From a virus: a DNA stretch of 33,419 nt. Below are positions 1 through 33,419 of the stretch, piece by piece. The notes under the pieces were generated by a model, which was not told the origin of the DNA, ran no database searches, and saw nothing but the letters and a program-made list of their open reading frames with translations. Position 1 is the first letter of the stretch. Each line of letters begins with the position of its first letter. The DNA lies in the IMG/VR virus record IMGVR_UViG_3300030329_001549, positions 5,595 through 39,013 of that record; one strand, 5' to 3'. Both the position numbers and the translations under genes were made by a program.

Positions 1-320
1 CCATCACTGAAATCCCAATACGATCCAAATGCTGCGGTTCTACTTCCTGTACCATCTTGAGTTATAAATAAAACGCCACTCTGTCCAGCAGAAATATTAG
101 AAGGGTTGGCAATAGTGACATTACCAGTAAGAGTTGTAGAAAAATTATTACCAGTTCTGAAATCTAATGTAATTGTAGAAGCGTAAGAGACAGCAGTTAT
201 TTCTCCGATAGTTCCTTTTGTGGTTACTCTTCCGTTACCAGAACCACCACCATTGTCAAAAACAAGCGTGTTTAAGGTGCTTGTCTCGTGTGAGACATTA
301 GTGACTTTAAGTGTTGACAT
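1..320 (-). CDS. Tail-fibre-like structural protein, 3' end cut by window edge
   Basis: The reading frame opens at ATG (320-318) with MSTLKVTNVSHETSTLN and runs for 106 codons off the left edge without a stop. The sequence is rich in Thr, Ser, Gly and Asn with beta-strand-like alternation and no cysteines, as in phage fibre shafts. The start 'MSTLKVTN' is a form I know from marine phage tail-fibre genes. Its ATG overlaps the preceding stop in a TAATG, so it is translationally coupled to the 54-residue gene upstream. Function as a fibre or adhesin is inferred from composition and position at the end of the tail-fibre operon; the C-terminal part is not visible. Confidence 0.7.
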   Translation of the reverse strand, partial: MSTLKVTNVSHETSTLNTLVFDNGGGSGNGRVTTKGTIGEITAVSYASTITLDFRTGNNFSTTLTGNVTIANPSNISAGQSGVLFITQDGTGSRTAAFGSYWDFSD

Positions 321-484
321 TAATCAGCCTCCTCTATAGTATTGCCAGCAGAAACCCATTCTAAAATTGCTGCATAATGCCTGTTGCCTTCATTAATTGG
401 GACGATTGTTTCAACACCATCAATAGTTGCTTTAATATTTTTATTGTCTAAAAATACCTTATATTTTGCTGATGTAATGTTCAT
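320..484 (-). CDS. Small tail-fibre-region protein (54 aa)
   Basis: The frame begins with ATG at 484 and ends with TAA at 322-320, giving 54 residues starting MNITSAKYKV and ending NTIEEAD. The segment NRHYAAILEWVSAGNTIEEAD matches a short motif (NxxY..IL.WV..GNTI) recurring in tiny proteins beside phage tail fibres; those are hypothetical or adaptor-like. It lies 3 bases after the 378-residue fibre gene and overlaps the next ATG by one base, so it is clearly in the fibre operon. No catalytic motif is present. Confidence 0.7.
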   Translation of the reverse strand: MNITSAKYKVFLDNKNIKATIDGVETIVPINEGNRHYAAILEWVSAGNTIEEAD

Positions 485-487
485 AAT

Positions 488-1624
488 TTAAAGCTCCGCA
501 TCTAAAGTATATTCAGAAATTACAGGTGCATTACCACTACTTTGTGTAACCCACATATAATTAACTCTTTTATTTAAAGCTTGTCCATCATCACCACCAT
601 TTGAAACACTAGAATGAGTAAAACTTGGTGTATTTCTCATTTCAACAAATTGCGGTAATTGTATTAGTGCATGACCATTACCAGTACCATATGATGTGGC
701 ATAAACATTAGTATCTATTTTGAAAAAATACCTCTGACATAAAGCAAGCTCCTGACCGAATGACCTATGCTCAAAATCTGTTGCCACGCTGCCTACTTCT
801 AATTGAACTCCTGTTAAATACCAATCATTTGATGTTGAATCATCAAAATTAACTTGTCCTACAACTCTATTTGCTTGTGTAGATGATGCCCAAGCAGAAG
901 AATTTAAAGTCCCACTTGTATAGTTACTGCCAGCACTTAACCAAAACTGAACAGCTAAACTAGCACCATTATCATTTCCAAAAGCTCCTGTTGTATCTGC
1001 TGGAAAAGTCACGGTGTAACGATTCCAGTTAGTATCTGATACTGTATATGTTTTTGAAATTTGTCTGCTATTATCAATGTCATATAATTCAACTACATAG
1101 GTTCCAGTTTTAGTAGTTTTTACATAAAAAGAAAGTTCAAATTGTTTTGCAGCTGATGTTCCTTTTGCAAATCCTTGTAAATTTTGTCCTTCTATTTTTT
1201 GTCTGAAAAAATGAGCATGATCTGCGTGTAATGAAGTATCAGCAGTAGTTACATCTATTTTATAGGAATTACCAAAACCATCAGGAGAATCAGTTGACTG
1301 CGATACAGTATATGCACTTTGACTGCTTGCGATTTGATGAGTCCAACGATCAGGTGCATTTTTATATCCACTAGAATTAACTCCTGTTTCTGTCGTACCA
1401 CGTTGAGCCACTTGCATAGCTCCGTTGATTATTAAATTCCTATTACCTAACTGCCCACCATTTATACCAGCTATATTTTGCAAACTGTTTGATGAATCTT
1501 TACTGACAACCGTTCCATCAACATCACTAGGTAATGTAAGCGTTTTATCTGATGCAGGGTTGCTGGTTGGTGCAGCTATGATAACTCCATTTCCACCGCT
1601 ATGTTTTAGCTTAATACTTGCCAT
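488..1624 (-). CDS. Tail fibre / receptor-binding protein
   Basis: This 378-residue protein starts MASIKLKHSGGNGVIIAAPT, a typical amino end of marine phage fibres. Near residue 61 it has the hallmark NRNLIINGAMQVAQRGT, and near residue 291 FGQELALCQRYFFK, both common in phage receptor-binding proteins with a beta-sandwich, carbohydrate-binding-like body (about residues 80-280). The likely role is recognition of the host surface at the tail tip. The start ATG at 1624 lies two bases past the stop of the 108-residue gene upstream, so spacing is tight. The exact ligand cannot be read from sequence. The call as fibre is firm; assignment as the main receptor-binding protein is inference. Confidence 0.8.
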   Translation of the reverse strand: MASIKLKHSGGNGVIIAAPTSNPASDKTLTLPSDVDGTVVSKDSSNSLQNIAGINGGQLGNRNLIINGAMQVAQRGTTETGVNSSGYKNAPDRWTHQIASSQSAYTVSQSTDSPDGFGNSYKIDVTTADTSLHADHAHFFRQKIEGQNLQGFAKGTSAAKQFELSFYVKTTKTGTYVVELYDIDNSRQISKTYTVSDTNWNRYTVTFPADTTGAFGNDNGASLAVQFWLSAGSNYTSGTLNSSAWASSTQANRVVGQVNFDDSTSNDWYLTGVQLEVGSVATDFEHRSFGQELALCQRYFFKIDTNVYATSYGTGNGHALIQLPQFVEMRNTPSFTHSSVSNGGDDGQALNKRVNYMWVTQSSGNAPVISEYTLDAEL

Positions 1625-1626
1625 AA

Positions 1627-1953
1627 TTAACTAGGTTTTGGATTAGCGTCTTTAACCGCTTTGATGTGGGTAGCCCACGTTCCAGTTGTATCTAGTTTAC
1701 CCGCCTTCATGTCGGCATACAACATATCAAGTTGATCTCCAAAAGAACTGTAAACAGTAGAACCATTAGTAGTTCTATCGGTTTTATATTTGACTTTAGC
1801 TGCCTCTGTGTTTAATTCAGTTCTTGCTGTATCAATCTTAGACTGAACAAGAGTTATAGACTTGCCATCTTTATCAAAAGCACCTGTACCATCATCAACA
1901 GTAACAGCGTCAGGATATGCTTTTCTTATTGCTTCATGGTCTAGATTTGCCAT
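1627..1953 (-). CDS. Tail-fibre accessory protein (108 aa)
   Basis: A 108-residue acidic and lysine-rich protein starting MANLDHEAIRKAYPDAVTV. The segment YSSFGDQLDMLYADMKAGKL followed by TWATHIKAVKDANPKPS resembles the conserved tail of small phage proteins found next to fibre genes ('Y..I.DQLDMLY.D...G..W...I..VK...PKP'), which are often thought to be fibre adaptors or assembly helpers. Its ATG overlaps the stop of the 193-residue gene by one base (TAATG). No enzyme motif is visible. The role as chaperone or adaptor is inference from context. Confidence 0.7.
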   Translation of the reverse strand: MANLDHEAIRKAYPDAVTVDDGTGAFDKDGKSITLVQSKIDTARTELNTEAAKVKYKTDRTTNGSTVYSSFGDQLDMLYADMKAGKLDTTGTWATHIKAVKDANPKPS

Positions 1954-2534
1954 TATGCTGCTACCTCCACAACTGTAATAGTAGAAGCAAATCTAGAGTC
2001 TTGATCATTATCAGCATCAAGATGTGATCTATTTAGGTACATAGTTCTTCCACCTCCATTAACTCCATGCGAAAGTCTGCAATCATAAGTAGTAGCACTT
2101 GTCGTATTTGGTGAATCTAAATAAAAACCAGAAACTCCTTCTGTAGCTGAAGTCGATTCACACTTTCCACCAAAACCTGTTCTTGTTCTACTACCAGCCG
2201 CATCACCAATAGCACCAGTAAGAATACTTCCGCCTCTGAAAAAAGCAAAACTTACTTCATTATCATTATCTAAACCAATATTTAAAGAAGCCATAACAAA
2301 AATTTTACTTGAAGTAGCAGAAGGTGTGATTGTTACACTTATCGCTGCACCAGTATGTTCTCCTTCATCTACACTTGATTCTGAAAAAGTATCAGTTTTA
2401 GTTGTTGAAACGACTTGAAGAATTTTACCTCTTGTTACGCTAGTTGCTAGTGTATCTGTATCGACACAACCGTCAGGCAAACCTCCTACTGAGATTCCTG
2501 TTATTGTTCCTGATCCGTTGACTGCTATTGGCAT
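1953..2534 (-). CDS. Tail-fibre-like protein (193 aa)
   Basis: The protein starts MPIAVNGSGTITGISVGGLP and contains SATSSKIFVMASLNIG (about residues 74-90), a beta-strand motif frequent in small phage fibre or head-fibre proteins ('SKI.V..S...'). A long Ser/Thr/Gly-rich C-terminal half follows, ending SRFASTITVVEVAA. That ending, with a hydrophobic last strand, is characteristic of trimeric marine phage fibre tips. It sits between two other fibre-like genes with 1-3 base junctions. Receptor specificity cannot be inferred. Confidence 0.7.
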   Translation of the reverse strand: MPIAVNGSGTITGISVGGLPDGCVDTDTLATSVTRGKILQVVSTTKTDTFSESSVDEGEHTGAAISVTITPSATSSKIFVMASLNIGLDNDNEVSFAFFRGGSILTGAIGDAAGSRTRTGFGGKCESTSATEGVSGFYLDSPNTTSATTYDCRLSHGVNGGGRTMYLNRSHLDADNDQDSRFASTITVVEVAA

Positions 2535-2536
2535 AA

Positions 2537-3121
2537 CTATAAGATAACAAGGATTGCACCAGAAGGCACAGTTATTGTGACTCCTGAGTTAATTGTAGGA
2601 CTAACAGTATGTGCGTTTTTATTAGCAGTTAAACTGTAAGAAGTTGTTGCAGTTTGATCCGATTCAAAAAATACCTCATCCGTTCCTCCTCCTGTAGCTC
2701 CAGCACCTCCTCCGATAGCACCCCATTGTCCGTTGTTATAACCTTCAAACTGGTTAAGCGTGGTATTGTGTCTCAGCATCCCAACAGCAGGGCTACCATC
2801 TCTCTGTGCAGTCGTACCAGAAGGAACTGTAACGCTAGATGTATAATTATGAGTTACTTTTCCTGTAAAAGTTCCACCAGTAAGAGGTGCTAATCCAAAG
2901 TTTGTAGTAGCAACAGGGCCAACAGTTACATATCCATTATTTGCTGCATTTCTTATCTTTAAATTTCCATCAGATGTATCAACGTGCCATTGGTACGCAT
3001 AGTTAGTTGTTAACGCACCAGATTTACTGTTATTTGACGCAATAGCTTGCAGAACATTATTTAAGTCAGTACGAACTGCACTTCCTGTTCCGTTATCAAT
3101 TACAAAATCGTGTTCTGCCAT
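2537..3121 (-). CDS. Tail-fibre-like protein (194 aa)
   Basis: A 194-residue protein starting MAEHDFVIDNGTGSAVRTDL. The opening (ADHDYVIDNGTGANVRADINNVLQAI type) and the stretch APLTGGTFTGKVTHNYTSSV are familiar from marine phage fibres. The middle APLTGGTFTG resembles repeats in long-tail-fibre shafts, and PAVGMLRHNTTLNQFEGYNNGQW is the widespread 'G..R.N......E.Y..G.W' strand found in phage fibre and collar proteins. It is the first fibre gene after the tail-tip protein J homologue, 25 bases downstream of it. It probably attaches to the baseplate hub. Confidence 0.75.
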   Translation of the reverse strand: MAEHDFVIDNGTGSAVRTDLNNVLQAIASNNSKSGALTTNYAYQWHVDTSDGNLKIRNAANNGYVTVGPVATTNFGLAPLTGGTFTGKVTHNYTSSVTVPSGTTAQRDGSPAVGMLRHNTTLNQFEGYNNGQWGAIGGGAGATGGGTDEVFFESDQTATTSYSLTANKNAHTVSPTINSGVTITVPSGAILVIL

Positions 3122-3146
3122 TTAAAAAAGTAACATTGAGTTTATT

Positions 3147-6100
3147 CTACCCTCCTTTACCAAATCCGACAGCCTGATAGGTGAAATTTCTATCAATCGA
3201 AGCATTTGAGGAGTTTTTAAAGTGAACAGTAAATCCTGTACCACTTACACCAGAAACAACAAAGTAATCTCCAGATGCCATATTCTGAGCATTAATTCCA
3301 ATAGAAGGTAAATTAGAATTTGCTCCCAATAAGGAAGAAGTACCAACAAAGAACGGATTAGTGAAGGTAATAGCCTTTGCACCTGCTCCGCTTGCTGTAA
3401 CATTACCTTGTTCTGTCCTTCGCTGTAAAGATGCTGTATAGCCTAATTCCGATACTCTGATATCTTGTGCCGTATCATTACTTGTTAACTTAGCTCTAAA
3501 TTGAAAACCTCTACCTTTATAAGTACCATTTGCAAAGGTTTGGAACGCTGTATATGTAGGAGATCCAGATGGATCATCTTGTGTAACCCTGACTAACATT
3601 TCAGCGTTTACATCTGTTGCTGTAGCTCCATCAAAGTCTGTCCAATTATCAATATTTGCTGTCCTACTGTCTATTAAATCACTAGGATAAAAAGCTTCTG
3701 TTAAGAAGTGACGTTTAAGATCAAGACTAAACACACCACCTAAATCTAAAGTATCCCCACCAGCAGTTCCACCAAAATCATAAGTACCAGAACTTGCAAT
3801 ACCACCAAAATCATCTAAAGATCCAACTGCATCAAAATCACTAATAGTATCAAAAAGTCCAGTTCCAGCTAAATTTAAGCTATTTGTTGTCGCATCAAAT
3901 TCAACACTAACTTTTGTTCCTTGAAACTTGGGACTATCATTATCTTCTCTCCTAGTCTGTGTTAATAAAGGAGCTTGATTATCAGGTAAATCAATAATGA
4001 CACTTGTTTCTCCAGCACTAAACCTACCTCCGTCATCCCTAAATTTTAGAATATATTCCCCTTCTAGATAAGGAACTTCTGCTGTTGTTGTATTACCAGC
4101 TAATGCTTGAATTAAATCAACAGAGTTACTAAATGTTCCTGTTCCATCGGTTTTTGTGGAGTGTCTTACATAAACACGACCACCATGAATAACATCAACA
4201 TCAGTAGATAAATCCCAACGTAATCTCACTAATTTTTCACTGATAGGTTCTGCTGTTAATCCAGTAACATTTGCAGGTAAAGCTGTCTTACCAACAGCAT
4301 TAAATGTTAAATCAGCAGAAGTCGCACTTGTTTGCAATGCTGCGTTATAACTAAATACCTGAAATTCATACGTTCCAATATCACTATCAAATATTTCAAA
4401 ATCAGGACTAGAAGTTGTTTGAGATATAAAGTTTCCATTATTAAATCTATAGTTAAATTGATACTGCGTAACACCGACAATAGGTTGCCAACTAACTATT
4501 ATCTTAGATACAGCTTGATTATTTATTTCAACAATCTTTTCAACTGCTTGTAATGCAGCAGGGGGATTCTTCGGAAGATTTAATATAGATACAGTTCTTG
4601 TCGGTAAACTTGCACCATCTTCAATGAAAGCATACTTAGCATTTACATAAGATAGAGCAGTAATCGCATAATTTATACCATCAGATTCTTCTACTGTTAT
4701 TACTCTAAATTTCTGAGCTTCAACTGTATCATTCTGTAAAAGCCAACCTGCATTTACATTAGGTGCTTGAGAAAAAGCACTATCAACTGTAATGACTGCA
4801 CCAGCAATGGATTGAACACCTTTAGTTTCCATCGTTCCATCAGGTAAAATAACAGATAAAGTTGGGTTATTTGTTGTAGCTAAATCAGTTGCAGCAGAAT
4901 CATCTACAGTTATTTCAGTCGTTGTTGCAGCACTTATTCTTCCTCCTCTCCTAACACCAGAACGAACAGGATCAGCTATTTCAATAACAGCACCAGGTCT
5001 AACAACAACACCAGAATCTATAGAAGTTGCAAATGCAACAATTTCACTTTCATTCTGTTCAGCAAATAAGATAGCTTTTGCTAACCTTCTAGCCTGACCT
5101 CTACTTGTACATCCGAATCCTTTTACCTGTTTAATAATCACACCAAACTTGGCTATAGCAGCACTATCTTCATAAACCTCATAATCTATTTCCCTACTAT
5201 CCATATTGAAGTAAGAAACAGAAATAACAGTATTTCTTGTTTTTAATCCACTTCCTGAGTAACTAAATCCTTCTGAAGTTACGTTAGATAAATTAAATAA
5301 ATAGCTTGCATCTTTAGGACTATCTTGTGCAAGTTGAATACTACCAGCAGCCCATATTGGCATACATCTCATAACACCTGCTAATTCATTTATTAGATCA
5401 AACGCTTCACTAGATGATTGAATATTTACATTACATGAAAATCTAGCTTCTTGTCCTCCAAAACCATCTGATACCAACGTATTAGCAAATTTACTTGCTG
5501 TTACAAACGAAAACAAATCAAGAGAGCTATCAGTTATATGATTACCAAATCCATATCTAGTATCTGTAAGAAGATCAAGTAATATCATCGCAGGACATGA
5601 ACACCATTGAGCAGCACCCATAACACCATTGAAAATATAACCAGTAGGATAAACAATACGACCAGTAGTACTATCTACAGTCGGAGTACCAGATCCACTA
5701 GCACCTGCTCCTGGAATCCTTACTTTTATGCCTCTAATACGATATTTTCTAGTAGGAATTGATTGGAACTGCATAGAATCCAACCTGAGAGAAGCATAGG
5801 CACTATTGGCATAAGTATTAGAATCATCAATAATTTCTCCGTAGCTTGTCCATTGAAAAGCATCTATAAGACTTGAATCTGAACTATCTGCTGTAACTCT
5901 ACTAACTCTAATGTCAACAGGAAAAGCACCTGTAAGATTTATCCTATAATCTCTCTGATATGCGTCAGCACTTCGACCTGTGATCGTATCTGTAATGACA
6001 TCCGTGTAACCACCAGAATTATATTGAACAGATATTTTTAATTGAACAGAAGAACCTAATAAATCACCTTTATCTGTTGCCTTTTGTAATTGCGGAAAAG

Positions 6101-6557
6101 TTATCGTTATATTTGCTGCGTCAACATTTGAATTTGTTATCTGTCTAGTAACTGGAGCAGATGTTGTCACGGTTGTACCTACTGCCGTTACAGAGGAACT
6201 GCTTTCAATACCTTCAACTTTTGTCTGACCTGATGTACCAAATCTAGGATTAAATGTTACATCTTGAAAATTAAAATCAGTTGTAGCTGGGTTAGTAGAG
6301 TCAGCAGTTGATTTTAAAACAGGAGTATCATTTAAAAATACATCTTTTAATGCAGCATTATTATATGCAGTAGTTCCTTGAGTCCTACTTTCTTTTGATG
6401 CAGAGGCAAAACCCTCTATCTCTCCCTCAGAAATAAGATCAAGAAAAGTAGCAAACTGTCTACTATGTAAAGTGTCAGGAGTTCTTGTCGGTTGAGGAGG
6501 AGGTGAAGGACTTCTTCTGCCACCAGAACCAATAATGTTTTTTGGTGCGTCTGTCAT
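3147..6557 (-). CDS. J: Tail tip attachment protein J (host specificity protein)
   Basis: At 1136 residues this is the length of lambda gpJ, and it sits in the same place, directly after the I homologue, with which it overlaps by four bases. The N-terminus has IIGSGGRRSPSPP followed by SRQFATFLDLISEGEIEGF (about residues 33-51), the hallmark of gpJ-type central tail fibres. The middle (about 300-640) carries the hub-like domains. Around 650-850 lie two fibronectin type III-like repeats (IIVSWQPIVGVTQYQFNYR and LRWDLSTDV). The C-terminus is Ser/Gly-rich and ends FTYQAVGFGKGG. It forms the tail tip that contacts the receptor and likely opens the tail. The assignment is secure; which residues bind the host is unknown. 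Confidence 0.9.
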   Translation of the reverse strand: MTDAPKNIIGSGGRRSPSPPPQPTRTPDTLHSRQFATFLDLISEGEIEGFASASKESRTQGTTAYNNAALKDVFLNDTPVLKSTADSTNPATTDFNFQDVTFNPRFGTSGQTKVEGIESSSSVTAVGTTVTTSAPVTRQITNSNVDAANITITFPQLQKATDKGDLLGSSVQLKISVQYNSGGYTDVITDTITGRSADAYQRDYRINLTGAFPVDIRVSRVTADSSDSSLIDAFQWTSYGEIIDDSNTYANSAYASLRLDSMQFQSIPTRKYRIRGIKVRIPGAGASGSGTPTVDSTTGRIVYPTGYIFNGVMGAAQWCSCPAMILLDLLTDTRYGFGNHITDSSLDLFSFVTASKFANTLVSDGFGGQEARFSCNVNIQSSSEAFDLINELAGVMRCMPIWAAGSIQLAQDSPKDASYLFNLSNVTSEGFSYSGSGLKTRNTVISVSYFNMDSREIDYEVYEDSAAIAKFGVIIKQVKGFGCTSRGQARRLAKAILFAEQNESEIVAFATSIDSGVVVRPGAVIEIADPVRSGVRRGGRISAATTTEITVDDSAATDLATTNNPTLSVILPDGTMETKGVQSIAGAVITVDSAFSQAPNVNAGWLLQNDTVEAQKFRVITVEESDGINYAITALSYVNAKYAFIEDGASLPTRTVSILNLPKNPPAALQAVEKIVEINNQAVSKIIVSWQPIVGVTQYQFNYRFNNGNFISQTTSSPDFEIFDSDIGTYEFQVFSYNAALQTSATSADLTFNAVGKTALPANVTGLTAEPISEKLVRLRWDLSTDVDVIHGGRVYVRHSTKTDGTGTFSNSVDLIQALAGNTTTAEVPYLEGEYILKFRDDGGRFSAGETSVIIDLPDNQAPLLTQTRREDNDSPKFQGTKVSVEFDATTNSLNLAGTGLFDTISDFDAVGSLDDFGGIASSGTYDFGGTAGGDTLDLGGVFSLDLKRHFLTEAFYPSDLIDSRTANIDNWTDFDGATATDVNAEMLVRVTQDDPSGSPTYTAFQTFANGTYKGRGFQFRAKLTSNDTAQDIRVSELGYTASLQRRTEQGNVTASGAGAKAITFTNPFFVGTSSLLGANSNLPSIGINAQNMASGDYFVVSGVSGTGFTVHFKNSSNASIDRNFTYQAVGFGKGG

Positions 6558-7177
6558 GCTTGTACCTGCTGAGTATCAACAGCACCACTTATAACAACTG
6601 ATCCTGTAACTATTTCTCCATAAACTATTGGAACGGGAGTACCTGCTCTTGATGTATTTTGCGTACCAGAAAAACCAAAAGATATTCTAGGATCTTGTTC
6701 TGAACTAAACTCTGGAACTTTTGGTAAAGGGAATAACATATCACTTACACCTGATAATACTAAACTTGTTCCAAGATATAAAGAGGCTTTAGCCAAAAAA
6801 CCTACATTTGCAAATGAAGTTGCTCCTGCTGCTATACCTTTTGCCGTAAAAGAACCAAAAGTCATAGGAGAAAACATAAAAGCACCTGCAATCAACGCTG
6901 CTCCTAATAAAACCTTTCCAGAACCTCTACCAGCACCAGATATAACAGGAACAATATGTATATCTTCCTGCCCTATGGGGTGGTGTATTTCTTCTTCATT
7001 AACCGCATAATTACCAACTTTTACTTGATAATATTTAGGATTCATATATTTTTCTATTTGAGGAAAATTATTAACAAGAAAACTAGCTGCTTTTGCAAGA
7101 CTATCTACTTGTATTTCAAATTCTTTATGGCCTATAAATTCAGCAAGCTCGCCATATAGCTTCAGTTTACGCAACAT
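6554..7177 (-). CDS. I: Tail assembly protein I, with ubiquitin-like N-terminus
   Basis: This 207-residue protein starts MLRKLKLYGELAEFIGHKEF, a beta-grasp (ThiS/ubiquitin-like) fold typical of lambda gpI homologues, through about residue 78. A linker HIVPVISGAGRGSGK follows, then a Gly/Ala-rich hydrophobic stretch (VLLGAALIAGAFMF, about 89-102, and a second near 110-145). The C-terminus FGFSGTQNTSRAGTPVPIVYGE is the usual gpI ending. It overlaps the K homologue by 11 bases and J by four, as in lambda. The family is needed to assemble the tail tip; it is not known to remain in the virion in lambda. Confidence 0.87.
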   Translation of the reverse strand: MLRKLKLYGELAEFIGHKEFEIQVDSLAKAASFLVNNFPQIEKYMNPKYYQVKVGNYAVNEEEIHHPIGQEDIHIVPVISGAGRGSGKVLLGAALIAGAFMFSPMTFGSFTAKGIAAGATSFANVGFLAKASLYLGTSLVLSGVSDMLFPLPKVPEFSSEQDPRISFGFSGTQNTSRAGTPVPIVYGEIVTGSVVISGAVDTQQVQA

Positions 7178-7868
7178 AACGATACCTCCCTCCTGTACAT
7201 TTTAACAACCATTGAGAATAAGGTTCCCTACAAGATAGTCTATCGGTTAAATGATGTAAAACATCTCCATCTAAAAAAATAGCTACATGATTTAAACCAG
7301 TAGATCCAATAGACATTAATAAAGCATCGCCATTCATTGTTTTTTCATCTGGTCTTAACTCTCTAAAACCTGTTCTCCATGCACAACTTTCAAATAAAGG
7401 ATTATCAACAAACTCTTCTGGTGTCGTAGGTCTGTCCCAATCTTTAAGTTCAATACCTTTTTCTTCTTTATACCAATCTTTTACTAAAGACCAACAATCA
7501 GTAATACCCCATACCCATGGCCTACCTAGTAATGGTGGTTTATATCCACAAGGCTCACAATATCCCCAAGTTTCTGTTTTTGGATTAACAATATGCCAAG
7601 GAAGATTACTTTGTTCACAACTAATTTGATCTGCCTGACTAGCAACAGGAGGTGTTACAGGATGACTATGGACAATACCAGTTATTTCTCCCAAATTACT
7701 ACCTTTTACATAATCTTCTGGATCAAGAATAAAACATTGATGATCTGTCATTGATAAATTACGACAAGGATAATATCTTTCTTTTCCTCGAATATTCAAC
7801 AATAAACCACAAGACTCTTTGGGATCTTGGTCTTTCGCATGAATAAGAGCCGCTTCTTTCCAACTCAT
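7167..7868 (-). CDS. K: Tail assembly protein K: JAB/MPN plus NlpC/P60 peptidase
   Basis: The 233-residue protein has two peptidase domains. Residues 1-90 form a JAB/Mov34 domain, with E18 in ESCGLLL, HSHP at 67-70 and a downstream S-x2-D (S77, D80) that completes the JAMM zinc site. From about 112 an NlpC/P60 domain follows, with the nucleophile Cys in WGITDCWSLVKDWY (C125) and the His in LNHVAIFL (H194). This is the architecture of lambda gpK. The NlpC part probably cuts peptidoglycan during DNA entry and the JAB part may process tail proteins; both are inference from family knowledge. Overlaps on both sides support translational coupling. Confidence 0.9.
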   Translation of the reverse strand: MSWKEAALIHAKDQDPKESCGLLLNIRGKERYYPCRNLSMTDHQCFILDPEDYVKGSNLGEITGIVHSHPVTPPVASQADQISCEQSNLPWHIVNPKTETWGYCEPCGYKPPLLGRPWVWGITDCWSLVKDWYKEEKGIELKDWDRPTTPEEFVDNPLFESCAWRTGFRELRPDEKTMNGDALLMSIGSTGLNHVAIFLDGDVLHHLTDRLSCREPYSQWLLKCTGGRYRYVA

Positions 7869-8443
7869 GCTATAAACGTACCAATAGAAGGAAACTCAGT
7901 TCTAGTGCATTGTCTTTTAGGAGCACGAACACCAGCAAGATCAAATACTGCTGCTAATTCAAATTGAACTATCTCTCTATTCTCTGCTGATTTTCTATCA
8001 ATTTTATATATTTCTTGAGGAAATTCTGCGGTAGGATCTGGTGTTCCTAATGGGTTAGTATTTCCTGGAAAATTAATAGAATCCAAATATCTAGCTAAAG
8101 TCCTAATTCTTGTTACTGTAGCTCCTGTCAAATCGTTACCTGTTGTGATTGAGTTTACGTTTAACAAAATAGCAGTAATAGTTCCAAGTGCATTACTAAT
8201 AGTTAATGTGGGTCTAGGTAACTGTCCTTTTTGAAAAGCAAAACCTTCTGCTTGTATTGGCATCTTTATATAGGTATTACCAGCCCAAATAATGTCTCCA
8301 TTACCTAGTGCATTTGTTCCATTATGAAATCTATAAGTAGCTGCTGATCCATGTAATGCAGCATCAGTTGTAATGCTGAATAATTCAATTATTGCTGAAG
8401 GATTAATCTTTTGTAGATCAGTAATAATAGGAGCAGTACTCAT
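7865..8443 (-). CDS. L: Minor tail protein L
   Basis: A 192-residue protein starting MSTAPIITDLQKINPSAIIELF, the usual gpL opening ('I..DLQ.L.P.A.I.LFE.D'). Then come FHNGTNALGNGDIIWAGNTYIKMPIQAEGF and LPRPTLTISN, the family's core strands. Three cysteines are expected in lambda gpL for an iron-sulphur cluster; only one is seen here (in RQCTRTEFP), so a cluster is unlikely unless shared between subunits. It lies between M and K with 4-base overlaps, exactly the lambda order. The protein sits at the tail tip around the tape measure's end. Confidence 0.88.
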   Translation of the reverse strand: MSTAPIITDLQKINPSAIIELFSITTDAALHGSAATYRFHNGTNALGNGDIIWAGNTYIKMPIQAEGFAFQKGQLPRPTLTISNALGTITAILLNVNSITTGNDLTGATVTRIRTLARYLDSINFPGNTNPLGTPDPTAEFPQEIYKIDRKSAENREIVQFELAAVFDLAGVRAPKRQCTRTEFPSIGTFIA

Positions 8444-8787
8444 GGTTCAAATACTTCTCTAAATGTTGCTTGTATGGTAGCTCTGTTGTTATAAGGTATA
8501 GATTTAGACCATCCCTGACAAACAAATTTTTGTGCAGTAGCTTCTCCTGGAGCAGTAAAATCAAAGCTATCAGAATCTTCGGCACGGGCATCAAGGAAGG
8601 TTTCTATTTCGTCTGCTTCGACTTCAGAGACATTAAAAGTAAAATTATAAATTTTAGGATTTTGATGTTCAGCTAATCCAAATAATATTCTATGTTCATA
8701 ACCATCAGCAAAACTAATAGTTCTAGTATTTGGTGCGGATCTTTTTTGTTGTCCGTATGTAGGTTTTATTGAAGGAAACGTAGCCAT
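8440..8787 (-). CDS. M: Minor tail protein M
   Basis: The 115-residue protein starts MATFPSIKPTYGQQKRSAPN and has VRTISFADGYEHRILFG-like residues 24-39 (SFADGYEHRILFGL), the signature of the lambda gpM / phage distal tail family (PF05939-like). The usual length is about 110. It overlaps L by four bases and abuts the tape-measure stop by one base. It forms the first ring after the tube at the tail tip. The order M-L-K-I-J is complete here. Confidence 0.88.
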   Translation of the reverse strand: MATFPSIKPTYGQQKRSAPNTRTISFADGYEHRILFGLAEHQNPKIYNFTFNVSEVEADEIETFLDARAEDSDSFDFTAPGEATAQKFVCQGWSKSIPYNNRATIQATFREVFEP

Positions 8788-10790
8788 TATGCGAGCATAC
8801 CTCCTGGTCTTTTCTGTTTAATTAATTCTGATTGTATAGCAACTGAAATCATACGCCCAAGTTCTCTACCCTGTTGTTCATCACCTTCAACGGAAGAACC
8901 AGAAGCATCTACATTTACTACAATACTTGTTGAACCACCAAGAGCATGATTTGGTGTAATCATTCCAGATACACCTGGGCTAAATAGTTCTGGCCCACGT
9001 TCTCCTACCAAATAACTACTACCACCTCTAACTGCTCCACCATTTGCTCTTTTAGGAAGCATACCAAAATTTTCATCATCAAAATCCCTACCCCATCTAT
9101 CTGTTCCTCCAGTAGTCGCACCTCTCGATGGAGCAAGACCTTGATCCATAAAGAGATTTAAACCTATTCCTAATATTTTCATTTGTATTTGTTTTGCAAT
9201 TATCTGTGCAGCCATATCCAAAAACGCATCTGCTGTACGCATAAATAGATTTCTTAATGCTTCTTGTGCTGTCATTGATCCTTTTACTATTCCCTTAAAT
9301 GATTCTTCAAAAGCATTTCCAATAGTATCGGCTACTGTTACAACCATGTAACTCATACTCGTTAGTTTTCTTAGTTCTGCTGATGCTTGATCCATCGCAC
9401 CAGGAATCGAATAGCTCATGGATTCCATCTCTAGACTAAATTCTTCCATTGCTTCTTGTAGGAGAGGTAGCTCAGTTCTAAACTTTTCTAGTTCTTTTGT
9501 AATTTTCTCTACACGATCCTCTACTTTTTCAGCAGCAGTATCAAATATGTTAGGAAATATTTTTTCAACTAAATTTTCAATTCCTTGCAATTCTTTGTTA
9601 AATGTAGCTCTTTGGAATATTCCCTTAAAAGATTTTTCAACAATTGACGCAGGATTAAACCCTGAAGTAAGAAGAAGAAACTTATAATATTGCTTCATAA
9701 AATCTAATATTCTATCTGATCTTGTAATTTGTCTTGCTTCTAGTATTTCTCTTTTATAATTTTCTTCTGTAATCATACGACTAACTTTTAATTGCATATC
9801 TTTAAAACTTGTTAGTTTTGCTTCTCTAAGTAATTGAATTTGTTGTGAAATGCTTAATCCATTTTGTGCATCTACTATTGCTGCCATTAATGTTTTAGTG
9901 TCACGAATCGCAGCTAAATTTTTAAAAGTATTAGGATTATCACCAAAGATAAAGGAAGCAGAAGCTCCTGCTTCTCCATATCGTGCAAATGCTGAAGCAA
10001 CACCAAGAACTTCATCTTTCGTCATTCTTGTTGTTTTTTTCAATTCATTAAAACTTTCTCTTGTAAAACCAGCAGAATTTCCAGCATTTTCAAATGATCT
10101 GCTAATTTTTAATAATGATGCGTCTAACTTATCTTGTTCTTGTATAAACTGTCCAATCGCTGTACCAGCAATAGATAAAGCAAAACCAAATTGACCACCA
10201 AACAAACCACCTGCTGCACCACCAACAGCACCACCAACGGCTGCTGGGCCTGTTTGTCCAAATAATAAAGGGAACGAACCACCAATAATTCCACTGCTAA
10301 GAATATTTCCCATGTTGCCTCTTTGATATTTAGCGTTCTGTTGTTTAGCTTTTGAGTTTTCTCTAGTTGCTTTTGTATTTTGATTTTGAATTTTAGTATT
10401 TTGAAGATATTGACTATTGTTTAAACCTAAGTTTTTAGTTTGTGTTTTTAAGGCTTGAGTAGCATCTTTATGCCTCTGAGTTCCTATCTTTACTCCATTG
10501 ACATATTCTTGTAAGGATTCTGCGGTTGCATTTTGTGCATTATTAGTCTTACCAAAAGCCTCTCCAGTTTCGTTGATTTTTTTAACAAGATTATCCATAT
10601 CTTGTCTGTATTGTTTTATCTGATTACGAGATTTCTTTCCTCCTTTTCCTCCAACATTTCTAGGGTTTTCTATATCAATACCACGAATACTATCTACGCT
10701 TTTTGCTAATTGCTCTGCTTTCTTTTTTGCCCTATCAAGACCAGATTCTCCTACGATATTAAATTTTATATTTACACCGTAATCAGCCAC
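8787..10790 (-). CDS. H: Tape measure protein
   Basis: The 667-residue protein begins with a Lys/Gln/Asn-rich coiled coil (residues about 15-155). It has a Gly/Ala-rich hydrophobic segment at about 160-215 (GIIGGSFPLLFGQTGPAAVG, GLFGGQFGFALSIAGTAIG) that could cross the membrane during DNA entry. The C-terminal end carries RANGGAVRGGSSYLVGERGP followed by ELFSPG and GMITPNHAL, the hallmark C-terminus of lambda-family tape measures. Its length suggests a tail of about 100 nm using the general 1.5 Angstrom per residue rule. It follows the frameshifted chaperone, as expected, with 34 bases between them. Confidence 0.92.
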   Translation of the reverse strand: MADYGVNIKFNIVGESGLDRAKKKAEQLAKSVDSIRGIDIENPRNVGGKGGKKSRNQIKQYRQDMDNLVKKINETGEAFGKTNNAQNATAESLQEYVNGVKIGTQRHKDATQALKTQTKNLGLNNSQYLQNTKIQNQNTKATRENSKAKQQNAKYQRGNMGNILSSGIIGGSFPLLFGQTGPAAVGGAVGGAAGGLFGGQFGFALSIAGTAIGQFIQEQDKLDASLLKISRSFENAGNSAGFTRESFNELKKTTRMTKDEVLGVASAFARYGEAGASASFIFGDNPNTFKNLAAIRDTKTLMAAIVDAQNGLSISQQIQLLREAKLTSFKDMQLKVSRMITEENYKREILEARQITRSDRILDFMKQYYKFLLLTSGFNPASIVEKSFKGIFQRATFNKELQGIENLVEKIFPNIFDTAAEKVEDRVEKITKELEKFRTELPLLQEAMEEFSLEMESMSYSIPGAMDQASAELRKLTSMSYMVVTVADTIGNAFEESFKGIVKGSMTAQEALRNLFMRTADAFLDMAAQIIAKQIQMKILGIGLNLFMDQGLAPSRGATTGGTDRWGRDFDDENFGMLPKRANGGAVRGGSSYLVGERGPELFSPGVSGMITPNHALGGSTSIVVNVDASGSSVEGDEQQGRELGRMISVAIQSELIKQKRPGGMLA

Positions 10791-10824
10791 AACAAAATCA
10801 AAACTTTATTTTAGTGTACCGCTT

Positions 10825-11359
10825 TTAGCGTTTTCTTGCTCGTGATTTAGTTTTTGCTTCTTGAATTGTTTTTTCTTCTATTTCTCTTTTTAATTCATAA
10901 TATCCAGACCAACCTATTAATTCTTCTTGAGTCATCTGTTGACATAATTCTCGAACAGTAAAGCCTAACTCTGAAGCTAGAAAAAATATAAAATACCAGT
11001 TATTATTAGCTTTTTAAATCTGCTTTCGCTTCCTCCATTTTATATTCAGATCCAGAATTTAACATAGCTAATTGTATTTCCTGAAGGATAGAAGCATTTA
11101 CTTCTCTTCTTAATGAGGCTTTATGACCATCTTGGAATAATCTTTTACCATCTTTATCAAGAGCTTTTGTAATTAAAAGACTTAATGCAAAATCATCAGC
11201 AGATGAATTATCTCCAGACATAGCAACAATAGATTCTCTTTCTGCAAGAGTTAATGGATTCCAGTAAATTTCTAAAACCACTTCATCTCCATCTTTTAAT
11301 CCATACATATATTTTTGGCTTACACCAAATTTATTTTTGAGAAGTTCAATCGCTTCCAT
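10825..11359 (-). CDS. Tail assembly chaperone, frameshift fusion (G-T type)
   Basis: The upstream frame (11359-11006, 117 residues) matches gpG-like chaperones and ends EEAKADLKS, then TAA. The next frame downstream, without any good start codon at its beginning, encodes 61 residues ending at TAA 10827-10825: it includes WYFIFFLASELGFTVRELC and MTQEELIGWSGYYELKREI, the classic second half (gpT type, '.T..EL..W..YY.L'). Joining the two needs a +1 shift. The only place where both frames are open is the two codons AAA AGC, next to the run of five A. The fused product would have about 177 residues. Both short and fused forms are expected to help tape-measure folding and tube assembly. Confidence 0.8.
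11006..11359 (-). CDS. G: Tail assembly chaperone, unshifted short form (gpG type)
   Basis: This 117-residue protein starts MEAIELLKNKFGVSQKYMYG and has a central helical stretch LTLAERESIVAMSGDNSSADDFALSLLITKALDKDGKRLF typical of the gpG/GT chaperone family (PF16459- or gp14-type). It is the zero-frame product of the gene; its stop TAA-TAA-TAA (three in a row) lies directly past the shift site, which gives a firm end to the short form. Position just before the tape measure is diagnostic for the family. It is expected to be made in excess over the fused form. Confidence 0.85.
   Translation of the reverse strand: MEAIELLKNKFGVSQKYMYGLKDGDEVVLEIYWNPLTLAERESIVAMSGDNSSADDFALSLLITKALDKDGKRLFQDGHKASLRREVNASILQEIQLAMLNSGSEYKMEEAKADLKS
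11009..11016 (-). other. Programmed +1 frameshift site in tail chaperone
   Basis: Read on the minus strand, the codons are GAT TTA AAA AGC TAA. The downstream T-like frame has a stop at 11016-11014 and the zero frame stops at 11008-11006, so a shift must occur at AAA-AGC. A lysine tRNA moving one base forward from AAA to the overlapping AAA (run of five A) gives the right frame: Lys then GCT AAT AAT AAC TGG. The canonical-looking T TTA AAA heptamer would give a -1 shift, but that frame closes after eleven codons. Confidence 0.6.
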
Positions 11360-11387
11360 AAATTTATTAGATTGCTATTCTATTATA

Positions 11388-11816
11388 CTAGGCATTTGCT
11401 GAAAATTGGCAAGATATTATTCCAATGAAATGACTTCTATCCTCTATTTCCAAAGGAGTTGGGCCATTAATATCTAATACTCTAGGTTTACAACTAAAGG
11501 TATCTGTATAATTAGAAGCATTAACTGAAGTTAAGCCATCAATAACAGCCTCAGAGATAGAAGATAAAACAGAAGTACCCTTTGATTTTGGAACGTACAC
11601 ATTACACTGAATTACTCCTGCATAATAATCTGAAGCTGCTCCTTGATTCTGCAAAGTTGATTGAGTAAAATTTAAACTCATTAAAATATATTTTTTATTT
11701 TTTCCAGGAGTTACAAAATGAACATTATCATATACCATCTCAACAGTATTATCTGCTGCTGCAACTGCATCTGTAACTGCTTTTTCAAATGCTGCTCTTG
11801 CGTTTACTAAAGTCAT
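11388..11816 (-). CDS. Tail terminator protein (lambda U type)
   Basis: The 142-residue protein starts MTLVNARAAFEKAVTDAVAA and has VHFVTPGKNKKYILMSLNFTQS and YYAGVIQCNVYVPKSKG, as in the DUF4128/gpU-like tail terminator family. It is 130-150 residues in that family and lies next to the Z-type protein, overlapping it by four bases. Its role is to cap the tail tube when it reaches the length set by the tape measure and to bind the head connector. In lambda the tube gene V follows here, but in this phage the chaperone follows directly (28-base gap). Confidence 0.8.
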   Translation of the reverse strand: MTLVNARAAFEKAVTDAVAAADNTVEMVYDNVHFVTPGKNKKYILMSLNFTQSTLQNQGAASDYYAGVIQCNVYVPKSKGTSVLSSISEAVIDGLTSVNASNYTDTFSCKPRVLDINGPTPLEIEDRSHFIGIISCQFSANA

Positions 11817-12376
11817 GCTTCAAATCCTGTTTGTGTAGTACCTGAGTATTTCTCTGATACTCCTCCTCCTATAAATAGCTTACCTTTATCTGACATATTT
11901 TCTTTTATTAAACGACCTAATTGACCTACTCCTGTGCCCTGAACAAATTTTTGAATTTCTCCACTTTCTAAAACATATTGAGAATAAATAGCTTTATTCC
12001 CAATAAAAACTGATTTTCTGTAATTAAATATTCTTTTACCTTGTCCAACTGGAAATCTTGGGCTAACTTCAGGCTTTTTAGGTTTAGTCTGTGGCGTAAA
12101 ATCTTTTCGTTTTCTTTTTTCAAAAAAATTCAAACTACGCTCTCTTTTTATTGATGCCCAAGGTTCATAATTCTCTACCTTGTGTGTAGCATGAACAGCA
12201 GAGTTTGATGCTTTCCAGCTAGACGCAAAAAAACCTGTCCATACTGGCATGGTAATTGGTGTTTTTTTATGTTGATTAGATAATTGAAAATGAACATCTT
12301 TTATAAGACTATTAAAATCTTCGCTAATTTTTGTATCTAAATCTTTAGGTAAATCTTTTAAACGTCTTATTGTCAT
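11813..12376 (-). CDS. Tail completion / neck protein (lambda Z or HK97 gp10 type)
   Basis: A 187-residue basic protein with a helical amino end (RLKDLPKDLDTKISEDFNSL) followed by KTPITMPVWTGFFASSWKASN, the 'P.dTG.l..SW' signature of gp10/Z-like neck proteins. Many Lys/Arg fall between 80 and 125 (KRERSLNFFEKRKRKDF), which could be in contact with DNA. A middle YRKSVFIGNKAIYSQYVLESG matches the common 'YA..LE.G' segment. It lies between a head-closure-like gene and the tail terminator, as expected, with a 1-base and a 4-base overlap. The likely role is completing the tail before head joining. Confidence 0.75.
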   Translation of the reverse strand: MTIRRLKDLPKDLDTKISEDFNSLIKDVHFQLSNQHKKTPITMPVWTGFFASSWKASNSAVHATHKVENYEPWASIKRERSLNFFEKRKRKDFTPQTKPKKPEVSPRFPVGQGKRIFNYRKSVFIGNKAIYSQYVLESGEIQKFVQGTGVGQLGRLIKENMSDKGKLFIGGGVSEKYSGTTQTGFEA

Positions 12377-12759
12377 TAGAACCGCACCAAAATACTAAAT
12401 AGATAAACTTGTCCACCTCGTTTAGTGTCAATATCAACTATTTGTGCAACTCTATTTGAACCAGCAAAACTCAATGTAATTTCATCATCTAAATCTGCTT
12501 GATTATCTCCTATCTGATCTGGTGTTATATACAGTCTCGCTTGTCTCATTTCCTGTCCAGTTTCTTCTTCTGACCTAATAAATGATATTGGAACTTTAAT
12601 ACTATAACTTGTATCAGTTGTGGTTAAAGCTCCTGTTGAAGTGTTGTAGGAAGGAGATGCCTTTTTTGTGTAAGTGATACTGTAATCTTGTGATGCACCT
12701 AATTGAGATACAACACTTTTAGCTGCGTTTTTAAATAATGAATCTAGTTGTCCTGCCAT
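12376..12759 (-). CDS. Head-tail joining / head closure protein
   Basis: The 127-residue protein starts MAGQLDSLFKNAAKSVVSQL, then has beta-rich IKVPISFIRSEEETGQEM and RLYITPDQIGDNQADLDDEI and ends GQVYLFSILVRF. This fits the small beta-barrel head-closure proteins (gp16/FII-like) in length, place in the gene order and general pattern, although I do not recognise a strict motif. It overlaps Z-type and connector genes by one base on each side. Function is assigned by synteny. Confidence 0.65.
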   Translation of the reverse strand: MAGQLDSLFKNAAKSVVSQLGASQDYSITYTKKASPSYNTSTGALTTTDTSYSIKVPISFIRSEEETGQEMRQARLYITPDQIGDNQADLDDEITLSFAGSNRVAQIVDIDTKRGGQVYLFSILVRF

Positions 12760-13289
12760 TATCCTCTAACTACCCTCATTTGATAAGATCCTGCTCCACC
12801 TAGCATATACGCTCCAAGATAACTTTGTAACCAAGGGTAAACATCAAGAATATTATTTATTGATCCTGTTCCCTGACTATCAGTATTGTATTTAACTTGC
12901 AAATCTCCTAATTGTACTTCAGAAAAATTCCCATCTTTACCTGTAGTACCAGTAATAGCATCGGTATCATTTGCTAATGCTCTAGCCAATTCATATTGTG
13001 CATATTTAATACCATTAGGAATTTTAGAACAAGCTAATTCAACACCATCTACCTGATAATTATTTCTAGGAAATTTTAATGCCTGATCTTCGTCACATCT
13101 GTCTCCATAAAAAACTAAAGTCTCAATCCATCTTGTAGCTGATATTAATGCTCTTTTTTTCTGATCATCTGTTTTGTTTGTCCAAGTCGAAGCGTCTGGG
13201 GAGGTATCGAAGTAATCATTAGCTTCAGACAAAGTGACATAACTATTAGCTGTTTCACTTTTTAAAGTTGCGTTTATGGTAGCTGCCAC
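12759..13289 (-). CDS. Head-tail adaptor (Ad1 / DnaT-like connector)
   Basis: The 176-residue protein carries SYVTLSEANDYFDTSPDAS followed by WTNKTDDQKKRALISATRWIETL (residues about 16-58), the exact pattern of the phage protein family annotated as 'putative DnaT-like ssDNA-binding' (PF20557). It is nearly always placed after the capsid gene and is now seen as the neck adaptor. Further on KFPRNNYQVDGVELACSKIP is also typical. It is the first gene after the capsid terminator and leads the neck cluster. I favour the adaptor role; DNA binding is not supported by any residue I can see. Confidence 0.75.
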   Translation of the reverse strand: MAATINATLKSETANSYVTLSEANDYFDTSPDASTWTNKTDDQKKRALISATRWIETLVFYGDRCDEDQALKFPRNNYQVDGVELACSKIPNGIKYAQYELARALANDTDAITGTTGKDGNFSEVQLGDLQVKYNTDSQGTGSINNILDVYPWLQSYLGAYMLGGAGSYQMRVVRG

Positions 13290-13326
13290 GATTGTTAAAG
13301 TAATTTAGTTTTATTGTAGCGTAAAG

Positions 13327-13356
13327 AAAAAACCCCACCAATAATTGATGAGGTTT
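13327..13356 (-). terminator. Intrinsic terminator after major capsid gene
   Basis: On the minus strand AACCTCATC and GGTGGGGTT form a nine-pair stem (two G-U pairs) around a loop of seven, followed by a run of T. It lies 23 bases after the capsid stop and before the neck genes. It would raise the dose of capsid transcript relative to the tail genes if only part of the polymerase reads through. Confidence 0.75.
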
Positions 13357-13378
13357 GATGACCACATTTTAATCCTAC

Positions 13379-14470
13379 TTATGAAATAGTAGAAGTATCA
13401 AGTGGAGAGTTGACGATCATCTCAACAACAGGAACTAAATCTACATCGTATGTAGCAGACCAGTTACCAGAATCCATTAACTGAGCATTTGTTGGGTTGT
13501 CAGAAGCAGATCCCCACTTAGTACCCATGATGTGATAAGCACTATGATAATCAACAGACATAACATCTTGCTTAGATAAGATGTTTCTATCTGACTCAAT
13601 ACTTAGAGGAGATTGTTGACCTTCAAGAATTGTTCCTGACTTAATTAAGTAGCAACGGAACTCTTTCTGATGACCAGAAGCACCAGGAGCAGATGTATTA
13701 ACTTGTGAGTCAATAACAACATTCATACCAGCGAATTGACCAATGCTTCTTTCAGAAACACCAACACCGCCGCCACCCCAAGTTACTGCACCACCAGAAG
13801 TGAATGAGCTTGTTGAGAATGTAAGCATACCAACCTGATATAGGTAGTAAGCAACAGATGGATGAACAACTAGAGTATCTAGCTCCTCGCCTCTTTCTCC
13901 AAGAAGTGATCTTCCTCTTGCAACTGTAGAAGCTGTCAAGAAATTATCTTCATCAGCACCAGAAGCAGCAGCTTTTCCTAAATCAAGGTGGTTAGCACCT
14001 AAAGCACCAGCACCACCAGCAAATAAACCATTCAATATACTGAATAGTCTTGCAGAGTTTAGCTTGTTGATAGCATCTGCAATTTGGTTTCTGATGTGAC
14101 CCATTGGATCTTCACCAGCAGCCAATACAGCTACATCATCAACAGCATATGCAAAACCTCTATGACAGATAGTTGCAATTTGTGTCGCTGTACCAATCTT
14201 TTGTGGTGTCAAATAACCATTGTTACTTGTACCCCATGTTGCTGTACCATCTAAGATTTCCTCAGTTGGTGAGATTGGGTTAAATTCTGGAACTTGTATT
14301 CTTGTTCCACCTTCTGTTGCGTCAAGAAGTGCATTACGCACAACAGCACCAGATTTTATAAATAGACTACGTTCTTTGATTGCCTCAGAAACGTAAGTAC
14401 TAAGATTATTTCTCTTAACGATATCCGCTAATAGGACACCGCCAGAGTAATTCTGAAACGGAGCAGCCAT
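13379..14470 (-). CDS. Major capsid protein
   Basis: A 363-residue protein starting MAAPFQNYSGGVLLADIVKR. The order scaffold-capsid-connector and residues such as GTRIQVPEFNPISPTEEILDG (about 55-76), DPMGHIRNQIADAINKLNSA (about 120-139) and LVVHPSVAYYLYQVGM (about 199-214) fit an HK97-fold capsid of the type found in many marine siphophages and podophages. The long helix around 122-150 would be the spine helix. No protease domain or N-terminal delta domain is obvious, in line with a separate scaffold. A good AAAGG ribosome site precedes the ATG, and a terminator follows the gene, in keeping with high expression. Confidence 0.88.
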   Translation of the reverse strand: MAAPFQNYSGGVLLADIVKRNNLSTYVSEAIKERSLFIKSGAVVRNALLDATEGGTRIQVPEFNPISPTEEILDGTATWGTSNNGYLTPQKIGTATQIATICHRGFAYAVDDVAVLAAGEDPMGHIRNQIADAINKLNSARLFSILNGLFAGGAGALGANHLDLGKAAASGADEDNFLTASTVARGRSLLGERGEELDTLVVHPSVAYYLYQVGMLTFSTSSFTSGGAVTWGGGGVGVSERSIGQFAGMNVVIDSQVNTSAPGASGHQKEFRCYLIKSGTILEGQQSPLSIESDRNILSKQDVMSVDYHSAYHIMGTKWGSASDNPTNAQLMDSGNWSATYDVDLVPVVEMIVNSPLDTSTIS

Positions 14471-14503
14471 TCAGATTTACCTTTAAAAAGTTTTTTTGCG
14501 ATA

Positions 14504-14543
14504 CCCTAATCACAGATAAGGGGATTAGTTTCACAGAAACTAA
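14504..14543 (-). promoter_or_regulatory. Paired hairpins in the capsid gene leader
   Basis: Between scaffold stop and capsid ATG the minus strand can form a perfect eight-pair hairpin, TTAGTTTC-TGT-GAAACTAA (14543-14525). It can also form a second, CTAATC...GATTAG (14528-14506), which shares bases with the first. They cannot form at once. This may be a processing or attenuation site that sets capsid mRNA level. No T run follows, so it is not a normal terminator. Confidence 0.45.
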
Positions 14544-15287
14544 CTATTTTGTTTGAGCCTCTTGCTTGAGCACTGCTGCAAGCTGTGGGTCTTGTTCAGA
14601 TATTAGCATTTGTTGAGTTATATTGCCTGTTTTCCAAGGATTTACTTGACCTCCAGAAGCATTTGCTATAGGACTAGGCTTTGCACCCATTCCAGCAGCA
14701 CTACTAGGCTTGAAATGATGTTCCCAACCACTACCAGGATTTTTAAGACTTGATAAATAAGTATTCAAATCTTGTTCAACTCCACCGTTAAGAACAACAA
14801 CTTTCCCTTCAGCATTTTTCTGTAACTTACTTTGTAATAATGACAAAGTTTGTTCAGCATTTATCGCTCCAAAATTACTAATAGCTGCTAATGCTTTTGT
14901 TTTGGTAGAAGCTACTTCATTAGAAGTTTTCATATCTTCTAACTGTTGAGATAAATTCATTATCTTTTGTTCTTTTTCTTGATTAGTTTTATTAGCTTCT
15001 TCCCAAAGAGTTTTCCATTGTCCTTGTTCTTCTAAATCTTTGGTTCGTTTTTCTTCTTTTTGTTTGTAAACCTCATCAAGTTTTGTCTTGATACCTTTAA
15101 ACTTTTCCTGTGCTTCAGCAGCTTCTTTTCGTGCAGCAGCTACTTGTGCTTCATATTCTGCTTTCACAGAATCTAAATTAGGTGCTTGTGGTTGTGTTGG
15201 TTGAGTAGTTTGTGAAGGAGTGTCAGTCACAGACTGTTCAGCGTTGGTCACAGACTCAGGCTGAATTACTTTTTCTTCGATTGCCAT
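14544..15287 (-). CDS. Capsid scaffolding protein
   Basis: The 247-residue protein begins with a flexible Gln/Pro/Thr-rich end (TPSQTTQPTQPQAPN) and has a long Lys/Glu-rich coiled coil at about 40-125 (VAAARKEAAEAQEKFKGIKT, WKTLWEEANKTNQEKEQKI). A compact end follows, with WEHHFKPSSAAGMGAKPSP. This is the form of phage scaffold proteins of the GP20 group, and it stands directly before the capsid gene. It guides capsid assembly and is lost later. Exact family naming is not certain. Confidence 0.8.
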   Translation of the reverse strand: MAIEEKVIQPESVTNAEQSVTDTPSQTTQPTQPQAPNLDSVKAEYEAQVAAARKEAAEAQEKFKGIKTKLDEVYKQKEEKRTKDLEEQGQWKTLWEEANKTNQEKEQKIMNLSQQLEDMKTSNEVASTKTKALAAISNFGAINAEQTLSLLQSKLQKNAEGKVVVLNGGVEQDLNTYLSSLKNPGSGWEHHFKPSSAAGMGAKPSPIANASGGQVNPWKTGNITQQMLISEQDPQLAAVLKQEAQTK

Positions 15288-15290
15288 TAA

Positions 15291-15461
15291 TTATTCAGAT
15301 AATAAGTTAGTAATTTTCTTTTTTGAAACTTTTTTCTTAGTTTCTTTTGGTGTAGAGGCAGCAGAAACTTCAGCAGCTTTTTGTGCTTCAGCTTTTGGTT
15401 CTACCACTTCCCATTTATAAGTTCCGTCAGATTGCAGAACTTTATCAATAGATCCAGCCAT
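15291..15461 (-). CDS. Small lysine-rich protein between portal and scaffold (56 aa)
   Basis: ATG at 15461 gives MAGSIDKVLQSDGTYKWEVV, then an Ala/Glu/Lys-rich tail ending SKKKITNLLSE, with TAA at 15293-15291. The TAA lies three bases before the scaffold ATG. The C-terminal SKKKITNLLSE is typical of small head-region proteins that may interact with scaffold or DNA. No known domain. Its tight spacing and codon use like its neighbours support a real gene. Confidence 0.65.
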   Translation of the reverse strand: MAGSIDKVLQSDGTYKWEVVEPKAEAQKAAEVSAASTPKETKKKVSKKKITNLLSE

Positions 15462-15495
15462 AAAAATGTATGTACTTGCTTCCTAGTTTACCAAA

Positions 15496-16938
15496 CTATT
15501 CAGATTTGGCTTCATTCGCTGATGGTAACACTTCTCCCTGTACTAAAATGTCTCTAAACTCTTCCCTATCAATAACTTGCTGATCGAATAAAGATGTTAA
15601 GGCTGTAATATCCTGTCCAATTAATCTTTCAATATCAAAATCTCTACTAATCTTTACTTCTGGTGGTTCTATTCCTACATATTCAGCAGATAAATTAAAT
15701 GCTTTCTGTAATTTCTGCTCTAATTCCATAGAAACCATTGCAAGCATAGAATTAGTATCAACTCTATCTAATCTTCTAGCATCAGCAGATTCAGCTACAA
15801 ACTTTTGTTGACTTAATGTACTAATGCCAAGAGTAGCCATCTGCATTTGTAACTCCTTAATTTCAGCAGATTGTGCATCAAAAGCACTAGAAGCTGGTTC
15901 TACATAATAAACTTTATTTCCTGGCTGAGTTGCCATTGCATAATTAACAGATATAGCTAAATCTTTTGTTTGATCATCATATCCTTCCATTACAAGCATT
16001 GGTTGAGATGCAACGTGCAAACTATGAATCAGATCAGCTTGTCTTTGGAAATGTGCAAGATTTAAATAAGCAATATCCAATAAAGGTGGTTTACTTACTA
16101 GATTCTCTGTTTTTCCAGAATAAATAGTAACTAAAGGTATTTCTCCAAGAGAAAAACTACCAGATTCAACTTGCTGATAATCTTTATCTGCTGATCCCAT
16201 TTCAAAATTTCCCGTCACACTATTATCAGAAACATCATACATTTCTTCAATTTGCTCTTTTTTACGGAAAATTCTATACTTACCAGGTTCTATTACTCTT
16301 ATCTGGTTAAATACTTTTTCTCCAAAATCTCCATCAGGTAATACAGCTTTTTCTCCAATTCTTGCTTGTACAAGATTTCCATAATTAGATTCTCTATCTA
16401 ATCTCCAACCATAAAGATTTGTAGGATCAATTTCAATCCAATAAGGTCTGCGATCTTGTGCTCTTTCTTCAGCAAGACTTAATGCACCAGATGGTGCAGG
16501 GTAATCTACAAGGATATGACTTTGACCATAAGTTAAAGAACACATTAATATTCTTCTTGCATATTCATCTAAATCTGACTTACAACCATCAACATCCATC
16601 TTGAACATTTCGGTCCAATAAGGATCTCCTGTTAATGTTATTGGTTTTCTTAAGACTAAACCTGTAGCTGCCCTTATTAATCTTTGTGTAAAAGGACTGA
16701 ATACTGCTCTATTAACTCTTGCAAGATAAGCGTCATAATCCTCCCGTGGCTCTAGAGGTAAAAACGCTTCACTATTCTCTCTTAAATATTCAGTACCCTC
16801 AGTTACAGCTTTCATTATTTCCCAACCCTTCATCATATCTAGAACTGCTCTAGTTCTGGTAAAAGGACTATCAATACCACCTACAGAAGTAGATGAAACA
16901 ATGTTGGTTCTAATATTTCCAGGAATCGCATAAGTCAT
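15496..16938 (-). CDS. Portal protein (DUF4055 type)
   Basis: The 480-residue protein fits the DUF4055 portal family: the N-terminal MKGWEIMKAVTEGTEYLREN and SPFTQRLIRAATGLVLRKPI (about 76-95), the middle YWIEIDPTNLYGWRLDRESN (about 161-180), and a helical crown-like C-terminal part, LSQQKFVAESADARRLDRVD (about 375-394). It forms the twelve-fold channel at one capsid vertex. The place between terminase and scaffold is normal, except that four small genes and the tail-tube gene lie between terminase and portal. Confidence 0.9.
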   Translation of the reverse strand: MTYAIPGNIRTNIVSSTSVGGIDSPFTRTRAVLDMMKGWEIMKAVTEGTEYLRENSEAFLPLEPREDYDAYLARVNRAVFSPFTQRLIRAATGLVLRKPITLTGDPYWTEMFKMDVDGCKSDLDEYARRILMCSLTYGQSHILVDYPAPSGALSLAEERAQDRRPYWIEIDPTNLYGWRLDRESNYGNLVQARIGEKAVLPDGDFGEKVFNQIRVIEPGKYRIFRKKEQIEEMYDVSDNSVTGNFEMGSADKDYQQVESGSFSLGEIPLVTIYSGKTENLVSKPPLLDIAYLNLAHFQRQADLIHSLHVASQPMLVMEGYDDQTKDLAISVNYAMATQPGNKVYYVEPASSAFDAQSAEIKELQMQMATLGISTLSQQKFVAESADARRLDRVDTNSMLAMVSMELEQKLQKAFNLSAEYVGIEPPEVKISRDFDIERLIGQDITALTSLFDQQVIDREEFRDILVQGEVLPSANEAKSE

Positions 16939-16941
16939 TGA

Positions 16942-17211
16942 TTAACACCTCCATCTTTTTAAAGCTAACGCTTTTCTTGTAGGTCTGCCTTTTTTATCTT
17001 TTAATGCACCTGGCATACCTTCCATTCGAGCACAAAAACTCTTTCTTCTTTTCTTTTCTGACTCAGTAAGACCTGATTTTTTAGTAACAGGTGCTTTCAA
17101 GTTACTACCAGTAGCACGATTGTATTTCGCACGACCTTTTGCAGTAAGTCCTCCCTTTTTAGATTTCTCCCCTCTACCTACAGATAAACTAACAGATTTA
17201 CGTTTTTTCAT
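16942..17211 (-). CDS. Basic protein of DUF6321 type (89 aa)
   Basis: The sequence KGGLTAKGRAKYNRATGSNL followed by KAPVT, and KSFCARMEGMPGALKDKKGR, is the signature of a short, very basic phage protein (DUF6321) that is common in marine phages beside portal or terminase genes. About one third of residues are Lys or Arg, suggesting nucleic-acid or capsid-interior binding. It starts in the ATGA overlap with the 49-residue gene and ends three bases before the portal start. Its function is unknown. Confidence 0.8.
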   Translation of the reverse strand: MKKRKSVSLSVGRGEKSKKGGLTAKGRAKYNRATGSNLKAPVTKKSGLTESEKKRRKSFCARMEGMPGALKDKKGRPTRKALALKRWRC

Positions 17212-17357
17212 TTCCCCACCTTTGCCTGTGCCTTTTTATGGGCTTGAGTAAAAGTGTCTCCTGCTCTCATTCGCCTTTTCATAAACTCCATATGCTTATC
17301 GCTATGGTGTTCAGAATGTTTATCTAATAGATTTTTTTGGCGAGTGGTAAGTTTCAC
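17208..17357 (-). CDS. Small His/Lys-rich phage protein (49 aa, GTG start)
   Basis: A frame with GTG at 17357 gives 49 residues: VKLTTRQKNLLDKHSEHHSD then KHMEFMKRRMRAGDTFTQAH and KKAQAKVGK. This 'KHS.HH..KHM..M...M..G..F..AH..A...VG' pattern is a tiny conserved protein of marine phages found near head genes. The frame has a stop two codons before the GTG, so the start is fixed. It overlaps its upstream partner in GTGA and its downstream partner in ATGA, showing coupled translation. The HxxHHxxKH cluster could bind metal. Unknown function. Confidence 0.75.
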   Translation of the reverse strand: MKLTTRQKNLLDKHSEHHSDKHMEFMKRRMRAGDTFTQAHKKAQAKVGK

Positions 17358-17479
17358 TTCTTTTTACGTTTTTTCTTTTTGGCATTAAGTTTTTTAAGAT
17401 CAGCCGCCGTAATCTTATCCCGTGGTGGAGCAACAGCAGCTAATTTGCGTTGTTTACTCGAATAAGATGATTTAGGCAT
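17354..17479 (-). CDS. Tiny lysine-tailed phage protein (41 aa)
   Basis: ATG at 17479 yields MPKSSYSSKQRKLAAVAPPR, DKITAADLKKL and a tail of thirteen residues of almost only Lys and Arg. 'SKQ.KLA..APP.DKIT..D' is a pattern I recognise from small cyanophage proteins of the head region. The ATG overlaps the stop of the tail-tube gene by one base. The basic end suggests nucleic-acid contact. No function known. Confidence 0.75.
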   Translation of the reverse strand: MPKSSYSSKQRKLAAVAPPRDKITAADLKKLNAKKKKRKKK

Positions 17480-17895
17480 TAGATAGCAGAAGTGATAGCA
17501 CCAGTTGTTACAAAACTTACTGATACTGTAGAAATATCTCCAACAGTAGAACTAAATGAAGTTCCTGTAATAATTCCGTTAAAACTTAATTTTTTAGATC
17601 CTGATGTGTCTAGAAATAACTCAAAAGAAGCATCACCAGCATCTTCTGTTGTTAATACATCGCTAATGATTTCAGCAGTATCATCTCCAGATGTTGCGGT
17701 GTAAAGAAGATCAACAGTACCAGAGCCAGAAATTAAAGATCCTACATACTTTCTTGCTGTATCTCCATGAGCAGTACATTCAAGAGTATCTTTTGTTGTA
17801 TCTAAAGTCCAAGCAGTTGTAGAAGCTATAGCTCCAACTGATCCAGTTCCGTTATCGAAATAAACAGAGCCTTCTTCGCCACGAAAAAATGCCAT
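17479..17895 (-). CDS. Major tail tube protein
   Basis: This 138-residue beta-rich, acidic protein has the tube-protein pattern: N-terminal GEEGSVYFDNGTGSVGAIAS, TAWTLDTTKDTLECTAHGDT then ARKYVGSLISGSGTVDLLY, and the end TSFSSTVGDISTVSVSFVTT and GAI. 'W..D...D..D.T..GD..R.Y..GL.S.SG' is the classic mark of phage tail tube proteins. It would polymerise as hexamer rings around the tape measure. The place is unusual: it lies between terminase and portal instead of next to the tail terminator. A promoter-like TTGCAG-18-TTATAA sits just upstream, which would allow it independent high expression. Confidence 0.82.
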   Translation of the reverse strand: MAFFRGEEGSVYFDNGTGSVGAIASTTAWTLDTTKDTLECTAHGDTARKYVGSLISGSGTVDLLYTATSGDDTAEIISDVLTTEDAGDASFELFLDTSGSKKLSFNGIITGTSFSSTVGDISTVSVSFVTTGAITSAI

Positions 17896-17953
17896 GATTT
17901 AAAGAAAATTTTACTTATAACAATATATTACCTTGAAACTGCAACTTTCACAG

Positions 17954-18235
17954 TTATTTTTTCTTCTTTTTTCGTCTATGTTGATAACTTATCTTTTTAC
18001 TGCCTATTTTTTCTCTTTTAAACCTAGCTTTTTCTGCTGCTGACATCTCCCCTACTGTCTTAGGTGTCTTACTTGATACACGTTTACTAGGTCGACAGGC
18101 AGGATAACCTCGTTTTTCATCTTTTGAACGACCACAGGGCTTACCTGTTTTAACATCTACCCAATTTTCCTTAAACCAACGAGTTAAACCACCCTTTGCT
18201 CTTGGATTAGGACTACTTTTTCTTTTTTGTGGCAC
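17954..18235 (-). CDS. Basic protein, DUF5872 type (about 93 aa)
   Basis: The sequence NPRAKGGLTRWFKENWVDVK, TGKPCGRSKDEKRGYPACRP matches a small family (DUF5872-like) found in large DNA viruses and marine phages, with two conserved Cys. The GTG at 18235 (MPQKRKSS...) is preferred over the upstream GTG at 18268, because GGAGAG stands nine bases before it and because family members start close to the KGGLT motif. It ends in HRRKKKKK. It overlaps the previous gene by 23 bases. Unknown function, perhaps DNA-binding in the capsid. Confidence 0.75.
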   Translation of the reverse strand: MPQKRKSSPNPRAKGGLTRWFKENWVDVKTGKPCGRSKDEKRGYPACRPSKRVSSKTPKTVGEMSAAEKARFKREKIGSKKISYQHRRKKKKK

Positions 18236-18386
18236 TTTTTTTTCTCTCCACTCTATAAGTTCCACCACGCTTTTTATATTCTCGGACTAACCAAGCATTA
18301 GCATAGGCAGAAGGATAAACAGCAAACTTACGTTTAGCTTCAGCCTTTACTCTAGCGTAAAGAGTTTTATTTACAGGAACATTCAC
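18213..18386 (-). CDS. Small basic phage protein 'YPSAYANAWLVREY' (57 aa, GTG start)
   Basis: A GTG at 18386 is preceded by a perfect AAAGGAGGT, eleven bases upstream. The protein has LYARVKAEAKRKFAVYPSAY, ANAWLVREYKKRGGTYR and a Lys-rich end, with TAG at 18215-18213. This 'VK.EAK.KF.VYPSAYAN.WLV.EYK.RGG.Y' sequence is strongly conserved among marine phages and some large DNA viruses. It is too short for many gene callers. Role unknown. Confidence 0.8.
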   Translation of the reverse strand: MNVPVNKTLYARVKAEAKRKFAVYPSAYANAWLVREYKKRGGTYRVERKKSATKKKK

Positions 18387-18450
18387 TACGTTTTTTACCT
18401 CCTTTCTTCTTCTTTTTCTTTTTCTTCTTCATCCCGTAATGATAAGGCAT
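18367..18450 (-). CDS. Tiny poly-lysine protein (27 aa)
   Basis: ATG at 18450 gives MPYHYGM, then nine Lys, GGKKRSECSCK and TAA. It lies 19 bases after the terminase stop. The 'MP.HYG.KKKK' start is known from small marine phage genes next to terminase. It contains the ribosome-binding site for the next GTG gene, so it may serve mostly to couple translation. The call as a true protein is moderate. Confidence 0.5.
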   Translation of the reverse strand: MPYHYGMKKKKKKKKKGGKKRSECSCK

Positions 18451-18469
18451 AGTAAGAATTAGATAGTTC

Positions 18470-19726
18470 TTAATATATTCTAAATGCAGTCTGACCTAAT
18501 GTCTCTGGTTTTGCCAAATTGAATTGTTGCAAACAAAGATAACCAAATGCGTCAAAAGCATGGTCAACTCCCAGATTCTTATTTGGTAAGCCAGTATTAG
18601 GTGCATAAGTTAAAGTTCTAAGTGCTTTTATCAATTCTTTACATCTTGGATGAATAAATGTCCTTTGATCTCCATTTGCATCCAATAAAGCAGTATTAAC
18701 AGCAGTAATTTTATCCCTGATTTTCCACGGACTTTTCGGACTCATAACAGTAAAACCAGACCTTCTAAGAATTGTGTGGTCTGTAACACCAACCCCACTT
18801 GTTTTCCTTGCACTTCCAGTGGGATCAGGACAGGTGATAATTCTACGATCAACTCCATATCGCCTTGTAACTTCTTCTGCAAAGTCCCAAGTTGTTGCTC
18901 CACCCGTCAACATGATTTCATCAAACACATAAAGACAATCATTATGCTTTACTGCACAAATTCCTGCCATCGGATCTACGTTAAAATCTAAACCAATCAA
19001 TAAAGGCATCATGTGTAAATCCTGTACTTCCTTATCAATATTCTCATCAGTAAAACTAACAGCTACTAATCCAGTGAGATTCTCAAAACTAGCTTCAAAT
19101 TCTTGCCTGAATGTCCTCCCATCTAATTGACCTCTAGCTGCTTCAACTTCTTCTGGAGCGACATTACCCCCTTCAATCGTGGTAAAACTCCATCTTTCCC
19201 AATCATCTCGCTCGGTTTCTCCACAAAAACACCACATATCATAAAACCAACTGGCAGTTCCATCAGGAGTACTAATAAACAATGCCCACCCCTGCTTATC
19301 TGCTAAAGCTGGCCTAATGACTTCCGCCCATACATCTTGATCCATAAACGCTGCTTCATCTAACACTACCCCTGAAAGACTTCTTCCTCTCAATGCCATA
19401 GCATTTTCTGTTCCTTTTAACTCGATTGTCGACCCATTAATCAATTCAATCCGTAAATCTGTTTCGTTTTTGCTCTTTATCCAGATTTTTGGTACTAATC
19501 TCTTTAATTCTTTCCATGCAATGTCTTTTGCCATGCGATATGTAGGCGCACAGTAAAAATATGTCTCCCCTGGTCGATTTATCGCTCCACGAATCAATTC
19601 AATACAAGAAAGATATGATTTTCCGAATCTTCTGCCAGCTACAAGAACACGAAATCGTTTTTCACAGTTGAAAACTTGACCTTGGGCATATCTTAAACTG
19701 ATTTCTGGTGCGGTTTTTACAGGCAT
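18470..19726 (-). CDS. terL: Terminase large subunit
   Basis: The 418-residue protein has Walker A AGRRFGKS (30-37), Walker B VVLDEA with E124, coupling motif STP (152-154) and a C-terminal RNase H-like nuclease with D247 and D251 in LIGLDFNVDPM, D301 in CPDPTGS and D388/D392 in GVDHAFDAF. All expected catalytic residues are present. It powers DNA packaging and cuts the concatemer. It is the first gene of the minus-strand late operon and faces the small subunit gene across 101 bases. Packaging type (cos or headful) cannot be told from this alone. Confidence 0.95.
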   Translation of the reverse strand: MPVKTAPEISLRYAQGQVFNCEKRFRVLVAGRRFGKSYLSCIELIRGAINRPGETYFYCAPTYRMAKDIAWKELKRLVPKIWIKSKNETDLRIELINGSTIELKGTENAMALRGRSLSGVVLDEAAFMDQDVWAEVIRPALADKQGWALFISTPDGTASWFYDMWCFCGETERDDWERWSFTTIEGGNVAPEEVEAARGQLDGRTFRQEFEASFENLTGLVAVSFTDENIDKEVQDLHMMPLLIGLDFNVDPMAGICAVKHNDCLYVFDEIMLTGGATTWDFAEEVTRRYGVDRRIITCPDPTGSARKTSGVGVTDHTILRRSGFTVMSPKSPWKIRDKITAVNTALLDANGDQRTFIHPRCKELIKALRTLTYAPNTGLPNKNLGVDHAFDAFGYLCLQQFNLAKPETLGQTAFRIY

Positions 19727-19827
19727 ACACTAAAAAATAACAAATTTTTCAACTATTACCCCCTTTTTATAGCCTAATTTACATTTTCTAGGTTATCATT
19801 CAATTAATACCTTATCTGATTGAGTCC

Positions 19828-20274
19828 GTGGCTGAATCTTTTATGTCTGGTTTCGTTCCAGAAGATCATAAACAACAACAAGAAAAAAGAAAAAGACGTT
19901 CTAAGTTTGCTTGCAATACAAAAGAGCATATTCAAGCTAGAAGTCAAAGATTGTATTCTCGTCAACTAGAAGGGAAAACAACAAGGCAGCTAGTTTTAGA
20001 ACACGCAAAAATTGAAGGCATCGCAGAAACTTCAGCCTGGAGCGATTGGAGTCGAGTAAAACAATGGAATAATGAAGATTGGGAAAAAGATAGAGAAAAT
20101 ATGCTTCCAAGACTTCAAGCAATGAGAGTCAGATTATTCAACAAGGCAGTTTCAAAAGGTCAATTACAAACAGCAGCACAAATATTAGATTCATTAGGCA
20201 AGGTTATTGGAGAGTCAGTAGAGACAGTCAATATTCAAGCACCTGAACTGTCTATAAAAGTAGAAACAAAGTAG
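19828..20274 (+). CDS. terS: Terminase small subunit
   Basis: The 148-residue protein has an N-terminal basic segment, a helical DNA-binding part around 45-80 (GKTTRQLVLEHAKIEGIAET), and a C-terminal helix-plus-tail FNKAVSKGQLQTAAQILDSL then GKVIGESVE, which matches the oligomerisation region of phage small terminases. The first in-frame start is GTG 19828; ATG 19843 is an alternative and neither has a strong ribosome site. It recognises the packaging site and stimulates the large subunit. Unlike most phages it is divergent from terL and would be read with early genes. Confidence 0.72.
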   Translation: MAESFMSGFVPEDHKQQQEKRKRRSKFACNTKEHIQARSQRLYSRQLEGKTTRQLVLEHAKIEGIAETSAWSDWSRVKQWNNEDWEKDRENMLPRLQAMRVRLFNKAVSKGQLQTAAQILDSLGKVIGESVETVNIQAPELSIKVETK

Positions 20275-20511
20275 TACATCTTTATTAGTAACGAAGATAA
20301 CGGATATATATTTAAGTTCCTCGGCATGGTATATAAATAAAAATTTTTGCAACACGCCCCCCAAATGGCCTCAAAACGGCCTGAGAGCCTCCCAGAGAAG
20401 CCGAAAAAAAGTTCAGGCATGATAGCACCTCAAGATTTTCCGCCTGTCTGAAGCCATTCTGACGCTAGTGTAACATTTAATACAAGATAGAACATTTGTG
20501 TAGTTTGGGTG
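20275..20511 (+). other. Gene-free stretch after terS, possible packaging site
   Basis: No convincing reading frame is seen. The part 20351-20470 is clearly richer in G and C than the genome and has short inverted repeats, e.g. GGCCTCA with TGAGAGCC (20376-20397, one bulged A). Such islands beside terS often hold cos or pac. That role is only inferred; nothing proves a cut site. Confidence 0.3.
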
Positions 20512-20540
20512 TTGACATGATGCCATTATGCTGCTAATAT
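20512..20540 (+). promoter_or_regulatory. Strong sigma-70-type promoter
   Basis: TTGACA (20512-20517), 17 bases, then TAATAT (20535-20540), with TGC in front of the -10 (extended -10). The expected start is near 20547. It drives the leader RNA and the early plus-strand genes. It is the best promoter in the window. Confidence 0.8.
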
Positions 20541-20546
20541 AATTTA

Positions 20547-20936
20547 TATAACGGAAAGTTGGAAGCTTTCGGCTCTCGCTAATCCTAGTCAACACTAGAG
20601 ACTAATCTCGACCCAAAAGGAAAGGAAGCCAACCGAAAGAATTGCTGAAGTAGGTTCGACTAAAATCTGAAGCAAGTGCCAACCGACTCTAACTCACAAG
20701 ATGAGATAGCGGATACATAGAAACTGTCTAAGCCTACAGAGAACAGAGCTACAAATTTTTTTTCTTTTCTCTCTAGGCTGATCTACTCGCAGCCCTGAAC
20801 CTCATGATGCTCTCTTAGTTACTTTCTAGCTCTGAGATTTTGGGAGGCTCACGGACTCTGAGTAATAGATCAGCCTACGGAGAAAAGGAATACTTTTCTT
20901 TTACTGTTCACTTATCCAAAACTTAATTTTAAAATT
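20547..20936 (+). ncRNA. Structured leader or non-coding RNA of about 390 nt
   Basis: Between the strong promoter and ATG 20937 there is no reading frame of note, the base composition is less AT-rich and stems abound. CTTTCGG (20567-20573) pairs with CCGAAAG; a GCCAACCGA repeat occurs twice. AGCCTACAGAGAA (20731-20743) can pair with TTCTCTCTAGGCT (20767-20779) with one mismatch. The latter, extended to 20765-20788, can pair instead with 20860-20886 over about 22 pairs. The two long stems exclude each other. A T8 run lies at 20756-20763. No match to tRNA, tmRNA, RNase P or group I intron core was seen. It could be a cis-regulatory leader or a separate RNA. Confidence 0.5.
20907..20917 (+). promoter_or_regulatory. 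Leader motif TTCACTTATCC, copy 1
   Basis: The 11-mer TTCACTTATCC lies 19 bases before ATG 20937 and just after a small hairpin GAAAAG-GAATA-CTTTTC. It is repeated exactly at 23615 and 29446 and with one change at 22086, each time in the leader of a plus-strand gene and never elsewhere in the window that I could find. Confidence 0.55.
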
Positions 20937-21233
20937 ATGAGTTTCGCTTATCAAATTACTCAATTCAACGGAATTGATTACAGCACTAAATCTCCAAGAT
21001 GGAATTTGGTTGCAGAGCGTAGAACACAACAGCAAGCGTTGGCAGTCTGTCAGGCATTAAATACCAGACAGCCTTATTTCCATCGTGTAGAGGTTGTAAA
21101 GGCTGTAGAACTTCCAAAGTTCACAGTATTAAAACCTGCCAAAAAGGAATTTGAAGCAATCACAATCCCTGCAAGTTTCAAAGTAATTAAAAAAAGAAAT
21201 TGGTTTCAATCTTTCATCAGGAGGTTTTTCTAA
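20937..21233 (+). CDS. Early protein of unknown function (98 aa)
   Basis: Starts MSFAYQITQFNGIDYSTKSP and ends RNWFQSFIRRFF. It contains RWNLVAERRTQQQALAVCQA with a helix and NTRQPYFHRVEVVKAVELPK; basic overall. It is the first gene after the structured leader. There is no Shine-Dalgarno at its ATG (context AAAATTATG). Its last codons contain the AGGAGG that serves the next gene. I do not recognise the family. Confidence 0.7.
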   Translation: MSFAYQITQFNGIDYSTKSPRWNLVAERRTQQQALAVCQALNTRQPYFHRVEVVKAVELPKFTVLKPAKKEFEAITIPASFKVIKKRNWFQSFIRRFF

Positions 21234-21358
21234 TGTCTGAAACTGAATTTGATATTTATTTTGCTGGGATAGATTGGGGGAAAACCTTCGATCTATTTCC
21301 AAAAGTAGAAATCACTTACGACCCAGAATTTCAGGAGCTTTCAAAAAATGAAGATTAA
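21233..21358 (+). CDS. Small acidic early protein (41 aa)
   Basis: ATG 21233 overlaps the previous stop (TAATG) and follows AGGAGG by about eight bases, a very good start. The peptide is MSETEFDIYFAGIDWGKTFD, LFPKVEITYDPEFQELSKNED, acidic. It overlaps the next gene by 11 bases. No known domain. Real by its start signal and by tight coupling on both sides. Confidence 0.7.
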   Translation: MSETEFDIYFAGIDWGKTFDLFPKVEITYDPEFQELSKNED

Positions 21359-21587
21359 AAAACTGGGAGCGTCAAAAACGCTCCTTCAATTTTCTGATAA
21401 AGAAATTTTTGTTTCTTATGAGACACCAGTTGCAGCCCGTTTAAAAAATGGGAACTGCATCAGGACAGAAGAAAATCATTCTAGGACGACCCAAAAACAA
21501 ATCACACAATATTTTTCATGGGTAAAAGATAAGAGCAAAATTAAAAATGTTTCTCAATCTTATCTAGATAATTTATTAGGAGCTTAA
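21348..21587 (+). CDS. Conserved small phage protein (79 aa)
   Basis: The sequence LLQFSDKEIFVSYETPVAAR followed by a TTQKQITQYFSWV segment is a pattern ('vLfSY.TPVAa......y.T....S..T..HI..w') I know from many phages and prophages, where it is always unknown. A perfect hairpin GGAGCGT-CAAAA-ACGCTCC lies within codons 6-12, which could act on early elongation or attenuation. It starts inside the previous gene. Confidence 0.75.
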   Translation: MKIKKLGASKTLLQFSDKEIFVSYETPVAARLKNGNCIRTEENHSRTTQKQITQYFSWVKDKSKIKNVSQSYLDNLLGA

Positions 21588-21589
21588 AA

Positions 21590-21808
21590 ATGTTTTTCAA
21601 AAAAATTGATTTTTCAAAATATGAACCAACCGATCAAGACACGCTCCGAGCGTGTTTTGACGAGTTGACTTTATCAGGTTATGACATTCTTGAGCATGAC
21701 GAGTTGAGAGTTTTAGCAGAATATAAGGCCGAAAAATTTAAAAACTTTATGCGTCCTTTGTTTGGCGAGACTCCATCAACTGAAATTTCTATAAAAATTG
21801 GGGAATAA
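21590..21808 (+). CDS. Early protein of unknown function (72 aa)
   Basis: MFFKKIDFSKYEPTDQDTLR and onward, acidic with a helix DELRVLAEYKAEKFKNFMRP; ends IKIGE. Its ATG lies three bases after the previous stop, with GGAGC about eight bases upstream. The stop TAA is the loop of a terminator-like hairpin. A further hairpin ACACGC-TCCGA-GCGTGT with T's lies inside the gene at 21639-21655. Family not recognised. Confidence 0.65.
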   Translation: MFFKKIDFSKYEPTDQDTLRACFDELTLSGYDILEHDELRVLAEYKAEKFKNFMRPLFGETPSTEISIKIGE

Positions 21809-21823
21809 TTCCCCTTTTTTTTT
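21800..21823 (+). terminator. Terminator-like hairpin with stop codon as its loop
   Basis: GGGGAA-TAA-TTCCCC followed by nine T. The stop TAA of the 72-residue gene forms the three-base loop. The next ATG comes 12 bases after the T run, so no new promoter fits between. Confidence 0.75.
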
Positions 21824-21835
21824 AAAAAAAAAATT

Positions 21836-22069
21836 ATGCAAGAAATTAAACAAGAGCTTCCCATTTATTGGGCATCATACCTAATGAATGGCGACTCATC
21901 AGGTCTTGAAAATCAAGAAGAAAAATTAATTGATGAAACATTAAAGCAATTAGGGTTAACTAATTGTGTGAATGTTTTAGAAGATATTAATTTCAAATGG
22001 GGAATATCCTATTTACCTGATTTATTAGGTGGAGATTATTGCACTTATGTATTTTTAGAGCCTAGTTAA
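21836..22069 (+). CDS. Early protein of unknown function (77 aa)
   Basis: MQEIKQELPIYWASYLMNGD, then SSGLENQEEKLIDETLKQLG and WGISYLPDLLGGDYCTYVFL. 'YWASYL.NGD.S...' and the final D.LGGD..TY.F resemble small proteins of unknown function in several phages. The ATG is SD-less in an A-run context (AAAAATTATG). Stop codon lies in the next terminator-like hairpin. Confidence 0.7.
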   Translation: MQEIKQELPIYWASYLMNGDSSGLENQEEKLIDETLKQLGLTNCVNVLEDINFKWGISYLPDLLGGDYCTYVFLEPS

Positions 22070-22088
22070 TTCTAGGCTTTTCTTTTTC
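22059..22088 (+). terminator. Terminator-like hairpin at the stop codon
   Basis: AGCCTAG-TTAATT-CTAGGCT then TTTCTTTTTC. The stop codon TAA lies in the loop. The leader motif variant TTCATTTATCC begins where the T run ends, and ATG 22107 follows. Confidence 0.75.
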
Positions 22089-22096
22089 ATTTATCC
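22086..22096 (+). promoter_or_regulatory. Leader motif variant TTCATTTATCC
   Basis: One base different from the TTCACTTATCC repeats. It stands ten bases before the ATG of the ArdC-like gene, following the T run of a terminator-like hairpin. Confidence 0.4.
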
Positions 22097-22106
22097 TATA
22101 AAAATT

Positions 22107-23021
22107 ATGACAGTAATGAATGGCCGAAAAGCCAAAAAAGATTATGTGAAACCTGAAGAATTAATTGTGAATGAATTAATTCAGGCATTAGAATCAGGGA
22201 ACACAAAATTATGGCGTAAAGAATGGACTGTTAAAGGCGGCTTCAGGAATGTCTTATCAGGACACACCTACAAAGGAAGCAACCCTGCTCTTTTATGTTT
22301 ACAGAGTTCTATTAGGAATTGGCATTTACCTCTATTTATCGGTGGAGGTCAGGCTCGTTCCATAAATTGCACTATTAAAAAGGGTTCACGCTCGGCTCGC
22401 ATATTACAACCAATTCAAAGAACTTTTGAAACAAAAGAAAAGGATGAAAACGGGGACGTAAAAATGGGTCAATTTATGAGCTATAAATGCGTTCCAATAT
22501 TTAATGTTGCTGACGTTCGAGGGCTAGATGATGAAGCTAGTCTTAAGTTAGAAAAATTGATTGATGATGCAGTTCTAACTGCAAAGCCCAGAGAATTAGA
22601 TGTCAGAGTTAAAGAAGCTCACGACAGATTATTCCAATGGGAAAAGCAAATTAATACTTTAGTAAAAGGTGGAGATAGAGCTTATTACAGAGAGTCAAGT
22701 GATGAGATAGTCATTCCAAAAAGATATAATTTCAAGAATGATGAGTCTTATCTTGCGACTTTCGCACATGAAGCGGTTCATTCAACAAAACATAAATCAA
22801 GACTTAATAGAAAAGACTTGACCTATGCAAATGAGGAATTAGTTGCTGAATTAGGAGCTTATCTAATTTGTAATAGATTACAGATTTCTAATTTAGATAC
22901 TATGAACCACGCTGCATATTTGGAAGCGTGGTGTCCAATGCTGAAAAGCGACCCAAAAATCCTTTTCAAATCACTAGCTAATGCTAGTAAAGCAGCAGAT
23001 ATGGTAATTGGAGAGCAATAA
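22107..23021 (+). CDS. ardC: ArdC-like antirestriction protein with zinc metallopeptidase domain
   Basis: The 304-residue protein has an N-terminal ArdC ssDNA-binding-like region (DUF1738): ELIVNELIQALESGNTKLWR (about 18-37), SGHTYKGSNPALL (51-63) and GGGQARSINCTIKKGS (79-94). It has a C-terminal MPTase-like domain with HEAVHSTKHKSRLNR (H221, E222, H225) and a downstream acidic helix EELVAELGAYLIC that supplies the third ligand. ArdC proteins of plasmids and phages protect incoming DNA from type I or other restriction, though many relatives are uncharacterised. Its place in the early cluster fits a role soon after entry. All zinc-site residues are present. Confidence 0.85.
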   Translation: MTVMNGRKAKKDYVKPEELIVNELIQALESGNTKLWRKEWTVKGGFRNVLSGHTYKGSNPALLCLQSSIRNWHLPLFIGGGQARSINCTIKKGSRSARILQPIQRTFETKEKDENGDVKMGQFMSYKCVPIFNVADVRGLDDEASLKLEKLIDDAVLTAKPRELDVRVKEAHDRLFQWEKQINTLVKGGDRAYYRESSDEIVIPKRYNFKNDESYLATFAHEAVHSTKHKSRLNRKDLTYANEELVAELGAYLICNRLQISNLDTMNHAAYLEAWCPMLKSDPKILFKSLANASKAADMVIGEQ

Positions 23022-23039
23022 GCTCTCCTTTTCTTTATT
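23010..23039 (+). terminator. Terminator-like hairpin at the ardC stop
   Basis: GGAGAGC-AATAA-GCTCTCC followed by TTTTCTTTATTC. The stop TAA lies in the loop. The next ATG is at 23058. Confidence 0.75.
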
Positions 23040-23057
23040 CTTTATTTTTCTAAAATT

Positions 23058-23357
23058 ATGAATTATAAACCAGAAGACCCTGAAATGATTCAGGCAGGAA
23101 AAGACTTAGCAAAGTTATCTAATTTATCTAATCGAGTTATTTCTAACGATAAAGATTTATTTGATGAGCTAAGTACTATCCAATCAAAACTTTGTGAAAT
23201 TTCAGCGATAAAAGCTGATTTCTTACCAAGGTATGAAGATATAATTGATGAACAGCATAGGCTCGAAACTCAATTATGCGTCTTTCAAAATGAAATGCTT
23301 TATTCTTTTGAATTAGTATTTCGATATTATAAAACTAAGAAAAAAGGATTTAAGTAA
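23058..23357 (+). CDS. Early coiled-coil protein of unknown function (99 aa)
   Basis: MNYKPEDPEMIQAGKDLAKL and onward, mostly alpha-helical with heptad-like spacing (LSNLSNRVISNDKDLFDELS, IQSKLCEISAIKADFL, RLETQLCVFQNEM). It has a basic end YKTKKKGFK. It follows the ardC hairpin, with SD-less start CTAAAATTATG. It converges with a 61-residue minus-strand gene by eight bases. No family recognised. Confidence 0.65.
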   Translation: MNYKPEDPEMIQAGKDLAKLSNLSNRVISNDKDLFDELSTIQSKLCEISAIKADFLPRYEDIIDEQHRLETQLCVFQNEMLYSFELVFRYYKTKKKGFK

Positions 23358-23366
23358 TCCCTTTTT
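23341..23366 (+). terminator. Hairpin at convergent gene ends, acts both ways
   Basis: AAAAAGGATT-TAAGT-AATCC(C)TTTTT. The plus-strand stop TAA is in the loop. On the opposite strand the same stem also ends in T's, so it could stop the minus-strand gene too. Weaker stem than the others (two G-C pairs). Confidence 0.5.
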
Positions 23367-23535
23367 CTAGTTTCAATTTACATCTAGTCAGAATTAAAGT
23401 TTCATATAGCTTTTTATCTGACTTTAAGGCTTTAGTAATGAGATTATCCCATTCTTTAGAGGATAATTCATTCAACTTGTAAGGGTTACAACCTAGTTCT
23501 TCGATTGAAAGTAGATAAGACTTAATGAGACTCAT
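23350..23535 (-). CDS. Small minus-strand protein (61 aa)
   Basis: MSLIKSYLLSIEELGCNPYK followed by LNELSSKEWDNLITKAL and a Lys-rich end. It has a reasonable amphipathic profile and its ATG stands in the same SD-less context (AATAATTATG) as the other early genes. A minus-strand promoter TTAGCA-17-TAATAT lies just upstream. No family recognised. It is the only minus-strand gene between 19.8 and 26.1 kb, which argues for a regulatory or moron-like role, but it could be non-coding. Confidence 0.5.
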   Translation of the reverse strand: MSLIKSYLLSIEELGCNPYKLNELSSKEWDNLITKALKSDKKLYETLILTRCKLKLEKGIT

Positions 23536-23553
23536 AATTATTTATGTGTTGAC

Positions 23554-23605
23554 ATATTAATAATATCACATAGGCTTGCTAATGGCATTATTTATATGTT
23601 AATAT
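23554..23605. promoter_or_regulatory. Two divergent promoters sharing one -35 site
   Basis: Plus strand: TTGCTA (23576-23581), 18 bases, TAATAT (23600-23605) with TG one base upstream. Minus strand: TTAGCA (23582-23577), 17 bases, TAATAT (23559-23554). The -35 hexamers overlap in TTGCTAA, so only one polymerase can bind at a time. Confidence 0.6.
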
Positions 23606-23614
23606 TCTAAGGAG

Positions 23615-23625
23615 TTCACTTATCC
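23615..23625 (+). promoter_or_regulatory. Leader motif TTCACTTATCC, copy 2
   Basis: Exact copy, starting a few bases after the expected transcription start of the plus-strand promoter at 23576-23605. It continues TAA, four bases and ATG 23633, the same spacing as copy 3 at 29446. Confidence 0.6.
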
Positions 23626-23632
23626 TAAATTT

Positions 23633-23692
23633 ATGAACCAAAACTATAGAAATTTTCAAAAAAACCTACAAAAAACAGGAGGTAGCAACTAA
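23633..23692 (+). CDS. Leader peptide (19 aa) coupled to the next gene
   Basis: ATG 23633 encodes MNQNYRNFQKNLQKTGGSN and ends at TAA 23690-23692, overlapping the next ATG. The codons for GG contain the AGGAGG that is the ribosome site of the next gene, so translation of the peptide must affect the downstream start. Asn and Gln are over-represented. Confidence 0.5.
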   Translation: MNQNYRNFQKNLQKTGGSN

Positions 23693-24210
23693 TGGGTTTA
23701 GATATGTATTTCGAGGGGACTTTTTCAACAAGAGCTTTTACTGACAGGAAGGTTGACGTAGGAATTAACCCTGACTTTGAATCTGCTCTTGAGTCTATTG
23801 GCTTTGAAAACGCTCCAGTAGAGTTTACTAACTGGAATTATTATTCAATTAATATTCCTATTGCATATTGGAGAAAAGTTAATTGTATTCACAACTGGTT
23901 CGTTGAAAACGTTCAGGGTGGTAACGATAACTGTGATCGTAGTTACGTTAGTGATGAAAAGATAAAAGAATTAGTTGAAGAAATTAACAACATTTTATCT
24001 GAACCCGACCCAAAAACAAAAATAGCAAAAGCAGAAGCTAATCTACCTAATACAGAAGGTTGTTTCTTTGGTTCTCAAGAATATGACAAGTATTACTTTG
24101 ATGATCTTGAATACACTAAAAAACGTATGCAAGCCTGTTTGGATTGGCAAAACAAAATGGCAGGAACAGGTAAATGTTTCGATAGCTTCTATTATCAATC
24201 ATCTTGGTAG
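23692..24210 (+). CDS. Conserved phage protein 'MGLDMY...YQSSW' (172 aa)
   Basis: The N-terminus MGLDMYFEGTFSTRAF, the middle AYWRKVNCIHNWFVENVQGG (about 58-77), FFGSQEYDKYYFDDLEYT and the final FYYQSSW are hallmarks of a protein family widespread in phages of many hosts and with no known function. It is acidic, with conserved Trp and Cys. It starts in a TAATG overlap with the leader peptide and is followed by AGGAGG for the next gene. Location in the early cluster suggests host takeover or DNA metabolism, but this is only inferred. Confidence 0.85.
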   Translation: MGLDMYFEGTFSTRAFTDRKVDVGINPDFESALESIGFENAPVEFTNWNYYSINIPIAYWRKVNCIHNWFVENVQGGNDNCDRSYVSDEKIKELVEEINNILSEPDPKTKIAKAEANLPNTEGCFFGSQEYDKYYFDDLEYTKKRMQACLDWQNKMAGTGKCFDSFYYQSSW

Positions 24211-24219
24211 GAGGTTATT

Positions 24220-24345
24220 ATGTCACACCCAGTAAATGATGAAATTCTTGAAAACTTATACGAACAAGTTAAAGAAGAATTTCCCAACGCCTTAGAACCT
24301 TTTGTTATAGCAGAAGTACAAAAACGATTTGAGGAGATGAGCTGA
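24220..24345 (+). CDS. Small acidic early protein (41 aa)
   Basis: MSHPVNDEILENLYEQVKEE and FPNALEPFVIAEVQKRFEEMS. ATG 24220 follows AGGAGG by about six bases, a strong start; its TGA overlaps the next ATG (TGATG). Helical and acidic. Likely real because of its signals, function unknown. Confidence 0.7.
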   Translation: MSHPVNDEILENLYEQVKEEFPNALEPFVIAEVQKRFEEMS

Positions 24346-24503
24346 TGACTATTAATGGAAAAAAACTTCTTGATAAATTAACTGATTTAGGTTGGGATTA
24401 TCAATGCCTGACTCAATCAGGAAAACAAACTTATGATGAAATTATGATTATGTTTGGTGTATTAAAAGAAGGAGAGACATGGATAGAGGAGGACTTATTA
24501 TGA
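24345..24503 (+). CDS. Small early protein (52 aa)
   Basis: MTINGKKLLDKLTDLGWDYQ, then CLTQSGKQTYDEIMIMFGVL and an acidic end WIEEDLL. ATG overlaps the previous TGA, with GAGGAG upstream, and its own TGA overlaps the next ATG (ATGA). The compact form with LTDLGW and SGKQTYDEI recalls small DNA-binding folds, but no motif proves it. Confidence 0.65.
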   Translation: MTINGKKLLDKLTDLGWDYQCLTQSGKQTYDEIMIMFGVLKEGETWIEEDLL

Positions 24504-24835
24504 ATATAACTGAGTCCAGAGATGAAGCATTTGAAGCGATAGCAGAGATGCTACGTTCCAATGTAAAGAAAACAAAGATAGCTTCTAAACTTGCTGCTGA
24601 TTATTGTGTAAGTGATAAAACAGTTTACAAGTGGATTAACAAAGTTGAAGAAATGTACGATATAGAACCTATAGAGTCTATTCTTCAACAACAAAAAACT
24701 GAAATTAAATCTGAAATTTATCAAGATTTAATTCGTGATTATCACAAAGCTAAAACAGATAAAGATGATGAATTACGCAGGAAGATCGGAGCTCTATTAA
24801 ATAACACTTATCTTAAAAAAATAACTTTCAACTGA
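24500..24835 (+). CDS. Helix-turn-helix protein (111 aa)
   Basis: I chose ATG 24500 because GAGGAGG lies eight bases before it and because it overlaps the stop of the previous gene; a longer start at 24479 is less likely. Residues about 20-50 (VKKTKIASKLAADYCVSDKT then VYKWINKVEEMYD) form a homeodomain-like helix-turn-helix, as in resolvases and small terminases. The C-terminal half is a Lys/Glu coiled coil. It could be a regulator or a second, TerS-like DNA-binding protein; the size and layout (HTH then helix) fit both. Confidence 0.65.
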   Translation: MNITESRDEAFEAIAEMLRSNVKKTKIASKLAADYCVSDKTVYKWINKVEEMYDIEPIESILQQQKTEIKSEIYQDLIRDYHKAKTDKDDELRRKIGALLNNTYLKKITFN

Positions 24836-24853
24836 GAATTTCACTAGCGAATT

Positions 24854-25036
24854 ATGTCTTACACTAAAAACGAACTTGCACTTATTGATTTGATTTCTAA
24901 TATCAATAAGTACTTTGATTACATAGGAGAAGATGATGACCTTATCCCTTTCCCTAGATATGAAGTAAGAGAAAAACTTGATAGTTTTACCTCTCAATTT
25001 ATGAAATCAATAGAAGTAGAAGGAGATGACGATTAA
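24854..25036 (+). CDS. Acidic early protein (60 aa)
   Basis: MSYTKNELALIDLISNINKY, FDYIGEDDDLIPFPRYEVRE, with an acidic DD end. It overlaps the next ATG by one base. The start has no SD (GCGAATTATG). No family recognised. The DNA-mimic-like acid content is notable but not proof of any role. Confidence 0.6.
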   Translation: MSYTKNELALIDLISNINKYFDYIGEDDDLIPFPRYEVREKLDSFTSQFMKSIEVEGDDD

Positions 25037-25332
25037 TGATAGATAACCCGCTACCAAATCAAGTTATGCAGGAGAAAGAAACGCTCCAAAATGCTCAAGA
25101 CTTTGAGTTCTATTGTTTCTATCATGCAAAGGAAATTGCTGAACACTACAAAGTACATGAAGACTTACATGAATACTTTCAAGAGTGGTATCACGATTAC
25201 ATGAGACAGAATCCTGATCTCTTCGATCACACTTTTATCTATCTTGATTCTGATTACATAGTCGAATGGTGGGAAGATAACTCCTACCTTTATGACGATT
25301 TCGATTCCCCTTACATGGAGATTAAAAAATGA
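25036..25332 (+). CDS. Acidic, aromatic-rich early protein (98 aa)
   Basis: MIDNPLPNQVMQEKETLQNA, then FEFYCFYHAKEIAEHYKVHE and YIVEWWEDNSYLYDDFDSPY. Very rich in Asp, Glu, Tyr, Trp and His. GGAG lies about nine bases before ATG; TAATG overlap with the previous gene. Family not recognised. Strong negative charge could point to a DNA-mimic inhibitor, purely a guess. Confidence 0.65.
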   Translation: MIDNPLPNQVMQEKETLQNAQDFEFYCFYHAKEIAEHYKVHEDLHEYFQEWYHDYMRQNPDLFDHTFIYLDSDYIVEWWEDNSYLYDDFDSPYMEIKK

Positions 25333-25427
25333 CTATGCAATGTAAACAAGTAGATATTGGAGACAAGTGTATCGAGTGTCTACGCTCCACTTCTTTTGGA
25401 ACTGGACTTTTCGTTACGATTGCTTAA
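25329..25427 (+). CDS. Small Cys-containing protein, possibly frameshifted (32 aa as read)
   Basis: ATG 25329 overlaps the previous TGA and encodes MTMQCKQVDIGDKCIECLRS, TSFGTGLFVTIA, then TAA 25425. In the -1 frame the sequence goes on as RYDCLTEEEKKVYEENH and stops at TAA 25463-25465, which overlaps the next ATG exactly (TAATG). Joining the frames at TTC (25410-25412) gives a 45-residue protein with C-x8-C-x2-C-x13-C, a believable zinc site. So the intact gene was, or is, 25329-25465. It may be a decayed gene, a sequencing error or a real -1 shift. Confidence 0.5.
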   Translation: MTMQCKQVDIGDKCIECLRSTSFGTGLFVTIA

Positions 25428-25464
25428 CTGAAGAAGAAAAAAAAGTTTATGAGGAGAATCACTA

Positions 25465-25659
25465 ATGCCTAATTTCGTTCCAATGACACGTTACTCTAGG
25501 TGTAAAAGATACTCAGGTGCAGTAATAAAATGCCCTGAGTGTAACTCAATCAAAACTATCTATCATCTTTCTTGGTCAGCATTACGCTGTCAAAATTGTC
25601 AAAAAGATATAAATAAATTTGATTGGTTCATAGAAAAAGGCGAACATTCAAAACTATAG
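25465..25659 (+). CDS. Zinc-ribbon protein (64 aa)
   Basis: MPNFVPMTRYSRCKRYSGAV then IKCPECNSIKTIYHLSWSAL and RCQNCQKDINKFDW. Two CxxC pairs (CPEC, CQNC) set 16 residues apart make a zinc ribbon. 'Y.HL.W.AL.C..C' is a form seen in small marine phage proteins. GAGGAGA precedes ATG by about eight bases. It may bind nucleic acid or protein. Confidence 0.75.
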   Translation: MPNFVPMTRYSRCKRYSGAVIKCPECNSIKTIYHLSWSALRCQNCQKDINKFDWFIEKGEHSKL

Positions 25660-25669
25660 GAGCTAAACA

Positions 25670-25849
25670 ATGACTAACGAACCAAACATGACTCACTTAA
25701 TTACTTTATTTAAAGATGCTCATTCGAGGTCTTTAGATAATATCTGTACCCACCCATTAGAAGCTGAAGATATTGAAAATTTAGCTGAAGATTTAGGTTA
25801 CGATAGTTTAGCTGAAGCTCTAAAGGAGAACAGAGAAGATTATGCCTAA
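25670..25849 (+). CDS. Small acidic early protein (59 aa)
   Basis: MTNEPNMTHLITLFKDAHSR, SLDNICTHPLEAEDIENLAE, DLGYDSLAEALKENREDYA. The ATG follows GGAGC by seven bases. The C-terminal half has two helices with regular Leu and Ala. It overlaps the next gene by eight bases. Not in any family I recognise. Confidence 0.65.
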   Translation: MTNEPNMTHLITLFKDAHSRSLDNICTHPLEAEDIENLAEDLGYDSLAEALKENREDYA

Positions 25850-26036
25850 AGGTAAATACTACGAATATCAAATAAAACGTTCCGCACTAGATAACGATTA
25901 TCTCTCTGGTAATATTGATGACTTTCAATATGCCAGAGAGTCTCTTGACCTAGACTTGGAATACGAACCATACATACTAGCTCAAACTATCAATAGCGAA
26001 GTCGCTAAAAAACAACATGGAAGACAAGATGCCTAA
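25842..26036 (+). CDS. Small early protein (64 aa)
   Basis: MPKGKYYEYQIKRSALDNDY, LSGNIDDFQYARESLDLDLE and a basic end EVAKKQHGRQDA. AAGGAG lies upstream inside the previous gene. It overlaps neighbours by eight bases on both sides. The mix of a helix and many Tyr and Asp residues gives no known family. Confidence 0.6.
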   Translation: MPKGKYYEYQIKRSALDNDYLSGNIDDFQYARESLDLDLEYEPYILAQTINSEVAKKQHGRQDA

Positions 26037-26193
26037 CGATAAATGGATTAACTTTCCTAAAAATCCTTATGATGGACAGGTTTTTTATTATCCTCAGACA
26101 AAAGATTGTTTCACATATATCGCTCCTTCAAAAAAAACAGGTAAAGGACAATGGATTATGATTACCCATCAAGATTTCTCTAAACCTTATTAA
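26029..26193 (+). CDS. Small early protein (54 aa)
   Basis: MPNDKWINFPKNPYDGQVFY, YPQTKDCFTYIAPSKKTGKG, QWIMITHQDFSKPY. It begins within the last codons of the previous gene and its TAA overlaps by four bases the stop of the minus-strand nuclease gene, so the two operons converge here with no room for a terminator. The W..FP.NP..GQ.F segment recalls small tail-chaperone-like folds in phages ('FP..P..G..Y..... .. Y.Y'). Function unknown. Confidence 0.65.
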   Translation: MPNDKWINFPKNPYDGQVFYYPQTKDCFTYIAPSKKTGKGQWIMITHQDFSKPY

Positions 26194-27101
26194 GCTGCTA
26201 CTAATTGATCGTTCTTTACCATATCTTGAAACTCTGCTACCTTTTCTTTAAATAACGTACCACAACCTATCAACTCCATAGCTGTTACCCAACGAAGCTG
26301 TAATCCGTTCTTTCTTATTATACATATTAATCCTCTTTTTGCTCTAACTCCAGTTTTTTCATATAATCCCTCGTTATACGCACCTATCTGTAATAAATGA
26401 TCTTGTAAATATTTTTCTGGTTTATCTGTATCTTTTCCATATGTTTTAAAATCTACTATTGTTAATTCTGAATGGCCGTCAGGGTTTTCTGTATCTATTA
26501 AAGCGTCACATTGACCAGCATATCCTGATGAATGGTTTATATTAAATTCACTAAGATGAATTGCTTTTATATCTTCTAAAAAAGGTTGTATATTTCGGGT
26601 GTACTCACTACACGCCCATTGTTCCTCGACTTTATTTTTACCATGAATGGCGTTTTGTAATGCCCATGTTGTGATTGATTGACTAGGTCGTGCCAAACCA
26701 TCTTCATAAATTTTCCAACCATTGCGTTTGTTTGCTGAATTTATAGCTAGTATAGACGCTCTTTTTAATATTTTCTCGCAATATGAATGAACCGCAGTAC
26801 CAATATTACAGGCCATGTCTCTATGTTCTAAATTACCTGGTCGTTTTGCCCAATTCATTAACGCTGCTTTTTGTTCCGCAGGAGCAGTATGTTTAAGTAT
26901 TGATGTTACTGAATGGTATTCTCTTTCTTCTTCATCACGATAAACTCGGTGCTTTCCTGAGTCATCACGCACCAAAGATGAATGGCGTAATCCAGCTAAT
27001 AAGTTTTGCCTATCCGTATCTATAGGTAAGGCAAGAGTCATCTGTTTATAAGGATTTCTTCTAACTGTATCCGTTTTCCTTCTGAATTGCAAGATTGTCA
27101 T
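26190..27101 (-). CDS. PD-(D/E)XK exonuclease, RecB/Cas4-like
   Basis: The 303-residue protein has the whole motif set of RecB-family nucleases: GTAVHSYCE (H105), a G-x-D segment SSGYAGQCDALID (D199), TIVDFKT (D217, K219) and the QxxxY motif LLQIGAYNEGL (Q238, Y242). An N-terminal SVTSILKHTAP and KAALMNWAKRPGN match the start seen in phage members ('SVT.IL......K..L..WA'). The Cys cluster of true Cas4 is not present. It probably resects DNA ends in phage recombination or replication, together with the SSB. It is the last gene of the minus-strand early group. Confidence 0.87.
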   Translation of the reverse strand: MTILQFRRKTDTVRRNPYKQMTLALPIDTDRQNLLAGLRHSSLVRDDSGKHRVYRDEEEREYHSVTSILKHTAPAEQKAALMNWAKRPGNLEHRDMACNIGTAVHSYCEKILKRASILAINSANKRNGWKIYEDGLARPSQSITTWALQNAIHGKNKVEEQWACSEYTRNIQPFLEDIKAIHLSEFNINHSSGYAGQCDALIDTENPDGHSELTIVDFKTYGKDTDKPEKYLQDHLLQIGAYNEGLYEKTGVRAKRGLICIIRKNGLQLRWVTAMELIGCGTLFKEKVAEFQDMVKNDQLVAA

Positions 27102-27367
27102 TATTCATCGTAAAAATAAAAAGGTCTAAATCTAATTGCAAGTATTACTAAGGCATCTATCCATATATGAGAATATCTAAATTTATGCTCTTCTACTATT
27201 TCTCCAGTTACAAATTCCCAAAATATTGAAACTAAATTATCAAAACTTTTTAACTTAGTTTTTGGTAAATAAGTTTCTACTCTTTTAAGAGCTTCTTCTG
27301 TTGAAGATCGAGGCAATATACTTTCTACATTTGGGTAGAATAATATATGCTTCATTAAATTAATCAT
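27101..27367 (-). CDS. Protein of unknown function before the nuclease (88 aa)
   Basis: MINLMKHILFYPNVESILPR, then SSTEEALKRVETYLPKTKLK and YSHIWIDALVILAIRFRPFY. It overlaps the nuclease ATG by one base, so both are made from one message. The hydrophobic stretch DALVILAIRF is too short for a sure membrane helix. Not recognised. Upstream of it lie 174 bases with no gene. Confidence 0.6.
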   Translation of the reverse strand: MINLMKHILFYPNVESILPRSSTEEALKRVETYLPKTKLKSFDNLVSIFWEFVTGEIVEEHKFRYSHIWIDALVILAIRFRPFYFYDE

Positions 27368-27541
27368 AGTGATTGAACTAAATGTAAATTTAATATAGCA
27401 ACTAATTTTTCGCTTAAATTTCTTACTATGACTGTGATCTGTTGTTTAACAATAAAAGTTATAAGTTTTTCGTATCTTTTAATATATATTTGCCAGAAAT
27501 TAGGGGTAAATTAAATATTTCATTTCGTTAAGTACAATAAA
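27368..27541 (-). other. Gene-free AT-rich spacer
   Basis: No coding frame. It has TATATT (27395-27400 region, minus strand) near the next gene, a perfect palindrome TTGTTTAACAA (27442-27452) that could be an operator, and otherwise nothing that I can interpret. It may hold a promoter for the two downstream genes. Confidence 0.35.
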
Positions 27542-28099
27542 TTAATCAAAATAAGCTCTACCACTCCAAAAAACATCATCACAAAAAGCTGTCTGAATAA
27601 CATCCCACTCATAAGTTCTAGTATGATTTTTCTTTAACCTCCAAGTTATATCTTCTCTTAAAGCTAGTTTTTTATTTTTCTTTTTGTCTAAAGGTCGATA
27701 ACCTTGTTTTCTCCATTCTAAAAGTTGTTTTTCTGTAACTTCAAGACATTCTGCCATTTCAGCAGTTGAAACCCAAGTATTTAAAGTTAGTTTATAATAT
27801 TCACTTAATTGTGTATCTATAACCTCTTTAACTCTATAAACATTTTCTATCGGTAAATCAGATCTAGTTTCAACTTCTCCTGATTCAATAAAACTTAAAG
27901 CATATTGAATAATTGCTAAATCTGAATAAGAATCAAACTTTAAAACATATTTATTAGGAATTTTTTTAAAAAACTTCTTATAAAAAAAATGTTTATGACT
28001 CTGAGCAGTTTTTTCTCTATATTTTTTAGGTAAAAAAACCCCGACATTACGCTCTGTTGGTTTTTCAGGAATATCTGAACAATGATCTTGAATGTTCAT
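27542..28099 (-). CDS. DNA-binding protein with MerR/excisionase-like domain (185 aa)
   Basis: The C-terminal part has WVSTAEMAECLEVTEKQLLE then WRKQGYRPLDKKKNKKLALR EDITWRLKKN (residues about 108-156), a winged helix like that of excisionase or MerR-type proteins. The N-terminal half is Lys/Phe-rich (FFYKKFFKKIPNKYVLKFDS). Similar long 'helix-turn-helix in middle' proteins occur in phages. No integrase is visible, so a role in excision is not shown; it may regulate the early genes. It is one base after the previous stop. Confidence 0.65.
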   Translation of the reverse strand: MNIQDHCSDIPEKPTERNVGVFLPKKYREKTAQSHKHFFYKKFFKKIPNKYVLKFDSYSDLAIIQYALSFIESGEVETRSDLPIENVYRVKEVIDTQLSEYYKLTLNTWVSTAEMAECLEVTEKQLLEWRKQGYRPLDKKKNKKLALREDITWRLKKNHTRTYEWDVIQTAFCDDVFWSGRAYFD

Positions 28100-28100
28100 A

Positions 28101-28379
28101 TTACCAACCTTTTTTATTTCTAAATGAATGGGCTTTTTTTCTAAATTTAATTACGTTGTCACTTTGAGGTTTCATCGAAGTTAAATGCCATCCTTTCCCT
28201 TTCGGACATTCATAAACGTACGAATGACCTTTTCCTTTTGCTCGCATATCTGCTGCAATGATTTTTGCTTCTTCTTCAGATCTGTAACTGATTTTATCGC
28301 ATTTATAACAATGATCTAAAACTATAAATCCTTTTTCTTGAATGTAACTTTCAAGGTTTATAAAACTAAGACGTTGCAT
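28101..28379 (-). CDS. Zinc-finger-like small phage protein (92 aa)
   Basis: The segment CYKCDKISYRSEEEAKIIAA then VYECPKGKGWHLTSMKP is the pattern of a common small phage protein: C-x2-C, 'F/Y-xS..EA...A', 'Y.C..C.GWHLT'. Here the second pair has only one Cys (C-P-K), so zinc binding would need another ligand such as the His. The ATG follows the RHH gene stop without a gap. Function is unknown in all phages. Confidence 0.72.
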   Translation of the reverse strand: MQRLSFINLESYIQEKGFIVLDHCYKCDKISYRSEEEAKIIAADMRAKGKGHSYVYECPKGKGWHLTSMKPQSDNVIKFRKKAHSFRNKKGW

Positions 28380-28574
28380 TTATACTGTGACGTTATCCTG
28401 ATGTTCAACTAATTCTTGTTTCATTACAGGTGCAAAGTAAGTGTCAATACTTCTTCTTATTAATTCAGAAATAGAAGTCCCAGGTTTTTTATGCTTCATA
28501 AGTAATTCATACTGTGAATTGGTAATTTGAACAGAAATTCTATATAAAGCAAATGGATCAGAATTTTCAGGCAT
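28380..28574 (-). CDS. Ribbon-helix-helix DNA-binding protein (64 aa)
   Basis: From ATG 28574: MPENSDPFALYRISVQITNS, QYELLMKHKKPGTSISELIR, RSIDTYFAPVM and an acidic end. A beta-strand (LYRISVQIT) followed by helix, G-x-S-I-S-E-L-I-R-R and second helix is the ribbon-helix-helix fold of Arc/CopG type. I reject longer starts because a promoter (28625-28597) covers them: TACAAT ends at 28597, so the message begins near 28590. As the first gene of the minus-strand group and directly behind its promoter, it may repress its own operon. Confidence 0.72.
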   Translation of the reverse strand: MPENSDPFALYRISVQITNSQYELLMKHKKPGTSISELIRRSIDTYFAPVMKQELVEHQDNVTV

Positions 28575-28596
28575 GATAAATAATATATATGACATC

Positions 28597-28625
28597 ATTG
28601 TAACCCATTTTATAATCCTTCGCAA
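28597..28625 (-). promoter_or_regulatory. Promoter of the minus-strand early group
   Basis: TTGCGA (28625-28620), 17 bases, TACAAT (28602-28597). Start expected near 28590, 16 bases before the ATG of the ribbon-helix-helix gene. It would drive the genes down to the nuclease. Confidence 0.62.
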
Positions 28626-28639
28626 CAATATATTTACAC

Positions 28640-28669
28640 AAAAAAAACTGCCAGTCGTTGAACTGGCAG
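28640..28669 (-). terminator. Intrinsic terminator after ssb
   Basis: On the minus strand CTGCCAGT-TCAACG-ACTGGCAG, eight perfect pairs, then eight T. It closes the ssb message and insulates it from the ribbon-helix-helix operon, whose promoter starts 15 bases later. Confidence 0.9.
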
Positions 28670-28694
28670 AAAACCTTAAGATTACCCTCTTTTA

Positions 28695-29297
28695 TTATCC
28701 CCCAAATGGGTCTTCATAAGTAAGAAGTTTTTTCAGGTCGAAACCTTTTGACTTAACTTTCTCCCATGCTGCTTCCAACTCTGGTTGATCGTCCTCATCT
28801 TGTGGCTCTATTTGAACATCGTAGTTCCAACGACCACCTTCTCTATCTAATGAAAGAGATAAATCCCATGCCATTAGATTTTTATACTTTCTGTTTAAGG
28901 ATAGCTTTCTAATCTTGCTAAGAATTTGATATTGGTCTGCCTCTAAGATACGAACCATTTTGTTCTTGTAATCATAAATAGGCCAAACATATGTTTCTTT
29001 TGCTTCTGCTGGTTCTGTACTTTGGAATTTTGTTCCTCTGGTATAAGAACCACCCATTTCAGTAAGAATTTCTTCTTCAGAAGGTTTCTGGATAAATCTA
29101 AATGATTTACCTTTTTCTCCATGAACAGATTCTCCGTAGATTTTCCAAAAGATTAGGGGATCCTCTTCCAATAATGCGAAAGAAACTGGTTCTTTTGGGT
29201 CTACTTTTGATGGGTTTAAATATGAAGAAACAAGCGGACGATCCCCTTGCTCTTCTGCTTTTTTGACTTTTTCTTCAAAAGTGGCTGAAAATTTCAT
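28695..29297 (-). CDS. ssb: Single-stranded DNA-binding protein
   Basis: The 200-residue protein starts MKFSATFEEKVKKAEEQGDR, has an OB-fold-like beta-rich core (YVWPIYDYKNKMVRILEADQ then YQILSKIRKL) and a WDLSLSLDREGGRWNYDVQI region typical of phage gp32/gp2.5-like SSBs of marine phages. It ends with an acidic tail closing in YEDPFGG. The D-P-F tail is the part that binds partner proteins. It stands divergent from the primase-helicase and is a single-gene unit with a strong terminator, so it can be made in large amounts. Confidence 0.8.
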   Translation of the reverse strand: MKFSATFEEKVKKAEEQGDRPLVSSYLNPSKVDPKEPVSFALLEEDPLIFWKIYGESVHGEKGKSFRFIQKPSEEEILTEMGGSYTRGTKFQSTEPAEAKETYVWPIYDYKNKMVRILEADQYQILSKIRKLSLNRKYKNLMAWDLSLSLDREGGRWNYDVQIEPQDEDDQPELEAAWEKVKSKGFDLKKLLTYEDPFGG

Positions 29298-29368
29298 AAG
29301 AGTGAAATTGTTAAATAGCGTTTTTAATCAATGGGCAAAATATCTTTGCACAATCTCATTCTAATAGC

Positions 29369-29397
29369 TTGACCCTTGTTTGTAAATAGCCTAAAAT
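29369..29397 (+). promoter_or_regulatory. Promoter of the primase-helicase gene
   Basis: TTGACC (29369-29374), 17 bases, TAAAAT (29392-29397). Start near 29404, so the message begins at the foot of the hairpin at 29401-29447. Confidence 0.62.
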
Positions 29398-29400
29398 GAA

Positions 29401-29456
29401 AAAACCTCCGAAGTCTGTACAATTACAAAACAGAAATCAGAGGTTTTCACTTATCC
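29401..29456 (+). promoter_or_regulatory. 5' leader hairpin and motif TTCACTTATCC, copy 3
   Basis: AAAACCTC (29401-29408) pairs with GAGGTTTT (29440-29447), with inner TCTGT/ACAGA (29414-29418, 29430-29434). The exact 11-mer TTCACTTATCC (29446-29456) follows. Then come TAA, four bases and an ATG (29464) of a six-codon frame that overlaps the true start 29471. The layout copies that at 23615. Confidence 0.55.
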
Positions 29457-29470
29457 TAATAGAATGATAC

Positions 29471-31603
29471 ATGACAATTATTAGTTTCGTCAAGACTCTC
29501 CCAGAGAACCTCGTTTACGCACCTATATATAAAAAAGATGCAGTAATGAAATCAGGCCGAAAGGCTACTGGTAAAAATCCATTAGAAGAATCATGGGAAA
29601 GGGATTTTGATAAGCATGATGTAGAACTTGCTATTGAAAAGAATCCTGACTTACAAGCAGTCGGACTTTATACAGGAATCAGAGGCAAAGGTATCGTAAT
29701 CCTTGATATTGATAAAGACCATTCCATCTTGAAAAGAAAATGGTCTGAAACTCTGGTAGGTGCTCCTAAAATTACTTCTACAAAAAAAGATGCCGCAAAG
29801 TATGTTTTTAGCGTTCCAGAAACTTTATGGGGTGAAGTAAAGGGTCATGGGCTTCGTAAAGAAGAAGGTGGTAATTATGAAATACTTTGGGGTAGAAGGC
29901 AGGGTGTTATCTTCGGTGCTTACCCAGGTGGACATAGTTCAAAAGAGGGATTTTATAAATTAACTGGCGATCTTTCAAAAATTCCTGTTGCTCCTGCTTG
30001 GTTGTTAGCTGAGATGAAAGCTCCTCCAAAACCAGTACAAAATAAAAAAGATTTAGATTTTAGCGATAGGACAGAAGATGAAATAGCTCAAATCATCCAT
30101 GATTGTTTATCAGTTATTTCTCATCAAGGATTAGGTAGCAGAGAACATTGGGTAAGGGTTGGAATGGCAATTCATTCTGCTTTACCTAATGAACTTGGAT
30201 TGTCTCTATGGTCATTCTGGTCTGCTCAAGATCCTGACTTTGCTACTGAATGGGAGGATGCAGGAGATTATGACACTCCATGCACAACTGCTTGGTATTC
30301 ATTCAAAAGTGGTGGTATCGGATTAGGTACTCTTATCTGGTTAGCTGATCGTGAAGACCCTGAGAGACATAGATTCTCTGCTGAAAATAAAAAGATCGTT
30401 AAAGAAGCTGAAGAAAAGAAAATTCAAGAGGTTAGAACATCAACTCTTGATTTTGGTGATGTAATAAAACGTGCCAAAACGATTCTTGAATTGGATAACC
30501 CTGCTGAAATGAATTACAAGTTAAATACTTTGGCATTGAAAGCAGGATATAGAGATCAGTCATCTTTAGAAAAACTTATTGTCGATCAAATTCAATATGA
30601 AAGCCAAAAAGGTATTTTAGATATAGCAGATCTTTTTGCTTTAGACATTCAGAGGGAATACTTGATACCTGACATTCTTCCTACCCCTTCAGTTGTTCTT
30701 ATTTACGGTGCAGGTGGAGATGGTAAATCCATGAGTGCTTGGACTATGGCAAAACATATCGCTACTGGAGAACCTTTTCTAGTTAGAGGTAGCAAAGTTC
30801 CCGTGGAACAAGGTAATGTTTTGCTATTGAATGGAGATCAACCACTATCACAACTAAAAGAACAGTTAGAAGAAGTAAATTTCCCTGTAGATAGCAACGT
30901 GAAAATTCAAACTGATTGGCAATTACAGAGATATGCACAATTTATTAAATTGATGCAGACTTACGCACCAAAATTAGTCGTTATAGATTCCCTTATTGGT
31001 TGTAGTGGTGGTAGGGCCTTTGATGAAAACAAATCAGACTTTGCTCAACCTTTATATTGGCTTACCAGAAATAATGGTGTTCTTTTCCCTAGAACAACAA
31101 TTCTTATAATCCATCATGCTAATAAGAATGGCGGATTTAGAGGAACTTCAGCTATTAGAGATGCTGTTGATGAAACTTGGAAGTTATCTAAACCAACTCA
31201 AGAACAAATTAGTCAAGTAGGTCGCAATAGCAGATTCATTACTATCGAAAAATCTAGGTCTGGAAGAATGGGTACTCAAATGATAATGAAAATGAAAGAT
31301 GACCTTACCTTCGCTATTGCTGATTACACCCCTGAAGTTTCCTCAGATAGTGAATCTCCTACAACAGTTCAAGATAAAGTTCTTCAAAAGTTAAGAAAAA
31401 TACATCCCGAAACTTATACCATAAATCAAATGATTCACGATCCAATGGTTGATGGTAAAAATGCTGCCATAAGAAAATCGTTCCAAAGATTAATTAAAAA
31501 AGGGCTTATTGAAGTAATCGAAGATGAGGATTCTAATAAGTCTTATAAAGCAGTCCTCGCACGCGGGGCGTTTGCATATCCTGTCCCATTAGAAGAATCT
31601 TAG
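29471..31603 (+). CDS. Primase-polymerase / RepA-like helicase
   Basis: The 710-residue protein joins three parts. Residues 1-180 form a bifunctional primase/polymerase (Prim-Pol, PF09250-like) domain with VILDIDKD (D79, D81), KGHGLRKEEGGNYEILWG and YPGGHSSKEG. Residues 200-295 form a PriCT-2-like region (HWVRVGMAIHSALPNELGL, FWSAQDPDFATEW). Residues 400-610 form a RecA/RepA-type hexameric helicase with Walker A GAGGDGKS (413-420), Walker B KLVVIDS (D506) and IIHHANKNGGFRGTSAIRDA (547-566). A C-terminal winged-helix-like part follows. It should prime and unwind at the origin. It stands alone in its operon and is followed by a repeat array. Confidence 0.9.
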   Translation: MTIISFVKTLPENLVYAPIYKKDAVMKSGRKATGKNPLEESWERDFDKHDVELAIEKNPDLQAVGLYTGIRGKGIVILDIDKDHSILKRKWSETLVGAPKITSTKKDAAKYVFSVPETLWGEVKGHGLRKEEGGNYEILWGRRQGVIFGAYPGGHSSKEGFYKLTGDLSKIPVAPAWLLAEMKAPPKPVQNKKDLDFSDRTEDEIAQIIHDCLSVISHQGLGSREHWVRVGMAIHSALPNELGLSLWSFWSAQDPDFATEWEDAGDYDTPCTTAWYSFKSGGIGLGTLIWLADREDPERHRFSAENKKIVKEAEEKKIQEVRTSTLDFGDVIKRAKTILELDNPAEMNYKLNTLALKAGYRDQSSLEKLIVDQIQYESQKGILDIADLFALDIQREYLIPDILPTPSVVLIYGAGGDGKSMSAWTMAKHIATGEPFLVRGSKVPVEQGNVLLLNGDQPLSQLKEQLEEVNFPVDSNVKIQTDWQLQRYAQFIKLMQTYAPKLVVIDSLIGCSGGRAFDENKSDFAQPLYWLTRNNGVLFPRTTILIIHHANKNGGFRGTSAIRDAVDETWKLSKPTQEQISQVGRNSRFITIEKSRSGRMGTQMIMKMKDDLTFAIADYTPEVSSDSESPTTVQDKVLQKLRKIHPETYTINQMIHDPMVDGKNAAIRKSFQRLIKKGLIEVIEDEDSNKSYKAVLARGAFAYPVPLEES

Positions 31604-31750
31604 TCGTACCAATACATTTCAATGGGACAACACTATGAGACAAGATAGATTGTCCCAATGTTTTTGGAACGTGAGACAATTCTACTTGTCCCATACCCTT
31701 GTCCCACACCAAATTAAAGTACTGGAGCGTGTTTTTAGAGAATGGGACAA
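31582..31750. repeat. TGGGACAA/TTGTCCCA repeat array, candidate replication origin
   Basis: Copies: TGGGACAA at 31623 and 31743; TGAGACAA at 31636 and 31672; TTGTCCCA at 31650, 31686 and 31699; and a partial TGTCCCA at 31582 inside the helicase gene. Six copies between 31623 and 31706 are arranged as an exact dyad about 31664.5: each copy's mirror position holds an inverse copy. Steps are 13, 14, 22, 14 and 13 bases. Iterons next to the initiator gene are typical for theta-type origins. An operator for a repressor is the alternative. Confidence 0.65.
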
Positions 31751-31805
31751 TTTCAGCCACTCTCCCCAGGGATTTAATTAAATAACATTATTAGAATCTA
31801 AATCT

Positions 31806-31892
31806 ATGACTACATCACAAAAAATCGAAGCCGCAAAACAAAGAATTGAGGAACTTGAGCGTTTAATTAAGGCTTGGAAGAATAAAAGTTAA
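31806..31892 (+). CDS. Tiny coiled-coil peptide (28 aa)
   Basis: ATG 31806 encodes MTTSQKIEAAKQRIEELERL then IKAWKNKS. One perfect amphipathic heptad-repeat helix. Such short 'K.....RI.ELE.LI..W' peptides are common in phages. No clear ribosome site. A moderately likely gene. Confidence 0.45.
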   Translation: MTTSQKIEAAKQRIEELERLIKAWKNKS

Positions 31893-31932
31893 TACAATGA
31901 GAATATGATAATATTATCTTAAAAAGATATTC

Positions 31933-32229
31933 ATGGCCGAAGTTGGTAAAAATCCCCGTGGTAACAAGAAATATTACCATGTTTTAATAGATATAAATAG
32001 AGGAGAACTTTTTGATAAATACATTAGAGAACAATTAAAAGTTAAACCTACTTCTTGGATTCGAGATGTTGTCTATAAATTTTTACAAGACAATATTGAC
32101 GAAAAAGAGTACAATGAAGCTCTTAAAAAAGATAAGGAAAATTGGAATCAAGTTATTCAAAATCGTTTACAAGGCAGGGCTTTATCCAGAATTATAAACT
32201 CCATCAAGAACAAAAAGAATCAAGAATAG
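31933..32229 (+). CDS. Small basic protein after the origin (98 aa)
   Basis: MAEVGKNPRGNKKYYHVLID then INRGELFDKYIREQLKVKPT, SWIRDVVYKFL. The order beta-strand, helix, SWIRDVV helix resembles a ribbon-helix-helix fold ('...F..Y......KP.SWIR..V..FL'), so DNA binding is plausible. Its Lys-rich end holds a slippery-looking C AAA AAG (32211-32217). It may bind the repeats 200 bases upstream, but that is a guess. Confidence 0.7.
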   Translation: MAEVGKNPRGNKKYYHVLIDINRGELFDKYIREQLKVKPTSWIRDVVYKFLQDNIDEKEYNEALKKDKENWNQVIQNRLQGRALSRIINSIKNKKNQE

Positions 32230-32312
32230 TTTTTGATGGGACGTATTATTATAAAATTATTAATGGAGTTCGTCATTGGATATCAACTCCACCTGACACA
32301 TACGAAAAATGA
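32211..32312 (+). other. Possible -1 frameshift extension of the 98-aa protein
   Basis: At C AAA AAG (codons 94-95 of the previous gene) a -1 shift gives ESRIVFDGTYYYKIINGVRH and WISTPPDTYEK, ending at TGA 32310-32312, which overlaps the next ATG by a base pattern ATGA. The peptide looks like true protein and has no ATG or GTG start of its own. A TTG start near 32139 is the alternative. Confidence 0.4.
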
Positions 32313-32584
32313 CTGATTCTTTAAAATTAAGACGACTAAAAGAAATTAGACGTAAAAATTTAGAGAAAAATTTATTAGATATCCAATTAAGAGGACAAGA
32401 TCATTATGTTTTTATAAAAGAAAATGGCAAAGCACAAGTTATTTACAAAGATGGAGAATGGATTGCTGATCATATAAAAACTGCAATTCTTAAATTTAAT
32501 TATGAAATTGACAAGATTGATAAATTATTGATAAAAGATTTTACTGATGATGAAATTAGGGAATATGAAAGAATTTCTTTATAG
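32309..32584 (+). CDS. Protein of unknown function (91 aa)
   Basis: MTDSLKLRRLKEIRRKNLEK, NLLDIQLRGQDHYVFIKENG and IKTAILKFNYEIDKIDKLLI, mostly helical with an acidic end. The ATG overlaps the -1 frame extension of its neighbour. It converges with a minus-strand gene by 29 bases. No family recognised. Confidence 0.6.
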   Translation: MTDSLKLRRLKEIRRKNLEKNLLDIQLRGQDHYVFIKENGKAQVIYKDGEWIADHIKTAILKFNYEIDKIDKLLIKDFTDDEIREYERISL

Positions 32585-32831
32585 GATTTCTAGGTTTTGT
32601 CTTTCTTACTTCTTGAACAACAAGATCAGCTTCTAGTTCTACTAATCTACCTAACAAAGAAGCCATAAAAATATCTTGTTCTAATTGATGCCTTACAAGA
32701 TGCGTACAATATCTTTTGATATTAATAACATCATTGCTTTTCATTATTTCTCTACAACGTAATTCAACATCTAATTCCATTTCTGGGGGTGCTGGTTCTA
32801 TATCAATGTTGAGAAATTTTTTAATACTCAT
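32556..32831 (-). CDS. Conserved small phage protein (91 aa)
   Basis: MSIKKFLNIDIEPAPPEMEL, VELRCREIMKSNDVINIKRY then CTHLVRHQLEQDIFMASLLG RLVELE. The helical middle 'C.HLVRHQ.EQD.FMAS.LGR..ELEA' resembles small proteins of unknown role that I associate with cyanophage lysis or tail-end regions. It overlaps the upstream gene in ATGA. The basic end KPRNPIKKFFHIP may lie near a membrane. Confidence 0.65.
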   Translation of the reverse strand: MSIKKFLNIDIEPAPPEMELDVELRCREIMKSNDVINIKRYCTHLVRHQLEQDIFMASLLGRLVELEADLVVQEVRKTKPRNPIKKFFHIP

Positions 32832-32989
32832 TTTACAGGAAATAATTTCTCTTCAATCATATTGACGATTGCATCATCAACATCATTGTCTGACTTTGCT
32901 GCTAAATCTTTTAAAAGAATTAGAGCAGCTTTACGTACAGATTCAGACCTACCAAATTTGATAAGCAAGTTAATTAAAAATTTAGACAT
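32828..32989 (-). CDS. Small helical protein (53 aa)
   Basis: ATG 32989 gives MSKFLINLLIKFGRSESVRK, AALILLKDLAAKSDNDVDDA, IVNMIEEKLFPVK and TGA overlapping the next ATG. 'ESVRKAALILLKDLA..SDN.VDD..V..I...L' is a form seen with cyanophage holin-region genes. No signal peptide. The role is unknown; tight coupling to the 91-residue gene supports it. Confidence 0.65.
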   Translation of the reverse strand: MSKFLINLLIKFGRSESVRKAALILLKDLAAKSDNDVDDAIVNMIEEKLFPVK

Positions 32990-33023
32990 AATTTTGTATG
33001 TTCTTTTCCAAACATACCAAATA

Positions 33024-33185
33024 TTACCGATTTTGGCCTTCTATCCTACTCACTACCTTTTCTAACTGGTTTATTCGATTAAATAATTCCCGAATATCTC
33101 TTTCTCTTCTGTTACTCATATTGGACAACACCATAAGGAAAGCGGTTGCTGCTGCTCCTATTAACGCTCCATAAACCTCTGGCAT
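33024..33185 (-). CDS. Small membrane protein with coiled-coil tail (53 aa)
   Basis: ATG 33185 gives MPEVYGALIGAAATAFLMVL, SNMSNRRERDIRELFNRINQ, LEKVVSRIEGQNR and TAA 33026-33024. Residues 4-20 are one hydrophobic helix, followed by Arg-rich turn and coiled coil. Single-span proteins of this form (N-terminal helix, cytoplasmic coil) may be spanin-, holin- or antiholin-like. Its place with another membrane protein suggests lysis, yet no endolysin is seen in the window. Confidence 0.6.
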   Translation of the reverse strand: MPEVYGALIGAAATAFLMVLSNMSNRRERDIRELFNRINQLEKVVSRIEGQNR

Positions 33186-33231
33186 TGCTTTAAGTTATAA
33201 TTATGCCTAGTATGACTAATAAATCCTAGTT

Positions 33232-33419
33232 ATGACAGAAGAAGTTAAAAAAGGGCCACTCAAAAAACTCAAAGAAACAATTGAGGACAAAGAAGAACAA
33301 CTAGCCTTTATCTCAGTTGTAGTAAGACTTGTTGTTGTTGCTTGGAGTGGTTTTATCGTTTCTTTAAACTACATTTCAATCCCAGGATATAGTAACGAAC
33401 CAAAAGATATTACATTTCC
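33232..33419 (+). CDS. Membrane protein, holin-like, 3' end cut by window edge
   Basis: ATG 33232 opens a frame that runs off the right edge after 62 codons: MTEEVKKGPLKKLKETIEDK then a hydrophobic stretch AFISVVVRLVVVAWSGFIVS and LNYISIPGY. 'VVRL.V.AWSG.IVSLNYI..PGY' is a pattern seen in cyanophages in a small membrane protein proposed as holin-like. The charged N-terminus should face the cytoplasm. A second membrane span probably lies beyond the edge. Confidence 0.65.
   Translation, partial: MTEEVKKGPLKKLKETIEDKEEQLAFISVVVRLVVVAWSGFIVSLNYISIPGYSNEPKDITF

Follow-up and report, generated by a model that had tools for sequence, protein, structure and literature searches.

A mirror-symmetric array of short repeats behind a phage primase-helicase gene is a probable replication origin

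Around the end of the primase-helicase gene (31603) of a marine phage, eight copies of a short site, TGRGACA(A/G), form two inverted half-arrays on either side of a core. The phage is held in an IMG/VR virus record of 39,013 bp; the window analysed here is a stretch of 33,419 bp of that record. In relatives the array keeps its place where the helicase gene ends, its geometry is conserved while the sequence of the site drifts in concert, and it is constrained at the level of DNA. We think it likely that the array is a replication origin, with the primase-helicase binding the half-arrays by a C-terminal winged helix and two oligomers loading in opposite orientations. The features concerned are as follows.

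26190-27101: RecB/Cas4-like exonuclease, present in 38 of 55 relatives
28695-29297, minus strand: conserved 200-aa neighbour, present in 48 of 55 relatives
29471-31603, plus strand: primase-helicase, 710 aa, AAA_25 and PriCT_2 (Pfam), with PHROG primase/helicase matches
31581-31588, minus strand: outer left site a, TGGGACAG, one mismatch, at the same place in relatives
31623-31630, plus strand: site b, TGGGACAA, kept in relatives
31636-31643, plus strand: site c, TGAGACAA, kept in relatives
31650-31657, minus strand: site d, TGGGACAA, kept in relatives
31658-31671, no strand: core separating the half-arrays, its length and sequence varying among relatives
31672-31679, plus strand: site d′, TGAGACAA, kept in relatives
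31686-31693, minus strand: site c′, TGGGACAA, kept in relatives
31699-31706, minus strand: site b′, TGGGACAA, kept in relatives
31743-31750, plus strand: outer right site a′, TGGGACAA, an exact copy, kept in relatives
31754-31769, plus strand: block AGCCACTCTCCCCAGG, just past the last site, nearly invariant in the window clade
31933-32229, plus strand: 98-aa ribbon-helix-helix-like protein, encoded close to the array in 43 of 55 relatives

The first-pass annotation had described six TGRGACAA octamers in mirror positions between 31623 and 31706, with steps of 13-14-22-14-13, and these steps are exact. The two further copies that it placed on the flanks are likewise present, one exact at 31743 (plus strand) and one with a single mismatch at 31581 (minus strand), and their positions are mirror images with a deviation of at most 2 bp; the match between flanking bases, TATGAGACAAG at 31634-31644 and CTTGTCCCATA at 31685-31695, is also correct. 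Seven of the eight TGRGACAA matches of the whole window fall inside the array, and no second cluster of sites occurs anywhere in the window. Five exact copies of TGGGACAA lie within 130 bp, a count to be set against a maximum of three for the best 8-mer in 20 dinucleotide shuffles; TGRGACAA itself reached at most three per 170 bp in 200 shuffles. Random placement of eight sites gave full mirror pairing in ∼0.1% of trials. Only one site is inside the helicase frame, so that the array in the window is mostly intergenic. GC skew tracks gene orientation and is uninformative on the position of an origin.

Could the array be missing from close relatives with the same helicase, an outcome that the first-pass annotation had named as fatal to its reading? 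A scan with the helicase returned 50 viral loci, 43 of which extend past the end of the helicase, and every one of these 43 carries the array. In an alignment of 18 close relatives most bases of the sites are invariant and the spacers are variable; AGCCACTCTCCCCAGG is near-invariant, and sequence resembling TATCCCC(C/G)CGCG occurs at about its position in divergent relatives. This block could be a primer start or an unwinding element. Exact matches to the 16-mer elsewhere in viral contigs are found only in unrelated sequence. The named phages have no DNA similarity to the window, and bacterial genome contigs yielded four relatives only, all in metagenome-assembled genomes with varied assigned taxa, which are possibly stray viral contigs.

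Some individual records deserve mention. One relative (L025) carries a ninth site beside the core, ∼61 bases past the end of helicase homology, which its close relative L027 does not have. In L035 (4001-6063) the array is intact, but the helicase frame is broken after ∼394 residues, by either an error in the sequencing or a genuine frameshift. In L052 a run of undetermined bases near 5590 interrupts the ORF at the window start, and the record is uncertain there. The 200-aa protein, possibly (this is a guess) a single-strand-binding protein, and the RecB/Cas4-like exonuclease travel as a module with helicase and array. Further off in the window (22107-23021) is an ArdC-like anti-restriction protein with a zincin-like metallopeptidase domain.

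With seven aligned helicases as the query, 80 loci were obtained, with helicase identity down to 41%. The array is found in most relatives down to 41–50% identity, and in divergent relatives (41–79%) the layout is mostly kept: two inverted four-site half-arrays around a variable core. The common arrangement, measured from 7-mer start to 7-mer start, is < 43-44 > 13 > 15-16 < core > 15-16 < 13 < 43-44 >; L137–L145 keep six sites, spaced 44-26-core-26-44. Core length varies strongly; the flanking steps hardly differ. The site itself changes from one group to the next: L032 has TGGGACAC and L117–L126 have both TAGGACA and TGGGACA, while the site is GGGGACA in L132 and L134, CTGGACA in L128, L149 and L264, TGCGACA in L137–L142 and TGYGACA in L143–L145. 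This drift is concerted, within-array 8-mer identity being 0.87, a value reached in none of 2000 label shuffles, and 31 of 35 representative arrays pass a mirror test at 0.05 (L130, L135, L265 and L266 fail), although both tests are descriptive, because the sites were defined locus by locus once the sequences had been inspected and the arrays are related rather than independent.

The relation of the array to the reading frame changes among relatives. The helicase stop codon lies anywhere from 3 to 342 bases beyond the end of homology, and in about eleven loci (L127, L130, L131, L134, L135, L137, L140, L143, L145, L266 and L267) the array is within the helicase frame, where it encodes a linker from the winged helix to a C-terminal tail such as YPRARE...W; L265 has a weaker in-frame array. 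The layout is the same whether the array is coding or non-coding, which argues that selection acts on the DNA and not on the protein. A similar tail (YPRARE...W or close to it) is seen in L127, L130, L131, L134, L135, L265, L266 and L267, and has been lost in the window clade.

The first-pass annotation had proposed the neighbouring Prim-Pol/RepA-like gene as the natural initiator, and this is still the best reading given the domains of the protein and a weak match of the helicase family profile to RSF1010 RepA in the PDB. Pfam recognised AAA_25 and PriCT_2 only, with neither D5_N/Primase_Cterm nor DUF927. The C-terminus (approximately residues 632–698) is predicted to form a winged helix (model H-H-H-E-E) with moderate confidence (pLDDT 69); a Foldseek search with this model returned MecI, MarR and Fur-like regulators among its matches, none of them below E 0.001.

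From these elements a mechanism can be proposed. Each half-array (a-b-c-d, and inverted d′-c′-b′-a′) would bind primase-helicase subunits via the C-terminal winged-helix domain; since the half-arrays face each other, two oligomers, probably hexamers, would come to lie in opposite polarity around the core. They would then open the DNA, depart in opposite directions and prime synthesis themselves. We infer origin activity from the retention of the array in relatives, the mirror test, the concerted drift, the selection on DNA and the single cluster in the window, together with the predicted winged helix and the similar arrays behind related primase-helicases in other phages (see below). The helicase is favoured as the binder because arrays accompany helicase genes that have no homologue of the 98-aa protein in the local stretch, and because the helicases of SaPI and SCCmec act likewise (PMC7581432). 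Several observations count against the model: beyond the core, site drift fails to follow the helicase C-terminus (partial correlation 0.28, p 0.08); the core of the array is not AT-rich (0.54 versus 0.59 for the loci), unlike the usual unwinding element; the winged-helix prediction is of the moderate quality noted above; and a conserved, DNA-binding-like protein of 98 aa is encoded close by.

This last protein provides an alternative, which we regard as unlikely: it, and not the helicase, would bind the array, which would then be an operator, a partition or copy-control site, or else the protein would be an initiator in its own right and bring in the helicase. Its sequence has a ribbon-helix-helix-like pattern, and proteins of this class bind short direct and inverted repeats; moreover, the distances between the 98-aa proteins and those between the helicase C-termini follow the motif almost equally well, so that neither is singled out. 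However, its gene is in some relatives up to ∼3 kb from the array, whereas the helicase gene is adjacent in every case, the local stretches of sequence around similar arrays in other phages yielded no homologue, and its structural model has no significant fold match in the PDB. An improbable reading is that the array acts as a cruciform, or as a single-strand hairpin read by the primase in the manner of a pRN1-like stem-loop or a single-strand initiation site. Folding energies do beat those of shuffles (DNA z −2.95; RNA z −5.3 to −6.9), and in pRN1 a stem-loop that follows the PrimPol-helicase gene is essential (PMC4234260). The 84-bp palindrome reported in the first-pass annotation is indeed the best in the window, with 27 of 42 positions paired, but shuffles equal 27, and it is thus the sites, not the whole sequence, that carry the symmetry. 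The cruciform suggested along with it is not the conserved feature: mirrored sites are 90% complementary and spacers only 39%, a weakness of pairing that rules out a cruciform as the primary conserved element and points to an array of sites rather than a conserved hairpin. Predicted pairings, moreover, shift from relative to relative, whereas the site sequence itself is conserved.

Very improbable, in our estimation, is a site of recombination, integration or packaging. In general form, mirror-placed sites beside the conserved AGCCACTCTCCCCAGG do resemble arm and core layouts, but the array stays behind the helicase gene in relatives, the terminase gene is ∼12 kb away and the ORFs examined, a part of the full set, included no recognisable integrase. 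As an attachment core AGCCACTCTCCCCAGG was rejected, its other exact matches in viral contigs being unrelated chance occurrences. It is harder still to credit a transcription terminator or an RNA regulatory element: most of the array is intergenic in the window, and its inverted sites can fold as RNA, yet a terminator scan found none on the plus strand, Rfam gave no match, and in the relatives with in-frame arrays it is part of the helicase ORF. A promoter scan returned chance-level results.

Similar arrays are present beyond the window's family. A search of viral sequences for one TGGGACAA...TTGTCCCA pair gave at least 120 stretches; among the matches listed, 35 of 110 new loci, some of them belonging to the window's own family, have at least four TGGGACA per 200 bp, compared with none of 120 loci having at least four of its own motif for a single control, the reversed motif. 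Among these listed matches, 23 of the 35 arrays coincide with the 3′ end of a long ORF (at least 400 aa), where random placement would give 5.3, as against four of 75 loci with two or three sites (8.2 expected); some of the 12 arrays placed otherwise are cut by contig ends.

Outside the family, primase-helicases belonging to several families have TGGGACA arrays on or close to their 3′ ends in 13 loci (between L157 and L245). The array-adjacent genes combine AAA_25, Prim-Pol and PriCT_1 in L157, L189, L212, L226 and L241, AAA_25 and Toprim_3 in L245, and have AAA_25 in L235; they are VapE-like, with or without Toprim_3, in L164, L167, L180, L211 and L222, and DUF3987 in L204. In L205, which has four sites only, the gene nearest the array is an integrase. 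The two-fold layout is not evident by eye in arrays outside the family.

Sixteen named-phage records around related helicases were also inspected, and in about nine (L388, L389, L390, L391, L392, L395, L397, L400 and L402) 7-bp repeats stand behind the gene, mostly with a motif of their own. No obvious repeats were seen behind the helicase in Persinger, FoX3, Arya, RawrgerThat, S-CBS4, MW202485 and MW202711. In Rhizobium phage 16-3 we counted CGTGACA 15 times behind the primase-helicase. The 7-bp repeats are not annotated as a feature or an origin in the named-phage records inspected. Their occurrence in about nine of 16 suggests that repeats behind the primase-helicase are general, and that the window family is a special case.

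It is conceivable, and we put it forward tentatively as something less than an even prospect, that TGGGACA is an origin code shared across helicases of AAA_25/Prim-Pol, AAA_25/Toprim, VapE and DUF3987 type, by way of either a common partner or a C-terminal DNA-binding module that can be exchanged, and that the marine family fixed a near-invariant two-fold layout that would load two helicases back to back. Should the array prove to be an origin, repeats behind primase-helicase genes may allow the origins of many uncultured phages to be read from sequence. Because the geometry is fixed while the site drifts, the family would furthermore supply initiators and sites in naturally matched pairs for studies of helicase self-loading. 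That one heptamer recurs beside different helicase families raises a question open to test, whether these families exchange DNA-binding modules or origins.

The first-pass annotation knew of no origin with this repeat, and we likewise found no paper describing one in open-access text. Among known systems, the repeats bound by SaPI Rep and Cch2 follow immediately on the genes for these proteins, and binding is by a C-terminal domain (PMC7581432). As in SaPI Rep and SCCmec Cch2, the repeats here are directly 3′ of the initiator helicase gene, and in those systems too the C-terminal domain is the proposed DNA binder and two hexamers have been proposed (PMC7581432). Unlike them, the present helicase is AAA_25/RepA-like rather than of D5_N or DUF927 type, and its eight sites of 7–8 bp are in strict two-fold arrangement with no AT-rich core. 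In pRN1 the PrimPol-helicase gene, orf904, is also followed by a candidate origin, and a winged-helix DNA-binding domain has been proposed, but pRN1 conserves structure and not sequence (PMC4234260), whereas here the sites are conserved and the spacers pair weakly. The lambda origin resembles the in-frame arrays of about eleven relatives in that repeats bound by the initiator lie within the initiator gene, here O, but consists of four 19-bp iterons and uses a separate host helicase (PMC3985674). The window array, in contrast to that of lambda, is mostly outside the gene, with one site in frame.

Iteron plasmid origins have tandem direct repeats of ∼17–22 bp, unlike the mirrored sites of 7–8 bp described here. 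In the origins of SV40 and papillomavirus, short sites in two-fold placement assemble a double hexamer; the resemblance is of layout only, as the helicase is unrelated and their DNA-binding domain is N-terminal. The initiators of these viruses are mentioned in PMC7581432. Rhizobium phage 16-3, Salicola CGphi29, Alteromonas PB15 and others share with the window multiple 7-bp repeats just 3′ of an AAA_25 or VapE primase-helicase, and differ in that the motifs are mostly other ones. Short repeats directly behind a primase-helicase gene are thus known from SaPI and SCCmec (PMC7581432); what is unusual in the present array is its strict two-fold geometry.
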